Assembly (NCBI GenBank): GCA_014859085.1
Contig: JACUUY010000004.1
Span: 1-45,310 of the forward strand
Length of the DNA: 45,310 bases
Direction of reading: 5' to 3'
Source of the DNA: Caldifarciminota bacterium
GTDB lineage: Bacteria; Hydrothermota; Tepidihabitantia; SM23-42
A program made the translations under genes and the position numbers. Below the pieces are notes generated by a model. It did no database searches. It was given only the letters and a program-made list of their open reading frames with translations, and was not told the origin of the DNA. Position 1 is the stretch's first letter, and the number at the start of each line of letters is the position of its first letter. Of the stretch, positions 1 to 45,310 are shown piece by piece.

Positions 1-1252
1 TGAATTGATCAGCCGGATCAATGGCAAGTACAGCACGATCGGCTGGATGCCGATATGGTACCTGTACCGTTTCCTGCCTTTCAAAAACCTGGTGCCCCTG
101 TACAACGTCGGCGACGTTGCCCTGGTCACGCCGATCAGAGACGGCATGAATCTCATCGCGAAGGAGTATATCGCCACCAGGAAAGACAAGACCGGAGTCC
201 TGATCCTCAGCGAGATGGCCGGGGCATCCAAGATACTTGGTGAAGCCATCGTGGTGAACCCGAACGATAAAGAGGAAATGGCCGACGCGATCAAACAGGC
301 ACTGGAGATGCCCGGGCAAGATCAGATAAGAAGGAACGAAGCAATGCAGAAGCGGCTCGAACGCTACAATGTGGAAAGGTGGGCGCACGATTTCATGGAC
401 AGCCTCACGCACGTCAAACAGAAACAATCCGCTCTCGCCGAGAAGAATCTGCATCAGGAAATGCTCAGGAAGATTCTGCAGCACTACAGAAAGAGCGAAA
501 CGAGACTGATGCTGTTCGATTATGACGGCACGCTCGTATCCTTCGCCGATGAACCGGATAAGGCGGCACCGGACAAGGAGATAATCAAGATCCTTAAGAA
601 ACTCTCCGCCAATGCCCGGAATGAGCTTGTAATATTGAGCGGCCGCGACCGCCAGACGCTCGACCGGTGGTTCGGAGATATCGGGATCGGGCTGATCGCC
701 GAGCACGGCGTGTGGCTGAGAGAGAAGAACGGCACATGGTCCATGATCAAACCCCTGAAGAACGATTGGAAGGACCAGATAAAACCGGTCCTTGAGCTCT
801 ACGTGGACCGGACACCGGGTTCGCTTGTCGAAGAAAAGGATTATTCGCTCGTCTGGCACTACAGGAAATCCGACCAGAGGCTCGGCGCGCTGCGCGCGAG
901 CGAATTGAAAGAACGGCTTCTCGATATAACGACCGCCCTTGGTCTCAGCGTACTCGAAGGGAGCAAGGTACTGGAAGTGAAGAACAGCGGCATTAACAAA
1001 GGGATCGCGGCAAGAAAGTACATTAATCAGAAGGACTGGGATTTCATCATCGCGATCGGCGATGACTGGACGGACGAGGATATCTTTGCCGCAGTCCGGG
1101 AATCCGCGTACTCAATCAAAGTGGGCATCGGTTATACCAAGGCGAGATTCACGATCCCGTCTTCCAGGGAGGCCCGGCAACTGGTCAAGAATCTCAGTAA
1201 CCAGCAGCAGAGCAGCATTAGAAGGGAGCGATATGAGAAGAAGCCTGAATGA
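1..1252 (+). CDS. Trehalose-6-phosphate synthase/phosphatase fusion, 5'-truncated by window edge
   Basis: The reading frame is open at the left edge (codon GAA before the TTG the ORF track used), so the true start lies outside the window. The visible N-terminal ~100 residues are the C-terminal part of a GT20 trehalose-6-phosphate synthase: INGKYSTIGWMPI, YLYR, the DGMNLIAKEYIA stretch and the SEMAGAS...GEAIVVNP region, all typical of OtsA/TPS. From about visible residue 165 a HAD-type trehalose-6-phosphate phosphatase follows, with the nucleophile motif DYDGTL near residue 172, SGRD, and GDDWTDED near residue 352. The protein would therefore make trehalose-6-phosphate and dephosphorylate it to trehalose in one chain, as in other bifunctional TPS/TPP proteins. 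The 3' end overlaps the next gene by 20 nt, so the two are probably translationally coupled. Confident of the family; upstream half unseen. Confidence 0.93.
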   Translation, partial: ELISRINGKYSTIGWMPIWYLYRFLPFKNLVPLYNVGDVALVTPIRDGMNLIAKEYIATRKDKTGVLILSEMAGASKILGEAIVVNPNDKEEMADAIKQALEMPGQDQIRRNEAMQKRLERYNVERWAHDFMDSLTHVKQKQSALAEKNLHQEMLRKILQHYRKSETRLMLFDYDGTLVSFADEPDKAAPDKEIIKILKKLSANARNELVILSGRDRQTLDRWFGDIGIGLIAEHGVWLREKNGTWSMIKPLKNDWKDQIKPVLELYVDRTPGSLVEEKDYSLVWHYRKSDQRLGALRASELKERLLDITTALGLSVLEGSKVLEVKNSGINKGIAARKYINQKDWDFIIAIGDDWTDEDIFAAVRESAYSIKVGIGYTKARFTIPSSREARQLVKNLSNQQQSSIRRERYEKKPE

Positions 1253-2444
1253 TTACCGGACTATCGTTGGCGACAACGTGATCGGCGGGATCTACAAGAA
1301 AGCAAGACGCCTGCACGGTAAGAGCGTCGTCCATGTGAATTCGACCTATTACGGCGGCGGCGTAGCTGAGATCCTCAGCGCTCTTGTACCCCTGATGAAT
1401 GATGTGGGAGTGGTCGCCGGCTGGCGCATGCTCCGGGGGACACCTGATTTCTTCGATATCACAAAAAAATTCCACAATGCGCTGCAGGGTGATCCCGTGA
1501 ACCTGAGCGACATCAAGAAGAAATTGTACGTCCAGGCAAATGAGGATTTTTCGACCTATTGTCACATATCGCATGACTGCGTGATAGTTCACGATCCGCA
1601 ACCATTACCCATGATCCAGTTCTACCCGCGGCGGCAACCCTGGGTCTGGCGGATCCACATCGACCTGTCAAATCCCAACAAAGAATTATACGAATACCTC
1701 AAAGGGTTCATCCTCAAATACGACATCGTGATCATCTCAAGCGAAGAATACCGGTTGCCGGATGTGCCGGTCGAGCAGCACGTGATACAGCCGGCGATCG
1801 ATCCGCTGTCCCCCAAGAACATGATGCTCGCGCCCAGAACCATCGCCAAGTACCTCAAGAAATTCGATATTCCCACGGATAAGCCGATCGTGACCCAGAT
1901 CTCCAGATTTGATAAATTCAAAGACCAGGAACAACTGATCGATATCTACCGCATGGTCAAACAACAGATCGACTGCCGCCTGGTCCTCTGCGGAAGCAAT
2001 GCGCTCGATGATCCCGAGTCACAGCAATACTACGAGCGAACAAAACGGCGGGCGAACAATCTCATCAAAACCGGTGACGTGATCATGATAACGAGTGAGA
2101 ACAACATCCTTGTGAACGCACTGCAGCGGTCGTCGAGCGTGATCGTGCAGAAATCACTGCGTGAGGGTTTCGGACTGACCGTGACCGAAGGAATGCTGAA
2201 AGGGAAGCCGGTCGTCGCCTCAAGAGTCGGGGGCATCCCGCTCCAGATCACTGACGGCGAGACAGGTTTCCTCGTTGAACCCGATGACATGGAAGGATTT
2301 GCGCGAACTATCGTCTCTTTACTCAGGGATAAAGAACTGGCGAGAACGATCGGCGGCAAAGCAAGCGAGTACACGAAACACAAGTTCCTCATTACCAGAC
2401 TGCTCGTCGATTACCTCGACCTGCTGCGGGATCTGATCGCATAA
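1233..2444 (+). CDS. treT: GT4 trehalose synthase, TreT-like
   Basis: The ORF track starts at 1062, but ATG 1233 is preceded by an AAGGGAG Shine-Dalgarno and gives a normal 403-residue product beginning MRRSLNDYR. The N-terminal stretch VVHVNSTYYGGGVAEIL is characteristic of TreT/trehalose-phosphorylase-like GT4 enzymes. The C-terminal half carries the GT4 E-x7-E region (REGFGLTVTEG, near residue 311), followed by GKPVVASRVGGIPLQI. Known TreT enzymes make trehalose from NDP-glucose and glucose; related retaining enzymes act as trehalose phosphorylases, which sequence alone does not exclude. It overlaps the T6P synthase/phosphatase gene, so this operon carries two formally independent trehalose routes. 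A role in compatible-solute or storage metabolism is an inference. Cytoplasmic; no signal peptide. Confidence 0.85.
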   Translation: MRRSLNDYRTIVGDNVIGGIYKKARRLHGKSVVHVNSTYYGGGVAEILSALVPLMNDVGVVAGWRMLRGTPDFFDITKKFHNALQGDPVNLSDIKKKLYVQANEDFSTYCHISHDCVIVHDPQPLPMIQFYPRRQPWVWRIHIDLSNPNKELYEYLKGFILKYDIVIISSEEYRLPDVPVEQHVIQPAIDPLSPKNMMLAPRTIAKYLKKFDIPTDKPIVTQISRFDKFKDQEQLIDIYRMVKQQIDCRLVLCGSNALDDPESQQYYERTKRRANNLIKTGDVIMITSENNILVNALQRSSSVIVQKSLREGFGLTVTEGMLKGKPVVASRVGGIPLQITDGETGFLVEPDDMEGFARTIVSLLRDKELARTIGGKASEYTKHKFLITRLLVDYLDLLRDLIA

Positions 2445-2505
2445 AACACCATTCCGACATGTATCTCAGAGACGTGCAGATCGCGCCTTTCGTCTGGTTC
2501 TGTCG

Positions 2506-3147
2506 ATGAAGATCATGGCGCTGACCGATATCCACGGCCGGACCGGTCATTCCACAGAAGCGCGCGACCATCTGCAGCACGCCGACCTCGTGCTCGTCGC
2601 CGGTGATATCACCAATTTCGGCGGCTGGGATGATGCGAAGCGCGTCCTCGGGAACATCGCGGCGCTCAATAAGAATATCCTGGCCGTGTCCGGCAACTGC
2701 GATCGCGACGAGGTACGCCAGGCACTCTGCACCGGGCAGATGGACCTGCACGGAGTTGTCAGGATCATCGATGGCGCCATGTTTTATGGTGTCGGAGGGT
2801 GTAACACGACGCACTTTCACACGCCGCAGGAATACAGCGAAAAGGAAATAGCGGCCATATTGGCAAGGTTCCCTGATCCCTCGGGTGCGAGGCACACGAT
2901 CCTGGTCAGCCACGCGCCGCCGCATAAGACAAAACTCGACCGGATGTTCCTCGGCCTCCACGTCGGCAGCAAAGCGATCCGCACGTTCATTGAGGACGTT
3001 CAGCCTGATCTTGTTGTCTGCGGGCACATCCATGAAGCGCGCGGCGATGACCGCATCGGCCGGACGCTGATCCTCAACCCCGGCCAGTTTCCAAAACACT
3101 ATGCGCTGATCGAGGTCGACGAGGGCATCGGGTTCACTCTGTATTGA
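2506..3147 (+). CDS. Calcineurin-like metallophosphoesterase (YfcE/Icc-like)
   Basis: A 213-residue single-domain metallophosphoesterase. The dinuclear metal-site motifs appear in order: DIHG near residue 8, GDITN near 36, GNCDRD near 65, SHAPPH near 136 and GHIHEARG near 173. Length and motif spacing fit small bacterial class III phosphodiesterases such as YfcE and the Icc-like group. The substrate cannot be read from sequence. It follows treT after 61 nt on the same strand and may share its transcript, but nothing ties it mechanistically to trehalose. It ends 15 nt before a convergent gene. The start at 2506 gives MKIMALTDIHG; an alternative ATG lies three codons in. Confidence 0.85.
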   Translation: MKIMALTDIHGRTGHSTEARDHLQHADLVLVAGDITNFGGWDDAKRVLGNIAALNKNILAVSGNCDRDEVRQALCTGQMDLHGVVRIIDGAMFYGVGGCNTTHFHTPQEYSEKEIAAILARFPDPSGARHTILVSHAPPHKTKLDRMFLGLHVGSKAIRTFIEDVQPDLVVCGHIHEARGDDRIGRTLILNPGQFPKHYALIEVDEGIGFTLY

Positions 3148-3162
3148 TCCCGGCGCGGAACG

Positions 3163-4146
3163 TCAGGCGTAGATACCCGGATTGACGATATTCGGCGGTT
3201 TCTTCTGATCGATCAGGACGGCAATAACATTGCCGGCAGCCATCAAGGCCATCTTCGTCCGGGTTTCGATCGAGGCCGAACCGATGTGCGGGACGAGCAC
3301 CACATTGTCCATGCCGAGCAGCCCGGTCGTGATTGCCGGCTCATTTTCGTAGACATCCAACGCGCAGCCCGCAATCTGCCCGCTTTTGAGCGCATGGACC
3401 AGTGCTTTTTCATCGATGATGGGACCGCGCGCCGTGTTGATCAAGAATGCCGTCCGCTTCATTCCCCGGAATTCTGCCGCTGATATGAGATGGTGCGTTT
3501 GAGCGTTGAGCGGCGCGTGTACCGACACGAAATCGGATACATCGAGAAGATTGTTGAGCGGACAATATTCGACGCCGCATCCCTTCTCATCAACCGCCGA
3601 CAGGGGTTGGACATCGTAGTACAGAACCTTCATGTCAAAACCCCGCGCGCGCCGCGCCACTGCCCTGCCGATCCGCCCCATGCCGATGATGCCCAGGGTC
3701 TTGTTGTGCACATCGATCCCGAGCATGAGCTCGGGCGCCCAGCCTTTGAATCCGCCCGCGCGCAGGAATCGGTCCGACTCAACGATGCGCCGGGCGATCG
3801 AGAGCAACAAGCCGAATGCCAGGTCAGCCGTCGTTTCGGTGAGGACGTCCGGCGTGTTCGTGACCGGTATCTTGCGCTTCGACGCCTCGGCAAGATCGAT
3901 GTTGTCGTACCCGACCGCATAATCGGCAATGATCTTCAGGCGCGTTGCACCCGCGATCACGGGTCGGTCGATACGGTCGGTCAGAAGGCAGATCAGACCG
4001 TCCTTGTCCTTGACCTTCTCGACCAGAACCCCGTGCGGCATAACGCGATTTTCGCGGTTGGCATCGAGTTCGAAATGTTTTTCAAGGACTTCCATGGATG
4101 CTCCAGGAAGCATGCGCGTAAGCAGCACCTTTGGTCTCGCACTCAT
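3163..4146 (-). CDS. D-2-hydroxyacid dehydrogenase (glyoxylate/hydroxypyruvate reductase type)
   Basis: A 327-residue NAD(P)-dependent D-isomer-specific 2-hydroxyacid dehydrogenase. The nucleotide-binding loop GMGRIG lies near residue 156. The catalytic Arg is in NTARGPIIDE, the Glu in DVYENEP and the His in PHIGSAS, which is the full catalytic triad order of the family. The substrate-side segment YAVGYDNID and the overall length resemble GyaR-type glyoxylate reductases; phosphoglycerate dehydrogenase is less likely because there is no ACT or regulatory domain. It lies 61 nt downstream of the FmdE-like gene on the same strand and could be co-transcribed from the promoter at 4682-4709. ATG 4146 has GGAG about 10 nt upstream. 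Confidence 0.88.
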   Translation of the reverse strand: MSARPKVLLTRMLPGASMEVLEKHFELDANRENRVMPHGVLVEKVKDKDGLICLLTDRIDRPVIAGATRLKIIADYAVGYDNIDLAEASKRKIPVTNTPDVLTETTADLAFGLLLSIARRIVESDRFLRAGGFKGWAPELMLGIDVHNKTLGIIGMGRIGRAVARRARGFDMKVLYYDVQPLSAVDEKGCGVEYCPLNNLLDVSDFVSVHAPLNAQTHHLISAAEFRGMKRTAFLINTARGPIIDEKALVHALKSGQIAGCALDVYENEPAITTGLLGMDNVVLVPHIGSASIETRTKMALMAAGNVIAVLIDQKKPPNIVNPGIYA

Positions 4147-4207
4147 GCGCTATTCACTCCTCGCACCCAGCATGCCGGAGAATACGCATGGAAATATTGG
4201 TGGCAAT

Positions 4208-4624
4208 TCACATCTTCCTGCACCACAGTTCACCCATTGGCGCGCGCAGTACTTTGCGCGCGGCCTCCTTTAGGTCTTTCTGATGCAGACAAAGACTCCA
4301 TGAATAGGGGGTCATCCGGTAGGTCAGTTTTCGCCTGCCCGCCTGCACCACGACGATTATGCAGCCACTGCGGCATCGGACCGCCGAAATGTTGCCTTTG
4401 CCAAAGGTGGCAAGGGTCGAGCACTGCAGGCCATCAAGAATGCAGCTGTACGGTTTCTCGATCTTCGCCCTCAGCAAGATTCGCAGCCCCATGATCCCCT
4501 TCGGTTTGAACTCCTTGACCAGGTGCCTACCCAGGCGATAACCCAAAGCCAGGAAAGGTCCGTCATGACCGTGAAAACGCACGGTTTCTGCGTAAGACAA
4601 GGGTTTTGGCTTCTTGAGCTCCAT
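4208..4624 (-). CDS. FmdE-like protein (formylmethanofuran dehydrogenase subunit E family)
   Basis: The track begins at a GTG (4663), but ATG 4624 is preceded by GGAG ten bases upstream and starts MELKKPKPLSYAET, giving 138 residues. The motif FHGHDGPFLALGYRLG aligns with the FmdE signature FHGHxCPGLALG. The later LDGLQCSTLATFGKGNI matches the family segment around TGCTLGKGNL. The Cys usually present after FHGH is replaced (HDGPF), so metal binding may be altered. Members often occur outside methanogens with unknown roles, so no formylmethanofuran chemistry is implied. A strong promoter lies just upstream (4682-4709), divergent from the DUF1858 gene promoter. Confidence 0.7.
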   Translation of the reverse strand: MELKKPKPLSYAETVRFHGHDGPFLALGYRLGRHLVKEFKPKGIMGLRILLRAKIEKPYSCILDGLQCSTLATFGKGNISAVRCRSGCIIVVVQAGRRKLTYRMTPYSWSLCLHQKDLKEAARKVLRAPMGELWCRKM

Positions 4625-4681
4625 CGTGGTCGATCTCCTTTCCAGATCATTCAGCACGTGCACTTATGATCGCGATGACAC

Positions 4682-4709
4682 ATTATACCTCAGCCAACGC
4701 GCACGTCAA
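4682..4709 (-). promoter_or_regulatory. Sigma70-type promoter of the FmdE-like/dehydrogenase genes
   Basis: On the minus strand TTGACG (complement of 4704-4709), a 16 nt spacer and a perfect TATAAT (complement of 4682-4687). The predicted start of transcription is near 4675, about 50 nt before ATG 4624 and about 12 nt before the alternative GTG 4663. Confidence 0.7.
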
Positions 4710-4776
4710 GCAGAACACAACAGCGTAGCCGCAACGCGTTTGCGTCTGCTTATGCGGTGATCCCGACGTCTTACTA

Positions 4777-4804
4777 TTGATTGTCGCGCGTATCTGATTA
4801 TAAT
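4777..4804 (+). promoter_or_regulatory. Sigma70-type promoter, near-leaderless, for the DUF1858-Nudix/PanD operon
   Basis: TTGATT (4777-4782), a 16 nt spacer and perfect TATAAT (4799-4804). ATG 4815 begins only 10 nt after the -10 box and no Shine-Dalgarno is visible, so the mRNA would have a leader of at most a few bases. The -35/-10 pair is identical in hexamers and spacing to the one before the YbbR gene at 44274-44301. Confidence 0.75.
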
Positions 4805-4814
4805 AGACGTGATT

Positions 4815-5030
4815 ATGAACGAGATAACAGCGGACACGCATATCGACGAGCTGCTGGTCGAATACCCTTCCCTGTCCAAGACGTTCATAGAATTCGGCAT
4901 GCCCTGCCTGGTCTGCGGCGAACCTTTCTGGGGTACGATCGCAGAAATGAGCAAACAGCATAGAACCGATATTGAAAAGTTGGTTAACCAATTGAATCAA
5001 AGAAAGGCTCAAATCGATGCGAAATCATAA
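4815..5030 (+). CDS. DUF1858-domain small protein
   Basis: A 71-residue protein (from ATG 4815; the track's GTG 4809 is two codons earlier). It matches the DUF1858/ScdA-N-like pattern: D-x-x-IDELLVEYPSLSKTFIEFGMPCLVCGEPFWGTI, with a CxxC pair (CLVC). Such domains occur alone or fused to redox and iron-sulfur proteins; their function is poorly defined, and a metal- or redox-linked role is an inference. It is the first gene of an operon. Its stop overlaps the start of the Nudix-PanD gene by 14 nt. There is no Shine-Dalgarno, and the promoter -10 box lies 10 nt upstream, suggesting leaderless translation. Confidence 0.75.
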   Translation: MNEITADTHIDELLVEYPSLSKTFIEFGMPCLVCGEPFWGTIAEMSKQHRTDIEKLVNQLNQRKAQIDAKS

Positions 5031-5877
5031 CTTTTGTCCATTATGTAAAACCAAGTTATCAATCAATAAACTGAACGGTACCCAACGCCTTTCATGCACT
5101 CAGTGCGGCTGGGTTCATTATGGCAATCCATTGCCCAGCGCGGTCGCTTTCGTGCGCAATGAGAAGAACGAGGTCCTCCTCATCAAGCGGGGCGTTCAGC
5201 CGGGCAAGGGCAAATGGGCATTGCCTTCCGGCTTTGTCGAAGCGGACGAAATACCGGAACAGGCCGCGCTTAGAGAATTACAGGAAGAGACCGGGATAAG
5301 GGGCACGGTCACCAGTCTGATCGGCGTCTATGCCGAGCCGACAAGGATGTACGGCAATGTCATTCTCATTGCTTACGACGTGAAGTCTATCAGTGAAAAG
5401 ATCTGTGCCGGCACCGACTCGATGGAAGCCAGGTTCTTCCATGTCAACAGGATACCCAGGATACCCTTTTCCAGCCACCGGTCGGTCATCCAGGATGCGC
5501 TCGCAAAGCATGCGACAAGCAGCATGAATCTGACCGTGCTCAAAGCGAAGATAACTGAAGCAAGAATAACCCACACGCGCCTGCGCTACAAAGGAAGCAT
5601 GGGCATCGATGGCGCGATCATGAAAGCAGTCGGCATATTGCCGGGCGAAATGGTGCATGTGCTGAACTACGATAATGGAGAGCGGCTTGAAACCTATGCC
5701 ATAGAAGAAAGGGCAGGTTCCGGGAGAATGGTATTGTACGGACCGGCATCGCTAAAGGGCGAGGTTGGACAGAAGCTCTGCATCTTGTCTTATGCGTCAA
5801 TGAACCCCGGGACCGCGGAAAAATTCAAGGCGAAAGTCGTCACGCTCAACAAGAAAAACAGGATCAAGCGCCACTAA
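5017..5877 (+). CDS. Fusion of zinc-ribbon Nudix hydrolase and aspartate 1-decarboxylase (PanD) domain
   Basis: 286 residues in one uninterrupted frame. Residues 1-35 form a zinc ribbon (CPLC...CTQC), as in NudC-like proteins. Residues 40-165 are a Nudix domain whose box (G-x5-E-x7-REUxEExGU) is complete, ending RELQEETGI. From Met170 the sequence aligns with E. coli PanD residue for residue: Lys9, the self-cleavage pair Gly24-Ser25 (YKGSMGID), Arg54, Thr57 and Tyr58 (ETYAI) all fall at the same numbers after subtracting 169. PanD makes beta-alanine for pantothenate after autocleavage forms a pyruvoyl group on the serine. The usual NGAAA loop (Asn72) reads YGPAS, a departure. The start overlaps the DUF1858 gene by 14 nt with AAAGG upstream. 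No Shine-Dalgarno precedes Met170, arguing for a true fusion rather than two start sites. The Nudix substrate is unknown. Confidence 0.88.
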   Translation: MRNHNFCPLCKTKLSINKLNGTQRLSCTQCGWVHYGNPLPSAVAFVRNEKNEVLLIKRGVQPGKGKWALPSGFVEADEIPEQAALRELQEETGIRGTVTSLIGVYAEPTRMYGNVILIAYDVKSISEKICAGTDSMEARFFHVNRIPRIPFSSHRSVIQDALAKHATSSMNLTVLKAKITEARITHTRLRYKGSMGIDGAIMKAVGILPGEMVHVLNYDNGERLETYAIEERAGSGRMVLYGPASLKGEVGQKLCILSYASMNPGTAEKFKAKVVTLNKKNRIKRH

Positions 5878-5883
5878 CTGAAT

Positions 5884-6849
5884 GTGCCTTACGTGAACGC
5901 AGGCAAACCGAAGCACAAACATACATACGGTCCCGTTCCCTCTCGCAGATTGGGGTTTTCGCTCGGCATAGATATCGTGCCTCACAAGATCTGCAGCTTT
6001 GACTGTATCTACTGTCAGCTCGGGAGGACGACCGGCAAGACGGTTGCACGCAAGGATTACACGCCGGTGCACGAGATACTCGATGACGTCAGGCTCGCCC
6101 TGCAGAGTAAGGAGCAGATCAACTACCTCACATTTGCCGGCTCTGGTGAGCCAACCCTGCACAAAAGTGTAGGTCACCTTATTGCCGAGGCAAAGAAAAT
6201 GACGGATATCCCGGTTGCCGTTCTGACCAACGGCTCAATGCTGATCTTCCCCGATGTCCGGAACGATCTCGTGAACGCCGATGTTGTCATCCCCACCCTG
6301 TGCACGACCGATCAGTCGATCTTCGAGAGGATCCACCGCCCCCATGCTTGCATCGAAATCGAAGAAGTGATCAGAGGCTACATTGAATTCAGGCGGATCT
6401 TCAAGGGCCGGATCTGGCTCGAGGTAATGCTCATGAAGGATGTAAATGACAAGCCGGAACAGATCAAGGAACTGCGGACCGTGATCGAGAAGATCGCTCC
6501 GGACAAGATCCACCTCAACACAGTCGTGCGGCCGCCAAGCGAGGAGTACGCAAAGCCAGTCGATGTGGAAATGTTGCGACGGATCAGTGAAATGCTGGGC
6601 GAGAAAGCCGAGGTCATTGCGGATTTCAGCCGGCAAAAAACACAGCCGTCTCAGGATGAACACGCCGGATCGATCCTGTCAATGATCCGGCGCAGACCAA
6701 TTACCATAAATGATCTGGTCAGCACGTTGGGTCTCCACGAGAACGAGATCATTAAAATAATTGAGCATTTGATCGCACAGAAAGAGATTGCGGTATCGAG
6801 ACACGATGGCAAAGATTACTACGAGGTCAGAAGGAGGTCGAATGATTGA
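5884..6849 (+). CDS. Radical SAM protein of the COG0731 type with C-terminal winged helix
   Basis: A 321-residue radical SAM enzyme. The family opening YGPVPSRRLGFSLGIDIVP is followed by the cluster motif CSFDCIYC near residue 39. The glycine-rich SAM segment is FAGSGEPTLHK. These features place it with COG0731-type Fe-S oxidoreductases, a group related to wybutosine-synthesis enzymes but of mostly unknown reaction. The last ~65 residues (SMIRRRPITINDLVSTLGL...DYYEV) look like a winged helix-turn-helix domain. The start is GTG 5884, six nt after the Nudix-PanD stop, with no clear Shine-Dalgarno, so coupling to the upstream gene is likely. The 3' end overlaps the next gene by 8 nt. Confidence 0.85.
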   Translation: MPYVNAGKPKHKHTYGPVPSRRLGFSLGIDIVPHKICSFDCIYCQLGRTTGKTVARKDYTPVHEILDDVRLALQSKEQINYLTFAGSGEPTLHKSVGHLIAEAKKMTDIPVAVLTNGSMLIFPDVRNDLVNADVVIPTLCTTDQSIFERIHRPHACIEIEEVIRGYIEFRRIFKGRIWLEVMLMKDVNDKPEQIKELRTVIEKIAPDKIHLNTVVRPPSEEYAKPVDVEMLRRISEMLGEKAEVIADFSRQKTQPSQDEHAGSILSMIRRRPITINDLVSTLGLHENEIIKIIEHLIAQKEIAVSRHDGKDYYEVRRRSND

Positions 6850-7351
6850 ACCAAAAGACTTGAGCAAGGAGGAACTCCTGGATCTACTGGCTGACTCGGC
6901 AAAGAACTGGTTGGCCCATGATGGTTTGTGGTTCCAGGCCGTGGAGCAGGAATTCGGCATGGAATCAGCGATCGAACTCGACGGCAGAGCATGGGAGAAG
7001 TTCACCCAGATCGAAGCCCAGCGCATAATGAAGCGCCTCGGCATACAACCTGGCGGCGGCATCCCGGCGCTCATGCAGGCGTTCAGGTTCCGGCTCTATG
7101 CTTACATCAACAAGCAGGTGATCGTTGAGTCGTCGGACAAACACTGTATTTTCAGAATGGAGTCGTGCCGGGTACAGGACGCCCGGAAGAGAAAGAACCT
7201 GCCCGATTTCCCCTGCAAGCCGGTGGGCATCCTTGAATACACGTACTTTGCGAAGACGGTCGACCCGCGCATCGAAACGCGATGCCTTTCATGTCCTCCT
7301 GATCCCCATCCTGAAGAATACTACTGCTCGTGGGAGTTCAGGATAACATAG
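6842..7351 (+). CDS. DUF6125-like protein of unknown function
   Basis: ATG 6842, not the track's 6788, is the start: AGGAGGT sits four bases upstream and the upstream gene ends at 6849. The 169-residue product begins MIEPKDLSKEELLDLLADSAKNW. The LAHDGLWFQAVEQEFG and FTQIEAQRIMKRLGI segments and a Cys-rich C-terminal part (RCLSCPPDPHPEEYYCSWEF) resemble the DUF6125/ATC-hydrolase-like group found in anaerobes. I give this assignment from memory of the family pattern only. No signal peptide. Last gene of the operon starting at 4815; it ends one base before the convergent alkyltransferase gene. Confidence 0.6.
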   Translation: MIEPKDLSKEELLDLLADSAKNWLAHDGLWFQAVEQEFGMESAIELDGRAWEKFTQIEAQRIMKRLGIQPGGGIPALMQAFRFRLYAYINKQVIVESSDKHCIFRMESCRVQDARKRKNLPDFPCKPVGILEYTYFAKTVDPRIETRCLSCPPDPHPEEYYCSWEFRIT

Positions 7352-7352
7352 G

Positions 7353-7904
7353 TCACCAGAATTTCACGGTACTGACCCGGCCATGCCGGTCAAACTCAAT
7401 ACCTTCCAGTTCGAGTAATTGTTTTTTCATATCAGCGCCGCCGGCATAACCACCCGGCGACCCGTCGCTTCTCACCACACGGTGGCACGGGATAATAACG
7501 GGAAACGGGTTATGCGCGAGCGCTCCGCCCACAGCCCGGGCCGCGCCGGGACAATGCAGTTTTATGGCGATCCTGGCATAGGTGCTGACCATCCCGCGCG
7601 GGATCCTGCTTTCCATCCTCAGGACGCGTTCCTGAAAACGGGAGGTCATTGACCAATCGAGAATATTCAAATCAAGATCGGCCGGCTTACCCGCCATCAG
7701 GCGCGTAATCTTCCGGCATAAATTCGCGATCGTTCTCGGCGGTGCTGCCGTGAAGACGGCAGAACCGAAAGATGACCGCTTGAACATACCCCGCTGCGCT
7801 GGAAGGAAAATGCGCACCACGTTGTTCCCAGCGCCACACCACACAACGATCAATTCTCCGAACTCGGACTGCACGCTGCCTGCCCTGGGGTCAAATCTAA
7901 ACAT
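7353..7904 (-). CDS. ogt: Methylated-DNA--protein-cysteine methyltransferase (Ogt/MGMT)
   Basis: 183 residues. The active-site motif PCHRV lies in the C-terminal domain, preceded by the helix-turn-helix region with SRIPRGMVSTYARIA and ALAHNPFPVI, and followed by the substrate loop GSPGGYAGG. The enzyme transfers O6-alkyl groups from guanine to its own cysteine. The first codons (MFRFDP) lie inside an 18 bp terminal repeat of an inverted-repeat element (7886-8018). No Shine-Dalgarno precedes this ATG, so the present start may have been created by the insertion; the next in-frame Met is near residue 40. Last gene of the repair cluster on this strand. Confidence 0.88.
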   Translation of the reverse strand: MFRFDPRAGSVQSEFGELIVVWCGAGNNVVRIFLPAQRGMFKRSSFGSAVFTAAPPRTIANLCRKITRLMAGKPADLDLNILDWSMTSRFQERVLRMESRIPRGMVSTYARIAIKLHCPGAARAVGGALAHNPFPVIIPCHRVVRSDGSPGGYAGGADMKKQLLELEGIEFDRHGRVSTVKFW

Positions 7905-8018
7905 TTGACATTAATTCAGCCTGCCAGAATACCAGCACACCCGCGCTGTACTAATATCACTGCAGAGTAGTTCATTGTGGATGAGTCTCATCTTGTTAAG
8001 TGTTTAGATTTGACCCCA
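7886..8018. repeat. 133 bp mini-element with 18 bp perfect terminal inverted repeats
   Basis: TGGGGTCAAATCTAAACA at 7886-7903 is the exact reverse complement of 8001-8018. The 97 bp interior contains a 13 bp dyad, GATGAGTCTCATC (7980-7992), and no coding capacity. The left end supplies the ATG and first codons of the alkyltransferase; the right end supplies the last codons and stop of rtcA. I see no obvious target-site duplication. The form suggests a MITE or REP-like element mobilised in trans; no transposase is in the window. Confidence 0.75.
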
Positions 8019-9042
8019 TAGCCATGGATGCCTTACGGCAGGACAGGACGTTGTTATCACCGGCGAATTCGACAGGCAGGAATTTCTGAACGACCCAGAT
8101 GCTGGTCTGCGCGTGTTTCGTCATCAAAGGTACTCTCACTTCAGAAGCCGCGGACGTGCTGTTCGCTGCCAACGCCATGAACGGGATCAGCTGATCGACC
8201 ATCCACTCATCGACCGATGCGTACGAATCGATCGCTTCCCGGAGATTATTTGCCGCTTCCATCCCCACCTGCTCGGCCGGTGTTCCCCGTTTGCCAAGTG
8301 CACCGGCGCCGAGCACGCCATTACTATACCGCGCGCAAGCGGTAATGAAACAACCGGGCGAGACCGCATCCACGTACTGGCACTGGGCGTCTACATCTTC
8401 GATCACCCGGTTGAATCCGCCTACCATTCTCTCTCCAACCTTTGCATCTTTGAGGTGGCGCGAGGCGCACGACCACACTCTTACTTCTTCAGGTTCACCA
8501 CGGTCTTTCATGCTCAGCGATTTCAGGTCCGAAGGGAAGATCTTGACACAGACCTCTCCGCCGCCGCCTGGATTGAAACCATGGCGCCTGACTTCAATCT
8601 CTAAAGCTACGCCGATCATTTTCAGTATCGGCAAGAATACATGGAGAAAATATCCGATCGTCGGGCTGAAGGGCACTGCCGTGCCGCCCCTGACCGTGAG
8701 CTCGAGCGGCGCACTGACACAAACGCCGATCGGCACCAGTGTCTGCAGGATGAGCGTGACCGAACCTGCGGTTCTGGCATCGATCTCGTACTTACCACCC
8801 TTGATCTTTCCTGGAACGAATGTCATTTCGGTCGAGTTCATTTTCAAACCATCGATTTTGGCATCGCATATTTGTCCGGCGGCGGCGATTCCATGAAGGT
8901 GCTGCGGTCTTAAACCGGGTTTGTCCCTTCCCTTTCTGATATTGAAAATGTGCACGGAATTGTTGGTTATTGCCGAAAGTGCAACCGCAGTCCTCAGAAT
9001 CTGACCACCACCTTCAAAATAAGAACCATCAACATCGATCAT
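7996..9042 (-). CDS. rtcA: RNA 3'-terminal phosphate cyclase
   Basis: 348 residues, the normal size for RtcA. It begins MIDVDGSYFEGGGQILRTAVAL, the family signature, with RKGRDKPGLRPQHLHG near residue 40. Further on are HGFNPGGGGEV and the C-terminal TKHAQTSIWVVQKFLPVEF, whose His corresponds to the nucleotidylated histidine. The enzyme converts RNA 3'-phosphates to 2',3'-cyclic phosphates using ATP. No RtcB, RtcR or sigma54 elements are nearby. It is separated by 5 nt from the upstream DUF2284 gene. The final residues (GSNLNT) and the stop codon lie inside the repeat element at 7886-8018, so the tail is probably not native. Confidence 0.93.
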   Translation of the reverse strand: MIDVDGSYFEGGGQILRTAVALSAITNNSVHIFNIRKGRDKPGLRPQHLHGIAAAGQICDAKIDGLKMNSTEMTFVPGKIKGGKYEIDARTAGSVTLILQTLVPIGVCVSAPLELTVRGGTAVPFSPTIGYFLHVFLPILKMIGVALEIEVRRHGFNPGGGGEVCVKIFPSDLKSLSMKDRGEPEEVRVWSCASRHLKDAKVGERMVGGFNRVIEDVDAQCQYVDAVSPGCFITACARYSNGVLGAGALGKRGTPAEQVGMEAANNLREAIDSYASVDEWMVDQLIPFMALAANSTSAASEVRVPLMTKHAQTSIWVVQKFLPVEFAGDNNVLSCRKASMAMGSNLNT

Positions 9043-9047
9043 ACCAC

Positions 9048-9578
9048 CTACTCAATGAGTATCACCGCGTTATACGAACAACAAGCATCTTCGGTTCTCA
9101 CTACTTCCAGTTCGAAACCGTTGTTTCTCACTGTTTGATATACATCGATACCACACGCCTCCATCGCCGGTCTTGCCTGCTCCGGATGTATGCACTCTTT
9201 CTTGGTGTTACACGTTCGACAGAATCGGCAAGGACCTGAAGCCATACCAAATGCCTTGTAATACCCGTCAAGGAAGATGTCGCGCTCAAGAACGGCCACG
9301 ATATTTTTCAACTTCCTGCTCATCGTGCGTTCCTTTCCCGACTGTATACCCGTGATCTGTATTAGCAGCGCCTTTGAGTATTCACCCAACATTTTCTTCG
9401 TGTACTCCGGTGTCGGCGAAAACGGCGGACAGGTTAGGTGTTTGCCATGACCACTGCAACCATACTGGCATTTAAGCCTGACCCAATTGCTCACGACAAT
9501 AGTCTTTGTATCAACTACCTTTGCTTTAGTGATCCCCATCGATATAGACTTCATCACATATTTTTCAAGATTAGACAT
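9048..9578 (-). CDS. DUF2284 putative metal-binding protein
   Basis: 176 residues, cysteine-rich, with no transmembrane segment. The motifs CQYGCSGHGKHLTCPPFSPTP near residue 37 and GPCRFCRTCNTKKECIHPEQARPAMEACGIDV in the C-terminal half are the recognisable DUF2284 pattern (predicted metal-binding, COG5423). The function is unknown; the paired Cys clusters suggest iron-sulfur or zinc binding. GGAGG precedes the ATG. It lies 47 nt after the ligase gene and 5 nt before rtcA, so all three are probably one transcript. Confidence 0.83.
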   Translation of the reverse strand: MSNLEKYVMKSISMGITKAKVVDTKTIVVSNWVRLKCQYGCSGHGKHLTCPPFSPTPEYTKKMLGEYSKALLIQITGIQSGKERTMSRKLKNIVAVLERDIFLDGYYKAFGMASGPCRFCRTCNTKKECIHPEQARPAMEACGIDVYQTVRNNGFELEVVRTEDACCSYNAVILIE

Positions 9579-9625
9579 ATCTTTCCTCCAATTCTTTGCA
9601 ACATAGCTAACGTCACAGACAAAAT

Positions 9626-11164
9626 CTACTGAATATCGGTCAAAGCGATTCGGGATAATTTTTCCAGGTCCATTATGGTATTGATATCTTTCGCAGTTTT
9701 GTCGTTTCGTATCCGCTTCACGCGCGCGAACCTGAGCGCGACGCCTGAATCGTATTTCGGACTCTTCTGGACTTCGTTGAAAGCGATTTCAACAACAACC
9801 TCGGGTTTGACATAGACGGTCCATTTATCTTCATGCACCTTATATTGTGGAAGGTTATTGGTCACCCATTGCAGCATTTTGTCAGTCAGTCCCTTAAACG
9901 TCTTGCCGACCATCAGGTACTTTGTCTTTGTTTCATCGAGAATACCCAAATGCAGATTCGATAACAAACCATGCCTCCTGCCGTGTCCCCATTCGGCCGC
10001 CAGCACCACGCAATCGGCCGTATGGCTGCCCTTTATCTTGAACCATAGATTCCCTCTTTTACCAGGGCGATACGGGGAATCGAGAACCTTTACCATGACA
10101 CCTTCGTTGCCACACTCGATGGCTTGCTCGTAGAAGGCAATCGCGGCACTTTTGCTGACCGGCTTTGTCCGTGCTGCCAGGTATTCCTTCTTACGGACGA
10201 TTCTGCCAAGCACTTTTCCGCGTTCTGTGTAAGTCTGGCCGGTTAGGTCGTTACCATCGACGTACAGAGCATCGAAGAACTGCGGCAGCACGGGAACTTG
10301 TTTCTGCATTCTGGCGATGTCCTTCTTCCGTGTAGTACGGCGCGCGAGGACCTGAAAGGGAACTGGTCTACCTTTGTCGTCGATACCGATCGCTTCACCA
10401 TCAAGAATGAATTCATTCACCGAAAGCTCCATGGCGGTCGCTACTAATTCCGGAAAGTGAACGGTGATATCCTTCAAGTGTCTGGAAAATATCCTTACTT
10501 CATCTCCCTTGCGGTGGACTTGAATTCTGATACCATCCAGCTTGTGCTCCAGGGCAAAATCATCGTACTTTTCGTAAACCTTGTCCATTGATTCCGCAAT
10601 CTGCGCCAGCATCGGCTTCAGCGGGCTAAAAATCCTTGTTCCAAGGTTATCTAATCCTGTCTTCCCATGTTCCAGAATAAACGTAAATAGCTCGGCAATG
10701 TCCGGCTTTTGCAGGTATGCCCGTTCAAGACTATCCTGTGACAATTTGAAGAATTCGTCAATTGCCAGCTTCACCAATCCCTCGCCTGCGCCTTGATGAA
10801 CCTCCCCGATGATCAGCGAAACGAGATGCCTGCGTTTTGCCTTGCTGAGTCGGCTAAACAATGGTGCCAGGACTTCGATTTTTGCCCTTCCCCGTGCTGT
10901 GCTGGCTTCATTGAGAAAATCGTGCACTTCCATCAACTCCGGTGATGCGCCTCTATGCTGTGGAGTCAGGAGTAGTTCAGACAATCCTTTCCACGTTATG
11001 CTGATCTTGCCCTGCATGATCTTACCAGAAATATAAGACACGCCAATTCCAGCTTCTCCTTTCTTCAGCCTGCGCAGGAAATCGAGGATCACACCAATCT
11101 TCTCATTCCTTGAATTCACTCTTCTCAATCGTTCTGAATATTGAACCAACACTTTAAATTGCAT
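9626..11164 (-). CDS. ATP-dependent DNA ligase, archaeal/LigB type
   Basis: 512 residues. The N-terminal ~200 residues are the helical DNA-binding domain. The adenylation domain has the lysine motif LEHKLDGIRIQVHR near residue 210, then FILDGEAIG, EGVMVKVLDSPYRPG and WFKIK. The OB-fold follows with LLSNLHLG and the C-terminal RFARVKRIRNDK. Length and order match archaeal-type replicative/repair ligases rather than short Ku-linked LigD proteins. The start at 11164 is preceded by AGAGAG. It heads a cluster with the DUF2284 protein, RtcA and Ogt, suggesting a nucleic-acid end-repair neighbourhood. I saw no convincing promoter in the 60 bp upstream. Confidence 0.93.
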   Translation of the reverse strand: MQFKVLVQYSERLRRVNSRNEKIGVILDFLRRLKKGEAGIGVSYISGKIMQGKISITWKGLSELLLTPQHRGASPELMEVHDFLNEASTARGRAKIEVLAPLFSRLSKAKRRHLVSLIIGEVHQGAGEGLVKLAIDEFFKLSQDSLERAYLQKPDIAELFTFILEHGKTGLDNLGTRIFSPLKPMLAQIAESMDKVYEKYDDFALEHKLDGIRIQVHRKGDEVRIFSRHLKDITVHFPELVATAMELSVNEFILDGEAIGIDDKGRPVPFQVLARRTTRKKDIARMQKQVPVLPQFFDALYVDGNDLTGQTYTERGKVLGRIVRKKEYLAARTKPVSKSAAIAFYEQAIECGNEGVMVKVLDSPYRPGKRGNLWFKIKGSHTADCVVLAAEWGHGRRHGLLSNLHLGILDETKTKYLMVGKTFKGLTDKMLQWVTNNLPQYKVHEDKWTVYVKPEVVVEIAFNEVQKSPKYDSGVALRFARVKRIRNDKTAKDINTIMDLEKLSRIALTDIQ

Positions 11165-11225
11165 GCAGAACTCTCTTTTTATCGGTAAAATCTGAACATA
11201 CGTATATCTTTCAGTTGCTTCCCTT

Positions 11226-11345
11226 TTATCTGCATTTAGGACAGTAAAAGGTGTCGTGCCTGGAAAAACTCACGGTCCTGATAATATCCCCGCATTTCGG
11301 ACAACTCGAACCCTTCTTCCCGTGGACATTGAGGAAACCCCTTTT
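11226..11345 (-). pseudogene. Remnant of a Fpg/MutM-type DNA glycosylase C-terminal zinc finger
   Basis: Within the 65-residue ORF at 11226-11423, the last ~40 residues (FLNVHGKKGSSCPKCGDII...FYCPKCR) match the C-terminal zinc finger of formamidopyrimidine-DNA glycosylases, where a YGR-x-G-x-PCPRCG and a final CPxCQ are standard. No catalytic N-terminal proline domain or H2TH domain is present upstream, so this is only a tail. It is fused in frame to what looks like radical SAM remnant sequence. It lies next to the ligase gene, consistent with decay of a larger repair locus. A short standalone zinc-ribbon protein is the alternative. Confidence 0.5.
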
Positions 11346-11372
11346 TTCTAATCTAATTGGCCCGCCCTGCTG

Positions 11373-11762
11373 ACCTGTTCGATCGCCCATGAGAATACCT
11401 CGATTATTGATTGCTGTCAACATGCACGGAAAAACGCCTGCTAACGCGGAATTACCAGTATATCAGATGTCCTCGGTCTTACAATCGACGTGATCAATCG
11501 ACCCGCGCTAACTGCGCGATCCTTACACTGACCTGTTCAGGATCGTATGATTTTCCGTATTTGTTAGGTTTTCCCACGACTTATCACTCCAGCAAAAAAC
11601 GCGCTTCAAATTGCATCCACAGCAATCAGCTGAAGCAATGCCACCATACCATCGACCGGGCATTGATAACCGATAATGTTTGCACTCAATCCCATGTACG
11701 ACAACATCCGCTATCTCATTTGCTTTCGTGATGGGATCAAACAGGTGCATCGCGCAACGCAT
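11373..11762 (-). pseudogene. Frameshifted remnant of a radical SAM protein
   Basis: Three consecutive minus-strand segments in different frames read like one radical SAM protein. Segment 1 (11762-11523): LFDPITKANEIADVVVHG, RWYGGIASADCCGCNL, VFCWSDKS. Segment 2 (about 11562-11494): KYGKSYDPEQVSVRIAQLA. Segment 3 (11462-11373): YTGNSAL...LTAINNRGIL...RTG, resembling the SGGEPT-to-ETNG region. The cluster motif should be CNLxCVFC, but the second cysteine is Arg (CGC at complement of 11601-11603), one transition away from TGC. Two frameshifts plus a lost ligand mean it is dead. This accounts for most of the otherwise gene-free stretch 11424-11791. Confidence 0.6.
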
Positions 11763-11791
11763 TATCCAGCATAACAGGTATGATACCTACA

Positions 11792-12715
11792 CTAGTAATT
11801 CAGCGCCCCAGCCACGCCCGCCCGAAAGCCAAATTTCCGCTGATTTGCTGTAAAAAGAACACTTCTGAGAATTAACGAAAACGCCCCCAATCGACGGTCA
11901 TAGCCAATGCTGATACCGGCGTACGAACCGTACGTAGGCGGACCACCAGGCGAGTACTCGACCCCTACTGTGCGTGGGCGAAATAATCGGTAAAAAGCAG
12001 AAGGATATTTACCACTAAGCCGTTCATCAGGAGTCACCTCCTCGCCATGACCGAGTGCAATTCCAAATTGGAAATGGGAGAAAGCAAGAAATTTGCTGGT
12101 AAATATTACTTCTTCTCTATCTCCATCAGAGGTAAACGGATTCAGCCGTCCGGCCATGATAGGACTGTGAGTCTCAATGATAATGACACCCTCAAACGGC
12201 GGGAACATTTTCTCAAAAGCAAACAAACCAAGATTTATTGTCCCGAGAAACATATCGGTTTGCGTGTCGGGACTGTTGAACATACGGTCGAGAGCCGAAG
12301 TGTAGGCTGCGTTTTCGGATTCAAACCAATAATACTCCCATATCTCACTTAGAATAATGCCCAGACCAAATCCCACGGCGACCGATAGTCGCAATCGATG
12401 CCTGTGCCACCACTCATCTGGGAGAACTTTGTCAGCATGATAATAGAGCACTTCCGCGAATAGCCTCGCCGGGACATAATGCTCTGCAACTGTATATTCA
12501 CCCAGGAACAAGTTTACTACTCTGTCAATATTGCTCTCATAATCTGCCGTGACAGTCATATTTGTATACATTGGTAAGTTCGGCGCATTAACAACATTGC
12601 AGTATGATTCAATCGAATTGCTGATATGAGCTGAAACGCAACAGCGCACCATGTGTGATTGTTGGATACTACAGTTGGAATCAAGTAGGATTAGTATTAC
12701 AATAACTGAAACCAT
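11792..12715 (-). CDS. Predicted envelope/outer-membrane protein, unknown function
   Basis: 307 residues from ATG 12715 (the track's TTG is one codon earlier). I do not recognise a family. The N-terminus (MVSVIVILILLD) resembles a short signal sequence. A glycine-rich hydrophobic stretch, LSVAVGFGLGIILSEIWEYYWF, lies near the middle. The last ~100 residues are alternating beta-strand-like segments (GVEYSPGG, YAGISIGYDRRLGAF, FGFRAGVAGALNY) ending in an aromatic residue, as outer-membrane barrels do. A consensus promoter with a palindrome in its spacer lies 35-60 nt upstream. It is monocistronic as far as visible. Confidence 0.6.
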   Translation of the reverse strand: MVSVIVILILLDSNCSIQQSHMVRCCVSAHISNSIESYCNVVNAPNLPMYTNMTVTADYESNIDRVVNLFLGEYTVAEHYVPARLFAEVLYYHADKVLPDEWWHRHRLRLSVAVGFGLGIILSEIWEYYWFESENAAYTSALDRMFNSPDTQTDMFLGTINLGLFAFEKMFPPFEGVIIIETHSPIMAGRLNPFTSDGDREEVIFTSKFLAFSHFQFGIALGHGEEVTPDERLSGKYPSAFYRLFRPRTVGVEYSPGGPPTYGSYAGISIGYDRRLGAFSLILRSVLFTANQRKFGFRAGVAGALNY

Positions 12716-12749
12716 CAAACCCCCACATTAACTTATATTGCAATAATAT

Positions 12750-12777
12750 ATTATATATTACGGTATTACCGTGTCAA
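12750..12777 (-). promoter_or_regulatory. Consensus promoter with dyad operator in the spacer
   Basis: On the minus strand TTGACA (complement of 12772-12777), a 16 nt spacer and TATAAT (complement of 12750-12755): both hexamers perfect. The spacer contains the perfect dyad ACGGTATTACCGT (12760-12772), placed where a repressor would block polymerase or a MerR-type activator would distort DNA. It drives the envelope protein at 11792-12715. Confidence 0.75.
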
Positions 12778-12831
12778 GAAATATCGATAAGAGCAGAACA
12801 GTTTTACAATTAGATATGAAAGAGAATCGAA

Positions 12832-15723
12832 TTATTTTACAACCACGATTTTCTCAACAAAATTACATTTCTTACCTCGGATCTTCACGAAATAGATGCC
12901 CTGCGCAACAGCCCGTCCGTTCTCATCTTTCGCATGCCAGATGATCCGCTCTGTATCAGTATCGATATCCCTGTACCGTTTGACCAATCTTCCAGCAGCA
13001 TCGTATATACAGATTTCATCGAGCCTCGTGCCGCCAAAGACTATGTTGAAATTCGTTCGGCCGATCTTCGGAAATACCGCCAGGTCCAGCGTTTCACGGT
13101 CTTTGTGGCCGGCGATCCCCACTCCCGGTACTCCGCCGCAGAGTGCAAAGAAACGACCGACCGTAGTCAAACCCTGAGTGCCGACGAGCACGTCCTGGTG
13201 CCCGTCAAAACTGATATCGTCAACCGCACGCACCGAGTAGATGAGCTTTCCCTCAAAGTGCGACCAGATAATACTGCCGTCAGCGCCGCTGAAACAATAG
13301 ACCATGCCCGGGGTCTGGTTACCTGCCACGACATCGCACTTGCCGTCACCGTCCAGATCTTCGATCGCATCCACGGTCCAGACACTACTGCCGATCGGAT
13401 AGGACCAGTGAACGCTGCCGGTCGCAGCGTTGAGCACCTGGAAAGAAGACCCCCAGTGAGCCACGGCGATCCCGGGTATGCCCGGCCCTATCAGGTCCGG
13501 TATTTGCGCGACTTTGGTAACGTGGCCGCCGACATATGTCGCCCAAAGCCGCGCTCCGTTCGCGCCGCTCAGACAGAAGACCGAGTCACTCCAGGCACCG
13601 GCAATTACCTCGTGTTTTGCATCTCCGTTCTGGTCCGGTATCGTAATGACGGATTGGATGTCGCCGCCGCAATGATACGACCACAAAGGCGTGTAGACCA
13701 TGCCGCTCGACGCGCCGCTCACGCAATAGACCTTCCGGTCATAATTGTTACCCCAGGCACCGCAGATCGCATCCGCGACGTTGTCGCCGTTCACATCCGG
13801 TATCCAGTTGACCGAACCGACCGCATCGTTGATGCGCAGCTGCCACAGGATCTGCCCGTTTGCGCCCGAGAAACAGTACATGGAGCGCGGTCCTCCGGAC
13901 ACCAGGGAATTGCCTCCGATACCAGCGAGGACCTCACCGACATTGTCGCCGTTGACATCGGGCATCGGCTTGACCGAATATACCCAGCCGCCCTCGCCGT
14001 CATACCAGTGGCTGTCATAATACCAGATGATACTGCCGGTGAGCGCATCGACCGCGTAGACCGACCGGTCTCCCCAGGCCGTGCCGAGAAGAATGTCATC
14101 CACGCCGTCCCCGTTGTAGTCGTCGCCCCGGATAAGGCAATCATCACCGTAGCCGCCTCGGGTGGTGTCATCGCCAAAACCCCACTGGACGACGCCGTGG
14201 CTTGAACTGTTGCCCCAGAATGTGTTCAGGTGTTTTAGAATGGGCGCGCCCGCGTCATATGCTTCGCACGCGACGTCATTGATACCGTCACCGTTGATGT
14301 CGGCGATCCCGGCAACGCAGACGACGTTGTCCGGGAAATCGTACGACCAGAGCAGATCGCCGGCCTGCGGAACGATCGTGTCGCCGGTCGCGCTCAATGA
14401 AATGACGGCCGGGCTGACCGGGTCATTCGAATGGACGGACATCAGGCCGCTGTACGTGCCATAATCAACCGGTCGCGTGATCACCTGGATGACGACGGTG
14501 TCGAGGCATTGAACCGTGACCGGCAGCGCCGTGCTTCCGAGGAAGAAATGTATATTGTCGAACGCAACGCTGTCCAGCACCAGTAGTGGATAACCTTGAT
14601 TGACTATCTGCAGACCCCAATCGTCCACACAGTTGATTCGCACGTTGCCGAAATTATAAGCCGTAGCATGCGGCACAAGATAGGGATCCGGGTATACGCC
14701 GCGGCCGCTCAACCAAACGTATGTCGTTTCGTTGACCGGATCATTGCTCACGATCATTAAACTTGCTGAATGGTAGTTGAACGTGTCCGGCCCGAAGAAG
14801 ACCTGGATGTTCGTGTCCGCCCCGTCCGCGACATTGAAGGGAAACGACAGCGGTGTAGTATAGAATGCCGGATCCGGCGAGAATATCGTGTCGATCGTGA
14901 GAGCGGCGTCACCGACATTGGCAATACTGAGCAGGAACGAAAAAGACGTATCGAACGGAACAAAGCCGTAGTTGTAGCTGGCCGGCGTCACGTGTATGTC
15001 CGGCGTGCCGCCGCCCTGCAGATCGATCTGGTAGGCAACGAAGCCGGTCGGTGACGTGCCGCGCGCGATGACCCAGAGGTAACTGCCGTCCCAGGCCAGA
15101 CCCCATGGACGGTTGCCCGGTGAGTCGAGCGAATCGACGATCTGCTTGAGCACGACATCGATCTTGTATATCCGGTGCGCGCCACCGTAGTTGCCGTCGT
15201 TGCACACCCACAGATACTGACCGTCCCAGGTCGCGCCCCAGGGTTGGGGCAGGGCTTGTATGTCTATGCTGTCGAGCGCTGCGCCGTTTGACTTCTGGAT
15301 CTTATATGCTCTATTGCTTATATCTGGATAGTACGCGCAGATCCAGAGATCGGTCCCGTCATTGGCCAGACCGGCCATGTACTCTCTGAGCGCGGGGAAC
15401 GACTGGAGGTGAGCTCCGGTCATCGTATCGATCCTGTATACCGTGTCGACACCAGTCAGGTGATCGTTAACCCAGAGATCACCTTGGTCATATGCCAGGC
15501 CATAACTGTCGGCACTGAGACGCCACCTTAATCTCTTGAGGATATTGCCGTTTGCCGGGTCCAACTTGTATATCGTATCGCCGTTCACACCATAGGCACC
15601 GCACCACAGGTAATTGCCGTCCCAGGCAAGGCCCGAAGCATTGACCGGTGCGGGAATGGCATTAATGACACTCTGCCCATATGATAAGCTCAAAAGCATG
15701 CATAAAACGACTAAGCACTTCAT
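12832..15723 (-). CDS. Secreted beta-propeller/FG-GAP repeat protein with C-terminal sorting domain
   Basis: 963 residues with signal peptide MKCLVVLCMLLSLSYGQS. Residues ~20-240 carry repeats of the form GLAWDGxYLWV, a beta-propeller. Residues ~245-450 contain two ASH/choice-of-anchor-type Ig-like domains (YNYGFVPFDTSFSF, YNFGNVRINCVDDWGL; each ending SNDPV). Residues ~465-860 are FG-GAP/VCBS-like repeats with Ca-binding DxNGDGxxD loops (DINGDGIND, DYNGDGVDD, DVNGDNVGE, DLDGDGKCD). The final ~85 residues are a FlgD-like sorting domain (CIYDAAGRLVKRY, GIYFVKI), typical of type IX-style export in Bacteroidetes and candidate phyla. It is probably a surface protein with an adhesive or scaffold role; no enzymatic motif seen. 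AGGAGG lies 7 nt before the ATG, and a consensus promoter lies upstream. Confidence 0.85.
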   Translation of the reverse strand: MKCLVVLCMLLSLSYGQSVINAIPAPVNASGLAWDGNYLWCGAYGVNGDTIYKLDPANGNILKRLRWRLSADSYGLAYDQGDLWVNDHLTGVDTVYRIDTMTGAHLQSFPALREYMAGLANDGTDLWICAYYPDISNRAYKIQKSNGAALDSIDIQALPQPWGATWDGQYLWVCNDGNYGGAHRIYKIDVVLKQIVDSLDSPGNRPWGLAWDGSYLWVIARGTSPTGFVAYQIDLQGGGTPDIHVTPASYNYGFVPFDTSFSFLLSIANVGDAALTIDTIFSPDPAFYTTPLSFPFNVADGADTNIQVFFGPDTFNYHSASLMIVSNDPVNETTYVWLSGRGVYPDPYLVPHATAYNFGNVRINCVDDWGLQIVNQGYPLLVLDSVAFDNIHFFLGSTALPVTVQCLDTVVIQVITRPVDYGTYSGLMSVHSNDPVSPAVISLSATGDTIVPQAGDLLWSYDFPDNVVCVAGIADINGDGINDVACEAYDAGAPILKHLNTFWGNSSSHGVVQWGFGDDTTRGGYGDDCLIRGDDYNGDGVDDILLGTAWGDRSVYAVDALTGSIIWYYDSHWYDGEGGWVYSVKPMPDVNGDNVGEVLAGIGGNSLVSGGPRSMYCFSGANGQILWQLRINDAVGSVNWIPDVNGDNVADAICGAWGNNYDRKVYCVSGASSGMVYTPLWSYHCGGDIQSVITIPDQNGDAKHEVIAGAWSDSVFCLSGANGARLWATYVGGHVTKVAQIPDLIGPGIPGIAVAHWGSSFQVLNAATGSVHWSYPIGSSVWTVDAIEDLDGDGKCDVVAGNQTPGMVYCFSGADGSIIWSHFEGKLIYSVRAVDDISFDGHQDVLVGTQGLTTVGRFFALCGGVPGVGIAGHKDRETLDLAVFPKIGRTNFNIVFGGTRLDEICIYDAAGRLVKRYRDIDTDTERIIWHAKDENGRAVAQGIYFVKIRGKKCNFVEKIVVVK

Positions 15724-15745
15724 GATTCATCCTCCTGCTGTCTGG

Positions 15746-15773
15746 ATTATAAATGGCAATTGCCGTATGTCAA
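15746..15773 (-). promoter_or_regulatory. Consensus promoter with palindrome in the spacer, for the FG-GAP protein
   Basis: Minus-strand TTGACA (complement of 15768-15773), 16 nt spacer, TATAAT (complement of 15746-15751). The perfect palindrome GGCAATTGCC (15755-15764) sits inside the spacer. The predicted transcript start near 15739 leaves a ~16 nt leader that holds AGGAGG. Confidence 0.75.
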
Positions 15774-15836
15774 TCCGGATGAATCGTTCACTCAGCCTGG
15801 TTTCTGCGAGTATGCCGAATGGCATTCTTTCAGGTA

Positions 15837-15864
15837 TTGACAATTCGCTTTTTTTTATTACCAT
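15837..15864 (+). promoter_or_regulatory. Possible promoter for the secreted protein at 15995
   Basis: TTGACA (15837-15842), a 16 nt spacer that includes a T-run, and a weak -10 TACCAT (15859-15864). It lies in the 271 bp divergent intergenic region, which otherwise shows no gene. The leader would be about 120 nt. Support is moderate because the -10 matches only four of six bases. Confidence 0.35.
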
Positions 15865-15994
15865 GTATGTGATACTCGGGACGATAAGGATGATAACCAA
15901 CGTAGTGTACCGAGTGGCTGTTATTTCGTGGAATTGCGATCGGGAGAAAGCATTGACGTACGAAAAGTCATTCTCCTGAGATAGGGAGTATGTT

Positions 15995-17452
15995 ATGAAA
16001 AGATTCGTGGCGACATTCGTATATCTTTGCGTATTGTCAATTGCATTCGTCTCCGCTGATCCGCTTGAAGCGGCGCCACAGATACATGATGTCGGAGTCA
16101 CGAGGATCCTGAGCCCGCCAGAAGGTGGCATACCGCCCGGCACTTATGATTTTACGGCACGCATACAAAATCTCGGTGACTACGTTGAAAGCTTTGACAT
16201 TGTAGCAAATATATGGGACACTGTCTGCATGGTACCTATATTTATAGGATACCACACGATCAGCGATTTCCCAGCAGGAGCAGATACGGCCCTCCAATTT
16301 GCGTCAGACATATTCTTCATACCAATGGAGGCATATGTGGGAGAGGTTATTATTCTAATCAGTGACAATAATCCAGCAAACGATACGGCATATACTAACT
16401 ACTTTGTACCAGAAAGCCTCGGCCAGCTCATATACTGGATAGACGCGCAAACGCCAACCGGCAGCATGGCCCTGCACGGCGTGGAATTCGACGGTGAGTA
16501 CTTCTACCTTACGGGCATGACTGCGATAAACGAAACGAAAATATTCGTGCTTGATACGTTGGGCAACTTGATGTGGACCATTAATCAGCCTGCCCACTGT
16601 ACAGGCTGGGGTTGGAGAGATATGGCATTTGACCGGGTTCATGTCGGACCGGACCGCATTGACACGCTCTATGCAAGCTACACTGCCGAAGTCGACAGAT
16701 TCGGCATCAACAAAGCCGCCGGGACACTCGACTACTATGGTTCATTCCAGGGGGCGACAGACCCCAACCGGTCGCTCGCATACCTGCCTGAGAGCCTCTA
16801 TTTTTTCACCGCCGATATGTTAAATATCTATAAATTCATGAAAGACGGGCCCATTCTTTATCAAGATACTACACCCTGGGTAATGAGAGGCGCGGCTTAT
16901 GATCATGATACTCTGGGTGGCGGATCCGTATGGTGGAGCAGCCTGGACAGTGCTGATCAAATAAAAGAGTACGATCCTAATGCGCTGTGTTTCACCGGTA
17001 CAAGTTTTGGCTGCGACTACCCTGCCTCAGGACTCGGCTTTGCACAGGACTTCAGAGATATGGATGTGCTCTTTGCGGTTGTGAATGATCCGCAAGCCGA
17101 CCATATCTACGGCTTTTTTCTGCGATGGGGTGATTCAACCGGTGTCAGAGAGCACACTCCATCGATCAGACATACTGAATTCGGCTTTGTATCGGTCACG
17201 CCCAACCCGGTCCGAAGAGGTACGCAGATACCCTATGCTCTGCACGAAGAATGTTCAGTTACGCTAAGCATTTATGACATTACGGGCAGACTGCTGACGT
17301 CCTTCACAAACCCTGTTGAATCGGCTGGAAACCACAAACTGGTATGGACGGGCAAGGATGACGCAGAAAACGAACTTGCTTCAGGAGTATATTTCATTAA
17401 ACTGGACGCAGCAGAGGAGTCAGCTACAAGAAAGATCGTCTTTGTTAGGTAA
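15995..17452 (+). CDS. Secreted protein with C-terminal sorting domain, unknown function
   Basis: 485 residues with a clear signal peptide (MKRFVATFVYLCVLSIAFVSA). Residues ~30-140 look like a CARDB-type Ig-like domain (HDVGVTRILSPPEG, FTARIQNLGD, ISDNNPANDTAYTNYF). Residues ~145-400 contain beta-propeller-like strands (LHGVEFDGEYFYLTGM, DTLYASYTAEVDRFGI, AAYDHDTLGGGSVWW). The last ~80 residues form the FlgD-like sorting domain (VTPNPVRRGTQIPYAL, IYDITGRLL, GVYFIKL). AGGGAG lies 6 nt before the start. It is divergent from the FG-GAP protein gene and may share regulation with it. No catalytic motif was identified. Confidence 0.8.
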   Translation: MKRFVATFVYLCVLSIAFVSADPLEAAPQIHDVGVTRILSPPEGGIPPGTYDFTARIQNLGDYVESFDIVANIWDTVCMVPIFIGYHTISDFPAGADTALQFASDIFFIPMEAYVGEVIILISDNNPANDTAYTNYFVPESLGQLIYWIDAQTPTGSMALHGVEFDGEYFYLTGMTAINETKIFVLDTLGNLMWTINQPAHCTGWGWRDMAFDRVHVGPDRIDTLYASYTAEVDRFGINKAAGTLDYYGSFQGATDPNRSLAYLPESLYFFTADMLNIYKFMKDGPILYQDTTPWVMRGAAYDHDTLGGGSVWWSSLDSADQIKEYDPNALCFTGTSFGCDYPASGLGFAQDFRDMDVLFAVVNDPQADHIYGFFLRWGDSTGVREHTPSIRHTEFGFVSVTPNPVRRGTQIPYALHEECSVTLSIYDITGRLLTSFTNPVESAGNHKLVWTGKDDAENELASGVYFIKLDAAEESATRKIVFVR

Positions 17453-17456
17453 AGCA

Positions 17457-17510
17457 TCCATTCTTCCTTTCCTTACATTCATAACATTGACAGCACAAAT
17501 GAAGAATGGA
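17457..17510. repeat. 10 bp inverted repeat between convergent genes
   Basis: TCCATTCTTC (17457-17466) and GAAGAATGGA (17501-17510) are perfect reverse complements separated by 34 nt, located just after the secreted-protein stop and just before the clpC stop. There is no U-run, so it is not a canonical intrinsic terminator, although it could stop or protect transcripts from both sides. Confidence 0.4.
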
Positions 17511-17528
17511 GATTCGGGCCGGTTCAGG

Positions 17529-19925
17529 TTAGCGAAAGACGACCGCGCCCTTTTCCAGATCCACTTTTACCACAGCACCTTTAGTGAAGCGCTTGCTCAG
17601 TATTGCCTTTGACAGGGGGTTCTCGATCAACCGCTGGATCGTCCGGCGCAAGGGCCGCGCTCCGTATACCGGATCAAACCCTTCGTGCGCCAGATGTTCC
17701 TTGACTGCGTCCGAGAACTCCAATCCATATCCAAACTCGGAAATGTTCTTGACGAGCTTCTTCAACTCGCGCTCGACAATACCCTTGATTTCATCGAATC
17801 CCAGAGGTTTGAAAACGATCACTTCATCGATGCGGTTCAGGAACTCGGGCTTCACGCTGCGCTGCAGTATCTGGTAGACATTCGCCTTGCTCTGCTCATA
17901 ATCGAACTTGCCGTTCTGCAGGCTCTCGGTAATGACCTCGCTGCCCAGATTTGAGGTCATGATTATGATCGTGTTTTTGAAATCGACGGTTCTGCCCTGA
18001 CCGTCGGTCAGCCGTCCGTCGTCGAGCATCTGAAGGAGTATGTTGAAGACATCCGGGTGCGCCTTTTCAAACTCGTCGAAGAGGAGAACGCGGTAAGGCC
18101 GTCTGCGGACCGCCTCGGTGAGCTGGCCGCCCTCTTCATACCCGACATAGCCGGGCGGCGCGCCGATCAACCGCGAGACCGTATGCTTCTCCTGGTATTC
18201 GGTCATGTCGATGCGGACCATTGCCTCTTCGGTATCAAAGAGGAATTCGGCGAGCGACTTGGACAGCTCGGTCTTACCCACGCCGGTCGGGCCGAGGAAT
18301 ATGAACGAACCGATCGGCCGGTTCGGATCTTTCAGGCCGGCGCGAGACCGGCGTATCGCATCGCTGACCGCGGTTACGGCATCCTCCTGGTCGACCAGCC
18401 GCAGGTGAATGCGTTCTTCCATCTTGAGAAGTTTGTCCATTTCCGATTCCATCATCCGGGCAACCGGTATCCCGGTCCAGGTCGACACGATGTGCGCGAT
18501 ATCTTCTTCGGTCACCTTGTCGTCGATGCCCCGCTGTTTCATCCAGGCCGCACGTTTCTCTTTGTACTCCTTCTGTAATTTTTCGGACTCATCCCTCAAT
18601 TCGGCGGCCTTCTCATAGTTGCGCATGTCGACCGCTTCTTTACCTTCGGTCGTGAGTTTCTCGAGTTCCTTTTCCAACTTTTTTAGGTCATCCGGCATCG
18701 AATATACCTCGATGCGGGCGCGCGCGCACGCCTCGTCGATCAGATCGATCGCCTTGTCCGGAAGGAAACGCTCGGTAATGTAGCGTTCCGAGAGTTTTGC
18801 CGCGGCTTCAATGGCGCTGTCGTCAATGACCACGCCATGGTGCGATTCGTACCTGCTCTTCAGCCCTTCGAGGATCTTTATCGTATTTTCGATCGACGGT
18901 TCGCCGACGAATACCGGCGCGAATCTCCGCTCCAGGGCCGCGTCCTTCTCCACATATTTGCGGTATTCGTTGAGCGTCGTGGCGCCTATGCACTGCAGTT
19001 CGCCGCGCGCCAGAGCGGGTTTGAGCATGTTCGAAGCATCGATGGCACCCTCGGCCGCGCCGGCGCCCACGATCGTGTGGAGCTCGTCAATGAAAAGTAT
19101 TATCTCGCCTTTACCCTTCCTGATCTCATCCATGACCGATTTAAGCCGTTCCTCGAACTCACCGCGGTATTTGGAGCCGGCAACGAGGTTGCCCATGTCC
19201 AGGGCGAGTATCCGCTTATCCTTCAGTATCTCGGGCACGTTCTTGTCGGCGATCATCTGAGCCAGGCCTTCAATAATGGCGGTCTTGCCGACGCCGGCGT
19301 CGCCGATCAATACCGGGTTGTTCTTCGTTCTACGGGACAAGACCTGGATCACGCGCCGGATCTCGTTGTCGCGGCCGATCACCGGGTCCAGCTTGCCCTG
19401 CTTTGCCAGGGCCGTGATATCCCGGGCAAAACGCTCCAGAGCCATGTACTTACTCTCAGCGTCCTGATCAGTCACCCGCTGTGACCCGCGCATCGCCTGC
19501 AATGCCTGGTAGATCTTCTCTTTGGTCAACCCGAACTCTCTCAATACCTTGCCGGTCTCGCCTTCGCGTTCTTCGGAGATGGCAAGGAGGATGTGCTCGG
19601 AACCGACATATTCGTCCTTCATCCTCTCGGCTTCGGCCCGCGCCAGGGCAAGCAGTTTCTTCGTTCTCGGGGTGATGTACATCTGCGCGGTTGCCCCGCC
19701 GTACACCTTGGGCCGCACGTCGAGCGAACCCTGGAGCCGGCGCATCATCGCGTCAGGCATGACATCGAGACGCTGGAGTATCTTGGGCACCAGACCGTCT
19801 TCCTGCCTGAGCAGGGCAAGAAAGACATGTTCCATATCGAGTTCCTGATGATTGTACTCATCGAGGATCTCCTGAGCCGCGGCCAGTGCCTCCTGTGCCT
19901 TTTGGGTAAATTTATCGAATCTCAT
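17529..19925 (-). CDS. clpC: ClpC-type AAA+ unfoldase
   Basis: I prefer ATG 19925 ([14 protein letters not shown], the family's usual opening) over the track's GTG five codons earlier, giving 798 residues. Two Clp-N repeats occupy residues ~1-140. D1 has the Walker A GDAGVGKT, Walker B LFIDELH and the [13 protein letters not shown] loop. A short middle segment with a UVR-like motif ([15 protein letters not shown]) separates it from D2, with [12 protein letters not shown] and [12 protein letters not shown]. The short middle domain and total length favour ClpC over ClpB, whose middle domain is far longer. The protein unfolds substrates for ClpP; no clpP, ctsR or mcsAB is in the window. No Shine-Dalgarno and no convincing promoter could be assigned upstream. 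Confidence 0.92.
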
Positions 19926-19965
19926 ACGAAATTTAGACACAAAAGCACACTTTTTGTTTACACTA

Positions 19966-20146
19966 TCTTGATACTATACTCTGGATTCTAGATACTGGAT
20001 ACCCAACATGAGCCCCGGAGAAACGACGCAACGGAGCCTCGGAGCTTTCACGCTGAAAGCTTTGCCCTACCTTCACAATGTGCGGGATTTTGTCATTAGG
20101 AATTTGAATTTGTTCAGGATTTAGAATTTGGGATTTGTGATTTTTC
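19966..20146. repeat. Intergenic mosaic of degenerate heptanucleotide repeats
   Basis: Between clpC and pgsB. Tract A (19966-20000) is five 7-mers: TCTTGAT ACTATAC TCTGGAT and TCTAGAT ACTGGAT. Tract B (20098-20146) is seven 7-mers ending ATTTAGA ATTTGGG, then ATTTGTG ATTTTTC. Between them lie a CGGAG-rich stretch and a perfect hairpin, AGCTTTCA-CGC-TGAAAGCT (20043-20061). No gene is visible in this 298 bp region apart from the pgsB promoter at its right end. Confidence 0.65.
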
Positions 20147-20185
20147 AGTCAGGCCTCCGTGTCCCATAAGGAATGTGGGTGAGTA

Positions 20186-20214
20186 TTGACATCTGCCGTC
20201 CAATTCGGTATACT
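20186..20214 (+). promoter_or_regulatory. Near-consensus promoter of the polyglutamate operon, leaderless
   Basis: TTGACA (20186-20191), 17 nt spacer, TATACT (20209-20214). ATG 20224 begins 9 nt after the -10 box and no Shine-Dalgarno is present, so the pgsB mRNA should begin at or within a few bases of the start codon. It is the only promoter I can see for the overlapping genes that follow, through 29155 or 30501. Confidence 0.8.
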
Positions 20215-20223
20215 GAAGATGAT

Positions 20224-21402
20224 ATGTTTCTGAGCATCTATGCGGTGTCAATCTTAATAGGGCTCTATGTGCTCTTTCTCAGGATTGAGAAGGTAAACCA
20301 CGAGAAAAGAGTCAAGTCGATCCCGATCCGCATCTGGGTCAATGGAAGCCGCGGCAAATCATCGGTCACCCGTTTGATCGCGGCCGGACTGAGAGGCGGC
20401 GGCAAGAGGGTCATTGCCAAGACAACCGGTACCAAAGCAAGTTATATCACTGACAACCGGAGTGAACAACCCGTAACGCGCCTCGGCATGGCGAACATCC
20501 GGGAGCAGGTCGAGATATTCAAAAAGGCAGTAGCCGAGAAACCTGAAGCGATCGTGCTGGAGTGCATGGCGCTGCGGCCGGACCTGCAATATTCCGAAGC
20601 CGCAGGAATCGTCAAGCCCAGTGTCGTGGTCATCACGAATGTCCGCGCCGACCACCTCGATGTAATGGGACCGTCGGTCAAAGACGTCGGCCGGTATCTC
20701 CTGAATTCTATACCGCAAAATGCCATGCTATTCCTTGGTGACGAGAGCATAGTGAGGGACCACGGCTTGGTCATACGGACAAAAGGCGGACGCGTGAGAG
20801 TATCGAATGAGAAAGAGATCACTGATCTCCAGATCAACGGATTCCCTTATATCGAGCACAAGGCGAATGTCGCCCTCGCACTCGAAGTCTGCCGGTATCA
20901 CGGAGTGGGCGATAAGGATGCCCTGAACGCGATGCGGAATGCGACCCCGGACCCGGGCGTGCTCCGGCGGCACAGCGTACGTCTGGGGGATAAAAGGGTT
21001 ACGATAGTCAATGCCATGGCCGCGAACGACCCGGATTCAACCTTTGTGATATGGCAGATGATAGACAAGAATTTTTCTGAACTGAACATCCTGATTAACT
21101 GCCGTGACGACCGTATCGACCGGTCGTTCCAGATGGCCGATCTGATTCGCGACCGGCTGCAGGGCGACCGGTACATCCTTACGGGCCGCGCGACCGGCGT
21201 GCTGGCAAGAAAACTCAGGCGGATCGTCGACCGGAGGAAGATCCTCGACCTCGGGGATAAGGACCCGGTTGAAGCAGTCAGTATTGCCGCCAGTCGCGTG
21301 GCGGATGAGAGCCTGATATTCGCGATGGGCAATACGGTCGGTTACGGAGAAGAATTAATGGAGCAGTTCCTGACAAAGAGAGGATTCGATGCTACTCATT
21401 GA
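20224..21402 (+). CDS. pgsB: Poly-gamma-glutamate synthase subunit PgsB/CapB
   Basis: The track begins at 20173, upstream of the promoter; ATG 20224 gives 392 residues starting MFLSIYAVSILIGLYVLF, a single N-terminal membrane anchor as in PgsB/CapB. The ATP-binding motif VNGSRGKSSVTRLIA, then TTGTKASYI, VLECMALRPDLQ and TNVRADHLDVMG mark the Mur-ligase-like amide ligase. The enzyme joins glutamates through gamma-carboxyls, using ATP, at the inner membrane with PgsC. It overlaps pgsC by 14 nt. Translation is probably from a leaderless mRNA. Confidence 0.94.
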   Translation: MFLSIYAVSILIGLYVLFLRIEKVNHEKRVKSIPIRIWVNGSRGKSSVTRLIAAGLRGGGKRVIAKTTGTKASYITDNRSEQPVTRLGMANIREQVEIFKKAVAEKPEAIVLECMALRPDLQYSEAAGIVKPSVVVITNVRADHLDVMGPSVKDVGRYLLNSIPQNAMLFLGDESIVRDHGLVIRTKGGRVRVSNEKEITDLQINGFPYIEHKANVALALEVCRYHGVGDKDALNAMRNATPDPGVLRRHSVRLGDKRVTIVNAMAANDPDSTFVIWQMIDKNFSELNILINCRDDRIDRSFQMADLIRDRLQGDRYILTGRATGVLARKLRRIVDRRKILDLGDKDPVEAVSIAASRVADESLIFAMGNTVGYGEELMEQFLTKRGFDATH

Positions 21403-21841
21403 AGCGGTCGGCATCGGTATGTTCCTGAGTCTCATCCTTACAGAGACGATAGGGCTTGCCGCCGGCGGCATTGTCGTGCCGGGTTATATCGCTCTTGTCC
21501 TGCACCACCCGGTCCAGGTCATCGCTACGGTCCTTGCCGGTCTGGTGACCTATCTGATCATCAAGGTGCTGTCGTCTTACATCATCATTTATGGCCGGAG
21601 ACTGTTGATCATATCGATACTGATGGGTTACCTGATCGCCTATCTGACGCGCATCTCCCCCACACTGACCATGAACGACCTCAGCCTTAATATCCAGACC
21701 GTCGGCTTCGTGATCCCCGGGCTGATCGCATACTGGATCGCACGCCAGGGAATACTACCGACCATTGCGGCAATGATCATCGTTTCAAGCCTCGTCCGTT
21801 TGATCATCATCATCATCCACAACGGGATCGTGCTGCCATGA
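21389..21841 (+). CDS. pgsC: Poly-gamma-glutamate synthase subunit PgsC/CapC
   Basis: 150 residues, almost entirely hydrophobic, with about five predicted membrane segments. The opening (LLIEAVGIGMFLSLILTETIGLAAGGIVVPGYIAL) is the PgsC/CapC signature. PgsC forms the membrane part of the synthase with PgsB. The family length is about 150, so it is complete. The start overlaps the pgsB end by 14 nt and the stop overlaps pgsW by 4 nt (ATGA), so the stoichiometry is likely set by coupled translation. Confidence 0.93.
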   Translation: MLLIEAVGIGMFLSLILTETIGLAAGGIVVPGYIALVLHHPVQVIATVLAGLVTYLIIKVLSSYIIIYGRRLLIISILMGYLIAYLTRISPTLTMNDLSLNIQTVGFVIPGLIAYWIARQGILPTIAAMIIVSSLVRLIIIIIHNGIVLP

Positions 21842-22914
21842 AGAGACGCGAAGGCAAGATATCTATCCTCTCATTGTCGATCGCAACCGTGGTCACCATC
21901 ATGCTAATGACCGTGGTCCTGAATTCAAAAACGAGGGTTCGGTCGAAATACTACACAGAGAAAATGGCCGCGGCGCTGACCGCGCAGAGTGCGTTCAGTG
22001 CGGTTAAACAAACCGTAAATGAAATGGGTATACTGATCGACCGGATAAATGATCCCAACGAAACCGGCCTGATCGGCATCCAGTATTCGCCGATCACCAC
22101 GGCGCGTGGCGACCTCGACCCAAAACTGACCTCGACCAATCCCAACTTCGCCGCATCGGTCGTGCATCTGCTGAAACAAATCGGCCTCCGAAAGAACGAC
22201 TCCGTGGCCGTGCTTCTGACCGGTTCCTTCCCGGCGCTCAACATAAGCGTGATCAGCGCCGTCCAGGCATTGGAACTCGAACCGGTCATCATCACCTCGG
22301 TCGGTTCCTCGATGTGGGGAGCGAATTTTCCCGAGTTCACATACCTCGACATGGAAACCATGCTCATGGACCGGGGAATATTCAGAAGCAATTCCGCCGC
22401 CGCCTCAATGGGCGGCGAGGATGGCATCGGACGGGGATTGAGCCCGGCTGGACGCGAACTGATCATAGGCGCGGCTTCGAGGAACAATGTGCCAATGCTC
22501 AATGCGGCAAACCTCGATGAAATGATCGCTAAGAAGATCGACCTCTACACCGCTGGCGGCAGAATCAAAGCGTTCGTCAATGCCGGTGATATAACGTCCG
22601 CACTCGTCGGGACAGAAGCAGGCAACGGTCTCATCCGGCCCCATATTGTGAAGAGCGGACCTGGGCTCGTTGCATTGTTCTCGAAGAGTGGGGTCCCCGT
22701 GATCAACTTGGTCGACATCGTGCAATTCGCGCGGGAGAACGATCTGCCGGTCGCTCCAATACCACTACCCGTACCGGGAGAGGGACGAATTTACAATGAA
22801 TACAAATACTCGGTGACCATGGCGGTCATCGCCGCCCTGATAATCGTTGCCATCCTTTTTGTAGTATTGCGGTTCGATATTGACCACTATTTGAAAGGGA
22901 GCAAGAATGATTAA
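21838..22914 (+). CDS. pgsW: Poly-gamma-glutamate system protein PgsW
   Basis: 358 residues with an N-terminal membrane segment (ILSLSIATVVTIMLMTVVL) and a C-terminal one (VTMAVIAALIIVAILFVVL), leaving a ~290-residue domain on one face, probably periplasmic. Segments such as GLIGIQYSPITTARGDLDPKL, VAVLLTGSFPALNIS and SSMWGANFPEFTYLDME match the PgsW family of polyglutamate systems that lack the Gram-positive PgsA. Its role is not established; assembly or export of the polymer is an inference from linkage. It overlaps pgsC by 4 nt and the next gene by 8 nt. Confidence 0.85.
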   Translation: MKRREGKISILSLSIATVVTIMLMTVVLNSKTRVRSKYYTEKMAAALTAQSAFSAVKQTVNEMGILIDRINDPNETGLIGIQYSPITTARGDLDPKLTSTNPNFAASVVHLLKQIGLRKNDSVAVLLTGSFPALNISVISAVQALELEPVIITSVGSSMWGANFPEFTYLDMETMLMDRGIFRSNSAAASMGGEDGIGRGLSPAGRELIIGAASRNNVPMLNAANLDEMIAKKIDLYTAGGRIKAFVNAGDITSALVGTEAGNGLIRPHIVKSGPGLVALFSKSGVPVINLVDIVQFARENDLPVAPIPLPVPGEGRIYNEYKYSVTMAVIAALIIVAILFVVLRFDIDHYLKGSKND

Positions 22915-23737
22915 TCTAATGATCGCACTGTGTCTTGTCTCACAACTGAAAGAAATACAGCCCGCGAAGAAAATGGAGATCGAGATCGTCACGAAACAGA
23001 CCGACGAGTATCTGCTCTTGACGAAGAACGAACCGGTTTCGTTCTCGGTCGAAGGACCGACCTATCTGCGGGTTTATACGCGGATCATCTGGCCCAAGGG
23101 CAACCTGGGAAGCCAGATCTACAAGTTGATACTGCAGGAGAACAAGCGCGATGAAAGCATCATCACCCTCGAGTCCGAAGAGTCCGTTGTTTCCAAGGAC
23201 AATAAGGGCAGAACGATAAGTAAATGGCGCACTTTCTACATCGAGGTACCCGAAGGGTCGAACCATTACCGGCTCACACACTGGTCTTCACCGAATGACA
23301 CGATCCTCGTGAAATTCGCCTACGAATCGCCTAAGAAATGGACCGAGGTACACGCCACCGAGTATAACGCAACGATCGAAGCCGTAGAAGAAGAGAGGAT
23401 ACTGAAGTACTACGAACTCAAGAAGAACGAGGAAATCACCCTGCGCATCAACGGACCAGCCCGCCTCCGTGTGATCTCCAGGCTCAACTATGACGAAAGG
23501 ATGATCGGTGACCAGAACTACACGATCCTTGTCGAAGACGGCGGCACGACCGAGAAATTCGCTCTCAAGGGCTACAAATCGCAGATAATAACTTACAAGG
23601 ATAGAAGGAATATCGTACCGTCGAACGCACGCAGTTTCCATATGAACCTGAAGGAAGGAACGCATGTACTGAGATTCACTCTAACCGGCACCGTGGCCGA
23701 AAGCGCTGCATTGCGATTCCTGGTCGAATCACGATGA
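22907..23737 (+). CDS. Exported protein with duplicated beta domain, polyglutamate operon
   Basis: 276 residues; I do not recognise the family. A short hydrophobic N-terminus (MINLMIALCLVSQ) suggests export. The rest is an internal duplication. Residues ~35-130 (LTKNEPVSFSVEGPTYLRVY, SQIYKLILQEN, SKWRTFYIEVPEGSNHYRL) and ~165-270 (LKKNEEITLRINGPARLRVI, DQNYTILVEDGG, ARSFHMNLKEGTHVLRF) align motif for motif, predicting two similar beta-sandwiches. It sits between pgsW and an outer-membrane barrel gene, overlapping both (8 nt and 4 nt), so I infer a periplasmic part that bridges the polymer synthase and the barrel. Confidence 0.7.
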   Translation: MINLMIALCLVSQLKEIQPAKKMEIEIVTKQTDEYLLLTKNEPVSFSVEGPTYLRVYTRIIWPKGNLGSQIYKLILQENKRDESIITLESEESVVSKDNKGRTISKWRTFYIEVPEGSNHYRLTHWSSPNDTILVKFAYESPKKWTEVHATEYNATIEAVEEERILKYYELKKNEEITLRINGPARLRVISRLNYDERMIGDQNYTILVEDGGTTEKFALKGYKSQIITYKDRRNIVPSNARSFHMNLKEGTHVLRFTLTGTVAESAALRFLVESR

Positions 23738-24726
23738 TATTCCTCCTTCTCATAGCCGTCTGGGATTACTCGTATGAAACTGATATCGATTTCGGGTACG
23801 ATAACAATATCTACGCGTATTCGCAGCCGTATATTGACGACTTCCTGAACGGGGTGCGTCCGTACCGCTTCCCCTTCGAAACATACGATGATCTGGTGAC
23901 CTCGGTCGATTTCCAACTTCTGCTGCGAAACCGGTTCTTCGGCCGGCGCACGACGACCTTCAATTTCGACGTGAGCAGCAACAATTACCTCGTGAATAAC
24001 CAGAAGAATTTCCAGAGGTACACCTTCGGACTGCGCCAATCGCTCGGCCGGTCTTCGATTAAAGTCTCCTACCAGATGATCCCGGGCTACCTCATACGGT
24101 ACTACCGGAACCCCCAGGGAACGGCCACTGATTATATTGACTGCGAGGCGGCATACCACACGGTATCCGGGAAATTGTCGTATACGACTGCAAATGATGT
24201 CACGATAAGCGCCGTTTACGGCCACAGATGGGATGACTACATCAAAGAATTCAACAGATACGATGCCCGGGGTCATGTGATAGACCTGGGTATCGCGAAG
24301 AAACTGTCAAGGTACCTGGATCTCGAATTCGGTTACACATACCGGATTTCGAGGAGCGACTCTGCCGGTGCGGCGATGATCGATACTGTACTGACACCTG
24401 ACGGTTCATTCTACCAGCATTCGCTGAACGGCAATCTCAGGTTACAGACCGTCATTATCACACCTACGATACTGCGATGCTCGTACGGGTATGGCATGCG
24501 TTACTACACTTCATCAGACACCGACGATATTCTCCATTTCGGACGCCGCGACCACCGGCATCGGATCAGCATCAGCAGCCAATCGCGCATCCTTACCGGC
24601 GTGAGGTTAAAGTTCTTCTTCACGTATCAGTGGAGGAAATCTCATTCCGATGTATTCCCGCCCATTGCTGAGATAAAAGACTATAATAAGTACCAAGCAG
24701 GAGCAGGTCTGCAATTCTATCATTAG
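23734..24726 (+). CDS. Predicted outer-membrane beta-barrel, polyglutamate operon
   Basis: 330 residues with a short signal-like start (MIFLLLIAVWDYS). The mature part is a run of amphipathic beta strands rich in Tyr and Phe: DIDFGYDNNIYAY, TTFNFDVSSNNYLV, YTFGLRQSLGRSSIKVSYQ, ISAVYGHRWDDY, LDLEFGYTYRIS, VRLKFFFTYQWRKS and a C-terminal strand ending LQFYH. This is the pattern of a 14-18 strand outer-membrane barrel. It overlaps the preceding gene by 4 nt, so it belongs to the pgs operon. Export or anchoring of polyglutamate at the outer membrane is the natural inference, but no polymer-binding motif is known to me. Confidence 0.75.
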   Translation: MIFLLLIAVWDYSYETDIDFGYDNNIYAYSQPYIDDFLNGVRPYRFPFETYDDLVTSVDFQLLLRNRFFGRRTTTFNFDVSSNNYLVNNQKNFQRYTFGLRQSLGRSSIKVSYQMIPGYLIRYYRNPQGTATDYIDCEAAYHTVSGKLSYTTANDVTISAVYGHRWDDYIKEFNRYDARGHVIDLGIAKKLSRYLDLEFGYTYRISRSDSAGAAMIDTVLTPDGSFYQHSLNGNLRLQTVIITPTILRCSYGYGMRYYTSSDTDDILHFGRRDHRHRISISSQSRILTGVRLKFFFTYQWRKSHSDVFPPIAEIKDYNKYQAGAGLQFYH

Positions 24727-24734
24727 GGGGTTAT

Positions 24735-25706
24735 GTGGGATATTTGAAATACTTTGGATTAGTTTTCCTTGTCTTGTCTTTCTGCGGCCGGCCTGAGGTC
24801 ACGGAGCCGGAAACGAACTTCGTTATAATCGGGGGGTGCCCGCTTCCAGGTTATGCCAAGAAAGTCGAGCTCGCGGGCGGTCTGGCCTACGTGGCAAATG
24901 GACAGGGCGGGTTGCAGATCGTCGATATCAACGACCCGGATTCGGCGTTTATCGTCGGCAGCTATGAACCCGACCGCGATGTCGGCGGCGTTGCCGTGCG
25001 GGACACCTTCGCCTTTCTCGCCCTCGCCTCGTCGACGAGCGGCGGCCTCGTGATCCTGAACGTCAGCGACCCGGCAAACCCGCTATTTGTCGGGCAGGAT
25101 CCATCGATATACGGATACGACGTTGCGGCTCCGCCGGCCGATACAATGTATGTCTACATTGCAGCAAGCTACTGGTTCATTATCGAGGATGTGTATTCAT
25201 ATCCTCAATATCCGTCTTTTGCCCGCCGGTTTTCGACCCCGGGTAATGTCCGCCATGTGTTCATGGCAGGTCAGATGGCATACCTGGCGTGCGAGCAGAT
25301 GGGGCTCCAGTTGGTTGACCTTTCGAGACCAGACAGCACGGCCCTGGCCGGCTGGATCGACACGCCGTCCAATGCGCGGAATGTCTTTGTCACCGGCGAC
25401 TATGCTTACGTGGCAGACGGCCGCGCCGGACTCATTATCATCGATGTATCGAATATCGACCATCCTGTTCTTGTGGGCCAGTATGATACGCCCAGGTACG
25501 CGAATGGCGTCCACGTATCGGGCAACCTCGCCTACGTGGCTGACGGTGAAGGTGGGCTGCAGGTGATCGACGTCACTGACCCGGCAGATCCTGAATTGTA
25601 CGGCAGAATAACGACCCCCTACGCAAACGGCGTCTACGTGCGCAACGATACGGTCTATATCGCGGATCGCGATATGGGACTCGTGATAATCGTGGAGGAG
25701 CAATGA
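24735..25706 (+). CDS. LVIVD-repeat lipoprotein
   Basis: 323 residues with a lipobox-like start (FLVLSFCGRP), so probably a lipoprotein. The body is built of ~42-residue LVIVD repeats: GLQIVDINDPDSAFIVGSY, GLVILNVSDPANPLFVG, GLQLVDLSRPDSTALAGW, GLIIIDVSNIDHPVLVGQY, GLQVIDVTDPADPELYG and a final GLVIIVEEQ. These form a beta-propeller in surface-exposed proteins of many candidate phyla; the ligand is unknown. The start is GTG 24735 with a GGGGG stretch a few bases upstream. It lies 8 nt after the barrel gene and overlaps the next gene by 4 nt, within the polyglutamate operon. Confidence 0.85.
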   Translation: MGYLKYFGLVFLVLSFCGRPEVTEPETNFVIIGGCPLPGYAKKVELAGGLAYVANGQGGLQIVDINDPDSAFIVGSYEPDRDVGGVAVRDTFAFLALASSTSGGLVILNVSDPANPLFVGQDPSIYGYDVAAPPADTMYVYIAASYWFIIEDVYSYPQYPSFARRFSTPGNVRHVFMAGQMAYLACEQMGLQLVDLSRPDSTALAGWIDTPSNARNVFVTGDYAYVADGRAGLIIIDVSNIDHPVLVGQYDTPRYANGVHVSGNLAYVADGEGGLQVIDVTDPADPELYGRITTPYANGVYVRNDTVYIADRDMGLVIIVEEQ

Positions 25707-28700
25707 TTCTGTTAGCAATGCTCCTCATCAGCGCCGCGGTCCAGGATGAGATCCAGATCATAGCAAGCACGCCATCGATGCTTTCTTTTCGCCTGGAATT
25801 CTCCGATTTCAGACAGAGCGAGCAGGTCCCGATCACGAGATTCATCATTTCGGAAAAAATGCCCACTTATGAATATACCGCAGCACAGATCGACTCTTCG
25901 ACCGACGCGGAGGGATCGCCCGATACCGGGCCGGTAATGATCGGGGATCCGGTCCCCTTCGGAGATGTCACACTCTACCCTGTTACCATTCAGCCTTCTT
26001 ATGTCAATAACCAGGTCAAGCGTTATGTAAAAACTGCTGAGGTGCGGCTGGATTTCATCCCAAGCCCGCGGCAGCCTCAGCTCAGCCCGTCCATGAGTTC
26101 TGTATTCAGGTCGCTGATCCTCAATTTTCGCCAGACCGGTAACGGCAAACCCATGGGCTATCTCATTATCACACCCGAGGCCTACCTCAGCACGATCCAA
26201 CCCCTGGCAAGGTGGAAAGAAAAGAAGGGCTGGCATGTCGAGATCAGAACACTGTCACAAACCGGCAGCACGGCCGTCCAGATCAGGAACTATATCGCAG
26301 GCGCTTACAGCACCTGGTCGCCCCGACCCGAGTACGTCCTGCTTGCGGGTAACGATATCCCGGCCGCCGCGAACATCACGCCGCCGGGCGCGACGGACCA
26401 TCCCTACACCCTGATCCAGGGTGACGATTTTCTCAGCGAACTCCTCATCGGCCGGCTGCCCGCAGCCAACGAACTGGAGCTGGCAACCATGGTCGCCAAG
26501 ATTATCGGCTACGAAACAAACCCGTTTGCGGCTGGCACATCATGGTACACGCGCTCGCTCATGGTCGGCGCAAACGAGCCGGCGAACATGACAACGCCTC
26601 TGCCCACGAAACGATTCGTGCGGGACAAACTGATTTCAAAGGGTATTACGAATGTGGACACGGTGTTCTTTCCGATGCCCGCTTCGGAGATCGCAAACTC
26701 CGTAAATCAGGGTGCACTATTCGTGAATTACCGCGCTGGTCAAGGCCTATGGGGAGGATGGCCTTTCCCCTATTTCATAAATAGTGATGTACTGGTGCTC
26801 GAAAATGGATGGAAATTGCCGGTAGTTACGAGCATAACCTGCATGACCGGCAATTTCACCAATAACGCGTGCTTCGGCAAGAACTGGTTGGTGGCCGGAA
26901 ATCCGGTCACACCCCGAGGCGCAGTCGCATTTATCGGTGCATCCGCAACATCAACATCGAGCCGGTGGAACAACTGTTTGGACTACGGGATCTACTGGGC
27001 GATCTGCAACGAAGACATTCACAGCATAGCCGCGGCGCTGTATCGCGGCAAAATGGAAGTGTACGCGAACTTCCCCGGTGATACGACATGGTTGTCGGGC
27101 AGTTCGTTCTACTTCCACACCTACAATCTGCTCGGCGATCCGTCGCTGGAGCTCTGGACCGGCGTACCCGATTCATTCATCGCAACTCATGCATCATCGA
27201 TGCCGGCCGGCACCAATTCATTCTCGGTGCATATTGCAAACAGCGCGTCGCAACCGGTTAGCGGAGCGATGGTCAGTCTCTACAAGGTAAGTGAAGTCAA
27301 GGAAGTCGGGTACACGGACGCTTCCGGCAATATTGAATTCAACTTCGCGACGTCGACCCAGGACACGATGTTCGTGACCGTAACCAAGCACAATTTCAAA
27401 CCCTATCGCGGATACGCCATGGCCACGAGTTCGGCCGTTTTTGTCGGTCACCATTCCCATGCGGTCAATGACCCGTCCGGCAACAACAATGGCGAAGTCA
27501 ACCCGGGCGAGACGATCGAATTCGGTGTGACGCTCAAGAACTATGGCACTTCGACCACGGCGACCAATGTTACTGCGCGCCTGTCGATCGATAACGCCAA
27601 TGTGACGATCACTGATTCGATCAAGTCTTATGGAAATATTAACCCCGGCGCCACGGCGGCCGCTACGCCGTTCATCTTCAATGTTTCGACGAATGCGCAG
27701 CACAATGAAATGCTTGAATTCGACCTCAATATCACGTCGGGACAGGGTAACTGGTCAGGAACGCTCTGGGTGCCGGTCAAGGACGCCGAACTTATCTATG
27801 AGGCCCATCAGGTGCAGGACGCCAACGGCATCCTCGAACCGGGCGAAACGCGCGACCTGCTCGTTTCGGTAAAGAACACCGGCGGGCTCGCGGCAGGCAA
27901 TGTCTGGGGGGTCCTCCGTTCAGCAAATAGCGGGTTGACCGTAACCGACTCCACTGGTTATTTCGGCAATGTCGCGGTAGGCGGGTCAGCAACGAACAGT
28001 TCAAATTATTTCACTCTGTCAGCCCACCCGCAGCTGACACCAGGCACTATCGTTCGCTTCTCCCTGATCCTGACCGGTGACAATGGACTGGTCGACACAA
28101 CCGGGTTCCGGCTTACCCTCGGCATCGTCGATTCAAGCATACCCCTCGGACCTGATGCGTACGGATATTATGCCTATGACGACACGGACGCGGGATATCT
28201 CGAGACCCCGGTATTTGACTGGATCGAGATCGACCCGGCGCACGGCGGACCCGGGGACACGATCAGCCTCGGGCATGACGAGACCAAGACCGTCGGGCTG
28301 CCTTTCAATTTCAAATTCTACGGCAACTGGTACAACCGCGTCTCGATCTGCTCGAACGGCTATATGGCCATGGATTCAACCACGATCGCCGACATGTACA
28401 ACTGGCGCATACCGGCCGCTGGCGGACCGCCCCTGTTGATCGCGCCGTTCTGGGACGACCTGAGCCCCAATATCACGGATTCGAGCGGCAATGTCTGTTA
28501 CTGGCATGATGCCGCAAACCACCGCTTCGTTATCGAATGGTCGCGGGTCCAGCACATTCATGATCCAACAAATCCGACCCCGGCTGAGCTTCAGACATTC
28601 CAGGTCGTGCTTTACGATCCGCAGTACTATCCGACTCTGACCGGCGATGGCGAGATCCTGTTCCAGTACCTCGAGATCACGAACGACGACGTCTGGCACA

Positions 28701-29155
28701 ACTACGCAACCGTCGGCATTGAGAACTACGGCCACACGACCGGCATCGAATACACTTATGCGAACACGTACCCGCCGGCTGCGGCGCCCCTGGCAAACGG
28801 CCGCGCGATAAAATTCACGACCAGCCCGCCGGACACATTCACGGGCGTAGCCGAATTCAACACGACCCCCGTTGCCGGAATTTCACTGCAGGTATCGCCC
28901 AATCCCTCTTCGAAATTGGTCAGTATCAATTTCAGCATAGAGCAGAGCGCAAAGAGCATAGGGTTAGATATCTATAATGCAGCCGGCCGTCTGGTGAAAC
29001 ACTTTCACTGCGCTATGCCCCATGCCCCATGCGCTATGCAGGTAGTGTGGGACGGCACGGACAATACCGGCAGACGAGTTCCGGCCGGCATATATTTCGT
29101 AGTCTTGAAATCAGAACACCATTGTAGCACCAGGAAAGTGGTCCTCGTAGATTGA
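25703..29155 (+). CDS. C25 (gingipain-like) giant surface protein, catalytic His not conserved
   Basis: 1150 residues. After a short signal (MILLAMLLISAAVQ), residues ~150-490 are a C25 peptidase-like domain: YLIITPEAYLSTIQPLARWK, YVLLAGNDIP, LIGRLPAANELE, then FVNYRAGQGLWGGW near residue 345 and SITCMTGNF near residue 378. The catalytic Cys is kept, but the histidine of the usual NYxGHG is Gln (GQG), so peptidase activity is doubtful. Two CARDB-like domains follow (NNGEVNPGETIEFGVTLKN; DANGILEPGETRDLLVSVKN), then a nidogen-like segment (SICSNGYMAMD, APFWDDLSP). The FlgD-like sorting domain at ~1055-1150 carries heptad repeats at DNA level. The start overlaps the lipoprotein gene by 4 nt. Confidence 0.83.
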   Translation: MILLAMLLISAAVQDEIQIIASTPSMLSFRLEFSDFRQSEQVPITRFIISEKMPTYEYTAAQIDSSTDAEGSPDTGPVMIGDPVPFGDVTLYPVTIQPSYVNNQVKRYVKTAEVRLDFIPSPRQPQLSPSMSSVFRSLILNFRQTGNGKPMGYLIITPEAYLSTIQPLARWKEKKGWHVEIRTLSQTGSTAVQIRNYIAGAYSTWSPRPEYVLLAGNDIPAAANITPPGATDHPYTLIQGDDFLSELLIGRLPAANELELATMVAKIIGYETNPFAAGTSWYTRSLMVGANEPANMTTPLPTKRFVRDKLISKGITNVDTVFFPMPASEIANSVNQGALFVNYRAGQGLWGGWPFPYFINSDVLVLENGWKLPVVTSITCMTGNFTNNACFGKNWLVAGNPVTPRGAVAFIGASATSTSSRWNNCLDYGIYWAICNEDIHSIAAALYRGKMEVYANFPGDTTWLSGSSFYFHTYNLLGDPSLELWTGVPDSFIATHASSMPAGTNSFSVHIANSASQPVSGAMVSLYKVSEVKEVGYTDASGNIEFNFATSTQDTMFVTVTKHNFKPYRGYAMATSSAVFVGHHSHAVNDPSGNNNGEVNPGETIEFGVTLKNYGTSTTATNVTARLSIDNANVTITDSIKSYGNINPGATAAATPFIFNVSTNAQHNEMLEFDLNITSGQGNWSGTLWVPVKDAELIYEAHQVQDANGILEPGETRDLLVSVKNTGGLAAGNVWGVLRSANSGLTVTDSTGYFGNVAVGGSATNSSNYFTLSAHPQLTPGTIVRFSLILTGDNGLVDTTGFRLTLGIVDSSIPLGPDAYGYYAYDDTDAGYLETPVFDWIEIDPAHGGPGDTISLGHDETKTVGLPFNFKFYGNWYNRVSICSNGYMAMDSTTIADMYNWRIPAAGGPPLLIAPFWDDLSPNITDSSGNVCYWHDAANHRFVIEWSRVQHIHDPTNPTPAELQTFQVVLYDPQYYPTLTGDGEILFQYLEITNDDVWHNYATVGIENYGHTTGIEYTYANTYPPAAAPLANGRAIKFTTSPPDTFTGVAEFNTTPVAGISLQVSPNPSSKLVSINFSIEQSAKSIGLDIYNAAGRLVKHFHCAMPHAPCAMQVVWDGTDNTGRRVPAGIYFVVLKSEHHCSTRKVVLVD
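28934..29038. repeat. Mirrored heptanucleotide tracts inside the sorting-domain coding sequence, copy 1
   Basis: Four 7-mers of the AGCATAG type (28934-28961), 49 nt of ordinary coding sequence, then four 7-mers of the inverse CGCTATG/CCCCATG type (29011-29038). The same 28+49+28 arrangement occurs at 30280-30384 and 33423-33527. Confidence 0.75.
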
Positions 29156-29220
29156 AATGGTCATTAAGATCAACTGCAGCATGGTAATGAGTACTGTGTT
29201 GCGGTCATCAAGGGGGCATC

Positions 29221-30501
29221 ATGAAAGGTTTGTTGATATTTATTGCGTTCTCTTCGGCGGCATTTGCCACAAACTACCACGGCTGCGCGCTGGCGCCGGA
29301 CGGATTGAACGGCTGGGTCGTCAGTCTTGACACGGCGCTGATCCTGCACACGACCGACGGCGGCGTGACATGGACGCCGCAGCAGGTACCGCCCGACACT
29401 ATCGGTCGTAAGTTGTGGGATGTTACGTGTTACGACGGCATGAAGGCATGGACCACCGGTTTGCACGAACTTCACACCGCGGAAATACTGCATACTGCTG
29501 ACGGCGGCAGCCACTGGCACCGGCAGTACGCCGGATTTTCCAAGTACGGCACCCGGATCGAGTTCTCCAACGAGTACTACGGCCTGTCGGTCGGCGGGAA
29601 CGGTGCACTGGCACGCACTACCGACGGCGGTAATTACTGGGAACAGGTATTCACCGACTGGTTTCAGGCCGAGTACTACGGCGTATCGATCGTGAACCAG
29701 TGGGACAGCTGGATCTGCGCGGGCTGGCCCGATTCAATCGAAACCGGGCAGGGCTATATCGTCCGGACCTACGACGGCGGGATCACCTGGGACACGCTCA
29801 ACGGGTACCGCGCTCCCGGTTACGAAGATTTCTTCGATATCCACATGTTCAATGTCTTCGAGGGGATCGTGGTCGGCGGTTATGATGGCACGTATGAACC
29901 GATCATATGGAAGACCACGGACGGCGGCGCGACCTGGAATCCAATAACCCCACCAGCCGGCGCTTATTATCTCCGGGCCGTTGATTTCGTAGAGCAGGAA
30001 GGATGGGCAGTCGGCAAATCCGGCACCATCATCCATACAACGAACGCCGGTAATACCTGGACCATCCAGACCAGCCCGGCCGATAGCACGCTTTTCGATG
30101 TTGACTTCAGAAACCACCTGCACGGACTGGCATGCGGCTACAACTATATCCTGCTCACCACAGACGGTGGACAGAACTGGCAGCACGTGGGTGTTGAAGA
30201 GCACGATACCGGTGTTCCGACCGGCATCGCGCTCACCGCAAGCCCCAATCCCTTTTCGAAATTGACGAACGTCAATTTCAGCATAGAGCATGGCGCAGAG
30301 CGCATAGAGCTGCGCATCTACGATGCGACCGGCCGACTGGTCAAAGACTTACATCACGCTATGCTCCATGCTCCATGCGCTATGCAGGTGTTGTGGGACG
30401 GCACTGACGAACGCGGCCGGTTCGTGCCGCAGGGGGTCTATTTCATACGGCTGCAGGCGCCGGATATCGTCCGAACGATCAAGACGATCCTGCTCCGGTA
30501 G
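29221..30501 (+). CDS. Secreted BNR/Ycf48-like beta-propeller with C-terminal sorting domain
   Basis: 426 residues with signal peptide MKGLLIFIAFSSAAFA. At least five BNR/Asp-box-like motifs of the form TTDGGxxW (HTTDGGVTW, HTADGGSHW, RTTDGGNYW, KTTDGGATW, LTTDGGQNW) alternate with GWAVGKSGTIIHTT-type strands, predicting a Ycf48-like propeller. Residues ~340-426 are the FlgD-like sorting domain (LTASPNPFSKLTNVNF, IYDATGRLV, GVYFIRL). The ligand is unknown; sialidase activity is not implied. It lies 65 nt after the C25-like gene with AGGGGG before the ATG. I saw no promoter in the gap, so it is probably the last gene of the polyglutamate operon. Confidence 0.83.
   Translation: MKGLLIFIAFSSAAFATNYHGCALAPDGLNGWVVSLDTALILHTTDGGVTWTPQQVPPDTIGRKLWDVTCYDGMKAWTTGLHELHTAEILHTADGGSHWHRQYAGFSKYGTRIEFSNEYYGLSVGGNGALARTTDGGNYWEQVFTDWFQAEYYGVSIVNQWDSWICAGWPDSIETGQGYIVRTYDGGITWDTLNGYRAPGYEDFFDIHMFNVFEGIVVGGYDGTYEPIIWKTTDGGATWNPITPPAGAYYLRAVDFVEQEGWAVGKSGTIIHTTNAGNTWTIQTSPADSTLFDVDFRNHLHGLACGYNYILLTTDGGQNWQHVGVEEHDTGVPTGIALTASPNPFSKLTNVNFSIEHGAERIELRIYDATGRLVKDLHHAMLHAPCAMQVLWDGTDERGRFVPQGVYFIRLQAPDIVRTIKTILLR
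30280..30384. repeat. Mirrored heptanucleotide tracts inside the sorting-domain coding sequence, copy 2
   Basis: AGCATAG AGCATGG and CGCAGAG CGCATAG (30280-30307), 49 nt, then CGCTATG CTCCATG and CTCCATG CGCTATG (30357-30384). The second tract is the approximate reverse complement of the first. Confidence 0.75.
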
Positions 30502-30528
30502 CCGCCGCTGCTGCCCCGCACCGGTCTA

Positions 30529-30556
30529 TTGACTCGTCGCATAATCAGATTATAAT
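30529..30556 (+). promoter_or_regulatory. Consensus promoter for the second C25-like gene
   Basis: TTGACT (30529-30534), 16 nt spacer, perfect TATAAT (30551-30556). The predicted start near 30563 leaves a ~43 nt leader with AAAGGAG ahead of ATG 30606. This separates the 30606-35122 pair from the upstream polyglutamate operon. Confidence 0.75.
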
Positions 30557-30605
30557 TAAAGCCATAGGAAGTGTCTGACATCCACCAGATACAAAGGAGA
30601 CAAGC

Positions 30606-33600
30606 ATGAAAAGGTTCATGTTTTTGATTTTGCCGGTCTTGCTAAGCGCGCAGGTCCCGGACGGTGCCCGGTACCTGATCATCACCCATGACAATTTCTA
30701 CAACGACGTCAAGTCCCTTGCCGAGTGGAAACACAAGAAGGGCATGCAGACGAAGATCGCCAAACTCTCGGAGACTGGTTCGAGTTCCACGCAGATCAGG
30801 GATTACATCGTCAATGCCTACAATACCTGGACCGTGCAGCCCGAATACCTCCTGCTCGTGGGCGCCCCGAACCTGCTGCCCTGGGGACAGTCGTCTCCAT
30901 ACTCGGACAACCCCTACATGAACATGGACGGCGATATCTTCAACGAAATCCTGGCCGGCCGGCTGACCGTGCACAACAGCGATGAAGCGCAGACCGTGAT
31001 CAACAAGATTCTTCTATACGAGCGTACGCCGTACATGACCGATTCACTATGGATGCGCAACGCGTGTCTAATCGTGCGCGAGGACAGTTATGCATATCCA
31101 CCCAACCCGGGCACTGACGACTATATCTACTGGGGGGATTCCAGGCATGCATACGGCCTGATGCTGGCGCATGAATACAACCGAATGGATACATTGTCAA
31201 GACTGCTTGGCCATAACACTAACAGTGTTTACCAATCGGTTAACAGCGGTGTCGGGTTCGTCCAGTTCCGGGGCCAGGGCGTCGGCAACTGGTGGTCACC
31301 ATTCGATGTCAGCCCGGATGCGACGGCCAATGGCAGCATGCTGCCGATCGTGCTCTCGATAACCTGCTCGACCATCGGCAGCGGCTCGACACCGGCAACC
31401 GCCGAGCGCTGGCTCTTGACCGGCACGCCCACGAGTCCGCGCGGCGGCGCCGGCTATTTTGCAACAACGACAACCCGAAGCGGCGTCGCTCACATACGGA
31501 GCGCAGTATCAAGAGGCTTCTTCACCGGTATCTTTACCGATAGAAAAAGAACTTTTGGTGAAGCGTGTGAAGCGGGGAGATTGAATTTGTACAACCTGTA
31601 CAGCGATGCGTACGACTACAAGGGGTTCGCGACGCTCGGTGATCCTGAAATGAACATCTGGACCGCAACGCCCAAGCAGATAAATGTGGAGCATGTGCCC
31701 TCGCTACCCACCGACGCCGACTCGGTCCTCGTGACCGTAACCATCAATAATAACATACCGGTCGAATCGGCCCAGGTGTGCATCGTCCTCGACACGACGG
31801 TCTACGCGTACGGCTTCACCGACAGCAACGGCCAGATAGTATTCCAGCTCGGCTATCTCCATCCCGGACAGATAAGCGTTACGGTGACGGGCAGAAATCT
31901 CTACCCTCACGAGGGAACGATGGAGATCGTCGGCACCAGTGCTTACCTCCAGTACCAGAGCCACACGATAAGCGATTCACTGGGGAACAACAACGGCACG
32001 CCCGAGAACGGTGAGACGATCCTGCTCACGGCGATGATCCGCAACATCGGCGTCATCACCGCGACCGGCGTCCAGGCGATACTGACCTCGAACGACACCT
32101 TCGTGTCGATCATCGACAGTCTTTCGTATTTCGGCAATATTCCGCCGCAGGACTCAGCCGCCAATATCAGTCCGTACGTCATTGCCATTTCGAACATGTG
32201 CCCGGATAACCACATCGCGGGTTTCACGCTTGTCATGGAAGATGCCGGAAACAACGAATGGACCGGTGTCTTTTCGATGGTCATCAGCAATACGTCTTCG
32301 GGTGCGTACGTCGGCCCGGATGCGTACGGCTACTACATGTACGATGATACGGATACCCTGACCGGTTACGCGCCGGCATTCAACTGGTACGGCGGCGCAA
32401 TGGATATAGTAGTTGAGATCACCAATGAGGATGCGGACACGGTCACCTACCCCCTGCCATTCGTCTTCCCTTTCTACGGCATCAGCTACAACACGGTCGG
32501 CCTGTGCTCGAATGGCTTTCTGGAGATGGGCGCATCGACGTACCGGTTCGGCGACAACGGCCCGATTCCCTCGCCGGCCGGGCCGAGACGTTTGATCGCG
32601 CCTTTCTGGGATGATCTCGATCCGAGGCCTGAGCCGACCGGGACCGGGAACATCTACTACGCGCACGACGTGGCGAACAACCGCTGGATACTGGAATTCA
32701 GGAGCGTGGGATATTACGACGTAACGAGTCAACGGCAGACATTCCAGGTCCAGCTCCTGGACCCGCAATACTACACGACGCCTACGGGCGACGGTGAGAT
32801 CCTTTTCCTCTATGACACGGTCATGAACGCCACCGGCAACACGGTCGGGATCGAAGACCACACGCAAACCGTCGGCCTGCAGTACGTGTATAATAACAAT
32901 TATCATCCGAACGCAGCGCCGCTGGCCAACGGCCGCGCCATATTGATCACGACAAAAGTCCCGGTCGGCATATGGCTGCACACGGTCAATTACTCGTTCG
33001 ACGATTCGAACACCGGTAACAATAACGGCATGATCGAGCCCGGAGAAACCATAGAGGTGTATGTGCAGATCAATAACGGCGGCAATGCCGGCGCCAGCAA
33101 TGTGATCGCGACGTTGCGGACCGGCAGTCCGGATGCGGCGATCACGGACAGCACCGCAGACCTCGGTTCGATACCCGCTGGAGCGACCGCCGGGAACGAA
33201 AGCGACCCGTTCCTGGTCGAGATCAGCCCGACTGCGACCGACACGACGATCGGTTTCGTTCTTCACTTGAGCAGCAACCAGGGCGCGTACGAAAAGTCCG
33301 ATTACTTCACGCTCTATCTGTACGGCTTCCCGGGCGTGGCCGAACACAAGACCGCCGTTACGCCGGCCATCACCCTGTCCGCTCACCCCAATCCTTTCAC
33401 AAAATTGACGAACATCAATTTTGGCATAGAGCATAGCGCAGAGCGCATAGAGCTGCGCATCTTTGATGCCACCGGACGATTGGTCAGACACATGGATCAC
33501 ACCATGCTCCATGCCCCATGCGCTATGCAGGTGGTGTGGGACGGCACCGACGACCGCGGCCGGCACCTGCCCAATGGTGTGTACTTTGTCAACCTCGAGT

Positions 33601-33644
33601 ATGCCGGCAAGGTCGAAAAGACCAAGGTGATACTGGTCAAATGA
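30606..33644 (+). CDS. C25 (gingipain-like) giant secreted protein, catalytic His not conserved
   Basis: 1012 residues with signal peptide MKRFMFLILPVLLSA. The C25-like domain starts almost at once (YLIITHDNFYNDVKSLAEWK, YLLLVGAPNLLPWG, LAGRLTVHNSDEA), so the prodomain seen in the paralogue at 25703 is missing. FVQFRGQGVGNWW near residue 222 has Gln where C25 peptidases have the catalytic His; SITCSTIG near residue 252 keeps the Cys. CARDB-like domains (NNGTPENGETILLTAMIRN; NNGMIEPGETIEVYVQINN) flank a nidogen-like module (LCSNGFLEMG, APFWDDLDP). The C-terminal ~90 residues are the sorting domain with mirrored heptad tracts. It overlaps the carboxypeptidase gene (ATGA). Confidence 0.83.
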   Translation: MKRFMFLILPVLLSAQVPDGARYLIITHDNFYNDVKSLAEWKHKKGMQTKIAKLSETGSSSTQIRDYIVNAYNTWTVQPEYLLLVGAPNLLPWGQSSPYSDNPYMNMDGDIFNEILAGRLTVHNSDEAQTVINKILLYERTPYMTDSLWMRNACLIVREDSYAYPPNPGTDDYIYWGDSRHAYGLMLAHEYNRMDTLSRLLGHNTNSVYQSVNSGVGFVQFRGQGVGNWWSPFDVSPDATANGSMLPIVLSITCSTIGSGSTPATAERWLLTGTPTSPRGGAGYFATTTTRSGVAHIRSAVSRGFFTGIFTDRKRTFGEACEAGRLNLYNLYSDAYDYKGFATLGDPEMNIWTATPKQINVEHVPSLPTDADSVLVTVTINNNIPVESAQVCIVLDTTVYAYGFTDSNGQIVFQLGYLHPGQISVTVTGRNLYPHEGTMEIVGTSAYLQYQSHTISDSLGNNNGTPENGETILLTAMIRNIGVITATGVQAILTSNDTFVSIIDSLSYFGNIPPQDSAANISPYVIAISNMCPDNHIAGFTLVMEDAGNNEWTGVFSMVISNTSSGAYVGPDAYGYYMYDDTDTLTGYAPAFNWYGGAMDIVVEITNEDADTVTYPLPFVFPFYGISYNTVGLCSNGFLEMGASTYRFGDNGPIPSPAGPRRLIAPFWDDLDPRPEPTGTGNIYYAHDVANNRWILEFRSVGYYDVTSQRQTFQVQLLDPQYYTTPTGDGEILFLYDTVMNATGNTVGIEDHTQTVGLQYVYNNNYHPNAAPLANGRAILITTKVPVGIWLHTVNYSFDDSNTGNNNGMIEPGETIEVYVQINNGGNAGASNVIATLRTGSPDAAITDSTADLGSIPAGATAGNESDPFLVEISPTATDTTIGFVLHLSSNQGAYEKSDYFTLYLYGFPGVAEHKTAVTPAITLSAHPNPFTKLTNINFGIEHSAERIELRIFDATGRLVRHMDHTMLHAPCAMQVVWDGTDDRGRHLPNGVYFVNLEYAGKVEKTKVILVK
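33423..33527. repeat. Mirrored heptanucleotide tracts inside the sorting-domain coding sequence, copy 3
   Basis: GGCATAG AGCATAG and CGCAGAG CGCATAG (33423-33450), 49 nt, then CACCATG CTCCATG and CCCCATG CGCTATG (33500-33527). Spacing and orientation are identical to copies 1 and 2. Confidence 0.75.
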
Positions 33645-35122
33645 TGCTCCTGCTTTTTCTGTTTTCGATCGATCCCCGTTACCACACACAGGACGAGATC
33701 GCGCATGAACTCGATTCGATCGCCAATCACTATCCGGCGATCACCAAGCTCGACACGATCGGTTATTCAACACTCGACTCATTGCCGATCTTCGCCTTGA
33801 AGATATCGGATAATGTGATGTTCGATGAAGACGAACCGTCAGTGCTCTATATCGGCGGGCATCATGCCGAGGAACTCCTCGGCGTTGAGATCTGCATGTA
33901 CATGATCTCTGACTTGATAAGCAAGTACGGCATCGATTCCGCGATTACGTACTGGGTTGACAATCGGGAGCTATGGTTTGTCCCCCTGATGAATCCTGAG
34001 GGGCACGGCGTGGTGATGTCGCACATGGATACTATATGGCGCAAGAATAAGCGGGATAATAACAACAACGGCGTCTTTGACCTGGACTACGACGGAGTGG
34101 ATCTCAACCGCAATTATGATTTCTACTGGAGCCGGGGCGGCAGTTCCGACCCGTCAGACGAATTCTACAGGGGACCCTACGCCTTCTCCGAAAACGAGAA
34201 CCGGGCGATGCGGGACCTGGCGCTCAGCCAGAATTTCGCATTCTGCATAACCTACCACTCGGCGCGGTACGGACTCACCGAGGTCATCTACTACCCCTGG
34301 CACTGGTCTGGCGGATATTCGGCCGATTATCCCTTCATCCGCACGGTGGCTGATTCGCTCTCCAAAAGGATACTCAAAGATTCTGGCGTAGGTTATTACA
34401 CAGCCCTGCCCGGCCAGGGACTCCAAGGAAACGCCCGCAACTGGTTCTACGGCATCTGCGGAACATTCACCTTCTGCGTCGAGGTGAGCACGACCACGAT
34501 CCAACCCGGCTGGATGGTCGACGATATCTGCCAGCGAAACCTGGCCGGCGCGTACTATCTTCTGGAACGGGTTGAGCAGAGCGGAATAACCGGATGCATC
34601 TACGATTCCCTGACCGGCGAACCATTGAGCGCCGAGGTGATAGTCCAGGGTTATTACGATCCGACCCTGCCTCCCCGGAGAAGCAACGTAGGGTATGGAC
34701 GTTTCTTGCGAATCCTGAAGCCGGGCACATATAACCTCGAGATGCGCAAACACGGCTACGTGCCGATAACCTTCGATGGCATCGAAGTCACCCAGGAACA
34801 AATGACCGAGTTGAACGTCATGATGACCCGAATGGGTGGTGAAGACCCGGTCTCAGAAAGCCAAAAAAAAATCGAAGTGAGCCCGAACCCGGGCCGCAAT
34901 AGCGTGGTCATTCAACTCCATCCTGAGATCGCCTCTCTGGACATATACGACACCTGCGGGAGACTGGTGAAGAGGTTCAATAATCCAGCCGGCTCAGTAG
35001 TCTGGCCGTGCGTGGACGAGCAGAACCGCGCTGTTGCTGAGGGTATCTATTATCTGTCAGGACGGAGCGGGCGAGAAAGTACAATGGAGAAGATCGTCAT
35101 CATCAAGAACTCGACCAACTAG
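33641..35122 (+). CDS. Secreted M14 zinc carboxypeptidase with sorting domain
   Basis: The track's 33518 start lies inside the upstream gene; ATG 33641 overlaps its stop (ATGA) and gives 493 residues beginning MMLLLFLFSIDPRYHT. The M14 motifs are complete: zinc ligands in GGHHAEELLG (H-x-x-E, near residue 74) and ITYHSARYG (near 205), substrate-binding NPEGH and VDLNRNYDFYW, and the catalytic Glu in FCVEVST (near 280). A carboxypeptidase-regulatory-like domain follows (GCIYDSLTGEPLSAEVIV, ~325-410), then a FlgD-like sorting domain (IYDTCGRLVKRF, GIYYLSG). Unlike its neighbours, its sorting domain has no heptad tracts. It probably acts at the cell surface on peptides or peptidic polymers. Confidence 0.9.
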   Translation: MMLLLFLFSIDPRYHTQDEIAHELDSIANHYPAITKLDTIGYSTLDSLPIFALKISDNVMFDEDEPSVLYIGGHHAEELLGVEICMYMISDLISKYGIDSAITYWVDNRELWFVPLMNPEGHGVVMSHMDTIWRKNKRDNNNNGVFDLDYDGVDLNRNYDFYWSRGGSSDPSDEFYRGPYAFSENENRAMRDLALSQNFAFCITYHSARYGLTEVIYYPWHWSGGYSADYPFIRTVADSLSKRILKDSGVGYYTALPGQGLQGNARNWFYGICGTFTFCVEVSTTTIQPGWMVDDICQRNLAGAYYLLERVEQSGITGCIYDSLTGEPLSAEVIVQGYYDPTLPPRRSNVGYGRFLRILKPGTYNLEMRKHGYVPITFDGIEVTQEQMTELNVMMTRMGGEDPVSESQKKIEVSPNPGRNSVVIQLHPEIASLDIYDTCGRLVKRFNNPAGSVVWPCVDEQNRAVAEGIYYLSGRSGRESTMEKIVIIKNSTN

Positions 35123-35142
35123 CAGCAAGGGCCGAACCACGT

Positions 35143-36012
35143 TCAGGCCGTAATCAGTATCAAAACACACGCCAGGATCCAGCCGAGGAGACATGCCTGC
35201 AAAGGCAGATCCCGGAACAAAACGCGTTCCGGGCTACCGGCGTGCCGCTCCTGATAGGTTATGTACAGATACCGGAACAGACCGTAGATGACGAACGGAA
35301 CGGTGAATACGAGGTTCTTCGTGCCGAACTTGGCAACCGTCTCGGGCGCAAGCGTATAGAGGCAATAAGCGACTATGCAGGATGCGGTGACGATCGCGAT
35401 CATCTGATCCAACAAGGGCAAGGAATAATCTGCCAGGATCCTGCGGTGCCCTGCCGCGTTCCCGCCGAGGATCAAGAGTTCGGTCCGCCGTTTTGCTACG
35501 GCAAGAAAGAGCGCGATCAGCAGCGTGCAGATCAGCAACCACGATGATATTTCCACTCCTATCACAAAGGCACCGGCGATGGCCCGCAGCACATAGCCAA
35601 AGGCAACAAACATAACATCGAGAAGCACGATATGCTTGATCGCCGTTGAATAAAGAACCATGCACACGGCGTACACCACACAGACATGGAAGAAACTCCG
35701 TTCAAGCAGGAATGCGGCAACGAGCGAGCAAACAATAAGCACCGCGGCAATGACGGCTGCCCTTGCCGGCCGTATCGTGCCCGCGGCAATTGGTCTCTTT
35801 GATTTGGAGGGGTGGGCGATGTCATCTTTGCGGTCGATAATATCGTTGAATATATATCCACCGCTGCTCAGCAAGGAAAATATGATGAATGCAAGCGCGC
35901 TGTCAACGATGCTCCCGGGATCGAGGAAATGCCGGCTGAAGATGAGACCGGCGAAGATGAAAACATTCTTCAGCCATTGCCGGGGCCTGAGCAGAATCAA
36001 ATAGTCAATCAA
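35143..36012 (-). CDS. UbiA-family prenyltransferase, decaprenyl-phosphate phosphoribosyltransferase-like
   Basis: 289 residues with eight or so membrane segments. The first Asp motif NDIIDRKDDIAHPSKSKRPIAAG has the NDxxDxxxD form plus the HPxKxxRPIA extension typical of DPPR synthases, and LRPRQWLKNVFIFAGL is the matching N-terminus. Such enzymes attach phosphoribose to polyprenyl phosphate for arabinose-type cell-wall sugars; ring prenylation for quinones is less likely from the motif. The start is TTG 36012, supported by GAGG about seven bases upstream. It lies 34 nt after the TldE-like gene and probably shares its transcript. Confidence 0.8.
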   Translation of the reverse strand: MIDYLILLRPRQWLKNVFIFAGLIFSRHFLDPGSIVDSALAFIIFSLLSSGGYIFNDIIDRKDDIAHPSKSKRPIAAGTIRPARAAVIAAVLIVCSLVAAFLLERSFFHVCVVYAVCMVLYSTAIKHIVLLDVMFVAFGYVLRAIAGAFVIGVEISSWLLICTLLIALFLAVAKRRTELLILGGNAAGHRRILADYSLPLLDQMIAIVTASCIVAYCLYTLAPETVAKFGTKNLVFTVPFVIYGLFRYLYITYQERHAGSPERVLFRDLPLQACLLGWILACVLILITA

Positions 36013-36046
36013 TGCACCGCCTCACATCCCGCAACCGCGCGCCCGC

Positions 36047-37411
36047 TCAGAATTCGGTAGCGCTTGTGAAATGAAAGTCGCGCACCTTGATCGCGGGCAC
36101 GACGGTACCCGTCGCGAACCGTGCGCCGTAACCGGGGTCATCGGCCACTAATTCCTGCTTGGCGGATATATCCTCAAGCCGGTTCAGCACCTCGATGATG
36201 TTCTCGGTGAAGCGGAGATTCTTCACGCCTTTAGTTATCTTTCCATCCTCAATCAGGAACGTGCCGTCCCTTGTCATACCGGTAAAGACCAATTTGTGCG
36301 GGTCGATCACGTTCGTATAGTGGAAACGCGTCACCAGCACCCCCCGTTCAGTTTCACGGATCATTTGATCAACACTCTTCCGGCCGGGTTTCATCACGAT
36401 GTTCAGGGGCACGGGGCCGAAGAAGCCGGGCGCGCCGAGCGAGTGACCGGTGGATTTTCTTCTTTCCTTGTGCGCAGTCATCGAATCATAGACCACATTC
36501 TTCGCGGTGCCTTTCTCGATGAGCACGAGCCGCTTCTTGGGCACGCCTTCAAAATCGAACGGGAAAGCAAAACCCATCCTGTTGTAAGGGTCGTCGATCA
36601 GCGTGATCCGCTCATCTATGATCTTCGAACCAAGTTTCTGTGTAAGGAACGAACGGCCTTCCTGATACATCTTTCCGTTGAATGCGTAATACGCCATGAA
36701 TGACAGGAATTCGCTCGCGGCAAGCGGCTCGAATATCGTCGTGTACCTACCCGGCTTCAGATCAACCGGGTGCGCGGAGACCAGTGCCTTATTGGCGGCC
36801 TTCTCCGCGAGTCCCCTGAAATCAGCCGCGCCCGCATCGCGCGTCCCCGTCTGGGAGAAACCTGTCGAATCACTGGCCGACATGACAATATTGCAGTATA
36901 GATCGTCACAGACTGAATAAGCAAAAGTGCCCAGGGAATTGGCAACACAGATCTCGGCCGTGCCGTTGGACACCGAGCCGAATGAATTGAGGCCATTGCG
37001 TCTGGCAACGCCAATGATCTCCTTGACTGCTTCTGCCCGGGCACGGGCACTGAAATCCTCGGTCCGCTTCACGTGGAGCTTGTGGCGGCGGTTATTACCA
37101 GGACGCGCCTTCGGCAACGACACGAAGTCTTTGTTCTCCTTCTGCAGATGAGCGATCTTTTCCGCCCACTCGACCGTGTCCTTGATCTTCTTTGTCTCAA
37201 CCGAATTGGTCGAAGCAATGCCCAGTTTCTTCCCGAAAGCGACCCTCACCGTTATGCTGCTATTCGACTCGCTGACGTTTTGATGGATATAATTGTTCGC
37301 GAACCTGGTAAGCGCCTGCTTATGATTCAAGATCGCGACTTCCACCTGGTCTGCAGCTGATTGCCGGATAACGAAATTAACAAGTCTCCTAGCTTCTCTC
37401 TTTCCGATCAT
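36047..37411 (-). CDS. TldD/PmbA family protein, TldE-like
   Basis: ATG 37411 (MIGKREARRLVNFVIRQ) is the start, not the track's 37492: AAAGGAG lies four to five bases upstream and a promoter sits at 37432-37459. The 454-residue product shows the family layout (NNYIHQNVSESNSSITVRVAFGKKLGIASTN; SGHSLGAPGFFGPVP-like segment; GVLVTRFHYTNVIDPHKLVFTGMTRDGTFLIEDGKI). The HExxxH zinc motif of TldD is absent, so it is the PmbA/TldE-like partner, which normally works with TldD to cleave modified peptides or unfolded chains. No TldD is in the window. Confidence 0.85.
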   Translation of the reverse strand: MIGKREARRLVNFVIRQSAADQVEVAILNHKQALTRFANNYIHQNVSESNSSITVRVAFGKKLGIASTNSVETKKIKDTVEWAEKIAHLQKENKDFVSLPKARPGNNRRHKLHVKRTEDFSARARAEAVKEIIGVARRNGLNSFGSVSNGTAEICVANSLGTFAYSVCDDLYCNIVMSASDSTGFSQTGTRDAGAADFRGLAEKAANKALVSAHPVDLKPGRYTTIFEPLAASEFLSFMAYYAFNGKMYQEGRSFLTQKLGSKIIDERITLIDDPYNRMGFAFPFDFEGVPKKRLVLIEKGTAKNVVYDSMTAHKERRKSTGHSLGAPGFFGPVPLNIVMKPGRKSVDQMIRETERGVLVTRFHYTNVIDPHKLVFTGMTRDGTFLIEDGKITKGVKNLRFTENIIEVLNRLEDISAKQELVADDPGYGARFATGTVVPAIKVRDFHFTSATEF

Positions 37412-37431
37412 GCGACTCCTTTGTCGTGAAT

Positions 37432-37459
37432 ATTCTACATGGGAAAAGCACAAAGTCAA
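37432..37459 (-). promoter_or_regulatory. Promoter of the TldE-like/UbiA genes
   Basis: Minus-strand TTGACT (complement of 37454-37459), 16 nt spacer, TAGAAT (complement of 37432-37437). The predicted start near 37425 leaves a ~14 nt leader that carries AAAGGAG. Confidence 0.65.
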
Positions 37460-37531
37460 TGAGCAAAGACGCCCGTGGGTTCGAGTGCCCACCTGAATAA
37501 GGCAATGTATGGCATGAGCCCACGCAGGGTT

Positions 37532-38089
37532 TCAGAACATGTGATCGAGCAACGTCTTAACACCGATTGCGATGAGAATGACACCACCCAGGAACCGCAC
37601 CCTATTTCTGAAGAAACGTCCCAGGCCGCCGCCTATGTGATAGCCTGCAAATGACAGCAGGAAAGTGACCAATCCGATCGCGATCACGGTCTGCATAATG
37701 TCGATCTCGATGAACGCAAAGCTGAATCCCGCAATGAGTGCATCGACACTCGTTGCAACGGACAGTATTACCAGAACGCGCCAGCGAAGGATATCAAAGT
37801 TGCGCTGTTTGCGTTCCGGCTTTGCGGACTCGTAGATCATGTGAATACCGATGGCACTCAGCAAGATGAACGCGATCCAGTGATCGACGTCGCTGAGCGC
37901 ATGTTCCAATGTCGACCCGGTTGCCCAACCAATGACCGGCATTACCGACTGGAAAGCGCCGAAGAATGCCGCGACCCTGAACGCATCAGACGTGCGTATG
38001 CGTGTCGCGCTGAGTCCGCTCGAGACCGAAACCGCGAAGGCATCGAGTGCAAGGCCCAAGGCGAGCAGTAATGTCACAACGAGATTCAT
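37532..38089 (-). CDS. mntP: MntP-type manganese efflux pump
   Basis: 185 residues, six predicted membrane segments. The two repeated halves each carry the family Asp motif: LGLALDAFAVSVSSGL near residue 12 and SVATSVDALIAGFSFAF near residue 110. These match MntP (former DUF204), which exports Mn2+. The length is normal. It begins 6 nt after the methyltransferase stop, so it is co-transcribed, leaving no room for the yybP-ykoY Mn riboswitch that often precedes mntP. Confidence 0.87.
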   Translation of the reverse strand: MNLVVTLLLALGLALDAFAVSVSSGLSATRIRTSDAFRVAAFFGAFQSVMPVIGWATGSTLEHALSDVDHWIAFILLSAIGIHMIYESAKPERKQRNFDILRWRVLVILSVATSVDALIAGFSFAFIEIDIMQTVIAIGLVTFLLSFAGYHIGGGLGRFFRNRVRFLGGVILIAIGVKTLLDHMF

Positions 38090-38095
38090 GGAGAA

Positions 38096-38800
38096 TCAAG
38101 GGACACGATGATGCTCCCGTCGCTTCCCATGCACGGTAAGAACGAAGAACATGCTCGATCCATCTACTTCTTCAATCCTCAGTTCGGCCGGGATACCTTC
38201 CACCAACCCTCTGAACTCCTCCGGGCTGACCGTCGTCGCCGTGAAACCATCCTTGCACACAATCGTGCCATCGCGGGTTTTCTCTTGATCGATCTCGCCG
38301 ATCACACCAGCCCGACTCTGCAATTCAAACCATCTCAGCCGATCATGCCATATCCGGGGCGAATAACTCGAGAAGAATACGACGCCCGATTCTTTTGTGG
38401 CCCGGACACTCTCGCGGATCAATATCTTTCGGTCAACGTGGAAAGCAGAAATGCCATTTTGAATACAGACGACACAGTCAAAAGTACTGTCCGTAAAACC
38501 TATGTTCGCAGCATCCATCAGCAGCATGTGACAATTCACAGCATCCTTGATCGAACGCACCGCGCATTCAATGTTCACTGGTGAAGTATCAATACCTACG
38601 GTGAAACCGGCTTTCATAGCGAGCCTCTGCAAAACCCGTCCGTACCCGCAGCCAAGCTCCAGAACAGAACAGTCGGGACGTATCCTCTCGGCCACGTACT
38701 CTACCTCTGCGGCCAGATACTGCCGGATGCGGGGCGGCGCAAGATCATAGCAGCGCTTCAGCAGATCGCTGTGCAGATGGTTACGGTAGTAGTCGCGCAT
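38096..38800 (-). CDS. Class I SAM-dependent methyltransferase
   Basis: 234 residues. Motif I is VLELGCGYGRVLQRLA near residue 46; motif II is the acidic residue in FTVGIDTSPVNIE; the post-motif segment is FDCVVCIQNGISAF. The fold is the common Rossmann-type small-molecule or protein methyltransferase; the substrate is not predictable. It lies 46 nt after the KamA-like gene and 6 nt before mntP. There is no Shine-Dalgarno in the upstream gap. The C-terminal part (SSYSPRIWHDRLRWFELQSRAGVIGEID) is the probable substrate-binding half. Confidence 0.82.
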   Translation of the reverse strand: MRDYYRNHLHSDLLKRCYDLAPPRIRQYLAAEVEYVAERIRPDCSVLELGCGYGRVLQRLAMKAGFTVGIDTSPVNIECAVRSIKDAVNCHMLLMDAANIGFTDSTFDCVVCIQNGISAFHVDRKILIRESVRATKESGVVFFSSYSPRIWHDRLRWFELQSRAGVIGEIDQEKTRDGTIVCKDGFTATTVSPEEFRGLVEGIPAELRIEEVDGSSMFFVLTVHGKRREHHRVP

Positions 38801-38846
38801 TTATCGGTGAGATCCCGAGTGCAGAATACTCCCTGTCTTTATCCTA

Positions 38847-39974
38847 TCAGGTCTGGTTCATTTCATCCAACCAGCCGCTCGTCCGGTCCAGCCTGCGTCT
38901 GAAGAATTTATTGGCATCACCCGGATCTTTCGCCTGATGATACTTGAAGTACATGTAGCCGTTCAAGACACCCAATATCTCGATCTTGCCGGTGCGGTGG
39001 GACATGATATACCGGAAGGACTTGCTCGGGCCGCTCAGCAGCTCCTTCGTATCTTCCACCACCCTCAGGCCACGGTACAGGGGCAATTGAAACTTCTGTT
39101 TGGCCATCTTTACCGGACGGCACTGAAACACGTAGTAAGGATGGACCCCGACCTTCAGCAGGCTCATTTGGAGTGCGGCCAGGATCTCCGGCGTGTCGTT
39201 CACGCCCTTGAGAAGCACGGCCTGGTTGCTGACCACGATCGAAGCGCGCTTGAGCGCGGCGATCGCCGCAACCGTCTTCCTGCTTAACTCGTGCGGATGG
39301 CATATGTGTGTCACGAACACAATGGTCTTATGGTGCAGGGTATACTCCCTGAGAATGTGCAGGAGTTCCTGATCCTGCATGATCCTATCGGGCAGGCTGA
39401 CTGGGACCTTCGTGCCGAATCTGATGAAGCGCAGGTGATCGATCTTCGATAATTTTTCCAGAAAATGTTCAATGACATCAGTGGCAAGAGTCATCGGATC
39501 ACCGCCGCTGATCAGGACATTCGTGATTTCCTCATGCGCCTCAATGTACCTGACCGCGTCTTGAAAACGGTGCAGGATCTCATCGGTCTTGAGACCGACC
39601 AGCCTTTTCCGGAAACAATACCGGCAATAGGTCGCGCATCGATTCGTGGCAAGGATAAGCGCCGTTTGCGCATACTTGTGCTGGAGGCCGGGCATTCTGG
39701 TGTTGGCAAGCTCGCCGCTCGTGTCGTACTGGCCGAGCGGGTTGAGCTCGTCGGCGGACGGCACGATCATCTTTCTAAGCGGGTCATCCGGATCACTCTG
39801 GTCGATCAAGGACAGATAATGATGCGTGATGCGCATTGGGTGCTTCTCGATGATCTCAGAAATATCATCTCTCTCCTGCCGGGTGATCTTCAAATGCCTT
39901 TCCAGATGCTCCACGGTGCGGATGCTCTCTTTCAGCTCGCGCCGCCAGTCATTGTCGATAAAACAAACTCCCAT
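38847..39974 (-). CDS. KamA-family radical SAM enzyme (lysine 2,3-aminomutase-like), divergent
   Basis: 375 residues. The radical SAM motif CATYCRYC lies near residue 115, preceded by YDTSGELANTRMPGLQHKYAQTALILATNRC. VLISGGDPMTL and FIRFGTKVPVSLPDRI follow the KamA plan. Two substrate or cofactor sites differ from the characterised lysine enzyme: the YQCD segment reads FQCRPVKMAK, and the PLP-lysine region PGGGGK reads SHRTGKIEIL. The LLKGVND Asp is kept. It is therefore an aminomutase-like protein whose amino-acid substrate is uncertain. It starts 11 nt after the histidine kinase stop, with AAGGG nine bases upstream. Confidence 0.82.
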   Translation of the reverse strand: MGVCFIDNDWRRELKESIRTVEHLERHLKITRQERDDISEIIEKHPMRITHHYLSLIDQSDPDDPLRKMIVPSADELNPLGQYDTSGELANTRMPGLQHKYAQTALILATNRCATYCRYCFRKRLVGLKTDEILHRFQDAVRYIEAHEEITNVLISGGDPMTLATDVIEHFLEKLSKIDHLRFIRFGTKVPVSLPDRIMQDQELLHILREYTLHHKTIVFVTHICHPHELSRKTVAAIAALKRASIVVSNQAVLLKGVNDTPEILAALQMSLLKVGVHPYYVFQCRPVKMAKQKFQLPLYRGLRVVEDTKELLSGPSKSFRYIMSHRTGKIEILGVLNGYMYFKYHQAKDPGDANKFFRRRLDRTSGWLDEMNQT

Positions 39975-39985
39975 AGAATATGCCC

Positions 39986-41899
39986 TTATGTGCGGAGAGC
40001 GATCTCAAAGGTCGTGCCCTCGTTCCTCCGGCTTACGATATCGATCTCTCCGCCATGATCTTTGATTATCTTCTGTGCGATGTATAAACCAAGTCCGGTC
40101 CCGCTCTTCTTCGTTGAGAAATACGGGCTGAATACGCGATTCTTCTCCTGCTCGTCCATTCCCGTGCCGTTATCGGCGACGCTGATCCTGACACCATCCG
40201 GAGTCCTCGCGAGATCCACGCTCACTTCGCGCGCGCGCCCGGTAACGGCACGCACCGCGTCTATTGCATTAAGCAGGATGTTCAACACCGCCCGGCGAAA
40301 GTCGTCCGCATTGCCGACGATTCGGGCATCGCTTTCTATATTCCAGCGCAGTTGCACATCGTATTCCCTGATCTCATGTTCGATCAGGGGCTCCACGTCG
40401 TTCAGGATCTGCGCAATGCTGAACGGTGCCGGGCTCCGCATCCGGGGTCTTGCCAGGGTCAGGAAATCATTCACGCTCTTGTTGAGCACATCGATCTCTT
40501 TCTTGATACTTTCCACGATACGCATGTATTCCTCATCCGCGGACGGGAACTCCTTAAGCAACCGCTGGGTCCCGATCGAAAGCCCGTTCAGGGGGTTCTT
40601 CATCTCGTGCGCAAAGTTCGCCACGAGATTGCCAAGGAACACAAGCCTCTCTGCCTCTTCACGCTCTTTCTCGAAATCCCTGATTCTGGTCACATCATGC
40701 AGGACCGTAATGACACCGGACATCTTCTGTTTCTCGTCAAATACCGGATAAGTAGCATATTGCAGGGCCCGGCCAAACAGCCGCTTCTCATCAGCGATCT
40801 TCTTACGCGTGGCACTTACTTTGCTGACATCGAACGGGTCCCCGGGAAAGACCTTGCCGTACTCGTTACCCGCAAGCAGTTCATATTCAGTCGCGCACAG
40901 ATTGCAGAATGCATCATTCACCGCGCTGATCGAATGCCGACGGTCAAGGAGCAGAACACCATCCTCTATCGCGCTCAGGGTCCTGCGAAACAACTCCTTG
41001 ATACTGGCATACGACTGGTAATTCATGAACAGGAGAAAGAGGATGAAGCTCGTGCCAAAAAGGATCAGGAATAGAACAATAAGCTGGACCTCAGTTTTGC
41101 GCACATGACCGTAGTAACTATCGAGACTGAAGCCGATCCTGAATATGCCCAGCAGTTCGTCCTCTACAATGAAAGGACGGACCAGTTCAAGAACACTCCG
41201 GTCATTGAATTTCTCGATCCTGCTCACCACGCTACGCTGCTCCATTGCCCGGGCCAGAACCGAATCGTCTTCGATCCTGCTGATCGTCTCGACATTCGGC
41301 GTGGCGGAGATTATACCCTGTTTGTCCTGTAATACGAGGTACTTAACCATCGGATTCACCGCGATCTGATTCATTATCTTGTTGATACCGAATTCGGTCC
41401 GGAACTCCTGGATCTCATCGGCCGACAATTCGACCTGGTATACGCGTTCGGTAAGAACATAGACGAAACGCATCATCATCCTGTTGCCCAGGTCGAAATA
41501 TTCGAACGAGATCGGCATCTGCTGATCCAAAACATCACTGCTGACACGGACCGGCGCGCCCGATGCAATGGTCCTCGTCCTCGTTCTTCGGTCGAAAACC
41601 ACGACCGAGTGAAAACCGAAACTGTTTCTCACATTATCGATGCTGCGCCTGGTCAGATCCCCATCGAGAGTGTTGCATGCACCGATCAGCCGGTCAATGT
41701 ATTCATCCTCGAGGCGCGCTTCCGCAAAGATGAGATTCTCCTGAGTCGAAGCAACGACCGAAAGAAAGGACCGTGCCTGCTCCTTGATCAAATCCAACAT
41801 GATCCGCCGGCCGCTGACCAGGCCAACCGCCAGGAAAGTGCCGAGCAGCAGCAGCAAGATGATAGCCAGTACTGAATAGCGCCTGATATTCGTTTTCAT
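39986..41899 (-). CDS. Membrane PAS sensor histidine kinase (NtrB-like)
   Basis: I choose ATG 41899 (MKTNIRRYSVLAIILLLLLGTFLAVG), which lies 9 nt after a -10 box; the track's 41968 lies upstream of that promoter. 637 residues: one membrane segment, a ~270-residue extracytoplasmic sensor region, a second segment (LIVLFLILFGTSFILFLLF), a PAS domain (LSAIEDGVLLLDRRHSISAVNDAF), then the H-box FAHEMKNPLNGLSIG. The N, G1 and G2 boxes follow (NILLNAIDA, VADNGTGM, GTGLGLYIAQKI). The HEMKNPLNG form fits HPK4/NtrB-like kinases. No response regulator is adjacent. It is the first gene of a likely operon with kamA, the methyltransferase and mntP. Confidence 0.9.
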   Translation of the reverse strand: MKTNIRRYSVLAIILLLLLGTFLAVGLVSGRRIMLDLIKEQARSFLSVVASTQENLIFAEARLEDEYIDRLIGACNTLDGDLTRRSIDNVRNSFGFHSVVVFDRRTRTRTIASGAPVRVSSDVLDQQMPISFEYFDLGNRMMMRFVYVLTERVYQVELSADEIQEFRTEFGINKIMNQIAVNPMVKYLVLQDKQGIISATPNVETISRIEDDSVLARAMEQRSVVSRIEKFNDRSVLELVRPFIVEDELLGIFRIGFSLDSYYGHVRKTEVQLIVLFLILFGTSFILFLLFMNYQSYASIKELFRRTLSAIEDGVLLLDRRHSISAVNDAFCNLCATEYELLAGNEYGKVFPGDPFDVSKVSATRKKIADEKRLFGRALQYATYPVFDEKQKMSGVITVLHDVTRIRDFEKEREEAERLVFLGNLVANFAHEMKNPLNGLSIGTQRLLKEFPSADEEYMRIVESIKKEIDVLNKSVNDFLTLARPRMRSPAPFSIAQILNDVEPLIEHEIREYDVQLRWNIESDARIVGNADDFRRAVLNILLNAIDAVRAVTGRAREVSVDLARTPDGVRISVADNGTGMDEQEKNRVFSPYFSTKKSGTGLGLYIAQKIIKDHGGEIDIVSRRNEGTTFEIALRT

Positions 41900-41908
41900 T
41901 TGCATTCT

Positions 41909-41937
41909 ATAATACACAGAACCGCGAAACAAGTCAA
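41909..41937 (-). promoter_or_regulatory. Leaderless promoter of the histidine kinase operon
   Basis: Minus-strand TTGACT (complement of 41932-41937), 17 nt spacer, TATTAT (complement of 41909-41914). ATG 41899 follows after 9 nt, with no Shine-Dalgarno. Confidence 0.7.
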
Positions 41938-41995
41938 CCACATTGCCCCTCCGCCCAGCAGGCGCCATGCCCCCCGGAATCCCGGCGGTAAATAA

Positions 41996-42023
41996 TTGAC
42001 TTTGCTACAAAGATGGCTATTAT
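41996..42023 (+). promoter_or_regulatory. Promoter of argF, very short leader
   Basis: TTGACT (41996-42001), 16 nt spacer, TATTAT (42018-42023). The predicted start near 42030 leaves a leader of about ten bases made up mostly of the GGAGG Shine-Dalgarno (42031-42035). It overlaps the track's ORF start 42013, which rules that start out. Confidence 0.7.
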
Positions 42024-42039
42024 TAACGACGGAGGTACG

Positions 42040-42942
42040 ATGAAAAGAGATTTGATCACCATGTTCGACTTGAAACGCGACGAGATATTCGAGATATTCG
42101 ACCTGACCGCTAAACTGAAAGAATCGCAGAAAAAGGGGATCGAGCAGCACTTATTGAAGAACAAAACCCTGGCCATGGTCTTTGAGAAACCATCGCTCAG
42201 AACCAGGGTAACATTCGAGACCGGCATGACCCAATTAGGCGGTCATGCAATATACCTTGCGCCGCCCGATATCCAGCTCGGCAAACGCGAGACCATACCC
42301 GATGCCGCGAAGAACCTTTCACGGTGGGTGGACATCATCATGGCGCGCGTCTTTGCCCATAAGACGGTTGCAGAGCTGGCGGAGAATTCCACGATACCGG
42401 TCATCAACGGCCTATCCGACCTTGAACATCCCTGCCAGATCATGGCCGACCTGTTCACCGTACTTGAAAAGAAAAGAACTCTCTCCGGGGTCACGATCGC
42501 CTACATCGGGGACGGGAACAATGTGTGTAACTCGCTGATCGCAGCATCGACAATAACCGGCTTCAGGCTCAATGTCGCCACACCTGCCGGGTATGAACCC
42601 GACAAAAATTACGTGTCGCAGGCAACGAACATGTCACTGGTTAACGATCCCGGAGCAGCGGTCCACGATGCCGATGTAATATACACTGACGTCTGGGCTT
42701 CCATGGGCCAGGAACAGGAAGCCGAGAATCGGAAGAAAATCTTCAGCAGCTTCCAGATCAATGCTGATCTGCTGAGATCGGCGCAGAAAGAATATCTGGT
42801 AATGCACTGCCTGCCCGCGCACCGCGGAGAGGAAATAACGGATGAGGTCATCGATGGAAAGCACTCGATCGTCTTTGACCAGGCAGAGAACCGCCTGCAT
42901 ATCCAGAAGGGCATAATGGTCTGGCTCAGCAATGTGAACTGA
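42040..42942 (+). CDS. argF: Ornithine carbamoyltransferase
   Basis: ATG 42040 is chosen because GGAGG lies four bases upstream and the promoter -10 overlaps the track's start. 300 residues. The carbamoyl-phosphate motif is KPSLRTRVTFE near residue 50; HPCQIMADLFT and the ornithine-side HCLPAHRGEE near residue 262 are intact. The enzyme condenses carbamoyl phosphate with ornithine to citrulline. The length fits biosynthetic OTC. No other arginine gene is in the window; the next gene, 7 nt downstream, is a permease. Confidence 0.93.
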   Translation: MKRDLITMFDLKRDEIFEIFDLTAKLKESQKKGIEQHLLKNKTLAMVFEKPSLRTRVTFETGMTQLGGHAIYLAPPDIQLGKRETIPDAAKNLSRWVDIIMARVFAHKTVAELAENSTIPVINGLSDLEHPCQIMADLFTVLEKKRTLSGVTIAYIGDGNNVCNSLIAASTITGFRLNVATPAGYEPDKNYVSQATNMSLVNDPGAAVHDADVIYTDVWASMGQEQEAENRKKIFSSFQINADLLRSAQKEYLVMHCLPAHRGEEITDEVIDGKHSIVFDQAENRLHIQKGIMVWLSNVN

Positions 42943-42949
42943 CCCTGCG

Positions 42950-44221
42950 ATGTCGCTCGAGCAGATAGTTTGCCTTGTCATCTTCATCACAACCTATCTT
43001 GCCATAATTCTGTTCCACCGGTACAAATTCATCATTGTCTGGATCGGCGTCGCCCTAATGCTCGTCTTTGGCATCATCTCTCCTCCAAAGATCCTGGAAT
43101 TCATCAACTGGAATATTCTGGGCATCTTCTGGGGAAGCCTCGTCGTCGCCGAACTCTTCATCCACTCAAGGATACCCGCCTATCTCGCGGAGATAATAAT
43201 CGACCGATCGAAGAATCTCGTTTGGGCAATCATCTGGCTCTCTGCATTCAGCGGCATTATCTCGGCGTTTGTCGAGAATGTCGCCACGGTGCTAATCGTT
43301 GCGCCGATCGCCTTTGAGGTATCGAAGAAGCTGAAGGTCTCGCCGATGCCGTTCATCCTGGGGATCTGTCTCTCCTCCAATCTCCAGGGCACGGCGACCC
43401 TGGTCGGCGACCCGCCAAGCATGATTCTGGCCAGCTACACGCGCATGACCTTCAATGATTTCTTCTTCATGAACGGCCGGCCGGGCCTCTTCTTTGCCGT
43501 TGAGGTGTCTGCTATTGTCTCGCTCATCGTCCTTTATTTCCTATTTCGCAAGCACAAGGAACCCATCGAACCGATCGCGCCGGAGAAGATCGTCAGTATA
43601 TTCCCCGGCCTGCTGCTGGCCGGGTTGATCCTCGGACTGGCAGTTGCGTCCTTTTTCGGCGGGTTCATGGATTATCTGGGGGGTCTCGTATGCCTGGTGT
43701 TCGGCGTGATCGGCATCATCTGGAGCTATGTCACCGTCAGGATCAAGACCTTCCACGTCCTCAAGGATATGGACTGGGAAACGCTCTTCTTCCTCGCCGC
43801 GATCTTCATCATTGTCGGTTCCCTGACTGAAACGAACACGACGAACTATCTGGCTCATGCGGTCGGCCGGATGACCTCGGGCAACCTGCTCGCCACCTAT
43901 CTCATCCTGGTCGTGTTCTCGGTCCTCATCTCGGCATTTGTGGATAATGTGCCCTACTTCACGGCAATGGTCGGTATAATCCCGATGCTGGCATCCACCT
44001 ATGGGTATTCAGTGCACCTCCTGCTCTTCGGCACCATAATCGGCACGACAATAGGAGGTAATATCACGCCGATCGGCGCGTCCGCGAACATCGTCGGCGT
44101 GGGGTTACTGAAAAAACAGGGGTATCCGGTCAAGGTCATGGACTTTGTCAGGGTCGGTCTGCCGTTCACGCTGTTCGCGGTTGGAGCGGGAGCGCTCTTT
44201 ATCTGGATATTCTGGTCGTAG
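42950..44221 (+). CDS. SLC13/ArsB-type ion transporter
   Basis: 423 residues with about eleven membrane segments. The internal repeat typical of the ion-transporter superfamily is visible: SAFVENVATVLIVAPIAFE...NLQGTATLVGDPPSMILAS in the first half, and SAFVDNVPYFTAMVGIIP...GGNITPIGASANIVGVG in the second. The same architecture serves arsenite, citrate, dicarboxylate and Na/H antiport, so the substrate is open. It starts 7 nt after argF and is presumably co-transcribed. Confidence 0.83.
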   Translation: MSLEQIVCLVIFITTYLAIILFHRYKFIIVWIGVALMLVFGIISPPKILEFINWNILGIFWGSLVVAELFIHSRIPAYLAEIIIDRSKNLVWAIIWLSAFSGIISAFVENVATVLIVAPIAFEVSKKLKVSPMPFILGICLSSNLQGTATLVGDPPSMILASYTRMTFNDFFFMNGRPGLFFAVEVSAIVSLIVLYFLFRKHKEPIEPIAPEKIVSIFPGLLLAGLILGLAVASFFGGFMDYLGGLVCLVFGVIGIIWSYVTVRIKTFHVLKDMDWETLFFLAAIFIIVGSLTETNTTNYLAHAVGRMTSGNLLATYLILVVFSVLISAFVDNVPYFTAMVGIIPMLASTYGYSVHLLLFGTIIGTTIGGNITPIGASANIVGVGLLKKQGYPVKVMDFVRVGLPFTLFAVGAGALFIWIFWS

Positions 44222-44273
44222 GCAGCATGAACCGGACTCTTTCGGCATCACGAACAGCCGATTCGTATCGCGC

Positions 44274-44301
44274 TTGATTTATCATCGGCGATATGTATAA
44301 T
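44274..44301 (+). promoter_or_regulatory. Leaderless promoter of the YbbR gene
   Basis: TTGATT (44274-44279), 16 nt spacer, TATAAT (44296-44301). ATG 44309 begins 7 nt after the -10 box, so transcription should begin at the start codon itself. Hexamers and spacing are the same as at 4777-4804. Confidence 0.78.
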
Positions 44302-44308
44302 TGACTTG

Positions 44309-45220
44309 ATGCTCTACCGTATCCTTTCCTTCATTACCAGCGATCCAATAAGAAAGATCTTCGCCATAATCTTCGCCTTCGGACTCTGGATCTATGTCGC
44401 GATCGGAAACAACTACACATATCAACGCGAGATAGAGGTGTCTTATGCCAACCTCCCGGACTCTCTGATCATGGTTGACTCTGTGCCAAGCGTAACGGTT
44501 GCATTCACGGGCCGCGGCGGGGCACTGTTCACGATATGGGCGGCACCACCCAAGGCACTGTGCGATCTAAGTCAGACAAGACCGGGCACGGTAAGAATCC
44601 CGGCACGCGACTTGAAAACTACGGTCGGTTACGGTCCAATGCGGATCGACTTCGAGACGCCGGTACTCACAATATCAGTCGACCGGATGATCGAAAAGGA
44701 CGTCGCAGTCGGCGTCCCGGTAAAAGGCACGCCAAGACAAGGCTACGCCATCGACACAATAAGTATACCTGACAAGATGAATGTTTCCGGCCCCCAGAGG
44801 ATGCTTGAACCAGTAAATGAATTATCGACCGAGACACTCAGTGTCAGAAACCGGGCCGAATCCTTTGAACGAGATCTGAAACTGATCCTCGCATCGCCGC
44901 TTATCAAAACAGCCCAGTCAAACGTCAAAGCAAACGTGCGGATCGATCAAACGGCGATTCAGACCCTGACCAACATACCGCTGGTGATCATTCACTCGGG
45001 TGATCAGCGAGCCCGCTCGGACAAGATCAAGCTGGACACCCTGATCGTGGAAGGAACCGCGCGCCGCGTAAAAAACCTCAGCGCGCGGGATATAGCAGTA
45101 CGGATCAACGTAACTGAACTCGCGCCTGGGAACCACGACCTGCCGGCCGAGATCATCCTGCCGCCATACATTACACCCGTAAAGTCTGTGCCGCAGAGAT
45201 TCAACATTACGATCGACTGA
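44309..45220 (+). CDS. YbbR-domain protein (CdaR-like)
   Basis: 303 residues from ATG 44309 (the track's TTG is one codon earlier). A single N-terminal membrane segment (IRKIFAIIFAFGLWIYVAIG) is followed by three or four ~80-residue YbbR beta repeats: YQREIEVSYANLPDSLIMV, DVAVGVPVKGTPRQGYAIDTISIPDKMNVSGPQ, TNIPLVIIHSGDQRARSDKIKLDTLIVEGTARRV. In Firmicutes the YbbR protein CdaR regulates the diadenylate cyclase CdaA, encoded just upstream of it; here the upstream neighbour is a permease, so that role cannot be assumed. Its domain probably lies outside the cytoplasmic membrane. Confidence 0.8.
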   Translation: MLYRILSFITSDPIRKIFAIIFAFGLWIYVAIGNNYTYQREIEVSYANLPDSLIMVDSVPSVTVAFTGRGGALFTIWAAPPKALCDLSQTRPGTVRIPARDLKTTVGYGPMRIDFETPVLTISVDRMIEKDVAVGVPVKGTPRQGYAIDTISIPDKMNVSGPQRMLEPVNELSTETLSVRNRAESFERDLKLILASPLIKTAQSNVKANVRIDQTAIQTLTNIPLVIIHSGDQRARSDKIKLDTLIVEGTARRVKNLSARDIAVRINVTELAPGNHDLPAEIILPPYITPVKSVPQRFNITID

Positions 45221-45234
45221 CCACAACAACCGAT

Positions 45235-45262
45235 TCCTGATACTAGATTCTTGACACTACTG
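45235..45262. repeat. Heptanucleotide repeat tract
   Basis: Four 7-mers, TCCTGAT ACTAGAT and TCTTGAC ACTACTG, in the same phase and consensus as the tract at 19966-20000, directly after the YbbR gene. The remaining bases to the window end show no gene. Confidence 0.5.
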
Positions 45263-45310
45263 ATTTCGGCATTAATCAATTGTCAAATAATTGTAGTTGC
45301 CCACCTGCTC

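Follow-up and report, generated by a model that had tools for sequence, protein, structure and literature searches.

A zinc-ribbon Nudix domain and aspartate 1-decarboxylase in one conserved reading frame in an order of uncultured WOR-3 bacteria

The aspartate 1-decarboxylases (PanD, PF02261) of Escherichia coli, Mycobacterium and Francisella and the zinc-ribbon Nudix hydrolases are the closest described relatives of the two halves of the protein analyzed here. In E. coli, PanD is controlled by PanZ together with CoA (PMC4410942). PanZ (PanM) is a separate GNAT protein, and the PanM-dependent class of PanD has been reported only in Gammaproteobacteria (PMC4537548). Type III pantothenate kinases are reported to operate without CoA feedback (PMC12570885). 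Among the zinc-ribbon Nudix proteins, the NADH pyrophosphatase NudC (5iw4, 7e44) has a Zn ribbon followed by a Nudix domain, and the E. coli enzyme has been crystallized with dephospho-CoA (7e44). A further member of this group, the hydrolase of Nitrosomonas europaea with structure 3cng, is of undetermined function (PMC5389931).

Here we compare these systems with a Nudix–PanD fusion encoded by a Caldifarciminota bacterium (assembly GCA_014859085.1, contig JACUUY010000004.1), of which positions 1 to 45,310, referred to below as the window, were analyzed. The fusion recalls the PanZ/PanM–PanD complex, by analogy only, in that a second, nucleotide-binding domain is attached to PanD, whereas here this domain is a Nudix domain present in cis. 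We found no paper describing a Nudix–PanD architecture in the literature searched, in line with the initial annotation, which had been made from the sequence alone and knew of none, although automatic database entries may exist. The fusion combines two known families in a new domain architecture.

Table 1. Positions of the fusion, its domains and its operon neighbors in the window, and of Nudix–GNAT proteins at other loci
Feature	Position	Strand	Basis or remark
DUF1858 protein (PF08984, E 2.5e-8), first operon gene	4815..5030	+	same position in several fused loci
Nudix–PanD fusion ORF, 286 aa	5017..5877	+	full-length orthologues exist
Zn ribbon (Cys7, Cys10, Cys27, Cys30 invariant)	5029..5121	+	PF14803 match, alignment
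NUDIX domain	5134..5460	+	PF00293 match; best PDB fold match 3cng
Nudix box GX5EX7REUXEEXGU, residues 72–94	5230..5298	+	motif match
PanD (aspartate 1-decarboxylase) domain, residues 170–283	5524..5865	+	PF02261; Foldseek 1ppy/1pqe
Predicted self-cleavage bond Gly193-Ser194 (E. coli Gly24-Ser25)	5593..5598	+	G and S invariant in all members
Radical SAM protein, next gene	5884..6849	+	adjoins fusion directly, or after DUF89 gene in other members
DUF6125 protein (PF19620), conserved next gene	6788..7351	+
Nudix–GNAT protein, locus L103	4725-5960		Pfam
Nudix–GNAT protein, locus L104	4983-5957		Pfam
Nudix–GNAT protein, locus L105	836-1843		Pfam

The Zn ribbon, NUDIX and PanD domains follow one another in a single reading frame, with exactly the coordinates, frame and domain order that the initial annotation had given (Table 1). 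PF14803 (Zn_ribbon_Nudix) matches residues 5–35 (E 7.6e-6; 26.2 bits against a cut-off of 25.6), PF00293 (NUDIX) residues 40–148 (E 2.9e-20), and PF02261 (Asp_decarbox) residues 170–283, covering positions 1–114 of the 115 in the profile (E 1.6e-34; 118.6 bits against a cut-off of 25). The first two matches, together with the Nudix box and the four invariant cysteines, assign the N-terminal half to the zinc-ribbon Nudix type. The linker between the two halves is short and variable among members, and the start codon at 5017 has a Shine-Dalgarno-like AAAGG run 9 nt upstream. A search of the genome found the fusion to be its sole PanD. In an AlphaFold model (mean pLDDT 85.8), the pTM of 0.52 leaves the relative placement of the domains unfixed. 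Foldseek matched the model to unprocessed E. coli PanD (1ppy, 1pqe) with target-normalized TM scores of 0.91–0.96, and gave 3cng as the best PDB match of the Nudix half.

The fusion occurs as a single stop-free frame in 26 of 27 genomes of the same order, spanning two families and 13 genera, and its relatives there are 53–69% identical to it. The one genome lacking it is 84% complete and has no PanD match. Several of the genomes that carry it are single-contig assemblies, and a frame intact across 13 genera rules out the sequencing frameshift that had been considered at the outset, as well as a lost stop codon or an assembly artefact. Separate translation of PanD is a related concern, since Met170 in the protein of the window falls where a PanD chain would naturally begin. 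However, this methionine is present at the Nudix/PanD junction in only 3 of 25 members, seven of the 25 have no ATG, GTG or TTG there, and no Shine-Dalgarno sequence was found before Met170 in the window. An internal start is therefore not the conserved mode of expression, and the idea that PanD is made separately from Met170, or that the frame is an artefact, is refuted as a general explanation and retains a negligible probability. For the three closest pairs of members, dN is lower than dS in both domains, a comparison that can be used for these pairs only, most of the remaining ones being saturated or undefined at synonymous sites. We conclude that the fusion is genuine, old and conserved in one order of uncultured WOR-3 bacteria.

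Its wider distribution was surveyed with two peptide patterns in one genome per species across 85,462 species, a scan that would miss divergent independent fusions. Loci with both domains confirmed came only from metagenome-assembled genomes (MAGs) bearing the names WOR-3, Stahlbacteria or TA06. The remaining hits comprised stand-alone PanDs in Alphaproteobacteria, longer Nudix proteins from Chloroflexi, and Nudix genes standing alone in Aminicenantes, Atribacteria, further WOR-3 genomes and others. Within the phylum, of which 120 genomes were covered, frames as long as the fusion (284–300 aa) were seen to contain PanD in this order only. Two Aminicenantota PanDs in frames of 313 and 730 aa proved to be ordinary panC–panD neighbors in long read-through frames, and a Thermoflexales candidate (L105, match 2–282) is a Nudix–GNAT protein. 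Such fusions of a zinc-ribbon Nudix domain to a GNAT acetyltransferase were seen in Chloroflexi and in a Pleurocapsa-labelled MAG, three of them checked with Pfam (Table 1), and the proteins of L102, L106-L111, L114 and L115 are of similar length to these three. We know of no description of the Nudix–GNAT architecture.

The PanD half resembles the PanDs of E. coli, Mycobacterium and Francisella in its full-length domain, cleavage bond, active-site residues and predicted fold, but carries an N-terminal Nudix extension of ~169 residues. The equivalents of Lys9, Gly24-Ser25, Arg54, Thr57 and Tyr58, which had been aligned at the outset, are indeed present and are kept in all 26 fused sequences and also in 46 stand-alone PanDs. 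Although its score of 97.8 bits misses the cut-off of 106 bits of the NCBIfam panD equivalog TIGR00223, the domain is assignable as PanD by Pfam, by these residues and by its predicted fold. Differences from the E. coli enzyme were noted at two positions. The replacement of the NGAAA loop by YGPAS was correctly noted, with Tyr in place of Asn72, but the idea that it changes the chemistry or maturation loses weight, as the same Tyr72 occurs naturally in stand-alone alphaproteobacterial PanDs and Asn72 is dispensable for activation in E. coli, as shown by N72A (PMC3975893). The other difference, which the initial annotation did not mention, is at His11, replaced by Thr in the window and by Thr or Ser in 26 of 26 fusions. 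The H11A variant of E. coli PanD (1pt1) is described as unprocessed, and Francisella PanD (3oug, the best PDB hit) has Ser at this position and is described as cleaved, so cleavage is not necessarily prevented by a hydroxyl residue at this place. E. coli PanD with extra N-terminal residues crystallizes (1pqh, 1pt1; the match begins at residue 16). The fusion is most likely bifunctional and would cleave at Gly193-Ser194, and the earlier proposal of a beta chain with the Nudix domain as its predicted N-terminal part is well supported. Since the PanM-dependent class is known only from Gammaproteobacteria (PMC4537548), the PanD half is expected to belong to class II, which is PanM-independent.

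The Nudix half retains the catalytic Glu and Arg residues in all 25 members. The window sequence and 10 of the 25 match the strict Nudix box pattern and all 25 match a relaxed one, the last Gly of the box being absent in 15. Signature motifs of two candidate identities are missing throughout: neither the motif of CoA pyrophosphatase Nudix proteins (UPF0035; LL[TS]xR[SA]x3Rx3Gx3FPGG) nor the SQPWPFPxS motif that follows the Nudix box in NudC was found in any of the 25. NudC nevertheless shares the order of Zn ribbon and Nudix domain and aligns with residues 2–163 of the fusion, which scores far below the NAD(+) diphosphatase cut-off (NF001299; 45.4 bits against 158). The 3cng protein shares the Zn ribbon and the Nudix domain at 28–29% identity, but unlike the fusion has no PanD domain. 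AtNUDX23 of plants is presumably of the same zinc-ribbon Nudix type. It is an FAD pyrophosphatase (PMC9678776) and, unlike the fusion, a plastid enzyme without PanD. Because the catalytic carboxylates are intact in all 25 members and neither the CoA-Nudix nor the NudC signature is present, our guess, from family resemblance, is that the substrate may be an ADP-containing cofactor, for example, FAD, NADH or ADP-ribose.

Fused loci follow the order DUF1858, fusion, DUF89 phosphatase (in part of the members), radical SAM and DUF6125. In the window the DUF1858 gene overlaps the start of the fusion by 14 nt, which hints at translational coupling. Of 23 fused loci examined, 12 have a DUF89 gene close to the fusion, and wherever coordinates were compared this gene lies immediately downstream. 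DUF89 also occurs in 13 stand-alone Nudix loci, and it was found neither in the genus of the window nor in the second family of the order. In Aminicenantes locus L066, which is without panD, a stand-alone Nudix gene is followed by DUF89 and radical SAM genes, and the Nudix gene adjoins radical SAM in WOR-3 locus L079 and in L081 and L082. The order Nudix, DUF89 (an ARMT1-like phosphatase), radical SAM is common to Aminicenantes and WOR-3 (L066 2292-4600; L064 5001-7613), pointing to a nucleotide- or cofactor-related task in which the Nudix and DUF89 proteins both take part. Elsewhere in the window, genes for an RNA 3'-phosphate cyclase, a DUF2284 protein and an ATP-dependent DNA ligase are adjacent on the minus strand (7999-9042, 9051-9578, 9629-11164). 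At 5-2444 (+), a trehalose-phosphate synthase/phosphatase ORF is overlapped by a TreT-type trehalose synthase ORF, placing two trehalose routes side by side.

In a PanD tree the fused sequences form one clade (99/97), apart from nearly all other sampled stand-alone PanDs, mostly from WOR-3; the exception is the long-branched L155, which groups on the fused side. This clade adjoins alphaproteobacterial PanDs (91/88, from few columns), with which it has GSMGID and Tyr72 in common. In the Nudix tree, the fused halves form one clade (100/93), in which the only gene standing alone is L069 from WOR-3, whose genome carries a separate PanD. The fusion probably arose once, and its panD apparently did not come from the lineage of stand-alone PanDs sampled in the rest of the phylum. 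Because close stand-alone Nudix relatives occupy similar operons without panD, panD was most likely placed behind an older Nudix gene of the operon, displacing the native copy, a direction read from sequence comparison.

A type III pantothenate kinase (PanK) is also encoded in the genome, as is PanB, whose gene is divided between two contigs. PanC was not found in it, perhaps owing to a contig break, and is present in 24 of the 27 genomes of the order, being absent from this one, G014 and G016. Given that almost every relative in the order has PanC and that panB is split here, we disfavor the view that its absence points to another pathway. A link to CoA, raised at the outset as conceivable, stands as an indirect one, through PanB and type III PanK in the genome and PanC in its relatives, but the CoA-Nudix signature is missing and the panD-free operons of stand-alone Nudix relatives argue against an original CoA role.

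We consider it likely that the best explanation is an order-wide, probably single-origin fusion of two probably working enzymes. Drawing on the sequences and their conservation, the predicted folds, the sole PanD and the operon comparison, we propose a model that is conditional in its cleavage, tetramer, two activities, substrate and direction of gene movement. A panD gene would have joined the zinc-ribbon Nudix gene of an older Nudix–DUF89 phosphatase–radical SAM operon, replacing the native panD. The 286-aa zymogen would form a tetramer through its PanD part and cut itself at Gly193-Ser194 into a 193-residue Nudix-beta chain and a 93-residue alpha chain bearing the pyruvoyl group. PanD would then turn aspartate into beta-alanine for PanC, and the Nudix half, tethered in four copies per tetramer, would hydrolyze a nucleoside-diphosphate-X, most likely one of the ADP-containing cofactors proposed above. 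Points that weigh against this explanation are the PanD score under the TIGR00223 cut-off, the PanC gene that was not found in this genome, the pTM of the model, a substrate guessed from family resemblance, and the missing last Gly of the Nudix box in 15 of 25 members.

Why the two halves are joined can be explained in other ways. The union may be a historical accident, two uncoupled enzymes in one chain that is kept for the sole reason that the gene supplies the only PanD, a possibility that we take seriously while doubting it. Apart from the fusion, nothing visible ties the Nudix gene of the locus that PanD entered to pantothenate, the segment joining the halves is short and varies among members, and E. 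coli PanD still crystallizes with N-terminal extensions; on the other hand, the halves have never separated again in any lineage of the order, a weak objection because a split needs both a new start and a ribosome binding site. By analogy with PanZ/PanM, the Nudix half may instead be a built-in regulator that binds CoA, dephospho-CoA, FAD or ADP-ribose and controls the maturation or activity of PanD. This we hold to be unlikely, even though the fusion is kept in every order member that has a PanD match, a related zinc-ribbon Nudix protein, E. coli NudC, has been crystallized with dephospho-CoA, PanZ with CoA offers a precedent (PMC4410942), and control at the level of PanD could be useful beside a kinase type reported to be free of CoA feedback (PMC12570885). 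The retained catalytic residues fit an enzyme better than a pure sensor, the CoA-Nudix motif is missing, the stand-alone Nudix relatives have no link to panD, and type III kinases, the type covered by our kinase search, are common in bacteria without such a fusion. That the Nudix half would be a ligand-controlled cis module governing PanD, and thereby a second, independently evolved pantothenate control beside PanZ in hosts with a type III kinase, seems slightly less probable again.

The neighboring phosphatase raises the further idea that the fusion may act with DUF89 in cofactor turnover more widely, or in a CoA turnover cycle, in which the Nudix half would cut CoA, DUF89 would dephosphorylate phosphopantetheine and PanD would supply new beta-alanine. 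DUF89 genes do accompany both fused and stand-alone Nudix genes, and DUF89 is listed as tied to CoA through gene fusion (PMC4921024). Yet the CoA-Nudix signature is missing in all 25 members, and DUF89 was not found in the genus of the window or in the second family. One DUF89 subfamily acts on nucleotides and may be the one at the fused loci, which also counts against this cycle. We regard the CoA cycle as improbable.

Elsewhere in the genomes examined PanD looks like a small, stand-alone protein, while here it is permanently fused to a Nudix hydrolase and fixed in a whole order. The fusion would be a pyruvoyl enzyme having a second enzyme as its beta chain. It offers a natural experiment on a possible tie between nucleotide-cofactor metabolism and the supply of beta-alanine, through which a new control of vitamin B5 and CoA synthesis could come to light.
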